Shown: positions 1 through 64,000 of the stretch, one piece after another | How the letters are laid out: every line of letters begins with the position of its first letter | How positions within the stretch are numbered: the stretch's first letter is position 1 | Origin: Parasphingopyxis lamellibrachiae | GTDB lineage: Bacteria; Pseudomonadota; Alphaproteobacteria; Sphingomonadales; Sphingomonadaceae | Direction of reading: 5' to 3' | Assembly: GCF_003385775.1 (NCBI RefSeq) | Contig: NZ_QRDP01000004.1 | Span: forward strand, 2,164,957-2,228,956 | DNA: 64,000 nt | Notes under the pieces: model-generated | The model's input: the letters and a program-made list of their open reading frames with translations, nothing else | Databases searched by the model: none | Told to the model about the DNA's origin: nothing | Program-made: the position numbers and the translations under genes

Positions 1-2
1 AG

Positions 3-995
3 CTGACGGCCTTTGACGCGCGGATCATGGCCATGGCGCTGGCGCTTTCCTGGCGCGGCCGGGGCCGGACCGCTCCCAATCCCAATGTTGGCTGCGTGAT
101 CGTTCGCGATGGGCGTGTTGTTTCGCGCGGCTGGACCCAGCCAGGCGGCCGCCCGCATGCCGAGGCGATGGCGCTGGAAGGCGTGGATGCGAAAGGTACC
201 GATATCTACACAACGCTTGAGCCCTGTGTGCACCAGAGTGCGCGCGGCCCCGCCTGTGTCGACCTCATAGTCGCCGCCGCGCCGCGCCGCGTTGTCATCG
301 CCGCAACCGATCCCGACCCCCGGACAGATGGAAGGGGAATAGCGCAACTGCGTTCCGCGGGAATCGAGGTTGTCGAAGGCCTGCTCGCCGACGAGGCGAA
401 ACGCGCAATGGCTGGTTTCTTCACAAGGCTGGAAAAAGGCCGGCCCCATGTCACGCTGAAACTCGCCACCTCGCTCGACGGGCAGGTCGCGCTTCCCGAT
501 GGATCCAGCCAGTGGATCACTGGTCCCGAAGCGCGCGCGCACGCTCATGTCGAACGGGCGCTTGCCGATATGGTGGTGGTCGGCCGGGGAACCGCGGAGA
601 GCGATTCGCCGACATTGAACGTGCGGCTGGACGGCCTGGCCAACCGCACGCCGGCCCGGGCCGTGCTGACGGGCGATTATAGCAATTTCAGCAAGCTCCA
701 GCTGCATGCGGACAAGCCGGTCTGGCAGCATCTTGCCGAGCCCGGCGCGATTGCCGATCTCGAAAATGTCGATCATCTGCTGGTGGAGGGTGGTGCGGGC
801 GCAGCGGCGGCTTTTATAGCGGCCGATTGTGCAGACCGGCTCATACTGTATCGCGCGCCAATATTGATCGGCGCGGGCCTCAGCGCGCTGGGCGATATCG
901 GTCTTGCCCAGCTCGACGATGCCCATGGCCATTGGCGGCTGATCGAAACACGCATGCTTGGCAAGGACCGGATGGAGGTTTACGAGCGCGCCTAA
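3..995 (+). CDS. ribD: RibD, bifunctional pyrimidine deaminase/reductase (5' end cut)
   Basis: Second and third steps of riboflavin synthesis: deaminates, then reduces, the pyrimidine made from GTP. The N-terminal deaminase zinc site is visible: HAE, then PC and a following Cys in the segment PCVHQSARGPAC. The C-terminal half is the reductase domain. The reading frame is open to the window edge. An ATG at 27 would drop residues normally placed before the RRG-RTxPNP region, so the real start probably lies just upstream and the gene is listed as partial. It is followed by ribE with a one-base TAATG overlap, so it is the first visible gene of a rib operon. Family assignment is firm; only the start is open. 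Confidence 0.95.
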   Translation: MTAFDARIMAMALALSWRGRGRTAPNPNVGCVIVRDGRVVSRGWTQPGGRPHAEAMALEGVDAKGTDIYTTLEPCVHQSARGPACVDLIVAAAPRRVVIAATDPDPRTDGRGIAQLRSAGIEVVEGLLADEAKRAMAGFFTRLEKGRPHVTLKLATSLDGQVALPDGSSQWITGPEARAHAHVERALADMVVVGRGTAESDSPTLNVRLDGLANRTPARAVLTGDYSNFSKLQLHADKPVWQHLAEPGAIADLENVDHLLVEGGAGAAAAFIAADCADRLILYRAPILIGAGLSALGDIGLAQLDDAHGHWRLIETRMLGKDRMEVYERA

Positions 996-1591
996 TGTTT
1001 ACCGGAATCATCACCGATATCGGCACTATTGCCGAGGCCGAGCAACGCGGCGATCTGCGCCTGCGGATACTCTGTGGCTATGACATGACGACTGTGGATC
1101 TCGGCGCGTCGATCGCCTGTTCGGGGGTTTGCCTGACAGTTGTCGACAAGGGCGAGGACTGGTTCGCTGTCGATCTCTCCGCTGAGACCGTGTCCCGCAC
1201 GGCACAGGGGCAATGGAATGAAGGCGCACGGCTGAATCTCGAACGCTCGCTCAAGCTGGGTGAGGAAATGGGCGGTCATATCGTGACCGGCCATGTTGAC
1301 GGGATTGGCGAAATTATCGCTGCCGAGCCGGTGGGCGATTCGCTTGAACTCACGATCCGTGCGCCGGACGAATTGGCGCGCCTGATCGCGGCCAAGGGAT
1401 CGATCACGCTCAACGGCGTGTCGCTGACCGTCAATACGGTGAGCGACACCGATGACGGATGCCGCTTTACGATCAATCTCATTCCGCACACGGCCGAGGT
1501 TACGACGTTCGATAAGGTAGGCGCCGGCCAGCCAATCAACATCGAAATCGATATTTTGGCGCGTTATCTCGCGAGAATGACCGGCAGCTAA
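995..1591 (+). CDS. ribE: Riboflavin synthase (alpha chain)
   Basis: Converts two 6,7-dimethyl-8-ribityllumazine molecules to riboflavin. The 198-residue protein is the usual length and shows the two tandem lumazine-binding repeats. It begins with the invariant MFTGI; the first repeat ends near GHIVTGHVDG and the second contains KGSITLNGVSLTVN. The start was placed at the ATG of TAATG overlapping the ribD stop, because MFTGI is the family N-terminus and a longer frame starting inside ribD has no support. It is translationally coupled to ribD. A 55-base gap with two inverted repeats separates it from the HTH-RibB gene. Confidence 0.96.
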   Translation: MFTGIITDIGTIAEAEQRGDLRLRILCGYDMTTVDLGASIACSGVCLTVVDKGEDWFAVDLSAETVSRTAQGQWNEGARLNLERSLKLGEEMGGHIVTGHVDGIGEIIAAEPVGDSLELTIRAPDELARLIAAKGSITLNGVSLTVNTVSDTDDGCRFTINLIPHTAEVTTFDKVGAGQPINIEIDILARYLARMTGS

Positions 1592-1646
1592 CACCTTGGT
1601 GTGATTGCGGTCTGGACATCACATCCAAATGTGATATTCAGGCCCT
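1591..1646. promoter_or_regulatory. Palindromic operator candidate before the HTH-RibB gene
   Basis: The gap between ribE and ribBA holds two inverted repeats. ACACC-TT-GGTGT lies at 1591-1602, and the perfect palindrome ATCACAT-CCAA-ATGTGAT lies at 1618-1635, ending 11 bases before the ribBA ATG. A third TGTGAT half-site lies at 1600-1605. The position would overlap the ribosome-binding region or an internal promoter. The downstream protein starts with a helix-turn-helix, so self-binding is an attractive inference, but binding is not shown by the sequence. Confidence 0.5.
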
Positions 1647-2936
1647 ATGTCTACACCCTTGATCGAAAATGTTCGCAGTCTTGTTGCTTCCGGCGAAGCC
1701 AGCAAGGCCGGCCTTGCCAAAGCGGCGGGCCTCCACCCCAACTCTCTGCGCAAGCTTGACGACGAGGACTGGAATCCCACTGCCGAAACGCTGCTCAAGC
1801 TCGAACGCTATCTGGTGACGGGCGGCGGCCAGGCGCTGGCCAGCCCCGAAGAGATAATCGAAGCGGCGCGCAATGGGCGGATGTTCATTCTCGTCGATGA
1901 CGAGGATCGCGAGAATGAAGGCGATCTTGTTATTCCCGCCCAGATGGCGACGCCGGATGCGATCAACTTCATGGCCAAATATGGCCGCGGGCTCATCTGT
2001 CTGGCGATGACCAAAGACCGTACGGAAGAACTCGGGCTGGACCTGATGAGCCGTCACAACGGCACCCGGCATGAAACCGCCTTCACCGTGTCGATAGAAG
2101 CGCGCGATGGCGTGACGACAGGAATTTCAGCGGCGGATCGCGCGCGAACCGTCTCGGTCGCCATCGATGCCTCCAAAGGCAAGGACGAGATCGTGACGCC
2201 CGGCCATGTGTTTCCGCTCGTGGCGCGTCCCGGCGGCGTTCTGGTGCGCGCGGGACATACCGAAGCCGCTGTCGACATATCGCGGCTGGCCGGCCTGAAT
2301 CCGGCCGGTGTGATCTGCGAGATCATGAATGAAGACGGCACGATGGCGCGGATGGGGGACCTGCTGGCCTTTGCGCAGCTCCACAACCTCAAGATCGGAA
2401 CGATCCGCGATCTGATCGCCTATCGCCGCCGCCACGATCATCTCGTCGAGAAAAAGGCGGAGGCTCCGTTCACCAGCCGCTGGGGCGGCGACTGGACGGC
2501 GATGACCTTCTTCAACAAGGCGACGGGAACCGAGCAGGTCGCGCTCGTCAAAGGCAAGGTCGATCCCGACAAGCCGACCCTGGTCCGCATGCATGCGCTG
2601 TCCGCCTTTACCGATGTGTTCGGCGAAGAGGGCGCACGCGGCCAGATGCTGTCCCGCTCGATGGAGATTATCGGCGAGGAAGGCGCGGGCATCGTGGTGG
2701 TGATCAACCGGACGATGCAGGGTGCGTTCACCAAGGCGCTGCAGGTTAAGAGCGGGCAGGAGCGTCCGGATATGGAAGAGCTGCGCGACTATGGCGTGGG
2801 CGCGCAGATCCTCACTGAACTGGGGGTCCAGACCATGACCCTGCTCACCAACACGCATCACAGCCTGGTGGGCCTGGATGCCTATGGGCTGTCCATTGTG
2901 GGCGAGCGTGCAATCGATGTTGAGGAGCGGAGCTGA
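1647..2936 (+). CDS. ribB: RibBA-type protein: HTH + DHBP synthase + degenerate GTP cyclohydrolase II
   Basis: Residues about 10-57 form an XRE-like helix-turn-helix segment ([19 protein letters not shown], then [14 protein letters not shown]). Residues about 65-265 are 3,4-dihydroxy-2-butanone-4-phosphate synthase, with the acidic loop [19 protein letters not shown] and [12 protein letters not shown]. The rest resembles GTP cyclohydrolase II, but the zinc motif normally carrying three Cys (HSECLTGD...RCDC) reads [17 protein letters not shown], with no Cys at all. So the first enzyme activity looks intact and the second dead; a separate RibA must exist elsewhere. The N-terminal HTH is not part of the textbook RibBA layout. 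It overlaps ribH by one base. Confidence 0.93.
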
Positions 2937-3361
2937 TGGCGCATTTCCTGATCGTCGAAGCGCGATTTTATGACCAGTATAATGACTGGCTGATCGAGGG
3001 GGCGAAGGCCGCGCTTGAGGCGGCCGGGCACAGCCATGAGCTGATCACCGTGCCCGGCGCGCTGGAGATCCCCGGCGCGGTTGCCATGGCGGCGGAAAGC
3101 GGTCGTTATGACGGGTTCGTTGCGATCGGTGTCGTTATCCGCGGCGAGACTTATCATTTCGAGATCGTGGCCGGTGAAAGTGCGCGCGGGCTTATGGCGC
3201 TGACCATGGACGGCGTCGCCATCGGTAATGGGATACTGACGGTGGAAAACGCCGCCCAGGCCGAAGTCCGCGCCCGCCCGGACCAGAAGGACAAGGGCGG
3301 AGAGGCGGCAAAAGCCGCCATCGCGATGTTCGATCTCGGCCAGCGCTTTGCCGGCGAATAA
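2936..3361 (+). CDS. ribH: 6,7-dimethyl-8-ribityllumazine synthase
   Basis: Penultimate step of riboflavin synthesis, joining the RibB product to the ribityl-pyrimidine. The 141-residue length fits the family. Visible motifs are [10 protein letters not shown] and [10 protein letters not shown] with the catalytic His; the C-terminal helix follows NGILTVEN. The ATG overlaps the stop of the HTH-RibB gene by one base (CTGATGG), so it is coupled and is the last gene of the rib operon. The next gene converges from the other strand 30 bases downstream. Confidence 0.96.
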
Positions 3362-3391
3362 AATCGGCGTCTGAAGCTCAGGCCGTGAAGG

Positions 3392-4486
3392 CTATTCGGC
3401 GGCTACCGTCTCTTCGGCGAAAGGGTAATCCGTATAGCCCTCGGGTCCGGGAATATACCATGTCGCCATATTGGACTCGTTGAGCGGCAGACCCTCGCGG
3501 AAACGGCGTGGAAGGTCGGGATTGGCGAGGAAAGTCCGGCCATAGCTGACCGCATCGGCTATTCCGCTGTCCAGCGCGGCCTGACCGTCTTCGGCGCCAT
3601 AATCGGAATTGAGCACCAGCGGGCCGTCAAAGGCCTTGCGGATTAGGGGCGAGAGTTTCGGCACGTCCGTGCGTCCGAATGTTCCTTCGGGGCCCGGTTC
3701 GCGCAACTCGAGAAAGCCGATCCCGAGATCGGAGAGCTTCTGGACTGCGAGCGGGAATACGGCTTCGGGATTGCTGTCGTCCACGCCCTGGCTGTCGCCA
3801 TTGGGGGAGAGGCGAACCGATGTCCGGTCCGCGCCCGCCTCGCGCACAACCGCTTCCGTGATTTCCGCCAGAAGCCGGGTGCGATTGTCGGGAGATCCGC
3901 CATATTCGTCTTCGCGCAGGTTGGAGCCGTCGCGCAGGAACTGATCGATCAGATAGCCGTTCGCGGCATGGATCTGTACGCCGTCAAAACCGGCTGCCAT
4001 CGCGTTGCGGGCCGCCTTCGCATAGTCGTCGAGCAGGCCGGGAATCTCGTCTGTACGCAGGGCACGGGCCTGTTCGTAGGGCTTCTTCCCCGTCGGCGTA
4101 TAGGCATGGCCGGGCGCTGTCGTGGCGGATGATGACACCGGCGGCTCGCCGTCCAGATAATCGGGGTGCACGATCCGGCCCATATGCCACATCTGGAGGA
4201 CAATCCTGCCCCCTGCCTGATGAACGCTCGCCGTCGTCTGCTTCCATCCTTCGGTCTGCTCTTCGGTCCAGATACCCGGCGCGGAGGGCCAGCCCAGCCC
4301 CTGCCTGCTGATGCCGGTCGCCTCGCTGATGATCAGGCCGGCGCTGGCCCGCTGCGTATAATATTCCGCCATCAGCGCATTGGGCACGAAACCCGGCGCG
4401 GCGCGGCCCCGCGTCAGCGGCGCCATCAGGATGCGGTTGGGCGCTTCGATGGCGCCAAGCGTTACTGGATCGAAAAGCGTAGGCAT
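3392..4486 (-). CDS. Old Yellow Enzyme family ene-reductase (NemA-like)
   Basis: FMN-dependent reductase of activated alkenes, nitro compounds or similar electrophiles. The TIM-barrel starts at PTLFDPVTLG and contains the family motif HAANGYLIDQFL with the His/Asn pair that binds substrate and the Tyr proton donor, followed by YGGSPDNRTR. I chose the ATG at 4486 (product MPTLFDP, 364 residues) because family members start there and AGGGA lies 10 bases upstream. A longer frame to 4555 adds an unsupported leader. Physiological substrate unknown. It converges with ribH. Confidence 0.92.
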   Translation of the reverse strand: MPTLFDPVTLGAIEAPNRILMAPLTRGRAAPGFVPNALMAEYYTQRASAGLIISEATGISRQGLGWPSAPGIWTEEQTEGWKQTTASVHQAGGRIVLQMWHMGRIVHPDYLDGEPPVSSSATTAPGHAYTPTGKKPYEQARALRTDEIPGLLDDYAKAARNAMAAGFDGVQIHAANGYLIDQFLRDGSNLREDEYGGSPDNRTRLLAEITEAVVREAGADRTSVRLSPNGDSQGVDDSNPEAVFPLAVQKLSDLGIGFLELREPGPEGTFGRTDVPKLSPLIRKAFDGPLVLNSDYGAEDGQAALDSGIADAVSYGRTFLANPDLPRRFREGLPLNESNMATWYIPGPEGYTDYPFAEETVAAE

Positions 4487-4657
4487 GAGTTGTATGTCCC
4501 TGAAAGTTTCGTCAGCAGCGAACATAGGCAGCGCGCGCTCTTCAGCCAGAGGCAAATGCGCGGCAATTGCCCAAGCATTTCTAGGTGGGCCTAAAGTTCA
4601 GTGCGATCGGGATGGGGTAGGGCCGGGCGACGGCACCAACCGCCGCCCGGACTATGT

Positions 4658-5236
4658 TCAGCTGCCGAGCAGACCCTGCGTCACCATGCAATAGAGCATC
4701 GGGATGGAAAGCAGCGTGTTCAGCCGCGATGCGATCAACGCACGCGGAGCGGCCGCGGCCTTGGCCGCGTCATCGGCTTCGACAATGCCGAGGATTTTCT
4801 TCTGGGCGGGCCAGATGATGAACCAGACGTTGAACGCCATGACCAGCGCCATCCACATGCCGATACCGATCAGCATGACGCCTGGCTGCAAGGTCAGCGC
4901 TTCGACCATATAGCCCGAGAGATGCGCGACCGTGAGGCCGGTCAGCACCGTGAACAGCGCTGCCCAGCGGAACCAGAACAGTGCTTTAGGCGCGATATGG
5001 CCGGTAACAGCGGGCTTATGTTCGGCCGGAATGGCAGGCATCGCCGGAACCTGCACGAAATTGAAATAATAAAGCAGCCCGATCCACATGATGCCGCACA
5101 GCACGTGCAGATAGCGCATGAAACTGTTTGCATAGGCATCGCCCATCACATCGCCATGCAGGCCGAACATGATCGCGACGAGGACCACCACGCCGGCGAG
5201 CAGCACCATATTCAGATTTCCGAAAAACTTTGCCAT
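4658..5236 (-). CDS. PuuD-like (urate hydroxylase N-terminal domain) membrane protein
   Basis: A 192-residue integral membrane protein with about five hydrophobic helices and conserved His in RYLHVLCGIMWIGLLYYFN and VAHLSGY. It matches the membrane domain of PuuD-type urate hydroxylases. The cytochrome c domain carried by full-length PuuD is absent (no CxxCH), and no purine-degradation gene is nearby, so urate oxidation should not be assumed. The start at MAKFFGNLN was chosen because GGGGAAG lies just upstream; an ATG 27 codons earlier has none. The gap to the COQ9 gene holds the divergent promoters. Confidence 0.8.
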   Translation of the reverse strand: MAKFFGNLNMVLLAGVVVLVAIMFGLHGDVMGDAYANSFMRYLHVLCGIMWIGLLYYFNFVQVPAMPAIPAEHKPAVTGHIAPKALFWFRWAALFTVLTGLTVAHLSGYMVEALTLQPGVMLIGIGMWMALVMAFNVWFIIWPAQKKILGIVEADDAAKAAAAPRALIASRLNTLLSIPMLYCMVTQGLLGS

Positions 5237-5370
5237 TTTGCTTCCCCTGTTGTTCTCAAGGCTCAAGGCCGCGAGCCTGTGAATGGGAGCGATACCAAAG
5301 GCGTGGGAATCTGTCACGAAGCACGTGCACAGGCCTTGGCCTTATTTGTCGAAGGCGTATATACAGACCC

Positions 5371-6036
5371 ATGGCCCAACCCCTTCCTGCAGACCCGACA
5401 CTCGACGAAATCCGTGTGCACCTTGCGCCGATTATCGCCGGGCATGCCGCTTTTGACGGGTGGGACGAAGAGGCTGTGCACCGGGCTGCGGACGAAGCCG
5501 GTGTTGACACCGGCGCCGCGAGCCTCGCCTTCCCCCGGGGCGCTCCGGACATGATCGATGCATGGTTCGCGCATATCGATGCGGAAATGGCGGCGGCCTT
5601 CTCCGCCGAAGAGCTCGCCGCAATGCCCGTTCACAAGCGCATAAGGGGCGCGATCCTCAAACGGATCGAAATCGCCCGTCCCAACAAGGAGGCCCTGCGC
5701 CGCGCCATGGCGATCCTGGCCATGCCCAGCAATATGCCGCTTGCCGGCAAGCTTGCCTGGCGGTCGGCGGATGCGATGTGGAGGCTGGCTGGCGATACCG
5801 CGACCGACTTCAACCATTACAGCAAGCGGACCATCCTGTCCGGCGTTTACGGGTCCACGATCATGGTCTGGATGGACGATGAGAGCGAAGGCGAGGCGGA
5901 GACCATAGCCTTTCTCGATCGCCGGCTGGGCAATGTCGCGCAGTTCGAAAAGTTCAAGAAAAAGCTGCGCGGCGATCCGGACCGCCGGTTCAGCGTTTCC
6001 CGCTTTCTCGGTCGATTGCGCTATCCCGGCCGCTAG
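5371..6036 (+). CDS. COQ9 family protein
   Basis: The 221-residue protein matches the COQ9 / 'rpsU-divergently transcribed' family of alphaproteobacteria: helical N-terminal region with GWDEEAVHRAA, PRGAPDMIDAWF in the middle, and AWRSADAMWRLAGD then DFNHYSKRTILSGVYGSTIMVWMDDES near the C-terminus. In mitochondria COQ9 binds lipid and presents the ubiquinone precursor to COQ7; the bacterial role is inferred. The start is the ATG at 5371; the frame upstream has no family residues. It precedes the feo operon but is separated by a Fur-box-like site, so they are probably separate transcripts. Confidence 0.9.
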   Translation: MAQPLPADPTLDEIRVHLAPIIAGHAAFDGWDEEAVHRAADEAGVDTGAASLAFPRGAPDMIDAWFAHIDAEMAAAFSAEELAAMPVHKRIRGAILKRIEIARPNKEALRRAMAILAMPSNMPLAGKLAWRSADAMWRLAGDTATDFNHYSKRTILSGVYGSTIMVWMDDESEGEAETIAFLDRRLGNVAQFEKFKKKLRGDPDRRFSVSRFLGRLRYPGR

Positions 6037-6074
6037 CGGCCCTGCGGTATATAGATGGCTGGCTTTTCCTTTCC

Positions 6075-6093
6075 GATATTGATAATCACTCGC
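6075..6093. promoter_or_regulatory. Fur-box-like operator upstream of feoA
   Basis: The 19-bp sequence agrees at 15 of 19 positions with the classical Fur consensus (GATAATGATAATCATTATC), including the core TGATAATCA. It ends 20 bases before the feoA start, where a bound repressor would block transcription of the ferrous iron transport operon. The regulator could also be another Fur-family protein; the sequence alone cannot tell. Confidence 0.7.
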
Positions 6094-6112
6094 AGATAAC
6101 CACATCAGATGG

Positions 6113-6364
6113 ATGATTCCCGTGAGTCTTGATGACCTGCCTCTCCGCCAGTCCGCCCGCATAGCGGCGATAAACTGGTCGGCCTTGTCGCCCGCCGATG
6201 GCAAAAGGTTGCGCGAGCTCGGCTTTGGCGAGGGTGTTGCGATCCAGCCCCTGCACCGCGCGCCCTTCGGCCGCGATCCCATTGCCTGCAAGGTCGGCCG
6301 GATGACGATAGCGGTGCGCCGGGCCCATGCCTGCGCCATAGAGGTAGAAGTTTCAGAGACATGA
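6113..6364 (+). CDS. feoA: FeoA, ferrous iron transport accessory protein
   Basis: Small SH3-like cytosolic partner of the ferrous iron channel FeoB. The 83-residue protein has the family pattern: ADGKRLRELGFGEGVAIQPLHRAPFGRDPIACKV, followed by the strand with RRAHACAIEVE. The ATG at 6113 is used; an in-frame GTG at 6122 is an alternative, and neither has a strong ribosome-binding site. The stop overlaps the feoB start in an ATGA, so translation is coupled. A Fur-box-like site lies directly upstream. Confidence 0.93.
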   Translation: MIPVSLDDLPLRQSARIAAINWSALSPADGKRLRELGFGEGVAIQPLHRAPFGRDPIACKVGRMTIAVRRAHACAIEVEVSET

Positions 6365-8229
6365 CGGGTATTCCGCTGGTTGCGCTGGTCGGCAATCCCA
6401 ATGCCGGCAAAAGCGCTCTGTTCAACGCGCTGACCGGCGCGCGGCAAAAGATCGGCAATTATCCCGGTGTCACGGTAGAGCGGCATGCTGGCCGGCTTGC
6501 GCTTGCCGATGGGCGCCCGGTCGAGCTGATCGATTTGCCCGGCGCCTATAGCCTCGACCCGTCGAGCCCTGACGAGGAGGTGACCCGCGATGTCGTAACC
6601 GGCGCACAGCAAGGCGAACGCCTGCCCGATGCGCTTGTCGTGGTTATCGATGCCGCGAATCTCGAAAACCATCTCCGCTTCACGCTGCAACTGATCGCCT
6701 TGGGGCTGCCGATTGTGGTTGCCCTCAACATGGTCGATCTTGCCACGCGCGACGGGCTCGAGCTGGATCCGGATACGCTTGCCCGGGAACTCGGCGTTCC
6801 TGTCGTTCCGACCGTCGCCGTTCGAAGGCGCGGCATTGAAGAGCTGAAAGAAGCCATAGACGGCAGCGTTACCGGTGCGAACATCCGCGCGATCGACCCG
6901 GGTCGCGGCGACGGAGACGAATATGATACGCTGCTCAATACGGAGCGCGCCCGGACAATAGCCCGGCGCACGATCGTCAGCGAAACGCCCTCCCGGCGTC
7001 TGAACCAGCGTATCGACTCTGTGGCCCTGCATCCGCTGTTCGGTCCGCTGCTGCTTGCCGGATTGCTGTTTGTAATGTTCCAGGCGGTCTTTGCCTGGTC
7101 GGAAGCCCCGGTCGGATGGATCGAAGCCGGGCAGGGCTGGCTGACCGCCACCGCGGACAACTTGCTGCCGGAAGGATATTTCAGATCCTTTATCATAGAC
7201 GGGGTGATAAACGGGGTCGGTTCGGTCGTCGTTTTCCTGCCGCAGATCCTGATCCTGTTCTTTTTCATCCTGCTGCTCGAAGCCACTGGCTATATGACGC
7301 GGGCGGCTTTCCTGATGGATCGGCTGATGGCGCGTTTCGGCCTGTCGGGCGCGTCTTTCATTCCCCTGCTTTCCTCCTTTGCATGCGCCATTCCGGGCAT
7401 CATGGCGACCCGGACGATTGCTGATCCTAAAGACCGGCTCACAACAATCCTGATCGCGCCGCTGATGACCTGTTCGGCCCGGCTGCCCGTCTATGCGATC
7501 ATTATCGCCGCCTTCATCCCCAACAGCAGTGTGGGGCCGGGTATCGGTCTTCAGGGTCTGGTCCTTTTCGGCTTGTATATATCGGGCATTGTAGGGGCGA
7601 TGATTGCGGCGCTCGTTCTGCGGCGCACTGTCGCCAAAGGGGCGGCGGCCAGCTTCATCATGGAGATGCCCAAATATCAGCTGCCACTGCTCCGCGATCT
7701 GGCGCTCGGTCTCTGGCAACGGGCCTGGATATTCCTGAAACGCGCCGGGACGATAATCTTTGTCACCACAATCGTGCTCTGGGGCCTGCTTTCTTTCCCG
7801 CAGGCACCCGAAGACAGCCCGCTCAGCCAGACCGAATATTCGATTGCCGGGCGGGTTGCCGACGGGCTCCATGTCGTGATGGCGCCGATCGGCTTCAACG
7901 AGGAAATTTCGCTGGCGCTGATCCCCGCCATGGCGGCCCGCGAAGTGGCGGTTTCCGCCCTTGCCACAACTTATTCGATCGATGAAAGCGACGAGGAGCA
8001 GGCCGAACAGTCGCTGACCCAGCAGCTGCAGGGGCAGTGGAGCCTGCCAACCGCGCTCGCTTTCCTCGCCTGGTTCGTCTTCGCCCCGCAATGCCTGTCG
8101 ACGATTGCCGTCACAAGGCGCGAGACCAACAGCTGGCGATGGCCGGCCTTCATGCTCGCCTATCTGTTTGCGCTTGCCTATCTGGCCGCCGGGATCACCT
8201 ATTGGACGGCGGTTGGATTCGGGTTGTAG
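6361..8229 (+). CDS. feoB: FeoB, ferrous iron transporter
   Basis: Inner-membrane Fe(II) importer with an N-terminal G domain. Seen here: G1 GNPNAGKS at residues 11-18, switch region YPGVTVE, G3 DLPG at 58-61 and G4 NMVD near 122, followed by a hydrophobic region from about residue 225 with two gate repeats (SGASFIPLLSSFACAIPGI and EEISLALIPAMAAREV). At 622 residues it is shorter than E. coli FeoB but normal for the compact alphaproteobacterial form. No feoC follows. Confidence 0.96.
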   Translation: MTGIPLVALVGNPNAGKSALFNALTGARQKIGNYPGVTVERHAGRLALADGRPVELIDLPGAYSLDPSSPDEEVTRDVVTGAQQGERLPDALVVVIDAANLENHLRFTLQLIALGLPIVVALNMVDLATRDGLELDPDTLARELGVPVVPTVAVRRRGIEELKEAIDGSVTGANIRAIDPGRGDGDEYDTLLNTERARTIARRTIVSETPSRRLNQRIDSVALHPLFGPLLLAGLLFVMFQAVFAWSEAPVGWIEAGQGWLTATADNLLPEGYFRSFIIDGVINGVGSVVVFLPQILILFFFILLLEATGYMTRAAFLMDRLMARFGLSGASFIPLLSSFACAIPGIMATRTIADPKDRLTTILIAPLMTCSARLPVYAIIIAAFIPNSSVGPGIGLQGLVLFGLYISGIVGAMIAALVLRRTVAKGAAASFIMEMPKYQLPLLRDLALGLWQRAWIFLKRAGTIIFVTTIVLWGLLSFPQAPEDSPLSQTEYSIAGRVADGLHVVMAPIGFNEEISLALIPAMAAREVAVSALATTYSIDESDEEQAEQSLTQQLQGQWSLPTALAFLAWFVFAPQCLSTIAVTRRETNSWRWPAFMLAYLFALAYLAAGITYWTAVGFGL

Positions 8230-8379
8230 CGACCGGTCCGGTGCCCGATCACCTGCCTGAGACCGGCGGACAACAAGCGAAATTCTGGCAAGCACACACA
8301 CACCGCTCCAACATAACCCCATGTTGCGTTCTCCCGGTGCTTGTCGAATCCCCGCCCTTTTTCTAAGCCAAGGCGAACT

Positions 8380-8400
8380 ATCCGCCGGGACTCGGCGGCA
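8380..8400 (+). other. Short hairpin in the ssb leader
   Basis: CCGCCG-GGACT-CGGCGG (8382-8398) lies in the 191-base gap between feoB and ssb, about 20 bases before the ssb ATG and next to its GGGAG ribosome-binding site. It has no T-run, so it is not a convincing terminator. The rest of the gap shows a short CA repeat (near 8295-8304) and nothing else I recognise. Confidence 0.3.
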
Positions 8401-8420
8401 GGAATTCTGGGAGACAAGAC

Positions 8421-8933
8421 ATGGCTGGCAGCGTCAACAAGGTAATCCTTATCGGCAATCTGGGGCGCGACCCGGAATCGCGTTCGTTCAGCAATGGCGG
8501 CAAGGTCTGCAATCTGCGCATCGCGACATCCGAGACATGGAAGGACAAGCAGACCGGCGAGCGCAAAGAGCGCACCGAATGGCACAGCGTCGCGATCTTC
8601 TCCGAAGGCCTCGCCAATGTCGCCGAACGCTATCTGCGCAAGGGCAGCAAGGTTTATATCGAAGGCCAGCTTCGCACCCGCAAATGGCAGGACCAGTCTG
8701 GCAACGACCGCTATTCCACCGAAGTCGTAATCGATGGCTTCAACGGCAGCATGACCATGCTTGACGGCCGCGATGGCGGGGGAGGTGGCGGCCAGTCGTC
8801 CGGAGGCGGTTCGGGTGAAAGCTGGGGCGGCTCTGGGGGTAATGACGGCGGCTATGGTGGTGGCCAGTCATCCGGTTCGAAGCCTGCGGGCGGCGCGTTC
8901 GACGACGATCTTGACGACGATGTTCCTTTTTAG
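8421..8933 (+). CDS. ssb: Single-stranded DNA-binding protein
   Basis: Coats single-stranded DNA in replication, repair and recombination, and recruits partners through its C-terminal tip. The 170-residue protein has the N-terminal OB fold ([15 protein letters not shown], then [38 protein letters not shown]), a Gly/Ser/Gln-rich disordered linker from about residue 112, and the canonical acidic tip DDDVPF. Start supported by GGGAGACAAGAC directly upstream. It converges with the yceD gene only a few bases away. Confidence 0.97.
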
Positions 8934-8936
8934 CGG

Positions 8937-9476
8937 CTAGTCGGCGCTTTTCCCGGCAAGGGCATCGCGCAATCCCTTGAGTGCGCCAAAGGGCCCGGCT
9001 TCCTCTTCGCTGATAACGCCTGCATCCCGCAAAACCTGTTCCGCATTGCCGCTGCGGGGAAATGGGTCCAGAGCGAGCGCCACGGTCTGGGCGGCCGCTT
9101 CGCCGATATCGATAGCGCCGCCGGTATAGGTCATGGTTTCGCACTCGTCCGCGCTCAGTTCGATTTCCTCCTCGGATGGCGGCGCGGTTTCTGGCAGGAA
9201 GCGCAGATCGAACTCGGCTTCGATCCTGCTTGAAACCGGATCGCCGGTTACCACGCAGCTTTGCGTGACTTCGGCTCTGGCCAGTCCCCTGGCATAGACG
9301 ACAGTGTCGTTCCGCCGGACCTCCGCTTCCGCAGACAGGCCGTCCATGGCCATCAGTTCGAAACGCCCGGCCAGCGCAGCGCATTCCTCGGCACTGGCCT
9401 CCACACTGTGCGATGCCGCTCCCGCTCCGATCGCATCGATCGGGATCGGGCGCGAAAATTCGGGCGGCTGACTCAT
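8937..9476 (-). CDS. YceD/DUF177 family protein
   Basis: The 179-residue protein shows the YceD/DUF177 pattern, with a first segment ending in LARAEVTQSCVVTGDPV and an acidic middle followed by DIGEAAAQTVALALDPFPRS. In other bacteria yceD lies before rpmF and is linked to 23S rRNA; here it follows the ubiquinol-cytochrome c chaperone gene, overlapping it by the four bases ATGA. That gene order is common in alphaproteobacteria. Start MSQPPEF taken from the overlap. Function in this setting is inferred only. Confidence 0.88.
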   Translation of the reverse strand: MSQPPEFSRPIPIDAIGAGAASHSVEASAEECAALAGRFELMAMDGLSAEAEVRRNDTVVYARGLARAEVTQSCVVTGDPVSSRIEAEFDLRFLPETAPPSEEEIELSADECETMTYTGGAIDIGEAAAQTVALALDPFPRSGNAEQVLRDAGVISEEEAGPFGALKGLRDALAGKSAD

Positions 9477-10000
9477 GCGAGTTCCGGAAGCGCGCCGGCG
9501 ATGATCGCATCCGCCGGTTCCTTTGCCAGCGCCTGCGCGAATGCCCTGAGGCGTGAAACGGTGAATGCCGTCTGATCCCTGGTTGGCGGTTCGCCGCGAT
9601 AGAGATTGCGGAGCAGGGCTTCTCCGACATCGCCGCCTTCGGCAAATCCTTCGCGATAGGCATCCAGCCTGCCGCCGAGTGCACCCAGCATCTTGCCGAT
9701 ATGCTTGCCCACCACGATGTCGCCAATCCCCAGCTGGCGCAGCTGGCCGTCCATATCGCCTATGAACAGCTCCGCCAGCAACGCACTTTCGCTGGCATAG
9801 GTCCGGCCCTCGCGCTCGATCCGCAGCAGGGTCAGCGCAAGGATGGCGGCGATCATGTCGAACCGGCCGTCCTGCGTATCCGGAACCCCGCCCGTGGCAT
9901 ACCATTGCGTGTCGCGTCCGCGTTCGACGATGCCGCGATAGAGCGGGACCATCGCCTCTCGTGGACGGTTGCGCTTGAAAAGCCGGTCTATCAGGGACAT
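9473..10000 (-). CDS. Ubiquinol-cytochrome c chaperone family protein (CBP3-like)
   Basis: The 175-residue protein resembles the mitochondrial assembly factor CBP3/UQCC1, which helps make cytochrome b of complex III. Family segments seen: LYRGIVERGRDTQWYATGGVPDTQDGRFDMIA and the helical DMDGQLRQLGIGDIVVGKHIGKMLGALGGR. The start at 10000 (product MSLIDRLFKRN) has a good AAGGAG upstream; a longer frame to 10153 reads into unrelated sequence. Coupled to the yceD-like gene by ATGA. It is divergent from bamE, so the 116-base gap should hold both promoters. Confidence 0.9.
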   Translation of the reverse strand: MSLIDRLFKRNRPREAMVPLYRGIVERGRDTQWYATGGVPDTQDGRFDMIAAILALTLLRIEREGRTYASESALLAELFIGDMDGQLRQLGIGDIVVGKHIGKMLGALGGRLDAYREGFAEGGDVGEALLRNLYRGEPPTRDQTAFTVSRLRAFAQALAKEPADAIIAGALPELA

Positions 10001-10116
10001 TGGTGGATATCGCTCCTTCGATGCGGCCTTGCTATCCGGGTCGCCTTCCGCATATTGAGCGCCGAGTATCAAGTTGCAATGCTGGCTGTACAGGTGTTGC
10101 GCGTAAGGAGACCGAA

Positions 10117-10620
10117 ATGCCCCGGAAAATCCGGCACTTGCCGTTGATTGCAAGCGTGACTGCCCTTTTTGCGACAGGCTTTGTGACGAGCGGCTGCGCG
10201 CAGATTCGCACGCATCAGGGATATTTTGGTGAGCCGATCCTGGTCCAGTCCGTGCAGCCGGGGGTCGATAACCGCGCTTCGGTGCAGGCTATGCTGGGCC
10301 GACCGACCTTTACCAGCCAGTTCACGACCTCCACCGAAACGCCGACCTGGTATTATGTTTCGCGCGATTCGCGCCAGCTTGCCTTCGCCCGTCCGCGGCC
10401 CACCGACCAGACGATATTGGCGGTGCGATTCGCCGGCGATGGCAATGTCGCGGCTGTCGACCGTATCGGCATGGATCAGGTTGCTTCGATATCGCCGTCC
10501 AGCGACGAGACGCCGACGCTCGGCCGCAACCGCGGCTTCTTCGACGAACTTTTCGGCAATATCGGCCGTGTCGGCAGTGTCGGCCAGGCGGGCAGCACCG
10601 CCGACAATCCGGGCGGATAA
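10117..10620 (+). CDS. bamE: BamE (SmpA/OmlA) outer-membrane assembly lipoprotein
   Basis: Lipoprotein component of the BAM complex that inserts beta-barrel proteins. A signal peptide with lipobox VTSGC puts the lipidated Cys at residue 27. The mature domain has the family pattern VQSVQPGVDNRASVQAMLGRPTFTSQF, then ETPTWYYVSRDSRQLAFARP and ILAVRFAGDGNVAAVDRI. The start was chosen by AAGGAG at 10105-10110. The C-terminal tail is longer than E. coli BamE and low in complexity. It converges with maeB across a hairpin-bearing gap. Confidence 0.93.
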   Translation: MPRKIRHLPLIASVTALFATGFVTSGCAQIRTHQGYFGEPILVQSVQPGVDNRASVQAMLGRPTFTSQFTTSTETPTWYYVSRDSRQLAFARPRPTDQTILAVRFAGDGNVAAVDRIGMDQVASISPSSDETPTLGRNRGFFDELFGNIGRVGSVGQAGSTADNPGG

Positions 10621-10640
10621 ACAGAACTCATGCGCGCGCC

Positions 10641-10691
10641 TCAACCCGCCGGTTGAGCCGGCCGGTGAGATAACCTTGCCTCAGCAAGGTT
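10641..10691. terminator. Two hairpins between convergent bamE and maeB
   Basis: TCAACC-CGCC-GGTTGA (10641-10656) and the perfect 8-bp hairpin AACCTTGC-CTCA-GCAAGGTT (10672-10691) lie in the 85-base gap between two convergent genes. Neither is followed by a clear T-run on either strand, so intrinsic termination is plausible by position but not proven. Confidence 0.4.
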
Positions 10692-10705
10692 CCAACAATG
10701 GAAAT

Positions 10706-12967
10706 CTAACGCGCGATTCCGCCGGCGGCGAGCACAGCCAGCGTGACGAGCTCGCTTGCCGTTGCCGACATGGTTGCGATCTGCACCGGGTTGGCCATGC
10801 CGACCAGCATCGGCCCGATAACATGGTCGCCGCCCAGTTCGCGTAGCAGTTTGGCGCTGAGATTGGCCGATTGCAGACCAGGCATCACAAGGACGTTGGC
10901 CGGTTCGGACAGGCGGCTGAACTGGTAGTTCTTCATCAGCTTCGGGTTCAGGGCGACGTCGGGCGCCATCTCGCCCTCATATTCGAAGCTGACGCCCCGC
11001 GCGTCGAGCAGAGCAACCGCATCGCGAATATTTTCCAGCCAGTTGCCGGGCGGGTTGCCGAAAGTCGAATATGAGAGGAAGGCCACGCGTGGTTCGTGGC
11101 CCATCCGGCGCGCCACGGCCGCCGTCTGTTCGGCGATATCGGCAAGTAGCTCGGGCGAAGGCCGCTCGTTGACCGTAGTGTCCGCCATGAACACGGTGTG
11201 GCTCTTGCCGACCAGGATATGGATGCCGAACGGTCGCCGCCCTTCCATGGGATCAAGCACCTTCATCACCTGGCCTAGCGACTGGTTATACTGGCGCGTC
11301 ACACCCGTAATCATGACATCGGCTTCGCCCAGCGCGACCAGAAGCGCGCCGAAGATGTGGCGATCCTGGTTGACGAGCCGTTCGCAATCGCGCCGCAGAT
11401 AGCCGCGTCGCTGGAGCCGCTCGTAGAGATACTCGACCATCTCGGAGACGAGGGGGGACTTGCGGCTGTTGTGATACTCATACTCTTCCGGGTCGCTGAC
11501 ACCCAGCGCGCGCAGCCGGTCCGGAACATCGTCGCGCCCGACCAGGACGGGGATACCATAGCCGCCTTCGCGGAACTGGATGGCGGCCCTCAGCACCACT
11601 TCCTCCTCGCCCTCCGCGAACAGAACGCGGCGGGGGTGCGCGCGGGCCTGGTCATAGGCCAGGGTAAGCACGGATGTGGTCGGGTTGAGGCGTGATTTCA
11701 GGCGATGGCGATACTCGTCCATATCTAGGATCGGCAGCCGTGCAACGCCGGTATCCATAGCGGCCTGGGCGACGGCGGCAGGCACGATTTCCATCAGCCG
11801 GGGATCGAAGGGCGCCGGTATGATATAGTCGGGCCCGAAACTGTGCGAGGTCCCATAGGCGGCCGCCACTTCTTCGGGCACCTGTTGCCGGGCCAGTGCG
11901 GCGATGGCTTCGGCAGCGGCAATCTTCATTTCATCGTTGATTGTCGTCGCGCGTACATCGAGAGCGCCACGGAAAATGAACGGAAAACCCAGGACGTTGT
12001 TGACCTGGTTGGGATAGTCGGACCGGCCCGTCGCGATAATCGCGTCGGGCCGCGCTTCTTTCGCCTCGGGCGGGGTGATTTCAGGATCTGGATTGGCCAT
12101 GGCGAAAATGATCGGCTGGTCGGCCATTTCCATTACCATTTCCGGTCTCAGCGCGCCGCCGGCGGACAGGCCGAGGAAAATGTCTGCCCCAGACAGCGCC
12201 TCTTGTAGCGTGCGCGTATCGGTGGCGGCGGCATGGGCGGATTTCCACTGATCCATCCCCTCCTCGCGGCCCTGGTAGATAACGCCCTTGCGATCGCACA
12301 TGATGACATTGTCATGCGGCATTCCCATGGCCTTGATCAGCTCCGTGCAGGCGATAGCTGCGGCACCGGCACCGTTCACGACCATGCGGCAGTCCCTGAT
12401 GTCCCGCCCTGTCAGATGCAGCGCGTTGATCAGGCCGGCGGCCGAAATGATCGCCGTGCCGTGCTGATCGTCATGAAAGACGGGAATATTCATCCGCTCT
12501 TTCAGTGTCTGCTCGATGATGAAACAGGCTGGCGCGCCGATATCTTCCAGATTGATGCCGCCAAAGCTCGGCTCCATGATCTCGACCGCGCTGATGAACT
12601 TGTCGACATCTTCGGTATCGAGCTCGATATCGATCGAATCGACATCGGCGAAACGTTTGAAAAGAACGGCTTTTCCTTCCATCACAGGCTTGGAAGCGAG
12701 CGCACCGAGATTGCCGAGGCCCAGAATCGCCGTGCCGTTGGAGATGACGGCGACGAGATTGCCCTTGGCCGTATAGTCATAGGCCTTGGCCGGATCCTCG
12801 GCGATGGCTTTAACGGGGACCGCAACTCCGGGCGAATAGGCGAGACTCAAATCGCGCTGCGTTGCCATGGGTTTGGTTGCAACGATTTCGATCTTGCCCG
12901 GCCGATCGTGTGAGTGAAAAAGCAGCGCCTCCCGCTCAGAAAATTCGACATTGCTGCGGTCGTTCAT
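10706..12967 (-). CDS. maeB: NADP-dependent malic enzyme with phosphotransacetylase-like C-terminus
   Basis: Oxidative decarboxylation of malate to pyruvate, giving NADPH. The 753-residue protein has the MaeB layout. The malic enzyme domain (1 to about 425) carries YSPGVAVPV and the nucleotide-binding VVNGAGAAAIACTELI. A phosphotransacetylase-like domain (about 430-753) contains RVLFAEGEEEVVLRAA and VLVMPGLQSANLSAKLLRELGG; it is usually regulatory, binding acetyl-CoA. Start at the ATG 12967 behind a GGGGGGAA ribosome-binding site; a TTG one codon earlier is possible. Divergent from mutS across about 100 bases. Confidence 0.96.
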   Translation of the reverse strand: MNDRSNVEFSEREALLFHSHDRPGKIEIVATKPMATQRDLSLAYSPGVAVPVKAIAEDPAKAYDYTAKGNLVAVISNGTAILGLGNLGALASKPVMEGKAVLFKRFADVDSIDIELDTEDVDKFISAVEIMEPSFGGINLEDIGAPACFIIEQTLKERMNIPVFHDDQHGTAIISAAGLINALHLTGRDIRDCRMVVNGAGAAAIACTELIKAMGMPHDNVIMCDRKGVIYQGREEGMDQWKSAHAAATDTRTLQEALSGADIFLGLSAGGALRPEMVMEMADQPIIFAMANPDPEITPPEAKEARPDAIIATGRSDYPNQVNNVLGFPFIFRGALDVRATTINDEMKIAAAEAIAALARQQVPEEVAAAYGTSHSFGPDYIIPAPFDPRLMEIVPAAVAQAAMDTGVARLPILDMDEYRHRLKSRLNPTTSVLTLAYDQARAHPRRVLFAEGEEEVVLRAAIQFREGGYGIPVLVGRDDVPDRLRALGVSDPEEYEYHNSRKSPLVSEMVEYLYERLQRRGYLRRDCERLVNQDRHIFGALLVALGEADVMITGVTRQYNQSLGQVMKVLDPMEGRRPFGIHILVGKSHTVFMADTTVNERPSPELLADIAEQTAAVARRMGHEPRVAFLSYSTFGNPPGNWLENIRDAVALLDARGVSFEYEGEMAPDVALNPKLMKNYQFSRLSEPANVLVMPGLQSANLSAKLLRELGGDHVIGPMLVGMANPVQIATMSATASELVTLAVLAAGGIAR

Positions 12968-13071
12968 CAATTCCCCCCGGTGATGATAGTGTGGCTGAGC
13001 GGACGAACTCGTCCTTTCGCCTTATTGAGGCATGGCGGCCACGGCGGCAAGACGCTATCCCCCGATTCGAC

Positions 13072-15711
13072 ATGGCGACCAAGGCAAAAAAGACGCGCGC
13101 AGCCAAAACCGGCCCGACGCCGATGATGACGCAATATCTGGCGCTTAAGGAAACTGTGCCGGATTGTCTGCTTTTCTATCGCATGGGTGATTTTTTCGAG
13201 CTGTTTTTCGAAGATGCGAAGCAGGCGGCGGCGACTCTCGATATCGCGCTCACGGCACGCGGAGAGCATGAAGGCGAGCCGATTCCGATGTGCGGCGTGC
13301 CAGCACACAGCCATGAAGTGTATCTGGCGCGACTGATAAAGGCGGGGCACCGGGTTGCGCTTGCCGACCAGACGGAAACGCCGGAACAGGCGAAGAAGCG
13401 CGCCGGATCGAAAGCGCTGGTCGGCCGCGCGGTGGTGCGCGTCGTTACGGCGGGCACGCTGACCGAAGAAACGCTGCTCGACGCGAAATCGGAAAACTGG
13501 CTCGTCGCCATCGCCGAAACCGGCGAGGCGCTGGGTATCGCCGCTGCCGACATCTCGACCGGTCGGTTCACATTGTCGCTGGCCGAACCCGATATGCTGG
13601 ACGCCGAACTTGCCCGGTTGTCCGCGGCGGAGCTGATCGTTCCGGAAGGCTTTGCCGCGGCGCCTAGCGATGCGCAGATTTGCCCGAGAACGGATTTCAG
13701 CAGCATCGGCGCGGAAAAGCGGCTGAAGGCCATGTTCGGGGTCGCGACGCTGGACGGCTTTGGCGATCTTCACCGCGCCGAACTTGCTGCCGCCGGCGGG
13801 CTGCTCGCCTATCTCGAAACGGCGGGCCAGGGCGCGGTGCCGTTTCTCCAGCCGCCGCGCCGCCACCGGACCAGCGATCATATGCTTATCGACGCGGCGA
13901 CGCGGGAAAGCCTCGAGCTGACCCAGGCCGTGGGCGGCGGACGCAAGGGAAGCCTGCTCGGTAGCATCGACCGGAGCGTTACCGGGGCGGGTGCGCGATT
14001 GCTTGCGGCTGACATTTCGGCGCCGCTGACATCACCCGAAGCGATCACGGCGCGGTTCGATCTTGTGCAGCTGTTTGCCAATGACGCCGGTCGCCGCGAA
14101 AGCTTGCGCGCGGCGCTCAAGGCGCTGCCCGATCTGGGCCGGGCGCTGGGCAGGCTGGTGGCCGGGCGCGGCACGCCGCGGGACCTTGGCCTGCTGCGCG
14201 ACGGCCTCGGCGCGGCGCGGGATCTGCATATCAGCCTTGCGCGGATTGCAGAGCCGCCGGCGTTGCTGAGCCGGTTGCTGCCGCTCCTGACCGGGCATGG
14301 CGCATTGACCGACCGCCTGTCGCGGGCGCTCGTGCCCGAGCCGCCGATAGACATGGCCAAAGGCGGCTATATCGCCGAAGGCTATGACGCCGCACTGGAC
14401 GATCTGCGGGCGACGGCAGGCGCCGGGCGCAAGGCGATCGCCGCGCTCGAGGCGCGCTACCGCGAGGCGACGGGCATCGCCAGCCTGAAGGTCAAGCACA
14501 ACAACGTGCTCGGCTATCATATCGAAGTGCCATCCCGGCATGCCGATCCGCTGATGAGCGCGGAATCCGGCTTCACCCATCGCCAGACGCTGGCCGGGGT
14601 CGTGCGCTTCAACGCGCCGGACCTCCATGAGGAAGCGCAGCGGGTGATCCAGGCCGGTGCCCATGCCCTTGCGGCGGAAGCGGCGCATCTCGAGGAACTG
14701 ATCGAAATCCTGTTGGCCGACAAGGCGCGCGTCGCCGCGACGGCCGATGCGCTTGCTCGGCTGGATGTTGCCGCCGCGCTTGCTGAGCAGGCGACCCTGG
14801 CCGGCTGGGCCCGACCCAAATTGGCGGCCCATGCCTGTTTCGAAATCGAAGGTGGTCGGCACCCGGTTGTCGAACAGGCGGTCGAGCAGCTGGGCGAGCG
14901 ATTTGTCGCCAACGATTGCGGCCTGTCTCCCGAGGAGCGGCTCTGGCTCGTAACCGGGCCCAATATGGGCGGTAAATCGACCTTTCTGCGACAGAATGCC
15001 CTGATTGCCGTACTCGCCCAGGCAGGCAGCTATGTGCCGGCGGCCTCCGCCGAACTGGGCATTGTCGACAAGCTGTTCAGTCGTGTCGGCGCGTCGGACA
15101 ATCTGGCGCGGGGCCGGTCGACATTCATGGTCGAGATGGTGGAAACGGCCGCAATTCTCGCCCAGGCGACGGAGAACAGTCTGGTTATTCTCGACGAGGT
15201 CGGGCGCGGTACGTCGACCTATGACGGGCTTGCCATTGCCTGGGCGGTTGTCGAGGCGGTCCATGACGTTAACAGGTGCCGCTGCCTGTTCGCCACCCAC
15301 TATCATGAGCTGACCCGGCTCGCCGAAAGGCTCGACGCGCTCTCCCTCCATCACGTGCGGGCGCGGGAATGGAAGGGCGATCTGGTCCTGCTCCACGAAC
15401 TGGCGGATGGCGCGGCGGATCGCAGTTACGGCCTCGCCGTGGCCAAGCTTGCCGGACTGCCGAAGGAAACGGTTGCCCGTGCCAAGGCAGTGCTGGCGAA
15501 ACTGGAAGCGGGCCGGGCGTCGACTGGCGGGCTTGCGGCGGGACTTGATGACCTGCCTCTTTTCGCGGCGGATGCCGTGCAGGAGGAAGAGCGGCCCGAT
15601 CCGCTGCGCGATGCGCTGGCCGCCATTCATGCCGATGATCTCAGCCCGCGCGAGGCGCTTGAAATGATTTATCGGCTCAAGCGGCTGGCGGACGATGGCG
15701 GCGACGCCTAG
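13072..15711 (+). CDS. mutS: DNA mismatch repair protein MutS
   Basis: Recognises mismatches and small loops, and recruits MutL. The 879-residue protein carries the N-terminal mismatch-binding domain with FYRMGDFFELF (the Phe-x-Glu reader), the connector, lever and clamp, then the ATPase with Walker A GPNMGGKST, DEVGRGTSTYDG and ATHYHEL. The start was set at MATKAKKTRA because family homology begins there; the frame upstream is not MutS-like. Divergent from maeB; glnD starts nine bases after the stop. Confidence 0.97.
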   Translation: MATKAKKTRAAKTGPTPMMTQYLALKETVPDCLLFYRMGDFFELFFEDAKQAAATLDIALTARGEHEGEPIPMCGVPAHSHEVYLARLIKAGHRVALADQTETPEQAKKRAGSKALVGRAVVRVVTAGTLTEETLLDAKSENWLVAIAETGEALGIAAADISTGRFTLSLAEPDMLDAELARLSAAELIVPEGFAAAPSDAQICPRTDFSSIGAEKRLKAMFGVATLDGFGDLHRAELAAAGGLLAYLETAGQGAVPFLQPPRRHRTSDHMLIDAATRESLELTQAVGGGRKGSLLGSIDRSVTGAGARLLAADISAPLTSPEAITARFDLVQLFANDAGRRESLRAALKALPDLGRALGRLVAGRGTPRDLGLLRDGLGAARDLHISLARIAEPPALLSRLLPLLTGHGALTDRLSRALVPEPPIDMAKGGYIAEGYDAALDDLRATAGAGRKAIAALEARYREATGIASLKVKHNNVLGYHIEVPSRHADPLMSAESGFTHRQTLAGVVRFNAPDLHEEAQRVIQAGAHALAAEAAHLEELIEILLADKARVAATADALARLDVAAALAEQATLAGWARPKLAAHACFEIEGGRHPVVEQAVEQLGERFVANDCGLSPEERLWLVTGPNMGGKSTFLRQNALIAVLAQAGSYVPAASAELGIVDKLFSRVGASDNLARGRSTFMVEMVETAAILAQATENSLVILDEVGRGTSTYDGLAIAWAVVEAVHDVNRCRCLFATHYHELTRLAERLDALSLHHVRAREWKGDLVLLHELADGAADRSYGLAVAKLAGLPKETVARAKAVLAKLEAGRASTGGLAAGLDDLPLFAADAVQEEERPDPLRDALAAIHADDLSPREALEMIYRLKRLADDGGDA

Positions 15712-15720
15712 ATTGGAGCC

Positions 15721-18477
15721 ATGGCCGGTACCACCATTCCCAATCGCCGCGCAATTATCGATCGCCGCGAAGTCGCGGCCCGACTGCACGGGCTGGAAGC
15801 AGACGGGTCGGCCGCCTTGCGCGCGGCGGCGGTGGAGGAGCTGCGCGAAGCCATGGAAAAGGGCGGTGCAGAGATTTCCGCGCGCCTGGTGGCCCGGCCC
15901 TCGCACGGGAGCATTATCACCGCGAGCTATTCCTTCCTCTACGATCAGCTGCTCAGGCTCATTTATGATTTCACGGTCCAGCGGCTCTATTCGAACAGCA
16001 ATCCATCGGATGCCGAACGGCTGACCCTGATCGCGGTTGGCGGCTATGGCCGCAGCGAGCTCGCGCCCTTCTCCGATCTCGATATCGGTTTCCTGACGCC
16101 GTACAAACAGTCGCCCTGGTGCGAGCAGGTGATCGAGACGATCCTGTATACGCTCTGGGATCTGGGTCTGAAGGTCGGCCATTCGAGCCGCTCGCTCGAC
16201 GATATGGTACGGATGGCGAAAAGCGATCTCACGATCCGCACGGCCCTGCTCGAAGCGCGCTATCTCTGGGGCGACGAAACGCTGTATGATGAGGCAACCC
16301 GGCGCTTTTATGTCGAAGTTGTCGAGGGTACGGCCCAAGCCTTTACCGCAGAAAAGCTGGCCGAACGCGATTCCCGGCACGAGCGGATGGGCGACAGCCG
16401 CTATGTTGTCGAACCCAATATCAAGGACGGCAAGGGCGGCCTGCGCGATCTCCATACATTGTTCTGGATCGGGCGCTATGTACATCAGGTGCGCGATCTG
16501 GGCGAGCTGGTGGAACATGGCCTGCTCACTGCCGACGAGCTCAAACAGTTTCGCAAGGCGCGCACCTTCCTGCTTGCCGTGCGCTGCCATCTCCATCTGA
16601 TTTCGGGACGGCCCGAAGAACGGCTGACCTTCGATGTGCAGCCCGAAATTGCCAAGCGGATGAACTATGCCGAGCGGACCGGAAAATCGGCTGTCGAACG
16701 GTTCATGCAGCATTATTTTCTGACCGCGAAACAGGTCGGCGATCTGACCGGCATCTTCCTCGCCCATCTCGATGAGCAATATGGGCCGCGCGGCAGGCGG
16801 TTCATCATGCCCACATTGCGCCGCAAGCCGCGAAAACTGAACGGCTTCACGCTTGACCGCGGGCGCCTTTCGATCCCCCATGAAGGTTTTTTTGCGGAAG
16901 ACCCCGTTCGCCTGATCGAGTTGTTTGCCCTCGCCGACAAGCATGGGCTGGAAATTCACCCGACCGCGATGCGGCAGGCGGGCCGCGATGAGAAGCTCGT
17001 GGCAAAAAAAGTCCGCAAAGACGCCCGGGCGAATCAGCTCTTCCTTGATGTGTTGACGAGTCCGCGCGATCCGGAAACCGTGCTCCGCTGGATGAACGAG
17101 GCCGGGATTTTCGGGCGCTTCATTCCCGATTTCGGCCGCGTTGTCGCGCAGATGCAGTTCGACATGTATCATCATTATACGGTCGACGAGCACACGATCC
17201 GCGCGATCGGACTATTGTCCAAGATTGAGAGCGGGTTGCTGAAAGACGATCACCCGCTCTCCCATGCAGTTATGGGCAAGCTCGTCTCCCGGCGCGTGCT
17301 TTATGTGGCGGTGCTGCTGCACGATATTGCCAAGGGCCGGGGCGGCGACCATTCGATCCTCGGCGCGGAAGTGGCCAACAAGATCTGCCCGCGACTGGGG
17401 CTCGATGCGGGGGAAACGCAAACGGTCGCCTGGCTTGTCCGCTGGCACCTGTTGATGTCGGCTTCGGCGTTCAAACGCGACCTTTCCGATCCCAAGACGA
17501 TCGAGGATTTCGTTCTCAGGGTCAAAAGCCCGGAGCGGTTGAAACTACTGCTCGTGCTCACGGTGGTCGATATCCGTGCGGTCGGGCCCGGCGTCTGGAA
17601 TGACTGGAAAAGGCAATTATTGTCCGATCTATATAGTGCTGCGGAAGAAATGCTGCGGCTGGGCCATATGCATCAGGGCCGCAACTCGCAGATTGAAGCG
17701 GCTCAGAAGAAATTGGCCGAAACCCTGGGCTGGTCGCAGTCGGAGATGGCGCGGCATTTCAAACGGATGCCCAAAGCCTATTGGATTGCGGAAAACGAGG
17801 AAACCGCGGCCGCCAATGCCCGGCAAATGTCGGCAGCGGAGGGGACGAATGACAAGCTCTCCATAGCGATGCAGCCGGACCCGGAGCGCGGTGCGACCCT
17901 GGTGACGATCTATACTGCCGACCATCCGGGGCTGTTCTACAGACTGGCGGGAGCTGTCGATATGGCCGGGGCCAATGTCATCGACGCGCGCATCTATACC
18001 AATCGCGATGGCATGGCGCTCGACAATATCCTCGTTCAGGACCCGTTTGGCGGAACTTTTGACGATCCCGGGCAGCTCGAGCGTCTCGAAACAGCCATCC
18101 GTGACGCGATGGCCAACAAGCACAGGATGAAAGAACGGCTGGAGGCGCGACCGCTTTCGCGAACCCGCGCGGAAGCCTTCCATATCGAACCGCTCGTGCT
18201 GATCGATAACAAGGCGTCCAACCGGTATACGGTGATCGAGGTCAATGCGCTCGACCGGCCGGCCCTTCTCAACAGTCTGACCCATGCCTTGTTCCAGTCA
18301 AAGGCCACGATCCGCTCCGCCCATATCGCGACCTATGGCGAACGGGCCGTCGACACTTTCTACCTGACCGATCTTTTCGGCGAGAAAATCGTCAATTCCT
18401 CGCGATTGAAGGCCCTCCAGAAGCGGCTTCTGAAAGCGGCTGCAGCGCCGAAAGAAGAGGAGCAGGAAGCGGCTTAA
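15721..18477 (+). CDS. glnD: PII uridylyltransferase / uridylyl-removing enzyme GlnD
   Basis: Nitrogen sensor that adds or removes UMP on PII proteins in response to glutamine. The 918-residue protein shows all domains: nucleotidyltransferase motif GGYGRSELAPFSDLDI near residue 105, HD domain with LLHDIAKGRGGDHS near 535, and two C-terminal ACT domains (TIYTADHPGLFYRLAGAVDMAG and VNALDRPALLNSLTHALFQS). TTGGAG precedes the ATG. The stop codon interlocks with the stop of the convergent antiporter gene in a shared TTAA. Confidence 0.97.
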   Translation: MAGTTIPNRRAIIDRREVAARLHGLEADGSAALRAAAVEELREAMEKGGAEISARLVARPSHGSIITASYSFLYDQLLRLIYDFTVQRLYSNSNPSDAERLTLIAVGGYGRSELAPFSDLDIGFLTPYKQSPWCEQVIETILYTLWDLGLKVGHSSRSLDDMVRMAKSDLTIRTALLEARYLWGDETLYDEATRRFYVEVVEGTAQAFTAEKLAERDSRHERMGDSRYVVEPNIKDGKGGLRDLHTLFWIGRYVHQVRDLGELVEHGLLTADELKQFRKARTFLLAVRCHLHLISGRPEERLTFDVQPEIAKRMNYAERTGKSAVERFMQHYFLTAKQVGDLTGIFLAHLDEQYGPRGRRFIMPTLRRKPRKLNGFTLDRGRLSIPHEGFFAEDPVRLIELFALADKHGLEIHPTAMRQAGRDEKLVAKKVRKDARANQLFLDVLTSPRDPETVLRWMNEAGIFGRFIPDFGRVVAQMQFDMYHHYTVDEHTIRAIGLLSKIESGLLKDDHPLSHAVMGKLVSRRVLYVAVLLHDIAKGRGGDHSILGAEVANKICPRLGLDAGETQTVAWLVRWHLLMSASAFKRDLSDPKTIEDFVLRVKSPERLKLLLVLTVVDIRAVGPGVWNDWKRQLLSDLYSAAEEMLRLGHMHQGRNSQIEAAQKKLAETLGWSQSEMARHFKRMPKAYWIAENEETAAANARQMSAAEGTNDKLSIAMQPDPERGATLVTIYTADHPGLFYRLAGAVDMAGANVIDARIYTNRDGMALDNILVQDPFGGTFDDPGQLERLETAIRDAMANKHRMKERLEARPLSRTRAEAFHIEPLVLIDNKASNRYTVIEVNALDRPALLNSLTHALFQSKATIRSAHIATYGERAVDTFYLTDLFGEKIVNSSRLKALQKRLLKAAAAPKEEEQEAA

Positions 18478-20366
18478 ACCGCCGGTTCGGGTTGTGGTGG
18501 CCGCTGTTTTTTCTCGCGCTGCGTTTCGGGGCTTGCGGGCGGCGCATAGCTGACGATGATATCCCCCGGCTCGACAATCGGCCGTGCGTCCGTCGAGTAG
18601 AAAAGCAGGCGCCTGTCGGGTTTGAGAACGCAGATCATCAGCGCTTCGGGGTCGAGCTTCTGCTTCAGGTCCGCGATGCCGAATTTTTCCGTGATCTTGG
18701 TGCGCGTGAAGACCCAGTCGGCATCTTCGCATTTCAGCAGATCGTCAATCGTGGGGGCGGAGCGCATCAGCACGCGGCCGCGCGAATGATAGGGTGCCCG
18801 GTCTTTGTCCGTACCGATCTGGCTGACCGAGTCGTAACCCATTTCGGGGCCCAGATCGTCGCAGATCAGGGCGTTATAGGCATCATTGTCGGTTGCCGCG
18901 ATAAGCTCCTGGAACTGGCCGAGATCGAGATGCTCCTGGCTCACTTCGTCGAGAATGTCTCCGCGATAGACGTCAAGCTCCCGCCGTCTGGCGGCCCGCA
19001 GCGCATATTGCGACGGGTCTGCAATAGTGACGGGGATGTCCAGCTTCTTGAGCAATTCGCCAAAATCGATCGTCCAGCGATTGGCCCCGACAAGCAATAC
19101 GCCATCGGCCGGCCCCTGATCGATGCCGAGCCGTCTGGCCCACCATTTTGCCGAAAAACCGTGCGCAAATATTGTCGCGATGACGACGCCGAAGGAGAGG
19201 GGGATCAGCGCTTCGGCATCTTCCACCCCATAGTCGACGAGGCGGATCGCGAAGAGACCGGTGATCGCGACGGCGACAATCCCGCGCGGTGCGATCCAGG
19301 CGATAAACAGCCGCTCGTTCCAGGGCACACTCGAAAAGAGCAGCGCGACAAGGATGGTCAGCGGGCGCACCACGAACAGCAGCAGGACGAGGAAGCCGGT
19401 GAAGCGCAGCACGCCTTCGACGGGATCGGGGGAACTTGTCTGGAAGCTGGTGATGACTTCCCAGTCGAGGGTCGCGGAGAGGATGATGAACACCCCGGAT
19501 ATGAGGAGGACCGAAAGATCCTCCTTGAAGCGCCGCAGGGCATGGCTGGAAAACATCGGCCGGTTGGCCATGACGACGCCCATGATGGTAACCGTGACCA
19601 GACCCGTTTCATGCTGGATGATATCGGCGAGTACGAAGCCGCCGATTACGAGGATGAGCAGCATCGGCGCTTTCAGATATTCGGGTACATAGCCGCGCGG
19701 GAAAAACCATGTGACGCCCCAGCCAAGCGCTGCGCCGAGCAGGGCTGCCACGAAGGTCGATCCGATAACGTCGAAGCTTATCGCGGCGATATTGGTGCCC
19801 GACCCGCCATAGGTGACATAGGCGAAGATGAAGACGGCAAGCAGCGCGCCGATCGGATCGTTGACGATGCCTTCCCATTTCAGGATGTTCGATACGCGCG
19901 GGCCGACGCGCAGCGTGCGCAGCATCGGGCCGATCACCGTAGGGCCCGTCACGACCAATATGCCGCCGAACAGTGCGGATACCGACCAGCTCAGCCCGGC
20001 GCCGTAGTGCGCGGCCAGCGTGCCGAGGAACCAGCCCAGCGGCACACCGATGACGACAATGCGCATCACAGCCCAGCCGGCCTGTCGCAGCTCCCGGAAA
20101 TTGAGGCTGAGCCCCCCTTCGAACAGGATTACGGCAACTGCGAGCTTGATGATGGGCTCCATCAGGGCCCCGAAATCTCTTTCGGGATTTATGAGGCCTC
20201 CGCGGAATATATCGAGGGGAATGAGGGAGCTGAGCGGCCCGACGATGATGCCCATGATGAGCATCAGTGCGATGGCGGGTTTGCCCGTGCGCCATGCTAT
20301 CCACTGCGCGCCGACTCCGGCAACGCCGATCACCGCGATTTTCACCATGAGGGAGTCGAGTGCCAT
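18474..20366 (-). CDS. CPA1-type Na+/H+ antiporter with TrkA-like C-terminal domain
   Basis: Monovalent cation/proton antiporter. The N-terminal ~400 residues are about 12 membrane helices with the ion-site motif KWEGIVNDPIGALLAV (Asn-Asp, CPA1 type) and VILFEGGLSLNFREL. From about residue 400 a TrkA-N-like Rossmann domain begins (GVLLVGANRWTIDFGELLKKLDIPVTIADPS), followed by a TrkA-C-like segment, suggesting nucleotide or ion gating. The C-terminal tail is Pro/Gln rich. ATG 20366 used; Met7 is an alternative. Which cation it moves cannot be told from sequence. Confidence 0.9.
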   Translation of the reverse strand: MALDSLMVKIAVIGVAGVGAQWIAWRTGKPAIALMLIMGIIVGPLSSLIPLDIFRGGLINPERDFGALMEPIIKLAVAVILFEGGLSLNFRELRQAGWAVMRIVVIGVPLGWFLGTLAAHYGAGLSWSVSALFGGILVVTGPTVIGPMLRTLRVGPRVSNILKWEGIVNDPIGALLAVFIFAYVTYGGSGTNIAAISFDVIGSTFVAALLGAALGWGVTWFFPRGYVPEYLKAPMLLILVIGGFVLADIIQHETGLVTVTIMGVVMANRPMFSSHALRRFKEDLSVLLISGVFIILSATLDWEVITSFQTSSPDPVEGVLRFTGFLVLLLFVVRPLTILVALLFSSVPWNERLFIAWIAPRGIVAVAITGLFAIRLVDYGVEDAEALIPLSFGVVIATIFAHGFSAKWWARRLGIDQGPADGVLLVGANRWTIDFGELLKKLDIPVTIADPSQYALRAARRRELDVYRGDILDEVSQEHLDLGQFQELIAATDNDAYNALICDDLGPEMGYDSVSQIGTDKDRAPYHSRGRVLMRSAPTIDDLLKCEDADWVFTRTKITEKFGIADLKQKLDPEALMICVLKPDRRLLFYSTDARPIVEPGDIIVSYAPPASPETQREKKQRPPQPEPAV

Positions 20367-20417
20367 TATCTATCAATGGCCGGGAAAGGCTCTCTCTTCA
20401 ACTGATTGTTCTGAGAC

Positions 20418-20453
20418 AAAAAAGAGCCCGCGCCGTTTGATGGGCGCGGGCTC
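20418..20453 (-). terminator. Intrinsic terminator of the TonB-dependent receptor gene
   Basis: Perfect 11-bp GC-rich stem, GAGCCCGCGCC (20424-20434) pairing with GGCGCGGGCTC (20443-20453), with an 8-base loop. On the minus strand it is followed by six T residues. It lies 25 bases past the receptor stop codon and before the antiporter start. Confidence 0.9.
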
Positions 20454-20477
20454 CTCAAAAGGTTCAGGTTGCGCGGC

Positions 20478-23222
20478 TTAGAAGCGCGTACGAACCGTTA
20501 CGCCATAGGTCCGCGGTTCGGCGAGGAATGCCGAATAGGTCTGCTGCGGAGCGATGAACGGGGTGTTGAAGGCAACCTGCGTATAATCGGTGTCGAAGAG
20601 GTTCTGAGCCCAGAGTTCCAGCGACCAGCGATTGTCGGCGCCGCGGAGGCCCACGCGCGCATTGACCACGACATAGCCTTCCTGTTCTTTGCCGAACAAG
20701 AGATCGGAGCCGGTATTATAGCCGCTCGTCATACGCGTGTTGAGATAGACGAGGCCGCTCATGCCGTTGGAGCCGATAGGCGGCGTCCAGCTCATGGCGC
20801 CGGTCACGACGATGTCAGGCGCGTTGGACAGGCTGTCGCCGGGCAGCAGGCGCAGCGCCGGATCGAGCGGCGTGCCGTCGTCACGGCCGATAAGGTCATT
20901 TTCATAACCGGTATCAGCGTATGTGAAGCCCGCGTTGAAGGCGAGATAGTCGGTCGGATTGAGCGTAGCCTCGACTTCGATGCCCTGGGAAATGACCCCG
21001 GGCTGGACATCGCCAGGCGCACAGGCACCGGTCAGTCCGCCGGTATCCTGGTCGGCGCCGTTAAGGCCCGTGCCGCAGCTGTTGATGTTCTGAACGAGGA
21101 AAACCGTGCCGTTGAACGTGTTCAGCTGGAAGTTTGAAAACTCCTGACGGAAGGCTGCCGCACTGATCGAGAAGTTCCGGCCCGTATATTTCGCACCAAT
21201 CTCGAAGGCATCGACCGTTTCCTCGTCAAACTGAAGATTGGCCGGATTGTTCAGCACAGCAGGGCCGACGACAACCGAGATATTGGACTGGCCGGTCGTA
21301 TCGGCAGGGCTGTAGAACGCGCCGGTAAGTGCCGAGCGATCAAGGTTGAAACCGCCTGCCTTGTAGCCGCGAGAGTAGCTGGCATAGAGCAGCAGATCGT
21401 CCGTCGGGCGGTAGGAAAGAACGGCGGTGCCGGTGAATTCCTCTTCGCTGCGGTCATCGGAAATGTTGAGCGCATTGAGTTCCGTCGACGAATTGCCCTG
21501 ACAGCTCAGCGATATCAGCGCTCCGGCGAGCCCGGCCAGAGGCCCGGCCAGCAGCGGGGACTGAAGATTGCGCTGCACCGGGCAGATCGCATTGGTGTTG
21601 TTGAAGTTCGCCGAGAAGTCCTTGTTCTCATTCGTGTAGCGAGCGCCGAGCGTCAGATCGAGGCGATCGGTGATATGAATGATGTTATGTGTGAAGAAGG
21701 CGAAGTTCTCGCTGGTCTGCTCGTAACGCGTGCCATTGGCACCGACATTGTTGACTTGCGACAACAGGTCGAGGCCGCCGAGAATGAGCGGCGTTCCTGC
21801 GCCGAAAGCCGGCATAGTGCCGGGCGCCGTTCCGGCCAGCACAGCTCTTCCGCCCGCGCTCAGGCAGCCCTGACCGCCCGGCGATACAAGAGCCGGGTTG
21901 ATTGCGAGGATGACCCGACAAGGCGCGAAGGCCCCGTACTGGCTGCCGAATTTCAGATTGTCGGTAACCGTCAGGTCTTCATGCGCGTAATAAGCGCCGA
22001 TCAACCAGTCGAGCGTGTCGTTGAACGCCGTCCCCTGCAGGCGAAGTTCCTGGCTGAACGTCTGGAACTGGCGTGAGCCGGCATCGTTGCCCGGTGCGCG
22101 GAACAGAATGTCCACACCCGTATAGTCGGTGTCGGAACCCTGATTGTTGCTATAGTCGCGATAGGCCGTGATCGAGGTCAGGTCGACTGCGCCCAGTTCC
22201 CAGTTCGCCTGGAGCGAAACGCCCCAGTCCTCGGTTTCGCCCGCATAGGAGCGACCGGCTGTGGGGTAGATGTTGCGATCATAGGGATCGTCGGTGAAGG
22301 CCCGCGGATCCTGTCCCAGAGCAAGCAGGATCGGAATGATCGGGTTTTGCAGGCCAACCAGCGATCCGCCGCCGCCCGGTCCCGCAAAGGGATTGAGTGC
22401 GGCATTCTGCGTGGCGCCCGGTGTCATCTCCGGGGTCACGAATACTGCGGCACAGCATTCTTCGTCCTTGTTCGAATAATCGCCGATAATACGGATGCTG
22501 AGTTCCGGCGTCGCTTCCCACAGGGCCTGGGCACGGAGGAGATAGCGATCCTGATCGTTGACGCTGCCGCCATTGATCCTGTCATTATAAAAGCCGTCGC
22601 GTTCCAGATATACGCCATCGACGCGAGCTGCGACGGTGCTGCCGATCGGGAAATTTATGCCGCCTTCGAGACGGATGGTGTCGAAATTGCCGTATGTTGC
22701 TGCCGCATAGCCTTCAAGGTCGAAGCTGGGTCCTGCAGTAACAATGTTGATCAGGCCTGCCGACGCATTCCGGCCAAACAGCGTTCCCTGCGGGCCGCGC
22801 AGAACTTCCACCCGCTCGATCGGGCCGAGTTCATTGAGACCGGCGCCGGAGCGAGAGCGGTATACGCCATCGATGAACACAGCGACCGAGCTTTCAAGGC
22901 CCGGGTTGTCGCCGACCGTGCCGATGCCGCGGATACGGGCCGAGCCATTGGCTTCGTTGCCGGTCGACGAAACGAGCAGGGACGGAGCAAGCTGGTTGAG
23001 CTGGCGGATGTCATTGGCACCCGAATTCTGCAGGCTTTCCGCATTCACGGCGCTGACGGCGATCGGAACGTCCTGAAGCCGCTGTTCGCGACCCTGTGCG
23101 ATCACGACGATAACATTGTCATCGCTGCTGTCGCTCACTGCGGCGGTTTCGGCGTTCTGCGCCATGGCGGGTGAGGCTATTGCAGCGATTCCAGCGGTCG
23201 CTAGCAAGATTGATCTACGCAT
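20478..23222 (-). CDS. TonB-dependent outer-membrane receptor
   Basis: The 914-residue protein has a signal peptide (MRRSILLATAGIAAIASPAMA), a TonB-box-like segment (DNVIVVIAQGRE) and a plug domain (VPIAVSAVNAESLQNSG, then RIRGIGTVGDNPG and GPQGTLFGRNASAGLINIVT). A 22-strand-type barrel follows, ending in the aromatic terminal strand TYGVTVRTRF. AGGAG precedes the ATG. This large sphingomonad receptor class imports varied substrates such as siderophores, glycans or aromatics. No partner gene identifies the ligand: the neighbours are an antiporter and a VOC protein. Followed by a strong terminator, so it is monocistronic. Confidence 0.95.
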   Translation of the reverse strand: MRRSILLATAGIAAIASPAMAQNAETAAVSDSSDDNVIVVIAQGREQRLQDVPIAVSAVNAESLQNSGANDIRQLNQLAPSLLVSSTGNEANGSARIRGIGTVGDNPGLESSVAVFIDGVYRSRSGAGLNELGPIERVEVLRGPQGTLFGRNASAGLINIVTAGPSFDLEGYAAATYGNFDTIRLEGGINFPIGSTVAARVDGVYLERDGFYNDRINGGSVNDQDRYLLRAQALWEATPELSIRIIGDYSNKDEECCAAVFVTPEMTPGATQNAALNPFAGPGGGGSLVGLQNPIIPILLALGQDPRAFTDDPYDRNIYPTAGRSYAGETEDWGVSLQANWELGAVDLTSITAYRDYSNNQGSDTDYTGVDILFRAPGNDAGSRQFQTFSQELRLQGTAFNDTLDWLIGAYYAHEDLTVTDNLKFGSQYGAFAPCRVILAINPALVSPGGQGCLSAGGRAVLAGTAPGTMPAFGAGTPLILGGLDLLSQVNNVGANGTRYEQTSENFAFFTHNIIHITDRLDLTLGARYTNENKDFSANFNNTNAICPVQRNLQSPLLAGPLAGLAGALISLSCQGNSSTELNALNISDDRSEEEFTGTAVLSYRPTDDLLLYASYSRGYKAGGFNLDRSALTGAFYSPADTTGQSNISVVVGPAVLNNPANLQFDEETVDAFEIGAKYTGRNFSISAAAFRQEFSNFQLNTFNGTVFLVQNINSCGTGLNGADQDTGGLTGACAPGDVQPGVISQGIEVEATLNPTDYLAFNAGFTYADTGYENDLIGRDDGTPLDPALRLLPGDSLSNAPDIVVTGAMSWTPPIGSNGMSGLVYLNTRMTSGYNTGSDLLFGKEQEGYVVVNARVGLRGADNRWSLELWAQNLFDTDYTQVAFNTPFIAPQQTYSAFLAEPRTYGVTVRTRF

Positions 23223-23429
23223 CGGTTTGGTCTCCTGTTTGCATATTTTTTGTTTTATAGTTGCCTACTTTCTAGGATTCTCGGCGGGAAACACCAGAGA
23301 TACCAACAGGTCCGGATCGTTAGTCGGGCCGAGTGATGTCTTTGAGCAACACACTCCGAACTGGCCGTAGACCGGCATTTCCGTTACGGATGGTCCGGAA
23401 AAACCGGTTGTTTGAAAGGAAAGCGGGTC

Positions 23430-23798
23430 ATGGCGGTAACGGGTATGGGCGGGCTATTCTTTCGGGCGGAAGATCCCGAAGCGCTTACGCAATGGTATCG
23501 GGATCATTTCGGACTCGGTGGCGGTGACAGCTGGTGGCACCAGGCGGCCGGCCCCACGGTCTTTGCGCCGTTCAAGCAGGACAGCGACTATTTCAGCGCG
23601 GACAAGGCCTTCATGATCAATTTCCGGGTCGACGATCTGGCTGGAATGATCGAGAAACTGGAGGGCGCCGGAATCGAAGTCATCCGGAAGGACGAGTGGG
23701 ACATGGACGGCAGCTATGGCCATTTTGCGCGGGCCCATGATCCCGAGGGCAATGCGATAGAATTATGGGAGCCGCCGGCCGAGCTGCCCGAAAGCTGA
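23430..23798 (+). CDS. VOC (glyoxalase/bleomycin resistance) family protein
   Basis: The 122-residue protein has one VOC beta-alpha-beta-beta-beta pair: GLFFRAEDPEALTQWYRDHFGL at the start and DGSYGHFARAHDPEGNAIELWEPP at the end, with metal-ligand-type His and Glu. The substrate is unknown; family members handle glutathione adducts, catechols or simply bind ligands. Start at the ATG 23430 with GAAAGGAAAGCGGG upstream; an in-frame TTG at 23412 is less likely. The 207-base gap to the divergent receptor gene holds promoters but no element I recognise. Confidence 0.87.
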   Translation: MAVTGMGGLFFRAEDPEALTQWYRDHFGLGGGDSWWHQAAGPTVFAPFKQDSDYFSADKAFMINFRVDDLAGMIEKLEGAGIEVIRKDEWDMDGSYGHFARAHDPEGNAIELWEPPAELPES

Positions 23799-23814
23799 AC
23801 GTGGGTGCGCCTTC

Positions 23815-24735
23815 CTAGCTGTCGGGAGCCTGGGCTCCGCCAAGTGTCGGCGGTACGCGTTTCTCGACCTGCGGCATCGCCTTGCTCGGGCGGCGGACAA
23901 GCAGGATGGCGGCGAAGATCATCGTCATTCCCGCAACATCGATCATAGTCAGGATTTCTGCGAACCAGAGAAAACCCAAAAGGCCGGAGAATAGCGGTTG
24001 GATCAGCAGTCCCAAACCGCTTGCAAGAGGAGGCAGGTGCGGCAGCGCATAGATGATCAGCCCCTGCCCTGCGACCTGGCTGCTGATGGCCAGCAGGAGA
24101 AGGGGCGTCCAGTCCTGCGGCCAGAAGGTTCCGCCGTCGAGCAGGGCAACGGGCAGGAGGAAGAGCGCGCCGGCCATCGTTGCATAGCCGAGAGTCGACA
24201 GCGCGGACAGGCCGGCCCGCGCCTTGTTCATCACGATCAGATAGGCGGTATAGAACAGGGCGGCGAGCAGGCACAGCAGATCGCCGTTCAGGTTGGCGGC
24301 GGAGACCGAGGCGGACTGGGCCGACAGCGTCCCGATGCCGATTGCGGCCAGCAGCAGGGCGAGGGCGGCGAGCGGCGTCGGCCAGCGGCGCACAACCAGA
24401 TAGCCCCAGACCGGGAAGAGAAAGGCCGCAGCGTTGCCGAGCAGGGTGGAATTGGCCAGAGTCGTGCGCTCGATGCCGAGATGCCAGCTGGCGAGATCTG
24501 CCGCGAAAAAGAAGCCGCCAAGCACCAGCCAGACGATGCTCCATGCAGAAGGCGGCCGCGCAATGCGCCCTTCTGCTGCGCGCACCATCAGAATCAGCAA
24601 CGGCGCGCCGATGGCCAGACGCCAGAAGGCGGACTGCACCGGTCCGACATCGGCGAGGCGCACGAGCAGGGGGCCGGCAGACAGGATGATGCTGCCGAGC
24701 AGGAACAGGGGAAAGACAAAACGCGGTGCGGTCAT
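23815..24735 (-). CDS. EamA/DMT family transporter
   Basis: The 306-residue protein is almost wholly hydrophobic with ten predicted helices in two EamA repeats: PLFLLGSIILSAGPLLVRLADVGPVQSAFWRLAIGAPLL opens the first, and GLGLLIQPLFSGLLGFLWFAE lies in the second. Such proteins export metabolites or amino acids; the substrate is not deducible. An 8-bp stem (AACCGCCG at 24736-24743 with CGGCGGTT at 24761-24768) sits directly upstream of the ATG and may affect its translation or end the infC transcript. Confidence 0.88.
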   Translation of the reverse strand: MTAPRFVFPLFLLGSIILSAGPLLVRLADVGPVQSAFWRLAIGAPLLILMVRAAEGRIARPPSAWSIVWLVLGGFFFAADLASWHLGIERTTLANSTLLGNAAAFLFPVWGYLVVRRWPTPLAALALLLAAIGIGTLSAQSASVSAANLNGDLLCLLAALFYTAYLIVMNKARAGLSALSTLGYATMAGALFLLPVALLDGGTFWPQDWTPLLLLAISSQVAGQGLIIYALPHLPPLASGLGLLIQPLFSGLLGFLWFAEILTMIDVAGMTMIFAAILLVRRPSKAMPQVEKRVPPTLGGAQAPDS

Positions 24736-24791
24736 AACCGCCGCCCATGCGCTTTCCGGACGGCGGTTTCAATCGTTGCGGTTAATCGCGA

Positions 24792-25334
24792 TTATTTCGG
24801 TGCGAGCACCATCAGCATCTGCCGGCCTTCCATCTTCGGATGGGCTTCGGTTTTAGCGTTTTCCTTGGTGTCTTCCTGCACGCGGCGCAGAAGATTCATG
24901 CCGAGTTCGCGGTGGGAGAGTTCGCGGCCGCGGAAACGCAGCGTGATTTTCACCTTGTCGCCATCTTCGATGAAGCTGTGAACCTTCTTCATCTTCACGT
25001 CGTAATCGTGATCGTCGATGTTCGGACGCATCTTGATCTCTTTGATATCCTGCGTCTTTTGCGACTTGCGGGCGAGATTGGCCTTTTTCTGGGCCTCATA
25101 TTTATATTTGCCCACGTCGAGGAATTTCGCGACGGGCGGATCTGCGTTCGGCGAGACCTCTACAAGATCGAGGCCGACATCGGCGGCCTGTTCGATCGCT
25201 TCATTGGTCAGCAATACGCCCAGATTCTCGCCATTCTCGTCGATCACGCGGACCTTCGGCGATTGAATGAACTGATTGTAGCGAGGGCCGTTCATCGGCG
25301 GTGCCGCAGGGCGGCGGGTCATGGGGGGACGTAT
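24792..25334 (-). CDS. infC: Translation initiation factor IF-3 (probable ATA start)
   Basis: Prevents subunit joining and proofreads the start codon. N- and C-domains are complete: VRVIDENGENLGVLLTNEAIEQA, then PPVAKFLDVGKYKYEAQKKA and RGRELSHRELGMNLLRRV. The first ATG (25320-25322) is preceded by CCCCCC and no ribosome-binding site. Four codons upstream lies an in-frame ATA at 25332-25334, eight bases after a perfect AAGGAG (25343-25348 on this strand). IF-3 genes are known to use rare start codons (AUU in E. coli) for autoregulation, so ATA is my chosen start (180 residues). rpmI and rplT do not follow. Confidence 0.93.
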   Translation of the reverse strand: MRPPMTRRPAAPPMNGPRYNQFIQSPKVRVIDENGENLGVLLTNEAIEQAADVGLDLVEVSPNADPPVAKFLDVGKYKYEAQKKANLARKSQKTQDIKEIKMRPNIDDHDYDVKMKKVHSFIEDGDKVKITLRFRGRELSHRELGMNLLRRVQEDTKENAKTEAHPKMEGRQMLMVLAPK

Positions 25335-25379
25335 AGCTGAAACTCCTTAAAACATGTGACGGCCAAGCGCCGCCCATAC

Positions 25380-25407
25380 AATATACGGTGCTTTGTCCGG
25401 GAATCAA
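25380..25407 (-). promoter_or_regulatory. Possible infC promoter
   Basis: On the minus strand, TTGATT (25402-25407) and TATATT (25380-25385) are 16 bases apart, resembling -35 and -10 boxes, and lie about 30 bases before the infC ribosome-binding site. This would let infC be transcribed apart from thrS. Pattern match only. Confidence 0.35.
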
Positions 25408-25490
25408 AGGCGCGGATTGCAATGATGATCCTTAGACACGTCGCGCGAGCAAGTTTCAACAAACCAATGCCGACAAAAACCCTGCCCAGG

Positions 25491-27488
25491 CTACCGCATG
25501 TCCGGCGGTGTCGCCTCTTCGGAAAGCATCGCCACGGCCTCGTCCAGCGTCATCACCTTCTGATGCTCGTCCGAACCCAGGCGCCGCAGGGCGATCGTGC
25601 CTTCTTCCGCTTCCCGCTTGCCGACAACAAGCAGGTTGGGAACCTTGGTCAGGCTGTGCTCGCGGACCTTGTAGTTGATCTTCTCGTTGCGCAGATCGGT
25701 TTCGACCCGGATGCCAGCATCCCGCAGTTTCCCGGCAACAGTGAGCGCATAGTCGTCGGCATCCGACACGATCGTTGCAACGACTGCCTGAACCGGCGCC
25801 AGCCAGAGCGGCAATTTTCCGGCATGGCTCTCGATCAGGATGCCGATAAAGCGTTCGAAGGTGCCGAGAATGGCCCGGTGCAGCATCACCGGCCGGTGGC
25901 GTTCGCCATCCTCGCCGACATAGCTGGCGTCCAGGCGTTCAGGCAAAACCGTATCGGTCTGGATCGTGCCGACCTGCCATGTCCGCCCGATGGCATCGGT
26001 CAGATGGAATTCAAGCTTGGGTGCATAAAAGGCGCCTTCACCGGGCAGTTCTTCCCAGCCATAATCCTCCGTATCGCGGCCGGCGGCTTTCACGGCATCG
26101 CGCAGCGACTGTTCGGCCCAGTCCCACATGGCGTCGCTGCCGAAACGCTTTTCGGGGCGCAGCGCAAGCTTGATCTTGTAGTCAGGGAAACCGAGATCCT
26201 TGTACACGCTGTCGAGCAGGTCGCAGAAGCGCCGAACTTCGTCCACCAGCTGGTCTTCGCGGCAAAATATATGCCCGTCATCCTGCGTCATCTGGCGGAC
26301 ACGGAGCAGGCCGTGCAGTGCGCCATGCGGTTCGTTGCGATGGCAACAGCCCATTTCGGCAAGGCGTAGCGGCAGGTCGCGATAGCTTTTGATACCCTGG
26401 CGGAAAATCAGAACATGGGCCGGGCAGTTCATCGGCTTCAATGCCATCATGTCGGCAGTGCCGCTGATGACGGGCGCATCCTCTTCGCTGCTCGGAATTT
26501 CGTCGGGCACGACGAACATATTCTCGCGATATTTGCCCCAATGGCCCGACTGCTCCCATTGCCGAGCATCCATCAGCTGCGGCGTTTTGACCTCGTCATA
26601 CTCCGCCGCCTCTATCTGTCGGCGCATATACTGCTCCAGCGCCTGCCAGATCACATAGCCTTTAGGGTGCCAGAAGCAGGAACCCTGCGCTTCCGGCTGG
26701 AAATGGAAGAGATCCATCTCCTGCCCCAATTTGCGATGGTCGCGCTTGCCTGCCTCTTCCAGCATGTGGAGATGCGCATTGAGCTGTTTCTTGTTGAGCC
26801 AGCCCGTGCCGTAGATCCGCGACAGTTGCGGGTTGCGCTGGTCGCCGCGCCAATAGGCGCCCGATACGCGGAGCAGTTTGAACGCCTTGGGATCGAGCTT
26901 GCCGGTCGATGCCAGATGCGGGCCGCGGCACATGTCCATCCAGTCGTCGCCCGACCAATAGACGCTCAGCTCTTCGCCTTCGGGAAGCTCGGCCGCCCAT
27001 TCGGCCTTGAAGCTCTCGCCATCCTTTTCCCAGCGCGCGATCAGGTCGTCGCGCTCCCAGACCTCGCGGCGCAACGGCTTGTCGGCGGCAATGATCTTGC
27101 GCATTTCCTCTTCGATGAGAGGCAGGTCCTCGTCCGTGAACGGCCGATCCTTGGGCGCGAAATCATAATAGAAGCCGTCCTCGGTCGACGGGCCAAAGGT
27201 GATCTGCGTGCCGGGAAACACCGATTGCACGGCTTCTGCCAGTATATGGGCATAGTCATGCCGCGCCAGTTCCAGCGCGTCGGCTTCGTCGCGGCTGGTG
27301 ATCAGGGCAAGCTCGGCATCGCTTTCCAGCGGGCGCATGATATCGCGGACTTCGCCGTCAACCTTTGCCGCCAGCGCGGCCTTGGCGAGGCCCGGCCCGA
27401 TATCGGCGGCAATATCCGCCGGGGTCGTTCCGGGCGCGACTTCGCGAACCGAACCGTCGGGAAGCGTGATGGAAAGCATGTCGGACAT
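25491..27488 (-). CDS. thrS: Threonine-tRNA ligase
   Basis: Charges tRNA-Thr and edits mis-attached serine. The 665-residue protein has the N-terminal TGS domain ([21 protein letters not shown]), the editing domain with [12 protein letters not shown] and the class II core ([10 protein letters not shown] with the zinc Cys, [27 protein letters not shown]). The C-terminal anticodon-binding domain contains [12 protein letters not shown]. The start at 27488 ([10 protein letters not shown]) fits the family; a longer frame to 27551 adds unmatched residues. It is upstream of infC in the conserved thrS-infC order. Confidence 0.96.
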
Positions 27489-27599
27489 AGAAAAGGGTGG
27501 CCTGTTATCGGAAAGCTGCGCTTGCCATAAAAGAGGCGTGGCGGCTGTCAATGCAAGCTATGAATTGCCTTTGCCGCGAACAACCCCCAGATTGCCGCA

Positions 27600-28340
27600 A
27601 TGAGCGAACCGGAATCAGGGGCCTGCCTCGTTATCGGCGCCGGCGCGGACACGGGTGGGGCGATTGCCCATGCTTTCGCGCAGGAGGGTTATCAGGCCTG
27701 TCTGGCAAGGCGGCCCCGCAATGCGGACGAGCTTGAAACCCTGGCGCAAAGCATCCGCACGGAGGGCAATATCGCCCATGTGACGCCGGTCGACGCGCGC
27801 GACGAGGAAGCGATGATCGCATTGGTCGAACGCATCGAAACCGAGATCGCGCCGATCGAAGTGGCGGTCTTCAATGTCGGCGCCAACGTCAACTTTCCGA
27901 TCGCGGAAATGACCGGGCGTGTTTATCGCAAGGTTTGGGAAATGGCCGCCTTTTCCGGTTTCCTGATGGGCCGGGAGGTTGCCAAGAGGATGGATACGCG
28001 CCGCCGCGGGACGATCCTGTTCACCGGAGCCACCGCCAGTCTGCGCGGCGGCCCCGGCTATGCGGCCTTTGCCGGGGCGAAGTTTGCGCTCAGGGCGCTG
28101 GCCCAGTCCATGGCGCGGGAGCTTGGTCCGAAGAATATCCATGTCGCCCATGTCGTGATCGACGGGGCCATCGATTCCAAATTTATCCGCGAAAACCTGC
28201 CGGATGTTGATGAGAGGCGGAGCGAAGATGCGATCCTCTCGCCAGATGCCATCGCCGCCAATTATGTCATGCTCCATAACCAGCCGCGCAGCGCCTGGAC
28301 GCATGAGCTGGACCTGCGCCCCTGGAAGGAAAACTGGTAG
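27600..28340 (+). CDS. SDR-family protein lacking the catalytic Tyr
   Basis: The 246-residue Rossmann protein has the cofactor loop VIGAGADTGGAIA and the active-site strand GTILFTGATASLRGG. Where short-chain dehydrogenases have YxxxK, this one reads FAGAK in YAAFAGAKFALRALA: the Lys is present but Phe replaces Tyr. The rest of the segment (SMARELGPKNIHVAHVVIDGAID) is well kept, so it is a coherent subfamily and not a decayed gene. It may bind NAD(P) without normal catalysis or act by another route. The kappa-GST-like gene starts two bases after its stop. Confidence 0.85.
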   Translation: MSEPESGACLVIGAGADTGGAIAHAFAQEGYQACLARRPRNADELETLAQSIRTEGNIAHVTPVDARDEEAMIALVERIETEIAPIEVAVFNVGANVNFPIAEMTGRVYRKVWEMAAFSGFLMGREVAKRMDTRRRGTILFTGATASLRGGPGYAAFAGAKFALRALAQSMARELGPKNIHVAHVVIDGAIDSKFIRENLPDVDERRSEDAILSPDAIAANYVMLHNQPRSAWTHELDLRPWKENW

Positions 28341-28341
28341 C

Positions 28342-28953
28342 ATGACCAAAAGCGTCGATTTCATTTTCGATTTCGCCAGCCCGAACGCCTATCTGGTTCA
28401 CCGGGTCTTGCCGGGGATCGCGGAGCGGACCGGCGCGACCTTCCGATATATTCCCTGTCTGCTCGGCGGGATTTTCAAGGCAACCGGCAACCAGGCACCG
28501 ATGATCGCCTTTGCGCCGATTCCCAACAAGCTGGCCTATGAGCAGCTGGAATTCGGGCGATTCATCGCTAGGCACGGACTATCCGATTTCACCTTCAACC
28601 CGCATTTCCCGGTCAACACGGTTTTGCTGCAGCGCGGCGCGCTGGTGGCGGAGCGCGACGGCCGGCTGATGGACTATGTCGAGGCCGGGCTGCACCATAT
28701 GTGGGAGGCGCCGAAAAATATGAGCGATCCGGAAACCTATGCCGAAGCGATGAGCGAATCGGGCTTCGACGGCGCAGCCTTGGTCGAAGGCGCGCAGGAT
28801 GCAGCGATCAAGCAGAAGCTGATCGACAACACCGGGGCGGCGGTGGAGCGTGGCGCTTTCGGCATCCCGACCTTCTATGTCGGGCAGGAGATGTTCTTCG
28901 GCAAAGAGCGCCTCGATCAGGTGGAAGAGGCAGTTGCCACTCTTGCCGATTGA
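28342..28953 (+). CDS. DsbA-fold kappa-class GST / 2-hydroxychromene-2-carboxylate isomerase-like protein
   Basis: The 203-residue thioredoxin-fold protein opens with VDFIFDFASPNAYL, where the Ser of SPNAY is the glutathione-activating residue of kappa GSTs and HCCA isomerases. Later segments RGAFGIPTFYVGQEMFFGKERLDQVEEA are typical of the family. The true substrate is unknown; no naphthalene pathway is nearby. The ATG was placed two bases after the SDR stop. Likely one transcript with the SDR and perhaps with the following hydrolase. Confidence 0.88.
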   Translation: MTKSVDFIFDFASPNAYLVHRVLPGIAERTGATFRYIPCLLGGIFKATGNQAPMIAFAPIPNKLAYEQLEFGRFIARHGLSDFTFNPHFPVNTVLLQRGALVAERDGRLMDYVEAGLHHMWEAPKNMSDPETYAEAMSESGFDGAALVEGAQDAAIKQKLIDNTGAAVERGAFGIPTFYVGQEMFFGKERLDQVEEAVATLAD

Positions 28954-29037
28954 CCGGGCGCGCGGCTTGCGCTTCGCATTCCGTGCCGGAATGGGTAAGG
29001 CCTCTGGCATATCGCTTGATTGTGAAAGGGCACAGCA

Positions 29038-29787
29038 TTGACCGAACTCCGCTATTATGAGCGCGCGGGCCAGCCGAACCTTGCCTATCGCCACCGGGAA
29101 GGCATCGGCCCTACCCTCGTATTCCTGCCCGGCTATATGTCGGACATGGAAGGATCCAAGGCCGCCGCGATCATGGCCTATGCCGAAGCGGAAAACCGCG
29201 CCTGTCTCTTGCTCGACTATTCGGGCTGCGGATCGAGCGAAGGCACATTCGAAGATCAGAAGCTTACCGACTGGCGCGACGATGTGATGGATCTCGTCAA
29301 TGCGCTGGTCCTCGGGCCGGTCGTGCTCGTCGGGTCGTCCATGGGCGGTTGGCTTATGCTGCTCTGCGCGCTTGCGCATCCGGAACGGGTATCGGCGCTG
29401 GTCGGTATCGCCGCGGCGCCCGATTTCACGGACTGGGGTTTTACCCAGGACGAGAAGTTGACGATCCTGCGCGACGGGCGCCTCGAACAACCGTCCGACT
29501 ATGACGACAGCCCCTATGTCACGAGCCGAAAATTCTTCGAAAGCGGCGAAGCCAGCCGGCTGCTGGGTACCGAAATCGCCATCGATTGCCCGGTGCGGCT
29601 GATCCATGGCCAGCAGGACGTTGATGTGCCCTGGGAATATTCGGTGCAGCTGGCGCGCCAGCTGCGTTCAGCCGATGTCCATGTCACCCTCGTCAAGGAC
29701 GGCGATCATCGCCTGTCGCGGATCGAAGATGTTGCGCGGCTCCTGGCCCAAATCGAATGGTTGCTCGAAAGCCTGAAAGCGTCCTGA
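29038..29787 (+). CDS. Alpha/beta hydrolase (ABHD10-like), TTG start
   Basis: The 249-residue hydrolase has the nucleophile elbow GSSMGG, the oxyanion region LPGYMSDMEG, an Asp-containing segment HGQQDVDVPWEYS and the catalytic His in KDGDHRLSR. The closest family pattern I recognise is ABHD10, a mitochondrial thioesterase that removes acyl groups from protein Cys. The start is a TTG with AAAGGG seven bases upstream, the only start that keeps the conserved N-terminus TELRYYER. Substrate inferred from family only. Confidence 0.87.
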   Translation: MTELRYYERAGQPNLAYRHREGIGPTLVFLPGYMSDMEGSKAAAIMAYAEAENRACLLLDYSGCGSSEGTFEDQKLTDWRDDVMDLVNALVLGPVVLVGSSMGGWLMLLCALAHPERVSALVGIAAAPDFTDWGFTQDEKLTILRDGRLEQPSDYDDSPYVTSRKFFESGEASRLLGTEIAIDCPVRLIHGQQDVDVPWEYSVQLARQLRSADVHVTLVKDGDHRLSRIEDVARLLAQIEWLLESLKAS

Positions 29788-29788
29788 G

Positions 29789-30661
29789 TTGAGTATTCTC
29801 TTTGTCATCGCCGCCTTGCAGGCGGCTCCGCCACCTGTCGACCCCATCCTGATTCCCCCGCGGGAAGATGCGCAAACGCAAAGCCCGTCTCCGGCGATGG
29901 CCAGAACTCAGCGTCTGCTAAGCTGTATGCGTGTTGCCGCAAGCGATCCGGCAGCTGCGATTGCGGAAGGCGCACGCTGGGCGCTCACCGATGGCGGAAT
30001 CGAAGCCGAACTGTGTCTGGGCCTGGGCTATGAAAACAGCGGCGATTGGGATGCCGCCGAGCGCGCCTATATGCGCGCCCACGGCTTTGCCGAAGCAGCA
30101 GGCGACACGCGCGGCACCGGGATTCTGGCCAATGCAGGACGTATGGCTTTGCGCAATGGCGATCCGGCAAGCGCGCGCGACAGATTCGGTGTCGTGCTGG
30201 CCGATTCCTCCCTCTCCGATTCGGTGCGCGGCAATGTCCTGATCGAGCGCAGCCAGGCGCATGTGGCGCTGGAGGACGGAGACGCTGCGCAAGCAGATCT
30301 TGTGGCCGCTCAGGCGCTGCTTCCCAATGACAGTTCGGTTTGGCTGCTTTCCGCGACACTGGCGCGGCGGCAGGGCGATTTCGATACCGCCGGTGACTTT
30401 ATCGACCGGGCACTGGAGCTTGACCAGACAGATCCGGCCAACCTGCTTGAGGCGGGCAATATCGCAATCGGGCTTAACGCCTATGATATCGCCCAGCAGG
30501 CCTGGAGCCGGGCGGCGGCGGCGGATCCGGATGGGCCATCGGGCCAGGCGGCGGCCCGCAATCTTGAGCGGCTCGCCGCGTTGCTGGCGGAAGACCCCGG
30601 CGTCCCGGTGGAGTTGCCTGATCAAAGTCCGGGAATAGAAGAGACTGACCCACAAGGCTAG
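29789..30661 (+). CDS. TPR-repeat exported protein, TTG start
   Basis: The 290-residue protein begins with a short hydrophobic leader (MSILFVIAALQAAPPP) and then consists of tetratricopeptide-type helices, for example YENSGDWDAAERAYMRAHGFAEA and RRQGDFDTAGDFIDRALELDQTDPANL. TPR proteins act as scaffolds. The TTG at 29789 lies just past the hydrolase stop, so it is in the same operon and weakly initiated. It ends in an acidic tail directly at the edge of a palindromic repeat. No specific function is recognised. Confidence 0.75.
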   Translation: MSILFVIAALQAAPPPVDPILIPPREDAQTQSPSPAMARTQRLLSCMRVAASDPAAAIAEGARWALTDGGIEAELCLGLGYENSGDWDAAERAYMRAHGFAEAAGDTRGTGILANAGRMALRNGDPASARDRFGVVLADSSLSDSVRGNVLIERSQAHVALEDGDAAQADLVAAQALLPNDSSVWLLSATLARRQGDFDTAGDFIDRALELDQTDPANLLEAGNIAIGLNAYDIAQQAWSRAAAADPDGPSGQAAARNLERLAALLAEDPGVPVELPDQSPGIEETDPQG

Positions 30662-30800
30662 TTTGTCAGACTCGACCTTTCGATCGCGCGCCGCACCAGC
30701 CGGCTCCCCCACCCGGCCTCCCATAGAATACACTGAGTGGGAGGCCGGGTGGTGGAGTGGGCCGGTGTGGCGATTTCCTGCCGAGGAAATTCTGACAAAA
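30662..30800. repeat. Three-hairpin palindromic repeat, copy 1
   Basis: Ends are TTTGTCAGA (30662-30670) and TCTGACAAA (30791-30799). Inside are a decayed small hairpin (CTCGACC at 30671), a large stem with 35-base arms (30689-30723 with 30738-30772, 30 of 35 Watson-Crick pairs) around the loop TAGAATACACTGAG, and a second small hairpin ATTTCCT-GCCG-AGGAAAT (30773-30790). It fills the whole gap between the convergent TPR and SIMPL genes, so it can fold in both transcripts and may end them. Related copies lie near 52.7 and 63.2 kb. Confidence 0.9.
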
Positions 30801-30805
30801 CGCGA

Positions 30806-31549
30806 CTAGTCCAGATAGAAATCGATTGTCGTGACCACGCGGACCAGCTTGTACGGCGTGTCGGCCACGCCATAGCCGCCGGCATCGCCGTCGCGCGAGG
30901 CAATCGAGAAATAGCCCTGCGTGGCGCTCCTTATACCGCCTACGCCGGTGCCGCTGTCTTCGGCGAACTGGCTGGCGGATGCGCGCGCATCCTGCGTCGC
31001 TTCGGCTACCATTTCCGGCTTGATCTCGTTGAGCCGGGTGAAGGTATAGCTCATCCCGGACCCCTCTTCGAGAACGACGCCGCGGCGCACGAGATCGAAT
31101 TGGCGAGCCACTGCATCCTGCGCCCTGTCTATGTCGGTGGTCCGGAGCTGTAGCCGCTGGCGTATCGTATAGCTCGGCTGGCCTCGGTTGTTGTATTGTG
31201 AGACGTTGACCCCTGAGGGTTGCAGCGCTTCGGCTTCGAATCCGAGCTCGCCGAAAAAGGCGCGGATGGCTTCGGTATCGCGGTCGATATCGCCCTGCGC
31301 CTCTGCAAGGTTGGTGGATTGCGCCGAATAGGAAATCGTCCAGGTCGCCAGATCGGCGGTCACTTCGCGCTCGGCCAGGCCGCGCACCGTAACCGATCGG
31401 TCGGCCATCCGCGCTCTGAGCAGTCCGTCGCCGAGCAGATAGCCGCCTGCGACAATGCTGATCCCGAGCACACCGCTTGCAACGAGGAGGGTTCGGGCAT
31501 CCGGCATCCGCCAGCCCCGCCCGGTGTTTTCGCTGTTTTCGTCAGTCAT
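30806..31549 (-). CDS. SIMPL domain (DUF541) exported protein
   Basis: The 247-residue protein has one N-terminal membrane segment (TLLVASGVLGISIVAGGYLLGDG) followed by a SIMPL domain: RSVTVRGLAEREVTADLATWTISYSAQ at the start and VRVVTTIDFYLD at the end. Family members sit in the periplasm or outer membrane and are linked to stress or interleukin-receptor kinase-like signalling, without a settled biochemical role. The stop lies a few bases from repeat copy 1. Upstream, a 9-bp stem (31569-31577 with 31594-31602) lies in its leader region. Confidence 0.88.
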   Translation of the reverse strand: MTDENSENTGRGWRMPDARTLLVASGVLGISIVAGGYLLGDGLLRARMADRSVTVRGLAEREVTADLATWTISYSAQSTNLAEAQGDIDRDTEAIRAFFGELGFEAEALQPSGVNVSQYNNRGQPSYTIRQRLQLRTTDIDRAQDAVARQFDLVRRGVVLEEGSGMSYTFTRLNEIKPEMVAEATQDARASASQFAEDSGTGVGGIRSATQGYFSIASRDGDAGGYGVADTPYKLVRVVTTIDFYLD

Positions 31550-31646
31550 CAGTCCTACCCCTTATGATCGCCCGCCGATGCTTTCACTCATCCCGGCGGG
31601 CGTCTATGACGCGACCCGATAGCATTCCCGCCTATGACGCACCAGA

Positions 31647-31679
31647 GATGAACCGTTGCTGACTTGCGATGAACCGTTG
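31647..31679 (+). promoter_or_regulatory. Tandem 12-bp direct repeat upstream of gloA
   Basis: GATGAACCGTTG occurs at 31647-31658 and again at 31668-31679, a spacing of 21 bases (two helical turns), ending 22 bases before the gloA ATG. A second pair, CTATGACGC at 31604 and 31632, lies further up. This layout suits binding of a regulator to one face of the DNA; the regulator is unknown. Confidence 0.45.
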
Positions 31680-31701
31680 ATCCGATAAAGGAAGTTTCTC
31701 G

Positions 31702-32133
31702 ATGAAATATCTCCACACCATGATCCGCGTATCCGATATCGACAAGACGCTTGCCTTTTTCGATCTCCTGGGACTGGTCGAGCTCAAGCGGTATGACATT
31801 GAGCAGGGGCGCTTCACCCTGGTGTTCCTGGCGGCACCCGGCGATGAAGATGCGCAGGTCGAACTGACCTATAACTGGCCAGCGGAGGACGGTATGGCAG
31901 AGCAGTATGACGATGGCCGCAATTTCGGGCATCTCGCCTATGCCGTCGACAATATCTACGATAGCTGCCAACGGCTGATGGATGGCGGGGTGACAATCAA
32001 CCGGCCGCCGCGCGACGGCCGCATGGCCTTTGTCCGCACGCCCGACAATATCTCGATAGAGCTTCTGCAAAAGGGCGACTCCCTGCCACCGGCCGAGCCC
32101 TGGGCTTCGATGGAGAATATCGGCAAATGGTAG
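31702..32133 (+). CDS. gloA: Lactoylglutathione lyase (glyoxalase I)
   Basis: Joins methylglyoxal and glutathione to S-lactoylglutathione. The 143-residue VOC protein starts [20 protein letters not shown], and the family's four metal ligands are in place: His in YLHTM, Glu in VELTYNW, His in FGHLAY, Glu in SIELLQ. AAAGGAAG precedes the ATG. gloB (glyoxalase II) lies 1.2 kb downstream in the same direction, completing the pathway with nitronate monooxygenase between them. Confidence 0.93.
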
Positions 32134-32187
32134 GTTCCGGCTCCATCGGGATACTCGCGATTTCCGGCTGTATGCGAACGGAAGCTC

Positions 32188-33276
32188 ATGGCTGAAGGCG
32201 CCGCTTTGTTTGCGAACTGGCCCGATGATCGGCTGACCCGGTTGCTCGGCACGCAGCACCCGATCATCCAGGCGCCGATGGCCGGAGCGACTTCGCTCGG
32301 GCTCGTCGCCGGGGCGATTGCCGGTGGTGCGCTGGGATCGCTGCCCTGCGGTATGCTGAGCGAGGATGCGGTGCGGGAAGCGGTGAACGCCGTCCGGGCC
32401 CTAGAGGCCGGGCCGCTGAACCTCAATTTCTTCTGTCACGATTTGCCGCCAGATGAGGATGACGGCGATTGGCGGGCTGCCCTTTCATCCTTTTACGGCG
32501 AATATGGAATCGACGGTTCGGGCCCGACGCCGCCGGTCCGCAAACCGTTCGATGCGGCGATGTGCACTGTTGTCGAGGAGGCGCAGCCTGAAATCGTCAG
32601 CTTCCATTTCGGGCTTCCCGACGCGCCCCTGCTCGACCGGGTCAGGGCGACGGGCGCCCGGATCCTGTCATCGGCCACAACGGTCGAAGAGGCGAAATTC
32701 CTGGCCGATCACGGGTGCGATGCAGTGATTGCCCAGGGCTATGAGGCTGGCGGCCATCGTGGCTGGTTTCTCGGGACTGAGCCGGACAGCCAAATTGGCA
32801 CTATTGCCCTGGTTCCGATGATCGTGGATGCGGTTTCGGTTCCGGTCATCGCTGCAGGCGGTATTGCCGATGCGCGCGGGATCGCGGCGGCTCTGGCGCT
32901 GGGCGCTGCGGGCGTGCAGCTCGGCACGGCGTATCTGTTCGCCGAGGAGGCACCGATCATCGATGTGTTCCAGCAGGCACTCATGTCTGACCGGGCCGGT
33001 CAAACGGTCCTTACAAATCTATTCTCCGGCGGGGTGGCGCGGGGCATCGCCAACCGGTTGACGGACAGCTTTGGAGCGATATCGGACCGGGCGCCGCCCT
33101 ATCCCCATGCATCGGCGGCGCTGGCCGCACTCCGAAGTGCTGCGGAAGCGGCGGGCGACGATGGCTTCAGCCCCTTATGGGCGGGCCAGGCGGCACCGCT
33201 GGGCGCGCCGACCGGAGCGCAGGCCCTGACGGAGCGACTGGCCCGCGAGGCGCTTGCGCAGATCGGCCGGGCTTAA
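32188..33276 (+). CDS. Nitronate monooxygenase
   Basis: FMN enzyme that oxidises nitronates such as propionate 3-nitronate. The 362-residue TIM-barrel shows IIQAPMAGATS, CDAVIAQGYEAGGHRG with the catalytic His, and the phosphate-binding VPVIAAGGIADARGIAAALALGAAGVQLGTAYL. Supported by GGAAG before the ATG. It lies between the two glyoxalase genes, all on one strand, which suggests a detoxification cluster. Confidence 0.92.
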   Translation: MAEGAALFANWPDDRLTRLLGTQHPIIQAPMAGATSLGLVAGAIAGGALGSLPCGMLSEDAVREAVNAVRALEAGPLNLNFFCHDLPPDEDDGDWRAALSSFYGEYGIDGSGPTPPVRKPFDAAMCTVVEEAQPEIVSFHFGLPDAPLLDRVRATGARILSSATTVEEAKFLADHGCDAVIAQGYEAGGHRGWFLGTEPDSQIGTIALVPMIVDAVSVPVIAAGGIADARGIAAALALGAAGVQLGTAYLFAEEAPIIDVFQQALMSDRAGQTVLTNLFSGGVARGIANRLTDSFGAISDRAPPYPHASAALAALRSAAEAAGDDGFSPLWAGQAAPLGAPTGAQALTERLAREALAQIGRA

Positions 33277-33307
33277 CTTTGTTCCGGGGCTGGCTTATGG
33301 TCGCGCC

Positions 33308-34030
33308 ATGCTCGAAATCGTCCGCATTCCTGTCCTTTCCGATAATTATGTCTGGCTCGTCCATGAGCCGGAAAGCGGGGAGACGATGGTCGTCGATCCG
33401 GCTGTTGCTGAGCCGGTTCTGGCAGAGGCCGACAAGCACGGATGGACCATAACCCAGATCTGGAATACGCACTGGCATCCCGATCACACCGGTGGCAATG
33501 AAGCGATCAAAGCGGCGACTGGCTGTACGGTTACCGGGCCGGAAGCGGAGCAGGCGCGCATCCCCACGCTCGATCGCACCGTCAAACAGGGCGACACCGT
33601 AAAGCTTGGCGATGTCGTCGCTGACGTCATCGACGTGCCGGCGCATACCGCCGGCCATATCGCCTATTATCTGCCTGGCGAGGATGCGGCCTTTGTTGGC
33701 GATACGCTGTTCGCGATGGGCTGCGGCCGATTGTTCGAAGGCACAGCCGAGCAGATGTTCGACAATATGCGCAAGCTTGAAAAGCTGCCTGACGAGACGC
33801 AGGTCTATTGCGCGCACGAATATACTGAGGCGAATGGCCGCTATGCCGTCACCGCCGAACCCGATAATCGCGACCTGCAAGCGCGGATGGACGAGGTTGT
33901 CGCGATGCGGGCAGAGGGCAAGGCCACCGTCCCGACCACCATCGGCCTTGAACGGGCGACCAATCCCTTCATGCGTGCTGGTTCGGCAGAAGAACTGGCG
34001 GAGCGCCGCGCCGCGAAAGATGCGTTTTAG
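33308..34030 (+). CDS. gloB: Hydroxyacylglutathione hydrolase (glyoxalase II)
   Basis: Hydrolyses S-lactoylglutathione to lactate and glutathione. Metallo-beta-lactamase fold with the zinc motif THWHPDHTGG, further ligands in PAHTAGHIAYY and VGDTLF, and the glutathione-binding CAHEYTEANGRYA. 240 residues is normal. The ATG at 33308 gives the family start MLEIVRIPVLSDNYVWL, although no clear ribosome-binding site is seen. Confidence 0.95.
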   Translation: MLEIVRIPVLSDNYVWLVHEPESGETMVVDPAVAEPVLAEADKHGWTITQIWNTHWHPDHTGGNEAIKAATGCTVTGPEAEQARIPTLDRTVKQGDTVKLGDVVADVIDVPAHTAGHIAYYLPGEDAAFVGDTLFAMGCGRLFEGTAEQMFDNMRKLEKLPDETQVYCAHEYTEANGRYAVTAEPDNRDLQARMDEVVAMRAEGKATVPTTIGLERATNPFMRAGSAEELAERRAAKDAF

Positions 34031-34084
34031 GCAAACCTGTGCTATTCTGAGCCTTCGGGGGCAAGAAGCGGAAGGAACTTAGAC

Positions 34085-34504
34085 ATGGTTCGATTCATAC
34101 CCGTGGCGCTTTTGGCGCCCCTGCTAGCCGGATGTACGGCCAATGCGATGGAAACATCCAACGCCCAGGCCGACCCTCTGTCCGAACGCGATCAGCGCCG
34201 GATGGCGGCACTGCTCGACGGCAAGGCGCCGGGCGATTCCCAGCCTTGCATAACGACCCGTCCAACGACGCAAAGCTCGATCATCGGCAACCAGGCGATA
34301 CTCTATCGCGTGGGCAGAACCGTTTACCGGAATGATCTGGATGGCATGTGCCCGACACTGACTTCGGACAGTACGCTTGTCGTTCAGCGATATGGCTCAA
34401 GCCAGCTGTGCAGCGGAGAAATATTGCAAATTCGCGATCCGCACAGCGGCGCATCTTTCGGCAGTTGCGTGCTCGGTGAGTTTACGCCCTACCGGGAAGA
34501 ATAA
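34085..34504 (+). CDS. Small lipoprotein, DUF6491-like
   Basis: The 139-residue protein has a lipoprotein signal with LLAGC (Cys 17). The mature part carries PCITTRPTTQSSIIGNQAILY, then RTVYRNDLDGMCPTL and SSQLCSGEILQIRDP, with Cys residues spaced as in the DUF6491 family of small exported alphaproteobacterial proteins. Function unknown. GGAAGGAA lies upstream. It follows gloB by 54 bases and may be the last gene of that transcript. Confidence 0.75.
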   Translation: MVRFIPVALLAPLLAGCTANAMETSNAQADPLSERDQRRMAALLDGKAPGDSQPCITTRPTTQSSIIGNQAILYRVGRTVYRNDLDGMCPTLTSDSTLVVQRYGSSQLCSGEILQIRDPHSGASFGSCVLGEFTPYREE

Positions 34505-34528
34505 AGCGCAACCAATGCCCGGCGCACC

Positions 34529-36319
34529 TCAATTCTTGTAAAGCGCGTCGAGCCGTTCGCCATAGACGTCGCGAATGACATGACGGCGGATTTTCATGGA
34601 CGGTGTCATCTGGTCATTCTCGACCGAAAAGGCCTCGTCGGCAAAGACGATCCGCCTCACCTTTTCAACTGTGGCGAGCCCTTTGTTGACCCGGTCGACA
34701 GCGGCTGAAACGGCTTTGTGGAAATCCGGATTGTCGCGTAGGGTGACGTCGTCGTTCGGTACACCATTTTCCGCAGCCCATTCCCGCGTCCAGTCGGGGT
34801 CCGGAACAATCAGGCCGACAAGATAGGGCCGCTTGTCGCCGACCACCATCGCCTGCAGGATTTCCGGTTCGAGGGTCAACATGCCTTCGACGCGCTGCGG
34901 GGCGACATTGTCGCCCTTGTCGTTAACGATCAGATCCTTCTTGCGATCGGTAATGGCGATCCGGCCTTTCTCGTCGATATGGCCGATATCGCCGGTGTGG
35001 AGCCAGCCATCTTTCAGGACGCGCGCCGTCTCTTCCTCATTGCGCCAATAGCCCTGCATGACGAGCTCGCCGCGGATCAGTATCTCGCCATCTTCGGCGA
35101 TTTTCACTTCGGTATTTTTGAGCGGCGGGCCGACTGTGTCCATCTTGAGCCCTGTTTTGGGCCGGTTGCAGGATATGACGGGGCCGGATTCCGTCTGCCC
35201 ATAGCCCTGCAGCAAGGTCATCCCGAGGGAATGGAAGAAGATGCCGATTTCGGGATTGAGCGGAGCGCCGCCGGAAACCATCGCTTTCAGCCGACCTCCG
35301 AAGCGCTTGCGGATTTTCGGGCGCAGAATGACATTCAGCAAGGCATCCATCGGTCTGTCCCTGAAGGGAAGCGAACCCGAATAATCCTTCTCGCCGATAT
35401 CGAGCGCTTTTTTCAACATATAGTTGGGAAGCTTGCCCTGCGTCTCAATCATCTTGAGCAGCCGGGTGCGCAGGACCTCGAAAAGCCGCGGCACGACGAC
35501 CATGATAGTGGGCCGGGTTTCGAGAATGTCGGCCGCCAGCTTGTCGAGCCCGCGCGAATAGTAGATTTCGCCGCCCAGGCCGATGGGGAAGAACTGCCCG
35601 CCGCTATGTTCATAGGCATGGGACAGCGGCAGGAAGGAGAGAAACACCTCGTCCTTCCAGCCGAAATCTTCCGAGATAACGCTGACGCAGCCCTCAACAT
35701 TGTGAAGGATTGCGCCATGATGCTGCATCACCCCGCGCGGCGCGCCCCCGGTTCCGCTGGTGTAGATGATGCAGGCGGTGTCATCGCGTGCAAAATTACA
35801 GGTCGCGGCGCGCGCTTCGATATCGGGTGTCTCTGCGCCGAGCAGAGAGGCCCAGTCGTGAAACCGGATGTCGCCGCCCTGGCCGACCCGCATGGGCTCG
35901 ATACCAATGATGGATTTGCAATGGGTGGTGTTGAGCGCGGCGCTGGTGACGATCTTGGCCAGTTTCTGGGTCGAGACGATGATCGCCTTTGATCGGCTGT
36001 CTTCCAGGATATGCGTGTGATCGCGCTCGGTATTGGTGATGTAGGTCGGTACTGTGATGCAACCCGCCGCCATGATGCCAAGATCCGCAATGCACCATTC
36101 GGGCCGGTTCTCGGACACCAGCATGACCCGGTCGCCGCGCTTCAGGCCCAGTCGCTCCAGCGCGTCCGCAAGCGCGCAGACCTGTTGTGCGACCATGTTC
36201 CAGCTGATCGATTCCCAGCCGCTATGCGTTTTGCGCCAGAGAAAGGGCGCATTGCCCTTTTCGCGCACTCGCGTGAAAAACATGGTCAGGAGATTGGGGA
36301 AATGTTCGAGCTCACGCAT
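34529..36319 (-). CDS. Long-chain fatty acid-CoA ligase (AMP-binding)
   Basis: Activates fatty acids to acyl-CoA through an acyl-AMP. The 596-residue enzyme has the ATP motif CIIYTSGTGGAPRGVMQHH, GYGQTESGPV and the hinge DGWLHTGDIGHIDEKGRIAITDRKKDLI. The large N-domain begins NLLTMFFTRVREKGNAPFLW. It resembles the FadD15/bubblegum-type ligases more than E. coli FadD. Chain-length preference is unknown. A 234-base gap without recognisable elements separates it from the divergent ggt gene. Confidence 0.93.
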   Translation of the reverse strand: MRELEHFPNLLTMFFTRVREKGNAPFLWRKTHSGWESISWNMVAQQVCALADALERLGLKRGDRVMLVSENRPEWCIADLGIMAAGCITVPTYITNTERDHTHILEDSRSKAIIVSTQKLAKIVTSAALNTTHCKSIIGIEPMRVGQGGDIRFHDWASLLGAETPDIEARAATCNFARDDTACIIYTSGTGGAPRGVMQHHGAILHNVEGCVSVISEDFGWKDEVFLSFLPLSHAYEHSGGQFFPIGLGGEIYYSRGLDKLAADILETRPTIMVVVPRLFEVLRTRLLKMIETQGKLPNYMLKKALDIGEKDYSGSLPFRDRPMDALLNVILRPKIRKRFGGRLKAMVSGGAPLNPEIGIFFHSLGMTLLQGYGQTESGPVISCNRPKTGLKMDTVGPPLKNTEVKIAEDGEILIRGELVMQGYWRNEEETARVLKDGWLHTGDIGHIDEKGRIAITDRKKDLIVNDKGDNVAPQRVEGMLTLEPEILQAMVVGDKRPYLVGLIVPDPDWTREWAAENGVPNDDVTLRDNPDFHKAVSAAVDRVNKGLATVEKVRRIVFADEAFSVENDQMTPSMKIRRHVIRDVYGERLDALYKN

Positions 36320-36553
36320 TATCAGATATCCTGGGGAAGGGGCTGCTGGTCGGATGCCCGGCCCTGCTCACAGACAAGAGGGTCACGGATTCCATCTATC
36401 GCGGCCGGTCCGGCCAAAAGGCATAATTTCGTGCGGCAACCCGCCATGGCATATCCTCTCTCGCCGATCTGCGCCGACCCATCATGCTTTTAACGGATAT
36501 TGGCGCAAGTGCCAGATAGACAATCCCCGCAAGGCTCGCCTACTAATCGTCGC

Positions 36554-38284
36554 ATGATCATATCTCGCCTCTCCGCCACTATCGGGCTCGTTCTGGTCGC
36601 CGCCTGCGCGTCCGTGCAGTCGCCTCCCGCGGCCTCGCAGACGCTTGCGACGGAAGCCGCTTCGGTCGAAAGCGGCGTAGAGCCGTTCGTTATCGCGGCC
36701 AATCCGCTTGCCGCCCGGGCCGGTATCGAGGTTCTGGAACGCGGTGGCTCGGCCGTTGACGCGGCAATCGCCGTCCAGGCGATGCTTTCGCTTGTCGAGC
36801 CGCAATCCTCGGGAATTGGCGGCGGCGCGTTTCTCCATTATTTCGATGCCACGACCGGCGATCTGACAGTGTTTGACGGACGCGAGACTGCGCCCGCCCA
36901 GGCCAGCAGGACGATGTTTCTCGATCCGGATGGCGAGCCGATCTCGTTCCGCGATGCTGTAGTAAGCGGCCGTGCAACTGGCGTGCCCGGCGTCGTGGCG
37001 GCGCTGTCAGCTGCGCATGAGGCGCATGGCACCCTGCCATGGAACGGCCTGTTCGGCAGCGCGATCCGAACCGCCGATGAGGGGTTCATCGTCAGCCCGC
37101 GGCTCGGCCGGTTCCTTGCAATCAATTTTCCGCAGCTCTCCGTGCCGGAAGCGAATGCCTATTTCTCGCGGCCGGACGGCACTCGCCTGCAGGTCGGGGA
37201 TCGCCTGCGCAATCCCGACTATGCGGCTTTCCTGGCCCGCCTTGCCGATCAGGGGCCAAGCGCATTGTATAGCGGCTCGATAGCGGCCGAGATTGTCGAG
37301 CGGACTCGCGCCGGGCCGTTGGGCGGGCAGATGACGATGGCGGACCTGGCCAATTATCGCCCGATTGAACGCCAGCCGGTTTGCAGCGCCTACCGCATTT
37401 ACCGGGTCTGCGCCCCGCCGCCGCCTTCGAGCGGAGTCGGTTTTCTCCAATTGCTCGGCCTGCTTGAGCGCACCGATATTGCCGAGCGCAGACCGGAGGA
37501 TCCCCGCGCATGGTTCCTCTTCGCGGAGGCAAGCCGCCTGATGTATGCGGATCGGGATCGCTATGTCGGCGATGTCCCGACTGTACCCGTCGAGGGGCTG
37601 CTCGACCCGGCCTATCTCGATAGCCGCGCCGCGCTTATCGGGGAACGCGCGATGCCTGCGCCGGAGGCCGGCACACCGCCGGGTGCCGAGCGGCCCGTTG
37701 CCGACCAGACGCATGAACCGGCAGGAACCTCCCATTTCATCGTCCGCGATGCCCGGGGCAATGTCGTGTCGATAACGACGACGGTGGAATCCATTTTCGG
37801 AACGGGCCGGATGGTCGGCGGCTTCTTCCTCAATAACCAGCTCACGGATTTCTCCTTCAATCCCCATCAGGCGGATGGCAGCCTCGCGCCCAATGCCGTG
37901 GCGCCGGGTAAGCGGCCGCGCTCCTCGATGATCCCGCTGATCCTGCTGGACGAGGCGGGCAATTTTGCCGGTGCCATCGGATCGGCAGGGGGCAATTCCA
38001 TCCTCGCCTATGTCGGCAAATCGCTGGTCGGTGCGATCGATTGGGGTCTGCCGATGCAGGATGCACTGGCGCTGCCCAACCTAGTGGCGCGCGGCGAACG
38101 GATCGGCGGCGAGGTCGGTGATTTCGATCCGGCGATTGTTGCCGGTCTTGCCGAGCGCGGGATCGACCTTCTTCCCGGGCAGGGAGAGGATTCAGGCGTC
38201 CATGGTGTGCTGATCAGGAATGGCGAAGTCGATGGCGGTTTCGATCCGCGCCGCGAGGGCGTTGTCCTGACCCTGCCGCGCTGA
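36554..38284 (+). CDS. ggt: Gamma-glutamyltransferase, lipoprotein form
   Basis: Splits glutathione and other gamma-glutamyl compounds outside the cytoplasm. The precursor is cut autocatalytically before the nucleophile Thr of AGTSHFIVRDARGNVVS; other motifs are ANPLAARAGIEVLERGGSAVDAAIA, GIGGGAFLHY and KRPRSSMIP. The N-terminus is a lipoprotein signal with LVAAC (Cys 18), so it is probably anchored instead of freely periplasmic. Start at the ATG 36554; a TTG 18 codons earlier would spoil the signal peptide. Confidence 0.93.
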   Translation: MIISRLSATIGLVLVAACASVQSPPAASQTLATEAASVESGVEPFVIAANPLAARAGIEVLERGGSAVDAAIAVQAMLSLVEPQSSGIGGGAFLHYFDATTGDLTVFDGRETAPAQASRTMFLDPDGEPISFRDAVVSGRATGVPGVVAALSAAHEAHGTLPWNGLFGSAIRTADEGFIVSPRLGRFLAINFPQLSVPEANAYFSRPDGTRLQVGDRLRNPDYAAFLARLADQGPSALYSGSIAAEIVERTRAGPLGGQMTMADLANYRPIERQPVCSAYRIYRVCAPPPPSSGVGFLQLLGLLERTDIAERRPEDPRAWFLFAEASRLMYADRDRYVGDVPTVPVEGLLDPAYLDSRAALIGERAMPAPEAGTPPGAERPVADQTHEPAGTSHFIVRDARGNVVSITTTVESIFGTGRMVGGFFLNNQLTDFSFNPHQADGSLAPNAVAPGKRPRSSMIPLILLDEAGNFAGAIGSAGGNSILAYVGKSLVGAIDWGLPMQDALALPNLVARGERIGGEVGDFDPAIVAGLAERGIDLLPGQGEDSGVHGVLIRNGEVDGGFDPRREGVVLTLPR

Positions 38285-38288
38285 GCGT

Positions 38289-39323
38289 CTAGCCGGTTCC
38301 CACGGCCTCGGCGATCGAGGCGAAGCCCTCCCGCTCGCGCAGTTTATCCAGCCCGAGGGCGATGCGCCTGCCAAGGCCGGGGCCATGAAAGGCGAGCGCG
38401 GTATAGAGCTGCACCAGGGATGCGCCGGCGCGGATGCGCGCCCAAGCCTCTTCGGCGGAATCGATTCCGCCGACGGCGATGATCGGCATGGCGCTCCCCG
38501 TCGCCTTGCGGAAATCCGCGAGGCGCTGGCGGGACAGAGGGGCCAGCGGCTTGCCGGACAATCCGCCGGTTTCGCCGGCATGGCGAGAGTGCAGCGCAGG
38601 TCGGCTTATCGTCGTGTTGCCGACAATCAGCGCGTCGATACCGCGCGTTATCGCGGTGCGGGAAATGGCGTCGATATCGGCCGGCTCGAGATCGGGGGCG
38701 ACTTTGAGGAAGACCGGGGGGCCTTCTGCGCCGCGGGCTGCCAATACGCGTTCGAGCAGGGCATCCAGCGCGCCCTCGTCCTGCAGCGCCCGAAGTCCCG
38801 GCGTGTTGGGGGAGGAGATGTTGATCGTCAGATAGTCGGCCATCGGCGCCATCGCCCGCGCGCCCGCTTCATAGTCGGTGATCCGGTCTTCGCTGTCCTT
38901 GTTGGCGCCGATATTGATGCCGACTATGCCGCGCGACCGGTCGCGGCGCGCGAGCCGCTTTGCCGCCGCCGCCTGCCCCGCATTGTTGAAGCCCATCCGG
39001 TTGATGACGGCCTCGTCTTCGCGCAGCCGGAACAGCCGCGGCTTCGGATTGCCCGATTGCGGCAGCGGGGTAACCGTGCCTATCTCGACATGGCCGAAGC
39101 CCAGGCCCAGCATTTCGTCGAAGACTTCGGCGTCTTTGTCGAAACCGGGAGCCAGGCCGACCGGGTTGGGAAAGGTCAGGCCGGCGATCTGCACCTGCAA
39201 CTCCCGCGGCGCCCGCTTTGCCCCAATGGCAGGGACAGCCTTCAGTCCCGCGATAGACAGGCGGTGGGCCCGTTCCGCATCGATCGTGAAAATAAGGGGG
39301 CGAAGCAGCGGGTATAACGTCAT
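38289..39323 (-). CDS. pyrD: Dihydroorotate dehydrogenase (quinone), class 2
   Basis: Fourth step of pyrimidine synthesis, passing electrons to the quinone pool at the inner membrane. Class 2 features are seen: the N-terminal amphipathic segment MTLYPLLRPLIFTIDAERAHRL, PNPVGLAPGFDKDAE, NRMGFNNAG, catalytic Ser in NISSPNTPGLR, and GGIDSAEEAWARI. I start at 39323 (344 residues) as in the family; the frame is open to 39485 but that part is unlike PyrD and would overlap the promoter region of the next gene. Converges with ggt with 4 bases between them. Confidence 0.95.
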   Translation of the reverse strand: MTLYPLLRPLIFTIDAERAHRLSIAGLKAVPAIGAKRAPRELQVQIAGLTFPNPVGLAPGFDKDAEVFDEMLGLGFGHVEIGTVTPLPQSGNPKPRLFRLREDEAVINRMGFNNAGQAAAAKRLARRDRSRGIVGINIGANKDSEDRITDYEAGARAMAPMADYLTINISSPNTPGLRALQDEGALDALLERVLAARGAEGPPVFLKVAPDLEPADIDAISRTAITRGIDALIVGNTTISRPALHSRHAGETGGLSGKPLAPLSRQRLADFRKATGSAMPIIAVGGIDSAEEAWARIRAGASLVQLYTALAFHGPGLGRRIALGLDKLREREGFASIAEAVGTG

Positions 39324-39413
39324 GCGCTGCGCTATGGCAGCGGCGGCGTGACTGGTCAAAATGCGGTTGAACTGGCTAGGATATGGAACAGTCATAAACA
39401 GGGGTTCTCGACC

Positions 39414-41237
39414 ATGAAGCGCATTCTTCTTCTTTCCACTGCGGGAGCACTGGCGGCTTTCGCATCCGTGACGGTGCAATCCCAAACTCCCGCCGCGTCG
39501 TCCGAGGCGGGCGCCGTTTCGGCGGACGCCGCGTTGGCCGAATTTTTCGAAGCCTATGACCAGGCCGAACTTGAATTTTCACCGCTGACGAAAGCGTTTC
39601 GCGGTATTCGCGACGAGGATTACGGCACATGGGGCGATTTCAGCGACGCCGATGCGGTTGCCGAGCAGGAACGACGGATCGCCGCGCTCGACCGGATGCA
39701 CGCGCAGTTCGCGGAAGCCGGTCTCAGCCCGGACTCACGCCTGTCCTACCGGCTGTTCGAGCGGGTGGCCGAACGCAGTTCCGCCGCGTTCGAATTCCGC
39801 CGCAACGGTTATGTGTTCGATCAGATGAATGGTGCGCAAAGCGGCTTGCCTGCGTTCCTCATCAATATCCACCGGGTTTCGAACATGGAAGAGGCGGAAG
39901 CCTATGTCAGCCGGCTTCAGGGCCTCGGCCAGGCGATGGACCAGCTTATCATCGAAGCCGAAGCGCGCGAGGCCAATGGCGTCCTGCCGCCCGATTGGGT
40001 GTTTCCCTACATTATTTCGGACGCCCGCAATGTGATTAGCGGCGCGCCCTTCACCGAGGGCGATGACGCGCCGCTCTATGCCGATCTCCAGGAGAAGGTG
40101 AACGGACTCGAGATCAGCGACGAGGCGAAGGCGGATCTTATCGCCCGCGGGCGTGCGGCGCTGCTCGAATCGGTCGGCCCGGCCTATGAGCGGTTGATCG
40201 CCATGTTCGAACGCCAGCAGGCCGGCGCGCCCGAACAGGATGGTATCTGGCGCTTCGCCAACGGTGCGGACTATTACGCCGAACGGCTGCGCTATTACAC
40301 AACGACCGATCTCACGGCCGATGAGATCCATCGGATCGGCCTTGAACAGGTCGCGCGGATCCATGGCGAGATGCGGGCGATCATGGCGCAGGTCGGCTTC
40401 GAAGGAACACTGCAGGAATTCTTCGTCCATCTGCGCAACAATGACGACATGTTCCACACCTCGCGCGAAAACTATCTGGCAGAGGCCAATGCCGTCATCG
40501 CCGCGATGCGGGAGCGGTTGCCAGAATTCTTCGGGACGCTGCCGCGGGCCGACCTGGTCGTCCGGCCGGTCGAGGCGTTCCGCGAACAATCGGCGGGCAA
40601 GGCGTTCTACAACGCCCCGACGCCGGATGGTTCGCGACCGGGCATCTATTATGTGAACCTCTACAATCTGCGCGACATGTCCCGCACCGAACTTGAGGCG
40701 CTTGCCTATCACGAGGGTGTGCCGGGGCATCACCTCCAGCGCTCCCTGCAGGTAGAGGGGGGCGAGATTCCGACCTTCCGGCGTTTCGGCGGATTCACCG
40801 CCTATAACGAAGGCTGGGGTCTCTATGCCGAAGAACTCGGCAAGGAAATGGGCGGCTATACCGACCCCTATTCCGATTTCGGCCGGCTGGGCATGGAACT
40901 ATGGCGCGCCGCCCGCCTCGTCGTCGATACCGGCATCCACCATATGCGCTGGTCCCGCGAAGAAGCGATTGCCTATCTGCAGGAGAACACGCCCAATCCA
41001 GAGGGCGATATCCGCAGAGCCATTGAACGGTACATCGTCTATCCGGGTCAGGCGACCGCCTATATGATCGGCAAGCTCAAGATCATGGAGCTGCGCCAGC
41101 GGGCCATGGATACGCTTGGCGAAGATTTCGACTATCGCGGATTCCATGATGCGGTTCTCGCGCCCGGCCCCGTGCCGCTGGATATCCTCGAAACACAGGT
41201 CGATGCCTGGATAGCAAGCGTTCAGGCGGAGGGCTGA
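39414..41237 (+). CDS. DUF885 family exported metallopeptidase-like protein
   Basis: The 607-residue protein has a signal peptide (MKRILLLSTAGALAAFASVTVQ) and the DUF885 pattern ending in a zinc-site-like EALAYHEGVPGHHLQRSLQ, with a downstream Glu in YNEGWGLYAEEL. Such proteins are classed as putative carboxypeptidases or gluzincin-like metalloproteases with unproven substrates. AGGGG lies before the ATG. Divergent from pyrD. A strong terminator lies about 100 bases beyond the stop. Confidence 0.9.
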   Translation: MKRILLLSTAGALAAFASVTVQSQTPAASSEAGAVSADAALAEFFEAYDQAELEFSPLTKAFRGIRDEDYGTWGDFSDADAVAEQERRIAALDRMHAQFAEAGLSPDSRLSYRLFERVAERSSAAFEFRRNGYVFDQMNGAQSGLPAFLINIHRVSNMEEAEAYVSRLQGLGQAMDQLIIEAEAREANGVLPPDWVFPYIISDARNVISGAPFTEGDDAPLYADLQEKVNGLEISDEAKADLIARGRAALLESVGPAYERLIAMFERQQAGAPEQDGIWRFANGADYYAERLRYYTTTDLTADEIHRIGLEQVARIHGEMRAIMAQVGFEGTLQEFFVHLRNNDDMFHTSRENYLAEANAVIAAMRERLPEFFGTLPRADLVVRPVEAFREQSAGKAFYNAPTPDGSRPGIYYVNLYNLRDMSRTELEALAYHEGVPGHHLQRSLQVEGGEIPTFRRFGGFTAYNEGWGLYAEELGKEMGGYTDPYSDFGRLGMELWRAARLVVDTGIHHMRWSREEAIAYLQENTPNPEGDIRRAIERYIVYPGQATAYMIGKLKIMELRQRAMDTLGEDFDYRGFHDAVLAPGPVPLDILETQVDAWIASVQAEG

Positions 41238-41289
41238 TCGGCTTTTTGTCGCATTTGTCCAATACGCCGGCTTTGACTCCGGCCTATTC

Positions 41290-41375
41290 CGGCGCTGCGA
41301 CCCGAAGGATCCTCATGTGAGGAACCTTAAGACTAGCGGCCCTTGGCAGGAAACTGCCCTGGGCCGCTTTTTTTT
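41290..41375 (+). terminator. Strong intrinsic terminator with a preceding structured segment
   Basis: AGCGGCCC (41335-41342) pairs with GGGCCGCT (41361-41368), with an inner GGCAG-GAAA-CTGCC stem, then eight T (41368-41375). Upstream, 41305-41328 is a 24-base near-perfect palindrome with arms AAGGATCCTCA and TGAGGAACCTT. It may simply end the DUF885 transcript. The strong upstream fold also allows a small RNA or a leader attenuator for the AraC-type gene 65 bases downstream. Confidence 0.85.
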
Positions 41376-41439
41376 GTGATCGAATTGCGCTACCCCCTGT
41401 TTTTGAAGCAGAAAACAAAAACGCTTCGGGGCGCAAAAC

Positions 41440-42300
41440 TTGACCGATATGTCGAAATTCTCGCTGGAATTCGCACCACCTCCCGATGATATGCAGGAGT
41501 TGGTCTCGACCTTCTATCTGTTCTCCGCCGATATCGACGAAAGCACGCAGACCGAACGAGCAGACCGCGCGCAGCTTCGTTTTCTGCTGCAGGGGAGCGG
41601 TGGGTACGAGTTTCATGACGGCGTCTATCTGGATGCGGCTCCCGTAACGATTATCGGGCCGACGACGGGCCCGACCATCGGCCATGTCAAAGGGCCGTTG
41701 GAAATTTTCGGGATAGGACTGCAACCGGCCGGATGGGGCAGCCTGATGGGCGCCGATGCAGAACGCTACACGAATCGTCTGATCGATGCGGCTTCCATTT
41801 TCGGCGACGGCGTGATGGAGACCCATGCCGCGATCGACGCTGCCGAAACTCTGGCGGAAAAAGTCACGATAGGAGAGGCCTTCGCGCGGGAACTTCTGAA
41901 AGATGCCGAGTCTTCGCCGATCTGGTTCACCCGGGTGGTCGATGAATGGCTGACCGGCAGTGCCTCTCCCGATATCAACGACCTGATCGACCAGTCGGGC
42001 CTGTCAAAGCGTCAGGTCGAACGCATGACGAAGCGCTTCTACGGCGCGTCGCCCAAACTTCTCGCCCGCAAATATCGGGCGCTCCGCGCCGCTTCGCTCC
42101 TCGTGCGCCAAGACGGCGATGAAGAAGCCCCGCTCGAAGATGCCTTTTACGATCAATCCCACCTGATCCGCGAGATCAAGGAGTTTACCGGGGCGACGCC
42201 CGGCAAGATCAGCAAAGAGCCAGATACGCTGTCCAAGGAAGTGGCCGAGCGGCGCAAGAAACTGGCCGGCAAGGTCAGCAAACTGATTTCCGATACTTAG
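41440..42300 (+). CDS. AraC-type transcriptional regulator
   Basis: The 286-residue protein has a cupin-like sensor half (PDDMQELVSTFYLFSADID ... LQPAGWGSLMGADAERYTNRLID) and an AraC helix-turn-helix half (DINDLIDQSGLSKRQVERMTKRFYGASPKLLARKYRALRAASLL, then QSHLIREIKEFTGATPGKI). The tail is Lys/Arg-rich and unusually long. Start TTG at 41440 with GGGGCG upstream, or ATG at 41449. Its target is unknown; it stands just before the suf operon but is separated by its own stop and an operator-like dyad. Confidence 0.85.
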   Translation: MTDMSKFSLEFAPPPDDMQELVSTFYLFSADIDESTQTERADRAQLRFLLQGSGGYEFHDGVYLDAAPVTIIGPTTGPTIGHVKGPLEIFGIGLQPAGWGSLMGADAERYTNRLIDAASIFGDGVMETHAAIDAAETLAEKVTIGEAFARELLKDAESSPIWFTRVVDEWLTGSASPDINDLIDQSGLSKRQVERMTKRFYGASPKLLARKYRALRAASLLVRQDGDEEAPLEDAFYDQSHLIREIKEFTGATPGKISKEPDTLSKEVAERRKKLAGKVSKLISDT

Positions 42301-42376
42301 CACCCGGGGCGGGATCGCTATTCGCCCTCTCACGCCTTGATTTCTGGCGGACAAGCGCCCAAATCGTCAATCAGAA

Positions 42377-42401
42377 CGAATCAATCCGATTTGAGGATTC
42401 G
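42377..42401. promoter_or_regulatory. Dyad-symmetric operator candidate at the suf operon
   Basis: CGAATC and GATTCG form a perfect 6-bp dyad with 13 bases between, 25 bp in all, ending two bases before the ATG of the Rrf2 gene. IscR-type Rrf2 proteins bind sites of about 25 bp with dyad symmetry, so autoregulation is likely; the bases do not closely match the E. coli IscR consensus. Confidence 0.5.
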
Positions 42402-42403
42402 CA

Positions 42404-42853
42404 ATGCGCCTTTCGAGTATGGCCGACTATGCTATTGTCACGATGCGGGCCGCGTCCCGGCATTGCGGCGGATCGCGGACCAGCGCAACGCAGCTGGCCG
42501 AGGAAACGGGCATTCCGCTGCCCACGACCCAGAAGCTGATCAGCCTCCTGTCGCGCGGGGGCCTGCTCATATCGATGCGCGGCGCGGGTGGCGGTATCCA
42601 GCTGGCGCGGCCGGCCGCGGCGATCAGTCTTGCCGATATTATCGAAGCCGTTGAAGGCCCGATCGCGATGACCGCCTGTGTGGAAAAGGGCCGCCATGAT
42701 TGCGGGCTGGAAGATGCCTGCCAGGTCAGGCCGCACTGGGGTATCGTCAACGATGCAGTTCGCGGTGCGCTGAACGATGTCAGCCTTGCAAGCCTCTCCA
42801 GCACCGGCCCAGCCGGTCTGGCCGTTCCTGTTACCGAAAGTGCCCATGCATGA
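42404..42853 (+). CDS. Rrf2-family Fe-S regulator of the suf operon
   Basis: The 149-residue protein has the Rrf2 winged helix ([62 protein letters not shown]) and three Cys in [19 protein letters not shown], the cluster-binding arrangement of IscR/SufR-like sensors. It is the first gene of the suf operon and overlaps sufB by ATGA, so it is expected to sense Fe-S status and repress its own operon. The E. coli-like iscR symbol is avoided because the context is suf. Confidence 0.92.
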
Positions 42854-44331
42854 CCGACGATACGAAATTCCGGAACGAAGAAGCCTTCGAGGCTGCCAAA
42901 AAAGCGGAAACCTATGAGTTCGGCTGGTCGTCCGACATCGAACAGGATTTTGCGCCCAAGGGCCTGAACGAAGACACGGTCCGTTTCATCTCTGCCAAGA
43001 AGGAAGAGCCGGAATGGATGCTTGAATGGCGGCTGAAGGCGTATCGCCGCTGGTTGAAGATGGAGACGCCGGACTGGGCGAAGCTCAACATTCCGGCGAT
43101 CGATTATCAGGACGCCTATTATTATGCCGAGCCCAAAGCCAAGGAAAAGCTCGGTTCGCTCGACGAGGTCGATCCGGAAATCCTGCGCGTATACGAGAAG
43201 CTCGGCATTCCGATCGAGGAGCAGAAGGTGCTGGCCGGGGTCGAGGGCGCGCGCAAGGTGGCCGTCGACGCCGTGTTCGACAGCGTGAGCGTGGCAACGA
43301 CATTCCGCGAGGAACTGTCGAAAGCCGGCGTGATATTCCTCTCCATCTCCGAAGCGATTCGCGAGTATCCGGAACTGGTGAAGAAATGGCTCGCCAAGGT
43401 CGTGCCCGTGCACGACAATTATTTCGCCGCGCTCAATTCGGCGGTCTTTTCGGACGGCACCTTCGTTTACATCCCGGAAGGCGTCCGCTGCCCGATGGAG
43501 CTTTCCACCTATTTCCGGATCAATGCCGAAAATACCGGCCAGTTCGAACGTACGCTGATCATTGCGGAGAAGGGGAGCTATGTCTCCTATCTCGAGGGCT
43601 GCACCGCGCCGATGCGCGACGAGAACCAGCTCCATGCCGCAGTCGTCGAGCTGGTCGCGCTCGACGATGCCGAGATCAAATATTCAACCGTGCAGAACTG
43701 GTATCCGGGAGATGCCGAGGGCAAGGGCGGGATCTACAATTTCGTCACCAAGCGCGGGCTTTGCCAGGGAAAGAACAGCAAGATCAGCTGGACCCAGGTC
43801 GAGACGGGTTCGGCCATCACCTGGAAATATCCCAGCTGCGTTCTCAATGGCGAAAACAGCATCGGCGAATTCTATTCGGTTGCGCTTACCAACAACTACC
43901 AGCAGGCCGATACCGGCACCAAGATGATCCACAATGCGAGCGGCACCCGCTCGACGATCATCTCCAAGGGCATCAGCGCGGGCAAGAGCGACAACACTTA
44001 TCGCGGGCTGGTGCGTGTGGCGCCGGGCGCGGAAGGCGTGCGCAATTTCACCCAGTGCGATTCGTTGCTGCTCGGCGATCAGTGCGGCGCCCATACCGTG
44101 CCCTATATCGAGGTGCGGAATCCGAGCGCCCAGATCGAGCATGAGGCGACGACCTCCAAGATCAGCGACGACCAGATGTTCTATGCCCAGCAGCGCGGCC
44201 TCGACGAAGAGGAATCCGTGGCGCTGATCGTCAACGGTTTTGCGAAGGAAGTGCTCAAGCAGCTGCCGATGGAATTCGCCGTCGAGGCCCAGAAGCTGCT
44301 CGATATTTCGCTCGAAGGGAGTGTTGGATGA
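42850..44331 (+). CDS. sufB: SufB, Fe-S cluster scaffold subunit
   Basis: Scaffold of the SufBC2D complex on which clusters form. The 493-residue protein ends with the strongly conserved [38 protein letters not shown], including the functional Cys of CGAH and the His-Glu pair, followed by [25 protein letters not shown]. Start at the ATG within the ATGA overlap with the Rrf2 gene. Unlike most suf operons, sufC does not follow directly: an unknown exported acidic protein gene intervenes. Confidence 0.97.
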
Positions 44332-45035
44332 TGATGCGCTTTGCTTCCATGGCCGCGTGCCTGGTGCTTGCTGTCCCGACCGCGCTGGTTGCCCAGAACG
44401 ATGAGCAGGAAGGCGGCGGTACCGTCGATCTCGACGCGATCGATGCGCTGTTAGGCGGCGCAGCTGTTACCGGTGCCGGTGACACCGCTGCGGGCGATGC
44501 CGATACTACGGACGCCGAAGGCGAAGAGCCGACCGAGGAGGATACCGACTCGTCTGGTGACGGCGAAGAAGATGCGGCGGAGGAGGATGCGGAAGCACCC
44601 GAGATTTCCGATCTCACGCTTGCCTTCAACGCCTATTCGCTCTGCGCTTCCGAAGCGGGCGCGGCGCTTGAGGAAACGGGCTTTGCGCTGGATGTGATCG
44701 GGCGGGAGGCTTTGCTGCGCTGTTCGGGCCAGCGCGCAGCCTATGTGAACGCATTCTATTTCAGTCTGCTGCCATATCATCCCGATGGTGAAGAAATCGA
44801 GGTTCGGGCAAGCGCCGAACGGCTTGTCGCGCAATCCGACACGGCGATTGCCAACGTCGTCACGCGCGAAGTGACAGACCTGCGAGAAATCAGAGAGCTC
44901 GACGCCGCTGCGGAGGCCGAGGATGAAGAGGCCCGGTCTGCCGATCCATCTGGCGAAGACGATGCGGCGACTGCCGAAGAAAACCCCGACGGCGATACAG
45001 CCGAAGACGAAATGGAACCCAATGCTCAAGATTGA
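44328..45035 (+). CDS. Unknown exported acidic protein inside the suf operon
   Basis: The 235-residue protein is not a family I recognise. It has a signal peptide ([23 protein letters not shown]), then a very acidic low-complexity region (Asp/Glu/Thr/Gly, about residues 24-95). A folded helical middle with two Cys ([45 protein letters not shown]) follows, and a second acidic tail from about 195. It overlaps sufB by ATGA and sufC by 14 bases, so it is translated as a full member of the suf operon although it is sent to the periplasm. A metal-binding role would fit the acid-rich tails but is a guess. Confidence 0.8.
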
Positions 45036-45771
45036 CAATCTCCACGCCGAAGTCGGCGGAACCGAAATTCTCAAGGGGCTGAGCCTCGAAATCGCGGCCG
45101 GCGAGATCCATGCCATCATGGGTCCCAACGGCGCGGGCAAATCGACACTCGCCTATGTGCTGGGCGGCCGCGACGGCTATGAGGTCACCGGAGGGTCGGC
45201 GACCTATGACGGGATCGACCTGCTCGAACTCGCGCCGCATGAGCGTGCTGCAGCAGGTCTGTTTCTGGGATTCCAGTATCCGGTCGAGATTCCCGGAGTG
45301 TCCAATGTCCAGTTTCTGCGCTCGGCGCTCAACGCCCAGCGAAAGGTGCGCGGCGAAGAACCGCTGTCGGGCGCCGAATTCCTCAAGCTCGCCCGTGAAC
45401 AGGCAAGCGCGCTCAAGATGGATGCCGAAATGCTCAAGCGCGCCGTCAATGTTGGCTTTTCCGGCGGCGAGAAGAAGCGCAACGAAATGGTGCAGATGGG
45501 GATTATCGATCCCAAACTGGCGATCCTCGACGAAACCGATAGCGGCCTCGATATCGATGCATTGCGCACCGTAGGCGAAGGCATCAACACGATCATGCGC
45601 CAACCGGATAAAGCCGTGCTGCTGATCACGCACTATCAAAGGCTTCTGGACGTGGTGAAGCCCGATTTCGTCCATGTTCTGGCGGGTGGCCGGATCGTGA
45701 AGACGGGCGGCGCCAATCTCGCGCTGCAACTCGAGAGCGAAGGCTATGAAGCCATTGCGGAGGCGGCGTGA
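45022..45771 (+). CDS. sufC: SufC, ABC ATPase of Fe-S assembly
   Basis: Soluble ATPase that drives SufB/SufD rearrangement. The 249-residue protein has Walker A GPNGAGKST, the signature FSGGEKKRNEMVQM, Walker B LAILDETDSGLD and the switch His in LLITHYQRLL. The start [13 protein letters not shown] is the family start and lies inside the end of the preceding acidic-protein gene. The stop overlaps the GTG of sufD. Confidence 0.97.
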   Translation: MLKIDNLHAEVGGTEILKGLSLEIAAGEIHAIMGPNGAGKSTLAYVLGGRDGYEVTGGSATYDGIDLLELAPHERAAAGLFLGFQYPVEIPGVSNVQFLRSALNAQRKVRGEEPLSGAEFLKLAREQASALKMDAEMLKRAVNVGFSGGEKKRNEMVQMGIIDPKLAILDETDSGLDIDALRTVGEGINTIMRQPDKAVLLITHYQRLLDVVKPDFVHVLAGGRIVKTGGANLALQLESEGYEAIAEAA

Positions 45772-46529
45772 CCGAAACTCGCGCCCTCCCCACTCGCCGC
45801 GATGAGGCATGGCGGTACGCCGATCTCGATGCGCTCGCTCCGGTCTGGCCGAATATCGCCGGCCAGCGCGAAGAGATTGCGGTCGCAGCGGGCGAAGCTG
45901 TTAGCCGGCAGATCATTCTCGAGTCCGGCGATCCCAATGTCGCGGTAAAGACGCTCGCCGTCACCATCGGCAAGAATGCGCGTTTCGCCCTTCACTGCCT
46001 TGCCATCGCCGCCGATTATGGGCGCATCTCGGTGGAAGCGACGCTGGAAGAAGGCGCGCATTTCGAACTGGGCGGGGCCATTCTCGGCACCGGCGATCAG
46101 ACATTGGAGATCGTTACCGATATTCGCCACGCCGAGCCGGGCGGGACGAGCAACCAGATCGTTCGCAGCGTTTTGGGCGGCAAGGCGACGGGCAGTTATC
46201 TCGGCAAGGTCGGCGTCGCGCGCGACGCGCAAAAGACAGACGCATCGCAATCCGTGAAGGCCATGCTGCTCGACCGGACCGCCACGGCCAACGCCAAGCC
46301 CGAACTCGAAATCTTCGCGGACGATGTGAAATGCGCGCATGGCGCAACCGTCGGCGAGCTCGACAAGGCCGCGCTTTTCTACATGGCCTCGCGCGGGATT
46401 CCGCCGGTCGAGGCCCGGCGCCTGATGCTGCAGGCTTTCATCGCGGATGCCTTTGTGTCGCTGGATGATGACAGTGTCCGTGAGGAGATCGAAGCGAAGG
46501 CGCTCGCTGAATTGGAGGCGATCACATGA
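45768..46529 (+). CDS. sufD: SufD, Fe-S assembly scaffold partner
   Basis: Partner of SufB and SufC. At 253 residues it is shorter than E. coli SufD, as is usual in this group, but keeps the C-terminal core VKCAHGATVGELDKAALFYMASRGIPPVEARRLMLQAFI with the functional Cys and His. The GTG start overlaps the sufC stop (GTGA), and the gene overlaps sufS by four bases, so all are coupled. Confidence 0.94.
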   Translation: MTETRALPTRRDEAWRYADLDALAPVWPNIAGQREEIAVAAGEAVSRQIILESGDPNVAVKTLAVTIGKNARFALHCLAIAADYGRISVEATLEEGAHFELGGAILGTGDQTLEIVTDIRHAEPGGTSNQIVRSVLGGKATGSYLGKVGVARDAQKTDASQSVKAMLLDRTATANAKPELEIFADDVKCAHGATVGELDKAALFYMASRGIPPVEARRLMLQAFIADAFVSLDDDSVREEIEAKALAELEAIT

Positions 46530-47740
46530 ACGTCATGACCGCCCCCACTCCTGTCGATGTGCGTGCAGACTTTCCCGGTCTGGCGAACAACTGGCATTAT
46601 CTCGATACGGCGGCGACGGCGCAGAAGCCGCAGGCAGTGATCGATGCGATCGCGCGCGGCTATGGCGAAGACTATGCCACCGTGCATCGCGGCGTCTATT
46701 CGCGCTCGGCTGATATGACATTGGCCTATGAGGCAGCGCGCAAGCGGGTTGCGGATTTCATCGGTGCAGCTTCCGACAGCGAGATCGTGTTTACGCGCGG
46801 CGCGACCGAGGCGATCAATCTTGTCGCGAACAGCTGGGGCAACGGGGCGCTGGGCGCGGGCGATCGCATCATGCTGTCCGCGCTTGAGCATCATTCGAAT
46901 ATCGTGCCGTGGCAGATGCTTGCCGAGCGCGTGGGTGCGCAAATCGATGTTGCGCCGCTGACCGACGATGGCAAAATCGATCTCGATGCGATGGCGGTGA
47001 TGCTGACGGACCAGCACAAGCTGGTCGCGCTTGCCCATGTTTCCAATGTTCTCGGCTCGCTGCTCGATGTGAAACGGGCGGCCGAACTGGCCCATGGAGT
47101 GGGCGCAAAGCTGTTGCTCGATGGCTGTCAGGCGGTACCGCGCATGGCCGTGGATGTGCAGGCGCTCGATTGCGATTTCTACGTCTTTTCCGCGCACAAG
47201 CTTTACGGCCCGACGGGAATCGGCGCGCTCTGGGCGCGGGCCGATATTCTCGAAGCCATGCCCCCATGGGAGGGCGGCGGATCGATGATCGACAAGGTCA
47301 GTTTCGAACGCACAACCTATGCCCCGCCGCCGCAGCGGTTCGAGGCGGGTACGCCGCATATTGTTGGCGCGCTCGGCCTGCATGCAGCCATCGATTATGT
47401 GTCGGCTATCGGGCTCGACGCTATCCATGCGCAGGAGGCGGCGCTCGTCACGTGGGCGCGTGAGGCGCTCTCGCAGTTCAACAGCGTGCGCTTGTTCGGA
47501 CCAGAAGACAGCGCCGGGATCGTCAGCTTTGCGATCGAAGGGGTACACCCGCACGATATCGGCACCATATTGGACGAAGAGGGCGTGGCAATTCGCGCCG
47601 GGCATCATTGCGCCCAGCCGCTGATGGCCGCGCTCGGCGTCGACGCCACGGCGCGCGCGAGTTTCGGCGTTTACAGCAACAGCGATGATGTCGCCGCGCT
47701 CGTGCAGGGCATTGAGCGCGTCACACGAATTTTTGGATAG
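46526..47740 (+). CDS. sufS: SufS, cysteine desulfurase
   Basis: PLP enzyme providing sulfur for Fe-S clusters. The 404-residue class V aminotransferase has the PLP Lys in FSAHKLYGPTGIGALW, ALEHHSNIVPWQ with the PLP-stacking His, and the active Cys in RAGHHCAQPLMAALG. No sufE or sufU gene is present in the operon, so its sulfur acceptor must be encoded elsewhere. The ATG overlaps the sufD stop. Confidence 0.97.
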   Translation: MNVMTAPTPVDVRADFPGLANNWHYLDTAATAQKPQAVIDAIARGYGEDYATVHRGVYSRSADMTLAYEAARKRVADFIGAASDSEIVFTRGATEAINLVANSWGNGALGAGDRIMLSALEHHSNIVPWQMLAERVGAQIDVAPLTDDGKIDLDAMAVMLTDQHKLVALAHVSNVLGSLLDVKRAAELAHGVGAKLLLDGCQAVPRMAVDVQALDCDFYVFSAHKLYGPTGIGALWARADILEAMPPWEGGGSMIDKVSFERTTYAPPPQRFEAGTPHIVGALGLHAAIDYVSAIGLDAIHAQEAALVTWAREALSQFNSVRLFGPEDSAGIVSFAIEGVHPHDIGTILDEEGVAIRAGHHCAQPLMAALGVDATARASFGVYSNSDDVAALVQGIERVTRIFG

Positions 47741-47764
47741 GGATCTTCTGATGGGAAACCGGGC

Positions 47765-48280
47765 ATGAACGAAGAACGCAAGATCATGGTCGAGGAAGTC
47801 GGTGCCGTCGACAAGCCCGCCAGGGCGCGGGTCGAGGATGCATCCGAACCGAAAGCCTATGTCGCTGCACCTTCGCCGGTCGAGGGTGAAAGCGATTCCG
47901 CGAAGCTGGAACGCAAGAAGGACTATCTCGAGGGCTTTCTGGCCCAGCCGCCTGTCGAGACCGCCGACGCGGGCAGCGGCGATCTGACCGCCGATGTGAT
48001 CGCCGCGCTCAAGGAGATCTACGATCCGGAAATCCCGGTGAACATCTATGATCTCGGGCTGATCTACGGCGTCGAAGTCTCCGACAACGCCGAGGCGATT
48101 GTCACCATGACGCTGACCACGCCGCATTGCCCGGTTGCCGAATCGATGCCGGGCGAGATCGAACTGCGTGTCGGCTCGGTTCCAGGCGTCGGCCATGCCG
48201 AGGTTAATCTCGTCTGGGATCCGCCCTGGGATCCATCGAAAATGACCGACGAAGCAAAACTCGAACTGGGGATGCTGTAA
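47765..48280 (+). CDS. sufT: SufT, DUF59-family Fe-S maturation protein
   Basis: The 171-residue protein has a variable, charged N-terminal ~75 residues and a DUF59 (MIP18-like) domain: ALKEIYDPEIPVNIYDLGLIYGVEV, then MTLTTPHCPVAESMP with the conserved Cys, and VNLVWDPPWDPSKMTDEAKLELGML. SufT proteins help deliver clusters to target enzymes. It follows sufS by 24 bases and overlaps the next gene by one base (TAATG). Confidence 0.94.
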   Translation: MNEERKIMVEEVGAVDKPARARVEDASEPKAYVAAPSPVEGESDSAKLERKKDYLEGFLAQPPVETADAGSGDLTADVIAALKEIYDPEIPVNIYDLGLIYGVEVSDNAEAIVTMTLTTPHCPVAESMPGEIELRVGSVPGVGHAEVNLVWDPPWDPSKMTDEAKLELGML

Positions 48281-48633
48281 TGGCCACGAAAACCCGGGAG
48301 ATGCCGGCCGCGCTCACCCTGACCGAAACCGCCCATGCGCGGATCGCGGCCCTGATGGAGCGGGCGCCGGAAGACGCCATCGGCGTGAAGCTCTCGACGC
48401 CGCAGCGCGGCTGTTCAGGCCTTGCCTATTCGGTCGATTACGTCACCGAGGCCGATCCGATGGACGAGAAAATCGTCACGCCCGGCGGCGATTTCTATGT
48501 CGATGCCGGATCGGTGCTCTATCTGATCGGTTCGACCATGGACTGGCAGGAAGACGATTTCACCGCGGGTTTCGTTTTCGATAATCCCAATGCGACGGGC
48601 AGCTGTGGCTGCGGTGAGAGCTTTACCGTCTAG
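48280..48633 (+). CDS. sufA: SufA/ErpA-type Fe-S carrier
   Basis: A-type carrier that hands clusters to apo-proteins. The 117-residue protein has the three conserved Cys in RGCSGLAYSVDY and GSCGCGESFTV. It is the last gene of the suf operon, coupled to sufT through TAATG. The subtilisin-type gene converges 21 bases downstream. Confidence 0.95.
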   Translation: MATKTREMPAALTLTETAHARIAALMERAPEDAIGVKLSTPQRGCSGLAYSVDYVTEADPMDEKIVTPGGDFYVDAGSVLYLIGSTMDWQEDDFTAGFVFDNPNATGSCGCGESFTV

Positions 48634-48654
48634 GCACCGGCCGCCGGTTGAAGG

Positions 48655-50970
48655 CTAGAAGCCCAGCGTAAACCGGATCGCGCCGCCCATATCGTTGTCG
48701 ATCGATGCGTAATGGCCCGGATCGCGGCGATAGAAGAGATGACCGGTCAGCCAGGCCTGGCCGATCCTCCGCGAATAGGCCGCTTCCATGTCGATCTGCC
48801 GTCCTTCGGGTGCGAGATTGAAAAACCGGTTTTCATAACCCGGCGTCTGCAACGCATAGTCATAGCTGGTCGGCAAATTGAGCCGGAGGCCGCCGCGATA
48901 GACGCGCAGCGGCTGTGCGACGCGTAGTGAAAGCCTGTCGTTGTCGGCCAATATGCCGGTCTTCGAAATGTCTGCGGATACCGCGAAACTACGCAACGTG
49001 CCGCCGCGCAGAACCGCGCCCGATCCGTTTGCGAAGCTCCAGCCATGGCGCATATTGCCGCCGAGCGACCAGCCATCGGGACCGGCCCAGCGCAGGGCGA
49101 TATCGGCGAACAGCGAGGTGCTGCCCTGTCCGCCGCCCAGCGCTTCGCTGAACCGGGCGCCAAGAAATGTCTCGTCTTCGGCCATCAGGCTGAGCCCGCC
49201 ATCGAGACGCAGCCCGCCCCATTGGCGGTCCGCGGCGATGCCCATCATCGTATAGCCGGATTCCAGCCAGGCATCGCGGGCGAGGGCCTGGTCCCTATCG
49301 TGCGGCGACAGGGCCTGCCCGCGCTCCGCGACAATGGTCACGCCGAGAGCGCCAGCCCGGCGGTGCAGCGCGAAGCTGGTGTCGGCCCGGCTCGAAAAGC
49401 CGCTATCGCCCACCGCTTCGCGCGCGATAAGAAAGGCGGGCCTGACGCGGCCGTTAAGCCGGGCGCCAACGCTGCCGCCGTCCTGCGAAACAGCAAAGGC
49501 GATGCGGGTGCTGGCGTCCAGCTGCGCCGCGATCATTCCGGCCGCGACGCGGGCGCGCCGGGCATCTTCGCCGCGCAGGGCAAGCCGCGCGATCCGCGTC
49601 TGGGTGGCGCGCGCATCGATGGTGAAGGCAAGGATCGCGTCGCTGCCGGCCGGTGCGATAAACTGCCCGCCGCGGTTCACCGCGAGGCTGTCGGCCAGCT
49701 GCGTGCTCGGGGTCGAACGACGAACCGTATCGGCCAAATCGATCGCAAAGGCCCGGCTGAAACCGTCCAGAATGATCGCACCGGTTCCGCTTTGGCGCGC
49801 GTCGCCCATCGGGGCGGAAAGCGTGATGTTGCTGGCCATGCTTACCGGTGTGGCGCTGCCGGCAAGGCTGGTCGATCCCTGTGGCCGGAATGCTTCGCGG
49901 AGATCGAGAATCCCCTGGCCGTAAATGGCATCGTCGCCAGCGGTGCCGCCATCGCGCGCGCTCTGGAACAGGAGCTGCACGATTTCGCTGCCCGTGAGAT
50001 TGGGGAAGGCGGAAGCAAGCAAGGCCACGGCCGCCGTGATCTGCGGTGCGGAATAGGATGTTCCGCTGAACAGGTAGTTGGTGCCGGTCTCGTCGAAACT
50101 GCGCACGCGCTCGCCGAGCGCACCGAGATAGAAGGCCTGCCCGTCACCGGCACGATTCGAAAAATCGCTGATCGCGTCATTGCGGTCCACGGATCCCGCG
50201 ATGATGACATGGCCGTTCGCTTCGGCCGAAAGTGCGACAAGGGCGAGTCCGTCGGGATTGTCTCCTTCGGGTTCTTCGCCTTCATTGCCGGCCGAGATCA
50301 CGATGACGATACCCGCATTGGCAGCGCGTGCCACGGCATTGCGAAAGCGCTGCGTCGTGCCGCCTCCGCCCAGAGAGATGTTTATCGTCCGGGCATTGTT
50401 CCGCACGGCGATGTCGATCGCGTCGGCAAGGTCGCCGGTATTGTGCAGACAGCCCCCGTCGGGACCGGTGTCGGCGCAGCTGCCGGGCTCGTCCGTCCTG
50501 AGGACGAGCAATGTGGAATCAAACGCCATGCCGACTACATTGGCATTGTCGCGGTTGGCGGCGATGACGGCCGAGACGGACGTGCCATGGCCGCTTTCAT
50601 CGTCGATGCCCCGGCTGCCAGCGATGTCCCGTGAGGCAGCGCTGATCCGGCCGGCAAATTCGGAACTGTCCTCGTCGATACCGCTGTCGAGCACCGCGAC
50701 GGTTATGCCCGCACCCGTCGCTCCTTCGTCATAGGCGACAGTCGCATTGGCATGGTCGATCCCGGCGGAATTGCTGAACTCCGTCGTATTGGTGTTGATC
50801 GAGGGTGGGGGAGGCGGCGGTGGCGGAGGGGTAGGCGGTACCGGATTGGGCGCGGCGGCGGGCGTTGGCACGGAATTGACAGTTCCGCCGCCGCCGCCAC
50901 CACCGCAGGCGGCCAGCGCAAGAAATAAAGGAATATTGGTAGCAACGAGGAGGCGCGCTTTGCCGGTCAT
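48655..50970 (-). CDS. Lipidated S8 (subtilisin-like) autotransporter protease
   Basis: The 771-residue protein begins with a lipoprotein signal (LALAAC, Cys 22) followed by seven Gly and a Pro-rich linker (nine consecutive Pro). The S8 domain has the catalytic Asp in VAVLDSGID, His in GHGTSVSAV and Ser in GTSYSAPQITAAVA. The last ~280 residues look like an autotransporter barrel, with alternating strands and a terminal GGAIRFTLGF. Lipidation plus barrel recalls the Neisseria protease NalP. Start at the ATG 50970 with AGGG upstream; nine extra codons before it are unlikely. Target substrates unknown. Confidence 0.9.
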   Translation of the reverse strand: MTGKARLLVATNIPLFLALAACGGGGGGGTVNSVPTPAAAPNPVPPTPPPPPPPPPSINTNTTEFSNSAGIDHANATVAYDEGATGAGITVAVLDSGIDEDSSEFAGRISAASRDIAGSRGIDDESGHGTSVSAVIAANRDNANVVGMAFDSTLLVLRTDEPGSCADTGPDGGCLHNTGDLADAIDIAVRNNARTINISLGGGGTTQRFRNAVARAANAGIVIVISAGNEGEEPEGDNPDGLALVALSAEANGHVIIAGSVDRNDAISDFSNRAGDGQAFYLGALGERVRSFDETGTNYLFSGTSYSAPQITAAVALLASAFPNLTGSEIVQLLFQSARDGGTAGDDAIYGQGILDLREAFRPQGSTSLAGSATPVSMASNITLSAPMGDARQSGTGAIILDGFSRAFAIDLADTVRRSTPSTQLADSLAVNRGGQFIAPAGSDAILAFTIDARATQTRIARLALRGEDARRARVAAGMIAAQLDASTRIAFAVSQDGGSVGARLNGRVRPAFLIAREAVGDSGFSSRADTSFALHRRAGALGVTIVAERGQALSPHDRDQALARDAWLESGYTMMGIAADRQWGGLRLDGGLSLMAEDETFLGARFSEALGGGQGSTSLFADIALRWAGPDGWSLGGNMRHGWSFANGSGAVLRGGTLRSFAVSADISKTGILADNDRLSLRVAQPLRVYRGGLRLNLPTSYDYALQTPGYENRFFNLAPEGRQIDMEAAYSRRIGQAWLTGHLFYRRDPGHYASIDNDMGGAIRFTLGF

Positions 50971-51091
50971 GAACGAATCACCCTGTGAGCGCCCCACGCT
51001 CGCCCGACTATTGCCCGATCCGGACTTTCGGAACGATTAAGTCCAAATTCGCTTTGCGGTAACCATCCCGTCGGACTAGGAACGCCCAGCC

Positions 51092-51760
51092 ATGCCGCCC
51101 GACCTTTCGCATATCGATCACTGGATCTTCGATCTCGATAACACGCTCTATCCCGCGAGCGCGAAACTGTTCGATCAGATCGATATGAAGATGGGTGACT
51201 ATATCGCACGTCTGCTCGATGTTGATCGGGTTGAAGCGCGGCGCATTCAGAAACAGTTTTTCCATTCGCACGGCACAACCCTTTCGGGCCTGATGGAGAA
51301 ACACGCCGTCGAACCCGGGCATTTCCTTGATTATGTGCACGATATCGATCTCGAGGTTATCGCGGAAGACCGGTTGTTGGTTAACGCCATTGGCGCGCTG
51401 CCCGGCCGGAAATTCGTGTTCACCAACGGCGATGCACCCTATGCCCGGCGGGTGCTCGACAGACTCGGTCTTGGTAAAAGCTTTGAGGCGATCCACGATA
51501 TTGTTGCCTGCGATTATGTGCCGAAGCCCGAGCGGGCCAGCTATGAGGCGATGTGCCGCACATTTGAAATTAAGCCTGATCGTGCACTGTTTGTGGAAGA
51601 CATGGCGCGCAATCTGAAGCCCGCAAAAGCCATGGGCATGGTAACGGTCTGGGTGAATAATGGTTCGGAAAGCGGCTCGCATGAAGCCGAATCGCATTAT
51701 ATCGATTATGAAATTGCCGCGGTGACGCCGTGGCTTGACTCAATAGTGGAGGCGGCATGA
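51092..51760 (+). CDS. HAD-family pyrimidine 5'-nucleotidase-like phosphatase
   Basis: The 222-residue HAD protein has all four motifs: FDLDNTLY (nucleophile Asp), VFTNGD, Lys in [10 protein letters not shown], and [13 protein letters not shown]. Together with [14 protein letters not shown] in the cap, this matches the SDT1/PHM8-like pyrimidine 5'-nucleotidase group. It overlaps dapD by ATGA, so the two are co-translated; the metabolic link is unclear. Confidence 0.9.
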
Positions 51761-52596
51761 CCAAGAAGCTCGAACGGATTATCGAAGAGGGCTGGAACAG
51801 GCGCGAGAGTGTCGACGCGAACACGGGCGGCGAATTGCGAGGGGCCGTGGATACGGCGATTGCGATGCTCGACAATGGCGAAGCGCGTGTTGCAACCCGC
51901 GCGGGCGCGGACTGGACTGTCCATCAATGGCTGAAAAAGGCCGTACTCCTGTCGTTTCGCCTCAACGACATGCAGCTGATCGAAGGATCGAACGGCGGCG
52001 GGCACTGGTGGGACAAGGTGCCCTCCAAATTTGCGGACTGGGATGCCGATGCGTTTCGCGCCGCCGGTTTTCGCGCGGTCCCCGGATCGATCGTCCGGCG
52101 CGGCGCGCATATCGGCAAAGATGTCGTCCTGATGCCGAGCTTTGTGAATATCGGTGCCCATGTCGGCAACGGAACGATGGTGGATACCTGGGCCTCGGTT
52201 GGCAGCTGCGCGCAAGTGGGCGAGCATTGCCATATTTCGGCTGGCGCCGGGATCGGCGGGGTGCTCGAACCGCTTCAGGCCAACCCTACGATTATCGAGG
52301 ATAATTGCTTTATCGGCGCGCGATCGGAAGTCGTGGAAGGCGTGATCGTCGAAGAAGGCGCGGTGCTGGGCATGGGTGTCTTCATTACCGCCTCGACCAA
52401 GATTATCGACCGCTATACCGGCGAAGTCTTCACCGGCCGCGTCCCGGCCTACTCGGTAGTTGTTGCCGGATCGACACCCAATCGCGAAATGGTGGACGGC
52501 GCCGCTGCGCCAAGCCTTTATTGCGCGGTGATCATCAAAAGAGTGGACGAGAAAACGCGCTCGAAAACCAGTGTGAACGAGCTGCTGAGAGGTTGA
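51757..52596 (+). CDS. dapD: Tetrahydrodipicolinate N-succinyltransferase
   Basis: Succinylase-branch step of lysine and meso-diaminopimelate synthesis. The 279-residue protein has the helical N-domain and a left-handed beta-helix of hexapeptides ([63 protein letters not shown]). lysA, the last step of the same pathway, lies 2.4 kb downstream. The gene ends at repeat copy 2. Confidence 0.97.
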
Positions 52597-52610
52597 TTAT
52601 CGGATTCTGT

Positions 52611-52756
52611 TATCCGTCAGACTCGACCCGTCGGTCGAGCGCCGCACCAGCCCTCTCCCCCACCCGGCTTCTCACGAGTGTATCCTGTTTGGGAGGTCGG
52701 GTGGGGGAGAGGGCTGGTGCGGCGAACTTTCGCCTGAAAGTTTCTGACAGACAAAG
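52611..52756. repeat. Three-hairpin palindromic repeat, copy 2
   Basis: Ends GTCAGA (52616-52621) and TCTGAC (52743-52748). Order: small hairpin CTCGACC-CGTC-GGTCGAG (52622-52639), large stem with 35-base arms (52640-52674 with 52690-52724; the outer 27 pairs are perfect, the inner 8 include three G-U pairs), small hairpin AACTTTC-GCCT-GAAAGTT (52725-52742). The inner third runs in the opposite sense to copy 1. It sits between convergent dapD and the TlpA-like gene. Confidence 0.9.
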
Positions 52757-52773
52757 CGCCTGACCAAACAAAC

Positions 52774-53367
52774 CTAACCGCCCAATGCGCCGGAGATCAG
52801 CGTTTCGGCGCGCTCTCCGGCCCAGTCCATGCCGCCGATGACGCGGAACAGCTCCGTGCCGTCCTTGTCATAGAGGATGGTGACCGGCAGCGTATCGAGG
52901 GCGAGCGCCTGCATCATCGCATTTTCCTCGTCGAGCCATTGTTCGAGATGCCGGAAATCATTCTCGGCGAAAAACGGACCGACCACGGCCGCGCCCTGCA
53001 AATCCTGGCTGAGCGTCAGCACTTTCAGCTGCCCGTCCACGCGCTCAGCAAGTGCGTCGAGCGCGGGCATCTCGCGGATACAGGGCGGGCACCATGTCGC
53101 CCACAGATTGACGAGCAGCGGCTGGCCCTCGAAATCGTTGAGGCGGATGGTCTGGCCCTCGGCATTGGAGAAAGCGAGGTCCGGGGCGGCCGTGCCGCGA
53201 TATTCGACACTGACCCGGCCCATGGTTTCCGTTCCGCCATAGCTTTCGGCGCTGCCGCTTCCAGACATGACTTCTTGCGAGGCTTCGCCGCTTTGCCTAT
53301 CGCAAGCGGCGAACAGAGGCGCAAATCCAAGGAGCAGGGCGATCAACACGCGCACGGGCAATTCCAA
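52774..53367 (-). CDS. TlpA-like thiol-disulfide oxidoreductase lipoprotein
   Basis: The 197-residue protein has a lipoprotein signal (LFAAC) and a thioredoxin fold with [13 protein letters not shown] and cis-Pro in [11 protein letters not shown]. It probably keeps periplasmic Cys reduced, for example in cytochrome c maturation. The start is unsure: the outermost option is a TTG at 53367 only four bases from the divergent argH ATG, with no ribosome-binding site; the GTG at 53355 has GGA upstream and still leaves a full signal peptide. It ends by repeat copy 2. Confidence 0.9.
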
Positions 53368-53371
53368 TCAG

Positions 53372-54748
53372 ATGTGGGGCGGGCGCTTCGCCGAAGGCCC
53401 GGCGTCTATCATGCGGGAGATAAATGCCTCCATCCCGTTCGACAAGCGCCTGTGGCGTCAGGATATCGCCGCGAGCCGCGCGCATGTCGCGATGCTCGGT
53501 GCGCAGGGTATTGTCGATGCCGCCGATGTGAAGGCGATTGACGAAGGGCTGCAGGTCATTGCCGCCGAATATGAAGCTGACGAGGTTCCCGAAGATCTCG
53601 ATCTTGAAGACATTCACATGCATGTCGAGAATCGCCTTGCCGAGTTGATCGGCCCGGCGGCGGGGCGCCTTCACACGGCGCGCTCGCGCAACGATCAGGT
53701 GGCGACCGATTTCCGGCTCTGGGTCCGCGATGCGATCGATGCCGTTGATGCGGGGCTGGCCGCGTTCCAGGCGGCGCTTGTCGGCCGCGCTGAAGAGCAT
53801 GCCGATACGGTTATGCCGGGCTTCACCCATCTTCAGTCGGCTCAGCCCGTCACGCTGGGCCATCACCTGATGGCCTATTATGAAATGGCCCGGCGGGATC
53901 GCAGCCGCTTTGCCGATGCGCGCACGCGGTTGAACGAAAGTCCATTGGGCAGCGCGGCGCTGGCCGGCACGGGGTTTGCGATCGATCGTGACGCCACCGC
54001 GGCGACGCTCGGGTTCAGCGGCCCTACGGCCAACTCGCTCGATGCCGTATCGGACCGCGATTTTGCGCTCGACTATCTGATGGCGGCAACGCAATGCTCG
54101 CTGCACCTGTCGCGGCTGGCGGAAGAAATGGTGATCTGGGCGAGCCAGCCATTCGGCTTCGTCACCCTGCCCGATGCCTATTCCACCGGTTCGTCGATCA
54201 TGCCGCAAAAGCGCAATCCCGATGCCGCCGAACTGGTGCGCGGCCATGCGGGGCGGATCGCTGGCTGCATGACGGCGCTGGTGATGACGATGAAGGGCCT
54301 GCCTCTCGCCTATGCGAAAGACACGCAGGACGATAAGCCGCCGGTGTTCGAAGCGCATGACCTGCTCGCTCTCTCGCTGGCGGCGATGACCGGAATGGTA
54401 GAGACAATGGGTTTCGTGCCCGAACGGATGCGGGCGCTTGCCGAATCCGGCCATGCGACCGCAACCGATCTTGCCGACTGGCTGGTCCGCGAGATTGATG
54501 TCCCGTTCCGCGAAGCGCATCATATTGTCGGCAGCGCCGTCAAACTTGCCGAAGACAAGGGTCTGGGCCTGGCCGATCTGGCGCTCGCCGATTTGCAGGC
54601 GATTGACGTCCGAATCGATGCGAGCGTGTATGACGTTCTCACCGTGGATGCGTCGGTGGCCAGTCGGGTCAGCCATGGCGGCACCGCGCCAGACCAGGTT
54701 CGCGCCCGGGTCGCCGAGGCGAAGGCGGCATTGGAGAAGGGCGAATGA
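53372..54748 (+). CDS. argH: Argininosuccinate lyase
   Basis: Last step of arginine synthesis, releasing fumarate. The 458-residue protein starts [21 protein letters not shown], and has [32 protein letters not shown] and the superfamily signature [14 protein letters not shown]. The ATG at 53372 is used; homologues often have a few residues before WGGRF, and the upstream frame is open, so a non-ATG start slightly upstream is possible. It overlaps the next gene by ATGA. Confidence 0.96.
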
Positions 54749-54990
54749 AGGCGCGAATTGCGATAGGTGTGGCAGGCGCTCTCCTGCTTGCGGCTTGCGG
54801 TGGCCGCGAACCGCTGCAACCGGCGCAGGGTGAAGGCATGCCGGTAACGCCCGCGATGGCGCAAAGCCAACCGACAACCGACGATCTTCTCGAACCGACA
54901 ACGCAGCAACGGCCCGAACGCGTCGACGAGCTTTTGCGCCGTTCGCAGGAACGCGAAGACGATCCTTTCGACCTCCCACCGCCGGGTTGA
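54745..54990 (+). CDS. Small lipoprotein between argH and lysA (LptM-like position)
   Basis: The 81-residue protein has a lipobox LLAAC (Cys 18) followed by GG and a Gln/Pro/Glu-rich disordered tail. In many proteobacteria a tiny lipoprotein (YifL, now LptM) lies next to lysA and helps assembly of the LPS translocon LptDE. Position and lipobox match, but the tail is longer and the similarity too weak for certainty. It overlaps argH by four bases and ends four bases before lysA. Confidence 0.75.
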
Positions 54991-54993
54991 GCC

Positions 54994-56256
54994 ATGGACC
55001 ATTTCGCAATCCGGGAAGGCCGCATGTTCGCCGAAGACGTGCCGATGGCGCATATCGCCGAAAAGGTAGGTACGCCCGTCTATGTTTATTCGCGCGCGAC
55101 GCTCGAGCGTCATGCCCGCGTCTTTCGCGACGCGCTGTCGGCCTTGCCCAGCATCCATATCGCTTTTGCTATCAAGGCCAATCCGAACCTTGCTGTGCTG
55201 CGCGTACTGGCGCGCGAGGGTTTTGGCGGTGACATCGTCTCGATCGGCGAGATGAAGCGCGCGCTGGCTGCGGGTATGAAGGCTGCCGATATCGTTTTCT
55301 CCGGGGTCGGGAAAACCCGCGGCGATCTGCGCGATGCACTCGATGCCGGTGTTGGCCAGTTCAATATCGAGCTGGAGGAGGAGGGCGTCGCCCTTGCGGA
55401 AATCGCGAAAAGCATGGGCAAGACCGCAACCGCCGTTCTGCGCGTCAACCCGGATGTCGATGCCGGTACCCATGCCAAGATCTCGACCGGAAAGTCGGAG
55501 AACAAGTTTGGCGTGCCGATCGATCAGGCGCCGGACATGTTCGGGCGGCTTGCGGCGCTAGACGGGCTCGCGATGCGGGGGCTCGCACTCCACATCGGCA
55601 GTCAGATATTCGATCTCGATCCGATTGAACGCGCATATGTCAAGGTCGGCGCGCTTGCCATGCAGCTGCGCGGGGCAGGCTTCGTGATAGATCGCGTCGA
55701 TCTCGGTGGCGGTCTCGGTGTGCCCTATGAACGTGGCAAGGTTCCGCCATCGCCAGCCATTTATGGTGAGATGGTCGCGCGGGTGACGAAGGGCTGGGAC
55801 GTAACGCTCATGTTCGAGCCCGGGCGCGTTATCGCGGGCAATGCCGGCGTTCTGTTGACGCGTGTGATCTGGGTGAAGCCGGGTATCGTCCGCCCCTATG
55901 TTATCGTCGATGCGGCAATGAACGATCTGGCCCGGCCGGCCATGTATGATGCCTGGCACGATTTCGAGGCCGTTTTGCCATCGGGAGAGCGCGTGGTTGC
56001 CAATATTGCCGGCCCCGTGTGCGAGAGCGGCGATACCTTCGCCATGAACCGCGAGATCGATGCGGTGAAGTCGGGGGACCTTGCCGTGTTCCGCACCGCC
56101 GGGGCCTATGGCGCAACCATGGCCAGCACCTATAACAGCCGCGCCCTGGTGCCGGAGGTGATGGTCGATGGCGATAAATTTGCAATCGTGGCGGAGCGGG
56201 TTGTGCCGGAGAAGCTGATCGCCGCCGAGCAGGTACCGGATTTTTTGAAGGATTGA
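54994..56256 (+). CDS. lysA: Diaminopimelate decarboxylase
   Basis: Makes lysine from meso-diaminopimelate. The 420-residue fold-type III PLP enzyme has the PLP Lys in FAIKANPNLAVLRVL, HIGSQIFDL, DLGGGLGVPYE, FEPGRVIAGNAG and CESGDTFAMNRE, and AGAYGATMASTYNSR near the end. It lies in argH-lipoprotein-lysA order with tight spacing, so it is one operon. Confidence 0.97.
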   Translation: MDHFAIREGRMFAEDVPMAHIAEKVGTPVYVYSRATLERHARVFRDALSALPSIHIAFAIKANPNLAVLRVLAREGFGGDIVSIGEMKRALAAGMKAADIVFSGVGKTRGDLRDALDAGVGQFNIELEEEGVALAEIAKSMGKTATAVLRVNPDVDAGTHAKISTGKSENKFGVPIDQAPDMFGRLAALDGLAMRGLALHIGSQIFDLDPIERAYVKVGALAMQLRGAGFVIDRVDLGGGLGVPYERGKVPPSPAIYGEMVARVTKGWDVTLMFEPGRVIAGNAGVLLTRVIWVKPGIVRPYVIVDAAMNDLARPAMYDAWHDFEAVLPSGERVVANIAGPVCESGDTFAMNREIDAVKSGDLAVFRTAGAYGATMASTYNSRALVPEVMVDGDKFAIVAERVVPEKLIAAEQVPDFLKD

Positions 56257-56305
56257 GAGTGATTCGCGCACCGTTTCAACTGCAATTTCGAAGGACAATC
56301 ACATC

Positions 56306-57163
56306 ATGAAGCCCGTTCGCAAAGCTGTTTTTCCCGTTGGCGGTCTCGGTACGCGGTTCCTGCCCGCCACCAAGGCAATCCCGAAGGAAATGCTGCCCGT
56401 CGTCGACAAGCCGCTGATCCAGTATGCTGTCGATGAGGCGCGCGAAGCCGGGATTGAGGAGATGATCTTCGTCACCGGGCGCGGAAAATCGGCGATCGAG
56501 GATCATTTCGATATCGCGCATGAGCTGGAAACGACGATGAATGCGCGCGGCAAGTCGCTGGCCGCTATCGAGGGAACGCGGTTCAGGCCGGGCGATGTTG
56601 CTTATGTGCGGCAGCAGGAACCGATCGGGCTTGGCCATGCGATCTGGTGCGCGCGATATATCGTCGGCGACGAACCTTTCGCAATCTTCCTGCCGGACGA
56701 GCTGATGATCGGTGAGCCGGGCTGCATGAAACAGATGGTCGATGCCTATGAAGAGCTGGGCGGCAATATCGTGTGCGGATATGAGGTGCCGGACGACCAG
56801 ACGCACAATTATGGCGTAGTCGATCCGGGCGCCGAGAAAGGCCCGCTGGTCGAGGTGAAGGGGCTGGTCGAGAAACCTCCGCAAGGAACCGCGCCGTCCA
56901 ACCTGATGATTCCGGGCCGCTACATACTTCAGCCGGAAGTCATGCGCGTCCTTGAGAATCAGGGGCGCGGTGCGGGCAACGAAATTCAGCTGACCGATGC
57001 GATGGCGCAGATGATCGGCGAACAGCCATTTCACGCCTATCGCTTTACCGGCCGCCGTTTCGATTGCGGCAGCAAGGCTGGCTTCATCAACGCCAATATC
57101 GCGCTCGCGCTCGACCATGAAGAGATGGCGGACGAGGTCAGGGCGTTTATCAAAACGCTATAG
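56306..57163 (+). CDS. galU: UTP-glucose-1-phosphate uridylyltransferase
   Basis: Makes UDP-glucose for polysaccharides and glycolipids. The 285-residue nucleotidyltransferase starts KAVFPVGGLGTRFLPATKAIPKEMLPVVDKPLIQY and has VKGLVEKPPQGTAPSNL and GNEIQLTDAM. GAAGGA precedes the ATG. A GC-rich stem with one bulged base (57185-57220) lies just beyond its stop and may end transcription, although no T-run follows. Confidence 0.96.
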   Translation: MKPVRKAVFPVGGLGTRFLPATKAIPKEMLPVVDKPLIQYAVDEAREAGIEEMIFVTGRGKSAIEDHFDIAHELETTMNARGKSLAAIEGTRFRPGDVAYVRQQEPIGLGHAIWCARYIVGDEPFAIFLPDELMIGEPGCMKQMVDAYEELGGNIVCGYEVPDDQTHNYGVVDPGAEKGPLVEVKGLVEKPPQGTAPSNLMIPGRYILQPEVMRVLENQGRGAGNEIQLTDAMAQMIGEQPFHAYRFTGRRFDCGSKAGFINANIALALDHEEMADEVRAFIKTL

Positions 57164-57276
57164 CTTGCCATCCCCTCGGCTTTGTCCCGGGCGCGCCTGT
57201 GCGGCGACCCCGCGCCGGGAAATTCCTGCAAACAAACCCTCTTCGCCCTCACAGGTTGGCCTGCTATAGCCGGGAT

Positions 57277-58062
57277 ATGCAGAGTCTACCGATTTTCGTC
57301 CGGCTCCAGAATCGTCCCGTCATCCTGATTGGCGAAGGCGAGGCTGCTGATGCGAAGCGCCTGATTCTGGAGCGAGCCGGTGCGGATATCTTCGGAGAGG
57401 ACGGCGAGGCAGCACTGGCCGTAATAGCGCTCGAAGACGAAGATGAGGCAAAGGCCGCGGCCGCGCGATTGAAAGCGCGCAATATTCTCGTCAACGCGGT
57501 TGACCGGCCCGGCCTGTGCGATTTTACCCTGCCGGCGATCATAGATCGCGACCCTGTCATCGTTGCGATCGGCACGGGAGGTGCGTCCGCTGGCATGGCA
57601 AAAGCCATCCGGCAGCGGCTGGAGCAGCTCCTGCCGGCCCGACTCGGAGCTATCGCGCGCCGGCTCAAGGACAAACGGGCCGATATAAAGGCGAAATGGC
57701 CAGACGCTGCGGCGCGCAGGCGTGCAATCGATGCGGCACTGGACGAGGGCGGTGTGCTGGACCCGCTGGCCCCGCACGTGCCCCGCGATGTCGACAGCTG
57801 GATCGATGGCGATGATGGCGATCATCATGCCAGGCACGACCAGCTGGAGATCATCCAGCTTCGGTCGGCCGATCCCCATGACCTGACGATTGGCGAGACG
57901 CTTTTGCTGGGCCGCGCCGATACGCTTTATCTTGCGCCAGGAGTTCCCCAGACGATTTCCAATCGCGCCCGCGCCGATGCGCAGCGCGTATCCTGTGCCG
58001 AATTGCCGGAGGAGCCCGCACCAGGCCTTTCGGTGTTCGTGACGGTGACGCCGCTCGACTGA
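57277..58062 (+). CDS. Precorrin-2 dehydrogenase / sirohydrochlorin ferrochelatase (CysG N-terminal type)
   Basis: Makes siroheme, the cofactor of sulfite and nitrite reductases. The 261-residue protein has the Rossmann segment LPIFVRLQNRPVILIGEGEAADAKRLILERAGADI, then NAVDRPGLCDFTLPAIIDRDPVIVAIGTGGASAGMAKAIRQRLEQLLP. The C-terminal ~100 residues do not look like a complete methyltransferase domain, so SAM methylation must come from a separate gene. The start ATG at 57277 was chosen over a frame open further upstream. It converges with the HNH gene. Confidence 0.87.
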   Translation: MQSLPIFVRLQNRPVILIGEGEAADAKRLILERAGADIFGEDGEAALAVIALEDEDEAKAAAARLKARNILVNAVDRPGLCDFTLPAIIDRDPVIVAIGTGGASAGMAKAIRQRLEQLLPARLGAIARRLKDKRADIKAKWPDAAARRRAIDAALDEGGVLDPLAPHVPRDVDSWIDGDDGDHHARHDQLEIIQLRSADPHDLTIGETLLLGRADTLYLAPGVPQTISNRARADAQRVSCAELPEEPAPGLSVFVTVTPLD

Positions 58063-58077
58063 CGTGCAGGCGGGTGG

Positions 58078-58644
58078 TTACGCTTCCAGTTCGACATCCC
58101 AGTAGAGCCAGTCGCGCCAGCTGTCGTGGAGATAGTTGGGCGGGAATTGCTTGCCATGCTGCTGCAGCTGCCAGGTGGTCGGGCGGTGAGGCGGCACAGT
58201 CAGGCTCATATTCGCCTGTTTGGGCGTACGCCCGCCTTTTTTGAGATTGCAGGGCGCGCAAGCCGTCGCGACATTCTGCCAGGTCGTCTTCCCGCCCAGC
58301 CGGCGAGGGACGACATGATCGAAGGTCAGGTCTTCCGGTCGGCCGCAATATTGGCAGGTGAAATGATCGCGCAGGAACAGGTTGAATCGGGTGAAGGCTG
58401 GATATTCGCTCGGCCGCACATATCGCTTGAGCGCGATCACGCTCGGGATCTTCATCGTCAGCGAGGCGCTGTGTACTTCGCGCTCGTAATTTTCGACAAT
58501 GTTGACCCGGTCGAGAAACATCGCCTTGATCGCCGTTTGCCATGGCCACAAGCTCAAAGGGTAATAGGAAAGCGGCGTGTAATCGGCATTGAGCACTAGC
58601 GCCGGGCAGCTGTCCGGATGCCGGATCAGGTCAGGGTGATACAT
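58078..58644 (-). CDS. HNH endonuclease family protein
   Basis: The 188-residue protein has an HNH core with two CxxC zinc pairs: FTCQYCGRPEDLTFDHVVPRRLGGKTTWQNVATACAPCNLKKGGRTP. The N-terminal ALVLNADYTPLSYYPLSLWPWQTAIKAMFLDRV belongs to the widely conserved stand-alone chromosomal HNH family of alphaproteobacteria and cyanobacteria. It is not an IscB or intron enzyme as no RuvC or intron motif is present. Function unknown. Its leader (58645-58835) is unusually structured. Start at 58644, with GGAGGTG about 14 bases upstream. Confidence 0.88.
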   Translation of the reverse strand: MYHPDLIRHPDSCPALVLNADYTPLSYYPLSLWPWQTAIKAMFLDRVNIVENYEREVHSASLTMKIPSVIALKRYVRPSEYPAFTRFNLFLRDHFTCQYCGRPEDLTFDHVVPRRLGGKTTWQNVATACAPCNLKKGGRTPKQANMSLTVPPHRPTTWQLQQHGKQFPPNYLHDSWRDWLYWDVELEA

Positions 58645-58660
58645 GGTCTTACGAAAACAC

Positions 58661-58823
58661 CTCCGCTCTGCGAACCGCAGAACCGGAGTCCCTCGACCTG
58701 TCGCCACTCAGGACGAAAGAAACCGGCTCTCCGGCTCTTCCATCTGTTGTCACGCCTTTAGACAGATTAACGTGACGCGATGATGACAACACCAGTGGCG
58801 ACTCACGGTCAAGAGCCGGTTTC
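58661..58823. ncRNA. Candidate pseudoknotted RNA or leader between the HNH gene and gluQ
   Basis: Four paired elements fill this gap: a hairpin TCTGCG-AAC-CGCAGA (58667-58681) inside CTCCG/CGGAG; GTCGCCACT (58700-58708) with AGTGGCGAC (58794-58802); GAAACCGGCTCT (58719-58730) with AGAGCCGGTTTC (58812-58823); and TGTTGTCA (58745-58752) with TGACAACA (58784-58791). The second and third pairs cross, giving pseudoknot topology. It could be a leader of the HNH gene (minus strand) or of gluQ (plus strand); no known RNA family is recognised. Confidence 0.5.
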
Positions 58824-58835
58824 AGGAAATTGCGG

Positions 58836-59714
58836 ATGAGTGACGCCCTGACGACCCGCTTCGCGCCCAGTCCGACGGGCCTGCTTCATCTCGGCCATGG
58901 CTATTCGGCGCTCAGGGCGTTTGACTTGGCGCATCGCACTGCGGGCCGGTTTCTGCTGCGTTTTGAGGATATCGATGCCGGCCGTATCCGCGAAGAATAT
59001 TATGCCGCGATCGAGACGGACCTGCACTGGCTCGGCATTACGTGGGCCGAGACGCCGCTCCGGCAATCTTCCCGTTTCCCGGCCTACCGGGCCGTGCTCG
59101 ACAGGCTGAAGGACCGGGAACTGGTCTATCCCTGTTTCTGCACCCGCAAGGATATCGCTGCGGAAATTGCGGCAAGTGCGTCTGCGCCCCATGGCCCGGA
59201 CGGCGCGCTTTATCCGGGAAGTTGCCGGACCATGGCGGGGGCCGAACGTGCGCGCCGCGTCATCACCGAGCCGCATGCATGGCGGATCGATATGGCCCGC
59301 GCCGCCGCGCTTGCCGGCCGGCTTTTCTGGACGGATGCCAAAGTGGGGCGTGTAGAGGCCAGACCCGAAATTCATGGTGATGTCGTGCTGGCGCGCAAGG
59401 ATGTGCCGACATCCTATCATCTGGCCGTCACCGTCGACGATGCCGAGCAAGGGGTCACCGATATCGTGCGCGGCGAGGATTTGTTCGCGGCAACCCATGT
59501 CCACCGGCTGCTCCAGCACCTGCTTGAACTGCCGGTGCCGCGCTATCACCATCATGCGCTGATTGCCGACGAGCATGGCAAACGGCTGGCGAAACGCGAC
59601 GATGCCCGCTCGCTCGCATCGCTGCAAAAGCGGGGGATTGGCCCGGCGGTCGTCAGAGACGCGCTGCGGCGAAATCCGCCGGACATCGCCCGGTTGATAG
59701 ACACAGGCGAATAG
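58836..59714 (+). CDS. gluQ: Glutamyl-Q tRNA(Asp) synthetase
   Basis: Attaches glutamate to queuosine in tRNA-Asp. The 292-residue protein is a truncated GluRS: RFAPSPTGLLHLGHGYSALRA (HIGH-type), zinc-ligand Cys in YPCFCTRKD and YPGSC, and the KMSKS-like HGKRLAKRDDA. The anticodon-binding domain is absent, as in the family. The ATG at 58836 was chosen, with AGGAAA upstream right after the last arm of the structured leader. Confidence 0.94.
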   Translation: MSDALTTRFAPSPTGLLHLGHGYSALRAFDLAHRTAGRFLLRFEDIDAGRIREEYYAAIETDLHWLGITWAETPLRQSSRFPAYRAVLDRLKDRELVYPCFCTRKDIAAEIAASASAPHGPDGALYPGSCRTMAGAERARRVITEPHAWRIDMARAAALAGRLFWTDAKVGRVEARPEIHGDVVLARKDVPTSYHLAVTVDDAEQGVTDIVRGEDLFAATHVHRLLQHLLELPVPRYHHHALIADEHGKRLAKRDDARSLASLQKRGIGPAVVRDALRRNPPDIARLIDTGE

Positions 59715-59767
59715 GGTCATCGAATTATTGGGCTGGATTTACCGTGTCCGGGGCCTACATTGATCCC

Positions 59768-59992
59768 ATGCAGATATTCCTCATCATTCTCCTGATCGCG
59801 GCCATGGGCGCGACCGTCTTCTTTCTCGTGCGCGGAATCGTCACATTCCTCAAAACGACGGAAGCGGATTTGACCGGTGACGGGCCCAACCGGTCCGGCA
59901 TGGCGCAGAACAAGGCCATGCAGGGCCGCATCGTCATGCAGGCTGCTGCGGTTGTGATCGTCGTGCTGCTGCTCCTGTTGATGGGGCGGTGA
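59768..59992 (+). CDS. Twin-transmembrane HIG1-like small protein
   Basis: The 74-residue protein has two hydrophobic helices (IFLIILLIAAMGATVFFLV and VMQAAAVVIVVLLLLLMG) joined by a loop with QNKAMQGRIVMQ, the HIG1-domain pattern. Bacterial and mitochondrial HIG1 proteins associate with cytochrome oxidase or respiratory supercomplexes; here the role is inferred. Start at ATG 59768; an in-frame GTG at 59744 adds unmatched residues. Confidence 0.8.
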   Translation: MQIFLIILLIAAMGATVFFLVRGIVTFLKTTEADLTGDGPNRSGMAQNKAMQGRIVMQAAAVVIVVLLLLLMGR

Positions 59993-60048
59993 AACAGGAA
60001 CAACACCGTTCACCCTGAGCCTGTCGCAGGGTTGTTCGGTGTCCTGTT
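59993..60048. repeat. REP-like extended hairpin
   Basis: Nested arms: AACAGG (59993) with CCTGTT (60043-60048), ACACCG (60004-60009) with CGGTGT (60037-60042), and ACCCTG (60012-60017) with CAGGGT (60027-60032). The inner part, CACCCTGAGCCTGTCG, resembles the short palindromic repeats I associate with sphingomonad genomes. I see one copy in this window. It lies between two genes on the same strand and may limit read-through. Confidence 0.6.
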
Positions 60049-60110
60049 CGACTGAATGAATGTAGCAGGGCATCGACCGGCTCTGTAAAAGAAGGGGGCG
60101 CTGGCGATCC

Positions 60111-60674
60111 ATGGTCAAACTCAACAAGATATACACGCGCACGGGCGACGATGGTCAGACAGGCCTTGTCGATGGCTCGCGTGTGTCGAAGGCCGATGCC
60201 CGCATGGCGGCGATCGGCGATGTCGACGAGACCAACAGCGCTATCGGTGTCGCGCTCTCGACCGATCTGTTCGACCCTTTCCGGACGATGCTTGGGCGGA
60301 TCCAGAACGAGCTGTTCGACCTGGGCGCGGACCTCGCCACACCTGGCGACGATTTCGAGCCCTCGGAAATGGTGCTGCGGATCACGGCCGACCAGGTGGA
60401 GCGGCTGGAAGCGGAAATCGACGAGATGAACGAACGCCTGGCGCCGCTGACCAGCTTCATCCTTCCCGGCGGCGAAGCCGCGGCAGCCCAGGTGATGTTC
60501 GCCCGGGCGATCGTGCGGCGGGCCGAGCGGACCATAGTTGCGGCCTCGGAGGCGACATCGCTCAACCCACTGGCCATGGCTTATATCAATCGCCTGTCCG
60601 ACCATCTGTTCGTCATGGCTCGGGCTATCAATGGCGGCGCCGATATCCTTTGGGAGCCCGGCGCAACCCGATGA
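60111..60674 (+). CDS. ATP:cob(I)alamin adenosyltransferase (PduO type)
   Basis: Converts cobalamin to adenosylcobalamin. The 187-residue protein matches the PduO-type family: YTRTGDDGQTGLVDGSRVSKADARMAAIGDVDETNSAIG for ATP and subunit contacts, FDLGADLATPGDD, and RRAERTIVAASEATSLNPLAMAYINRLSDHLFVMAR. The 216-base gap after it shows a 6-bp hairpin (TGCCGG at 60745 with CCGGCA at 60765) and no recognisable gene. Confidence 0.94.
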   Translation: MVKLNKIYTRTGDDGQTGLVDGSRVSKADARMAAIGDVDETNSAIGVALSTDLFDPFRTMLGRIQNELFDLGADLATPGDDFEPSEMVLRITADQVERLEAEIDEMNERLAPLTSFILPGGEAAAAQVMFARAIVRRAERTIVAASEATSLNPLAMAYINRLSDHLFVMARAINGGADILWEPGATR

Positions 60675-60890
60675 CGGACGACGCCAAATGAGCTCTTTCC
60701 GGATCACCATGTTCTTGATATGTTCTTTCTGTATAGAGGGCTGATGCCGGCGAGACAGGGTTTTCCGGCAACAAAATGAAAAACTTGTGCGTTAAGCACT
60801 TGTGGTGCGCAGGCGCGCGCCGTGGCCCAAATTTTGTGGCGAGTGTCAGTTGACCCATGCCATGCGAACAGGGATGCTTGGAGACGAATC

Positions 60891-62162
60891 ATGGCAATGC
60901 GCGCACCTTCCCCACAGACGGCAGATAGCCTTGGCGCTCGTTTTGCCGAAGTCCGCGCGCTGACCGAAGCGCTTGCCGCACCGCTTTCCGATGCCGACGC
61001 GACCGTCCAGTCGATGGAAGATGCCTCTCCCGCAAAATGGCATCTGGCCCATACGAGCTGGTTTTTCGAAACCTTTATCCTGCGTGACCATGTCGATGGA
61101 TATGCCTTGTTCGACGATGACTGGCCGTTCCTGTTCAACAGCTATTACGAGGCGGAGGGCGAGCGGCAGACTCGCGCCCGGCGCGGCATGATCACCCGGC
61201 CGACACTGGACGAGGTTAGCGCCTATCGCGCCCATGTCGATGCGGAGATTATTGCGGCTCTGCCGGATCTGGACGAAGCGCCGCGTGCTCTGCTGGAGCT
61301 TGGCCTCCATCATGAGCAGCAGCATCAGGAACTGCTCTTGATGGATATTCAGCATCTCTTCGCGCAAAATCCGCTTGAACCGGCAATGGTCAAGGCGAAC
61401 CCGCCGGCGACGCGAGAGGCGCCTGGCGAACTGTGTTGGGTCAAAGGCCATGAGGGCGAGGCGGAAATTGGCTGCGATGGCACGGGATTCACGTTCGATT
61501 GCGAAGGGCCGCGGCACAAAGTCTATCTGAACCCCCATGCGCTTGCCGACCGGCTTGTCACCAACGGGGAATGGATCGCCTTCATCGAGGATGGCGGATA
61601 TGAAGACCATACCCACTGGCTTTCCGAAGGCTGGGCCTGGGTGCAGGATAACGAGGTCGCCGCACCGCTCTACTGGCGCAGGCGTGATGATGGTCAATGG
61701 TACCGTTTCGGGCTTGCCGGCGCGCGGCCGATCGATCTTGCCGCACCCGTCTGCCATATCAGCTATTATGAGGCCGATGCCTTCGCCAGCTGGACCGGCT
61801 TTCGCCTGCCTACCGAAGCCGAATGGGAAGTGGCCGCCTCATCGCTCGATCATATGACCGGCAACCAGCTCGATTGCGCCGGCGACGTTCGGACCCAGCC
61901 TCTCGGCCCGGGCGAGGGGCTGCGCCAGATGTTCGGCGATGTCTGGGAATGGACGGGCAGCGCCTATGTGCCGCATCCGGGTTTCCGGGCGGCAGAGGGA
62001 GCGGTCGGCGAGTATAACGGCAAGTTCATGGTCGGCCAATATGTGCTGAAAGGAGCGAGCTGTACCACCCCGCGCGGCCATAGCCGGGCCAGTTATCGCA
62101 ATTTCTTCTATCCGCATATGCGCTGGCAATATGCCGGATTGCGCCTCGCACGGGATCTGTAA
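60891..62162 (+). CDS. egtB: EgtB, ergothioneine biosynthesis sulfoxide synthase
   Basis: Iron enzyme that joins a thiol to trimethylhistidine. The 423-residue protein has an N-terminal DinB-like domain with the iron-binding His in KWHLAHTSWFFE and LHHEQQHQELLLMDIQH, and a C-terminal FGE-like domain (RLPTEAEWEVAA, FGDVWEWTGSAYVPHPGF, RASYRNFFYPHMRWQYAGLRLARDL). Start at the ATG 60891 with TTGGAGACG upstream. egtD follows after one base, so the pair is an operon; no egtA, egtC or egtE is visible. Confidence 0.95.
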   Translation: MAMRAPSPQTADSLGARFAEVRALTEALAAPLSDADATVQSMEDASPAKWHLAHTSWFFETFILRDHVDGYALFDDDWPFLFNSYYEAEGERQTRARRGMITRPTLDEVSAYRAHVDAEIIAALPDLDEAPRALLELGLHHEQQHQELLLMDIQHLFAQNPLEPAMVKANPPATREAPGELCWVKGHEGEAEIGCDGTGFTFDCEGPRHKVYLNPHALADRLVTNGEWIAFIEDGGYEDHTHWLSEGWAWVQDNEVAAPLYWRRRDDGQWYRFGLAGARPIDLAAPVCHISYYEADAFASWTGFRLPTEAEWEVAASSLDHMTGNQLDCAGDVRTQPLGPGEGLRQMFGDVWEWTGSAYVPHPGFRAAEGAVGEYNGKFMVGQYVLKGASCTTPRGHSRASYRNFFYPHMRWQYAGLRLARDL

Positions 62163-62163
62163 C

Positions 62164-63159
62164 ATGGCCGACGGCCCGGACGAACCGGACATCATGACCG
62201 ATAATGCAATTTCTGCGGGTGCCGATCCCGCCTTCCATGCCGATGTCCTTGCCGGGTTCCAGTCCCGCCCAAGGGCTATCCCGGCGCGCTGGTTTTACGA
62301 TTTGCGCGGCTCCGAGCTGTTCGAACGGATCACCGATCTGCCCGAATATTATCCGACACGGGTCGAGCGCTCCATTCTGGGGGACAAGGCAAGCGAGATT
62401 GGCACTGCGGTCGGCACCAGCCGGGCGGTCGTCGAATTCGGATCGGGCTCTTCGGCCAAGACGCCGCTTCTCCTCGAGGCGATCGATCCGGCGGCTTATG
62501 TGCCGATCGATATATCGGGTGAGTTTCTGCGTGAATCCGCTGAGGCGCTGAGTGCCGATTTTCCGGGCCTCCCTGTCTATCCGGTCGAAGCCGATTTCAC
62601 CCATCCGGTCCCGTTGCCTGTCGCCATTGCAGAGATGCCAAAGCTCGGTTTCTTTCCGGGTTCCACAATCGGCAACTTCATCCCGCCCTCCGCCGTCGAT
62701 TTCCTCCGGGCGATGAAGGAGACGCTGGGTACGGGCGCAATGTTGCTTATCGGTATGGACCGGGTGAAGAGCGCGGACATGCTTGTGCCCGCCTATGACG
62801 ATGCGGCCGGCGTGACCGGGGCTTTCAACCTGAACCTGCTCGAACGGATCAATCGTGAGTTGGCAGGCGATATCCCGATCGACGCCTTTCGGCACCGGGC
62901 AATCTGGAACGATATGTTGGCCCGGATCGAGATGCATATCGAGGCGGTGCGCGATGTCCGTTTTTCGGTTGCCGGGCAGGATTTTGCAATGGAGCGGGGC
63001 GAAACCGTTCACACTGAAAACAGCCATAAATATGGGCCGCGTGACGCGCGTATCCTGCTCCGCGCCGGTGGCTGGACAGTGACGCATGAATGGACCGATG
63101 CGGCGAATCAGTTTGCGCTGATCCTTGCTGAGGCCCAGCCTGAGCGAACGGCACCGTAA
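62164..63159 (+). CDS. egtD: EgtD, L-histidine N-alpha-methyltransferase
   Basis: First step of ergothioneine synthesis, trimethylating histidine with SAM. The 331-residue protein has ARWFYDLRGSELFERITDLPEYYPTRVERSIL, the SAM loop VEFGSGSSAKTPLLL, FFPGSTIGNF and the substrate region GETVHTENSHKY. It is coupled to egtB. The start MADGPDE was used; a Met ten codons further in is also possible. The gene ends at repeat copy 3. Confidence 0.95.
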   Translation: MADGPDEPDIMTDNAISAGADPAFHADVLAGFQSRPRAIPARWFYDLRGSELFERITDLPEYYPTRVERSILGDKASEIGTAVGTSRAVVEFGSGSSAKTPLLLEAIDPAAYVPIDISGEFLRESAEALSADFPGLPVYPVEADFTHPVPLPVAIAEMPKLGFFPGSTIGNFIPPSAVDFLRAMKETLGTGAMLLIGMDRVKSADMLVPAYDDAAGVTGAFNLNLLERINRELAGDIPIDAFRHRAIWNDMLARIEMHIEAVRDVRFSVAGQDFAMERGETVHTENSHKYGPRDARILLRAGGWTVTHEWTDAANQFALILAEAQPERTAP

Positions 63160-63162
63160 ATT

Positions 63163-63299
63163 CCATCAGAATTTTCTTGTCAGGAAATCGCTGCACCAGC
63201 CCGCACCCTCGCCCGGCCTCCCATAGAATACACTGAGTGGGAGGCCGGGCGAGGGTGCGGGCTGGTGCGGCGCTCAACCGTCAGGATGAGTCTGACAAA
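63163..63299. repeat. Three-hairpin palindromic repeat, copy 3
   Basis: Right end TCTGACAAA (63291-63299); the left end has decayed to CCATCAGA. Order: small hairpin ATTTTCT-TGTC-AGGAAAT (63171-63188), large stem with 35-base arms (63189-63223 with 63238-63272, 34 Watson-Crick plus one G-U pair) around the loop TAGAATACACTGAG identical to copy 1, then small hairpin CTCAACC-GTCA-GGATGAG (63273-63290). Its outer parts are reversed relative to copy 1 while the core is not. It lies between convergent egtD and the DUF1176 gene. Confidence 0.9.
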
Positions 63300-63314
63300 A
63301 AGTTCTGAACACGC

Positions 63315-64000
63315 CTAGGGGTTAACCCATTCGACATTGGCCCGGTACACCGTGATCCAGTGTATGCTCCCCCGACAATTATTCATTTCGCGCCGTTCCG
63401 TCAGGCGGAACATCTCGCCGTCCCAGACAAAACTCTCGGCTGTGCCGCAATCTCCCAGTCCGCGTCCTTTTGCATAGGTGCTGAGCGTGCCTTCTTCCGG
63501 GTCCCAATAGGTGTTGACGAGGAACGGCATTTTCCGGTCCTCGCCCCAGCTGAAGACATGATCGAACCGGGCGGGCGTGAGGGTGCCATTTTGCCTGACA
63601 AAGGCGATGTCGCTGAAATTATATGCGCCCCGGCTGCAGCTAATCAGTACGAGGTCGGCGGTATCGGAAAGGACCACAGCCCTGTTGGACAAGGGATCCT
63701 CATCGCCATAATCGCATTCGACTGCCGGACGCAGCGCCGCGCGTTCGGACTCTGATAGCCCGCCTGCGGTGTCTTCAGCACGCGCGGCAACGGGCATGGC
63801 CGCAATTGTCGGGATGGCGGGTGGTTCGGGAATGGTTGAGGCCGGCTCGTCACCGACCATCGCCGACGCGGTGACGGTGCCAGCCCGCCCCTGAATATCT
63901 TCGATATAAAGCAGCGCGGCGCGCGATCCATTCAGCGAAACCGCGCCCAGCGACGCGCCTGCCTCGTCGAACAATTCCGCCGTTTGCCCCTGCGCGATGC
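63315..64000 (-). CDS. DUF1176 domain exported protein (N-terminus outside window)
   Basis: The visible C-terminal ~228 residues match the DUF1176 family of exported proteins: ALLYIEDIQGRAGTVTASAMVG, SCSRGAYNFSDIAFVRQNG, MPFLVNTYWDPEEGTLSTYAKGRGLGDCGTAESFVWDGEMFRLTERREMNNCRGSIHWITVYRA. The frame is open to the window edge, and family members are longer (about 330-360 residues), so the gene is partial. Function unknown. Its stop lies 15 bases from repeat copy 3. Confidence 0.85.
   Translation of the reverse strand, partial: IAQGQTAELFDEAGASLGAVSLNGSRAALLYIEDIQGRAGTVTASAMVGDEPASTIPEPPAIPTIAAMPVAARAEDTAGGLSESERAALRPAVECDYGDEDPLSNRAVVLSDTADLVLISCSRGAYNFSDIAFVRQNGTLTPARFDHVFSWGEDRKMPFLVNTYWDPEEGTLSTYAKGRGLGDCGTAESFVWDGEMFRLTERREMNNCRGSIHWITVYRANVEWVNP

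Follow-up and report, generated by a model that had tools for sequence, protein, structure and literature searches.

Between the divergently oriented genes hnh and gluQ of a Parasphingopyxis genome (Sphingomonadaceae) lies an element rich in inverted repeats, and the question it raises is whether these repeats form an RNA, on which strand, and to what use. A sequence-only reading of the 64,000-nt stretch of DNA analyzed here (the window) had proposed an interlocked, pseudoknotted RNA, either a regulatory leader or a free RNA. We found that the hnh leader is a genuine, conserved structured RNA, with two of its hairpins, H1 and H3, strongly supported by compensatory changes. The regulatory-leader part of the proposal is thereby retained, while the interlocked pseudoknot is replaced by an unknotted H1-H2-H3 array plus a fourth hairpin, H4 (Table 1).

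The hnh locus and its upstream motif

The hnh gene was found in 197 of 200 Sphingomonadaceae genomes. A Sphingomonas-type hnh-gluQ locus is also present in a genome titled Bacillus sp. 2B10 (L033); its hnh clusters with those of Sphingomonas, and the genome is probably mislabelled. Searching the window for tRNA and tmRNA genes returned none.

Table 1. Features of the hnh-gluQ region, in window coordinates
Feature	Position	Strand	Basis or remark
hnh, 188-aa HNH endonuclease	58078-58644	-	ATG at 58644-58642; PF01844, E 1.4e-14; PF14279, E 1.8e-14
GGAGG, probable Shine-Dalgarno sequence of hnh	58660-58664	-	By sequence; 15 nt before ATG 58644
H4, CTCCG..CGGAG, able to cover the ribosome-binding site	58661-58688	-	Site pairing against shuffles
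H3, GUCCUG-AGUGGCGA-CAGGUC	58695-58714; loop 58701-58708	-	Covariation, loop conservation
9-bp arm, partner 58794-58802	58700-58708		H3 loop of the window's genome; pairs only through an inserted G
H2, GGAAGA-G-CCGG-AGAG-CCGG-TT-TCTTTC	58715-58741	-	Individual folds
12-bp arm, partner 58812-58823	58719-58730		Real, not conserved
H1, GTCACGTT / GGCGTGAC, expected 5' end of hnh mRNA	58749-58776	-	Covariation, 60 distinct leaders
TGTCAT, -10-like box or regulator site	58783-58788	-	Fixed spacing, hnh upstream regions with and without leader
TTGACC, -35-like box, abutting the 12-bp arm	58807-58812	-	Conserved motif; putative promoter function
AGGAAA, gluQ ribosome-binding site	58824-58829	+	By sequence
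gluQ, tRNA glutamyl-Q(34) synthetase GluQRS	58836-59714	+	NF004315, 352 bits (cut-off 250)

In the window, hnh is preceded by the conserved motif TTGACC-N18-TGTCAT-N5-CGTCA. Of 158 hnh upstream regions, 97 contain the more general form TTGAC-N17/18-TG(T/C)(C/A)AT followed by GTCA(C/T), 52 of them with the structured leader and 45 without it, and 82 of these 97 have a spacer of 18. The motif is probably the hnh promoter, in which case the mRNA would start near 58777. Sphingomonad sigma-A promoters, however, have the consensus TTGNNN/TANNNN (PMC7566282), and TGTCAT differs from the TANNNN box. Because of this departure from the usual sphingomonad -10 element, the hnh start site is uncertain, and the TGTCAT box may be a regulator site or belong to an unusual promoter class. 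The pattern TTGACN{17,20}TGTCAT matches the window twice (0.02 matches expected), the second match lying at 22558-22585 (+). Together with a GTCA repeat 11 bp downstream, the TGTCAT box is strongly conserved in the window and in other sphingomonad hnh upstream regions.

The structured leader and its distribution

The minus-strand leader spans about 135 nt, from 58776 to the ribosome-binding site, and its hairpins H1, H2, H3 and H4 are common to the relatives. In an alignment of 60 distinct leaders that was fitted to the structure, and whose counts thereby lean towards H1 and H3, the covariation score of these two helices was 0.391 as against 0.199 in shuffles (0 of 500 as high) and at most 0.107 with the partners slid, 12 of the 14 pairs had changes on both sides, and for H1 alone 7 of 8 pairs had changed on both sides with 88.6% of the cells paired. 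Because of this fitting, H3 was recounted with the leaders anchored on its loop only, independently of the covariance model. Pairs 2 to 6 were then paired in 88.7% of cases, compared with 75.3% when the 3' arms were dealt at random (maximum 80.3% in 1000 deals), and pair 2 was formed in all 60 leaders, as UA in 27, CG in 19, UG in 7 and GC in 7. The recount agrees with the covariance-model alignment, and these covarying minus-strand hairpins bear out the earlier suggestion that the element, on the strand opposite to gluQ, makes up the hnh leader.

The H3 heptaloop is near-invariant, reading [N]GUGCGA in 58 of the 60 leaders, and an inserted G (AGUGGCGA) is found in the window's genome alone. 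In L004 the loop is GGUGUGA. For H2, which takes the form GACGCG..CGCGTC in other genera, support is weaker than for H1 and H3 (mean z -0.6). In 52 of 60 leaders, H2 gains at least 1.5 kcal/mol when it takes over the initial 3 nt of the 5' arm of H3. For H4, pairing with the ribosome-binding site reaches 0.95 in the window, compared with 0.71 in shuffles (p 0.03), and averages 0.72 over 48 leaders, compared with 0.61, with p<=0.1 in only 18 of the 48.

As for the strand, the paired columns contain 113 G-U but only 22 A-C cells when read in the hnh sense, which indicates that the selected RNA is the hnh-sense mRNA leader and disfavours an RNA of the gluQ strand. Bulk folding energy does not decide the matter, being lower on the hnh strand in 23 of 38 cases, and for the whole leader it is only modestly below that of shuffles, with a mean z of -1.5 for the hnh strand and of -1.0 for the opposite one.

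The leader is non-coding. An N-terminal extension or short ORF beginning at the GUG of the loop would be in phase with hnh in 25 of 48 leaders and shows no residue conservation. A second pseudoknot, in which the H3 loop pairs with the start-codon region, was likewise rejected, the pairing amounting to 4.67 bases as against 4.45 expected with no energy gain (48 leaders). In three leaders, all 7 nt of the H3 loop find a complement just before the start codon, perfect in L143 and L152 and with one G-U pair in L176.

A first covariance model, built from 14 leaders, gave hits in 77 of 399 family genomes with an E-value cut-off of 0.1. When 62 hits were used to build a second model, the element was found at E<=0.01 in 63 of the 399 genomes and 18 of 96 genera, one copy in each genome, and the weak matches of the first model that lacked hnh were absent. 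Such single-copy occurrence argues against a multi-copy or mobile element. All 62 aligned hits have hnh directly downstream, a count that leaves aside the neighbourhoods of a few of the 63 second-model hits (e.g. G389 and G327). Among 289 genomes of the class, the window's own was the only one with a match, and none of the genomes sampled outside the family had one. On the hnh tree, leader presence is clustered by lineage (3 changes, compared with 23 in shuffles), which is consistent with vertical inheritance with few gains or losses. Since most family genomes have hnh without the leader, the leader is dispensable for hnh. In four other alphaproteobacterial loci, including Kordiimonadales-like ones (L038, L053, L063 and L089), hnh is preceded by another kind of leader, which they apparently have in common and which contains hairpins such as CCGAT-AATGAGT-ATCGG, and structured hnh leaders may therefore extend beyond the family.

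No Rfam family matched even with permissive cut-offs, in line with the earlier note, in which no known class was recognized, and a limited search of the open-access literature found no published description of the hnh leader. With it, an HNH gene that is near-universal in sphingomonads and widespread in alphaproteobacteria gains a leader RNA of well-supported structure that is absent from Rfam 15.

Possible roles of the leader

We favour, with a probability of about 0.55, the reading that the element is a cis-acting 5' leader RNA that tunes hnh translation and has the H3 loop as its binding site. Transcription would begin right after TTGACC-N18-TGTCAT and yield, in this order, H1, H2, H3 with its [N]GUGCGA loop, and H4, which could pair with the ribosome-binding site. 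Since H2 and H3 compete for three bases, the RNA could, by the folding predictions, alternate between two forms, one with a long H2 and the other with a long H3. A trans-acting factor reading the H3 loop would then move the balance towards or away from the state in which H4 covers the ribosome-binding site, so that control of hnh would be exerted on translation. The factor would plausibly be a protein, for example the HNH enzyme itself, which is a reasonable first candidate as binder of the loop, and the near-invariant loop offers a direct handle for finding the regulator. In its covarying hairpins and near-invariant loop, followed by a hairpin that may cover the ribosome-binding site, the leader resembles riboswitches and autoregulatory leaders, but it differs from known translation-controlling leaders in having no Rfam class and in being confined to a single gene, hnh, and a single family.

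The leader could instead serve mainly in mRNA stability or processing, with H1 guarding the 5' end and H2-H3 as a site for a ribonuclease or RNA chaperone, and neither ligand nor feedback involved. H1-like 5' hairpins that can be recognized by eye in leaderless sphingomonads (e.g. L096 and L102) speak for such a role, as does the fact that the covering of the ribosome-binding site by H4 is not universal. We nevertheless consider it unlikely, since the 6-nt loop sequence is near-invariant over at least 18 genera, and this calls for a specific partner beyond the needs of stability.

That the hnh promoter produces a free small RNA ending within or after H4, the hnh mRNA being its read-through product, would fit a compact structured unit that begins at the motif and is present in single copy. 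This appears improbable, since the element is always fused to hnh with the ribosome-binding site right behind it, never standing alone in the loci read, and the only candidate for a U-run terminator behind H4 in the window is a weak one of 5 pairs. The region holds 2 terminator-like sites, compared with 0.7 expected.

By position, the nearest analogue of the leader is the HEARO/omega-RNA, which is likewise a structured RNA just upstream of an HNH endonuclease gene on the same strand. The HNH protein and its leader might accordingly be a minimal nuclease-RNA pair like IscB and omega-RNA, the RNA being part of a ribonucleoprotein rather than a simple regulator, a possibility that we hold to be slightly less probable than a free RNA. 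In addition to the position of the RNA, the points in its favour are that TbaIscB is the PDB entry closest to the HNH domain (E 2e-11), that the NCBIfam IscB model matches, below its cut-off (42 of 175 bits), and that the N-terminal domain is predicted to have the order strand-helix-strand-strand (E-H-E-E), the PLMP domain of IscB being a three-stranded mixed sheet with a helix that touches the terminal hairpins of the omega-RNA (PMC9640706). In contrast, i) the 188-aa hnh product has an HNH domain only and no RuvC, whereas the HEARO partner IscB contains RuvC and HNH, and Foldseek matches the HNH domain only; ii) RF02033 (HEARO/omega-RNA), which is found in 65% of HEARO/IscB 5' UTRs (PMC9755519), gave no match up to an E-value of 10 in 12 short leader loci and the window region, nor up to 5 in 14 loci; iii) the leader is about 135 nt long, compared with 200-400 nt for HEARO/omega-RNAs; iv) H1 starts about 6 nt past the -10-like box, so that a guide segment 5' of the scaffold has no space if the TGTCAT box is the promoter; v) the context is a lineage-clustered core gene and not, as for HEARO, a mobile element; and vi) the RNA gives no match in about four fifths of the family genomes, whereas almost the whole family has hnh. 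Given the lack of an RF02033 match and of RuvC, and a fold match restricted to the HNH domain, we do not file the leader as a HEARO RNA. No IscB was detected in 190 class genomes or in the controls.

IshB-type proteins are PLMP+HNH relatives of IscB of about 180 aa. The hnh protein resembles them in size, in its HNH domain and in the predicted strand-helix-strand-strand arrangement of its N-terminal domain, but differs in that this domain has no Pfam or Foldseek match. The name IshB occurs in PMC12477157. Outside the HNH domain, neither sequence nor fold matches were found for the hnh protein, and kinship of its N-terminal domain with PLMP was set aside, there being nothing beyond the predicted order of secondary-structure elements in its favour. 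An IshB-like protein with an RNA of its own is thus a low-probability lead. In a related scenario, likewise of low probability, a stand-alone, chromosomally fixed HNH protein of IscB/IshB ancestry would continue to bind a structured RNA derived from the leader of its mRNA, with the near-invariant GUGCGA hairpin as contact; the two would be what is left of an omega-RNA/nuclease pair after domestication and loss of the guide, and would now serve in autoregulation. Structured RNAs also lie immediately upstream of HNH genes of the IscB lineage, and binding of the own leader, if true, would extend this RNA partnership to stand-alone HNH proteins. The HNH domain of the hnh protein is nearest to those of IscB and Cas9d, and alphaproteobacteria show hardly any variation in its N-terminal domain (LNADYxPLSYxPLSLW..W).

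The crossing inverted repeats

The repeats from which the pseudoknot had been deduced are real: the arms of the 9-bp and 12-bp pairs are perfectly complementary and lie where they had been placed (58700-58708/58794-58802 and 58719-58730/58812-58823), as are those of the nested 8-bp pair (58745-58752/58784-58791), and the hairpin preceding them (58661-58688) is also present. In 300 dinucleotide shuffles of 58661-58838, a test run after the pattern had been noticed, a perfect pair of at least 12 bp occurred once, and crossing of two pairs with 9 bp or more in each never occurred; with this post hoc proviso, chance alone is a poor explanation, as had been argued. However, co-variation of the arms in relatives, whose absence had been named beforehand as evidence against the pseudoknot, was not observed even within the genus. 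Among ten relatives, seven of them Parasphingopyxis, the 9-bp pair is broken in all ten, and the contiguous 12-bp pair is present in the window only, 8 of its 12 pairs being retained in L002 and fewer in the other relatives.

The left arm of the 9-bp pair is the H3 loop, which reads AGTGGCGA only in the window's genome through one inserted G, and the 9-bp complementarity is due to this private insertion. In relatives the loop-side arm is (A/G)GTG(C/T)GAC, AGTGGCGAC being found in the window alone. The right arm sits in the variable spacer of the promoter-like motif and drifts among relatives (GTCGGGACT, GTCGCGGCT, GTCGCGTCT and others). Both outer arms lie upstream of the expected hnh transcript start and should therefore be absent from the hnh mRNA, of which they are probably not a part. 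With crossing pairs that are rare in shuffles but not kept within the genus, outer arms inside a promoter-like region, and a loop arm that needs a G insertion private to the window's genome, a pseudoknot of the 9-bp and 12-bp helices on either strand is extremely improbable. Part of the coincidence of arms comes from a tandem copy, CCGGCTCT/CCGGCTCT, and part from the ACCGGCTC-TTGACC stretch ahead of the -35-like box; this ACCGGCTC stretch, which forms the outer 12-bp arm, is found ahead of TTGACC in many sphingomonads, whether the leader is present or absent.
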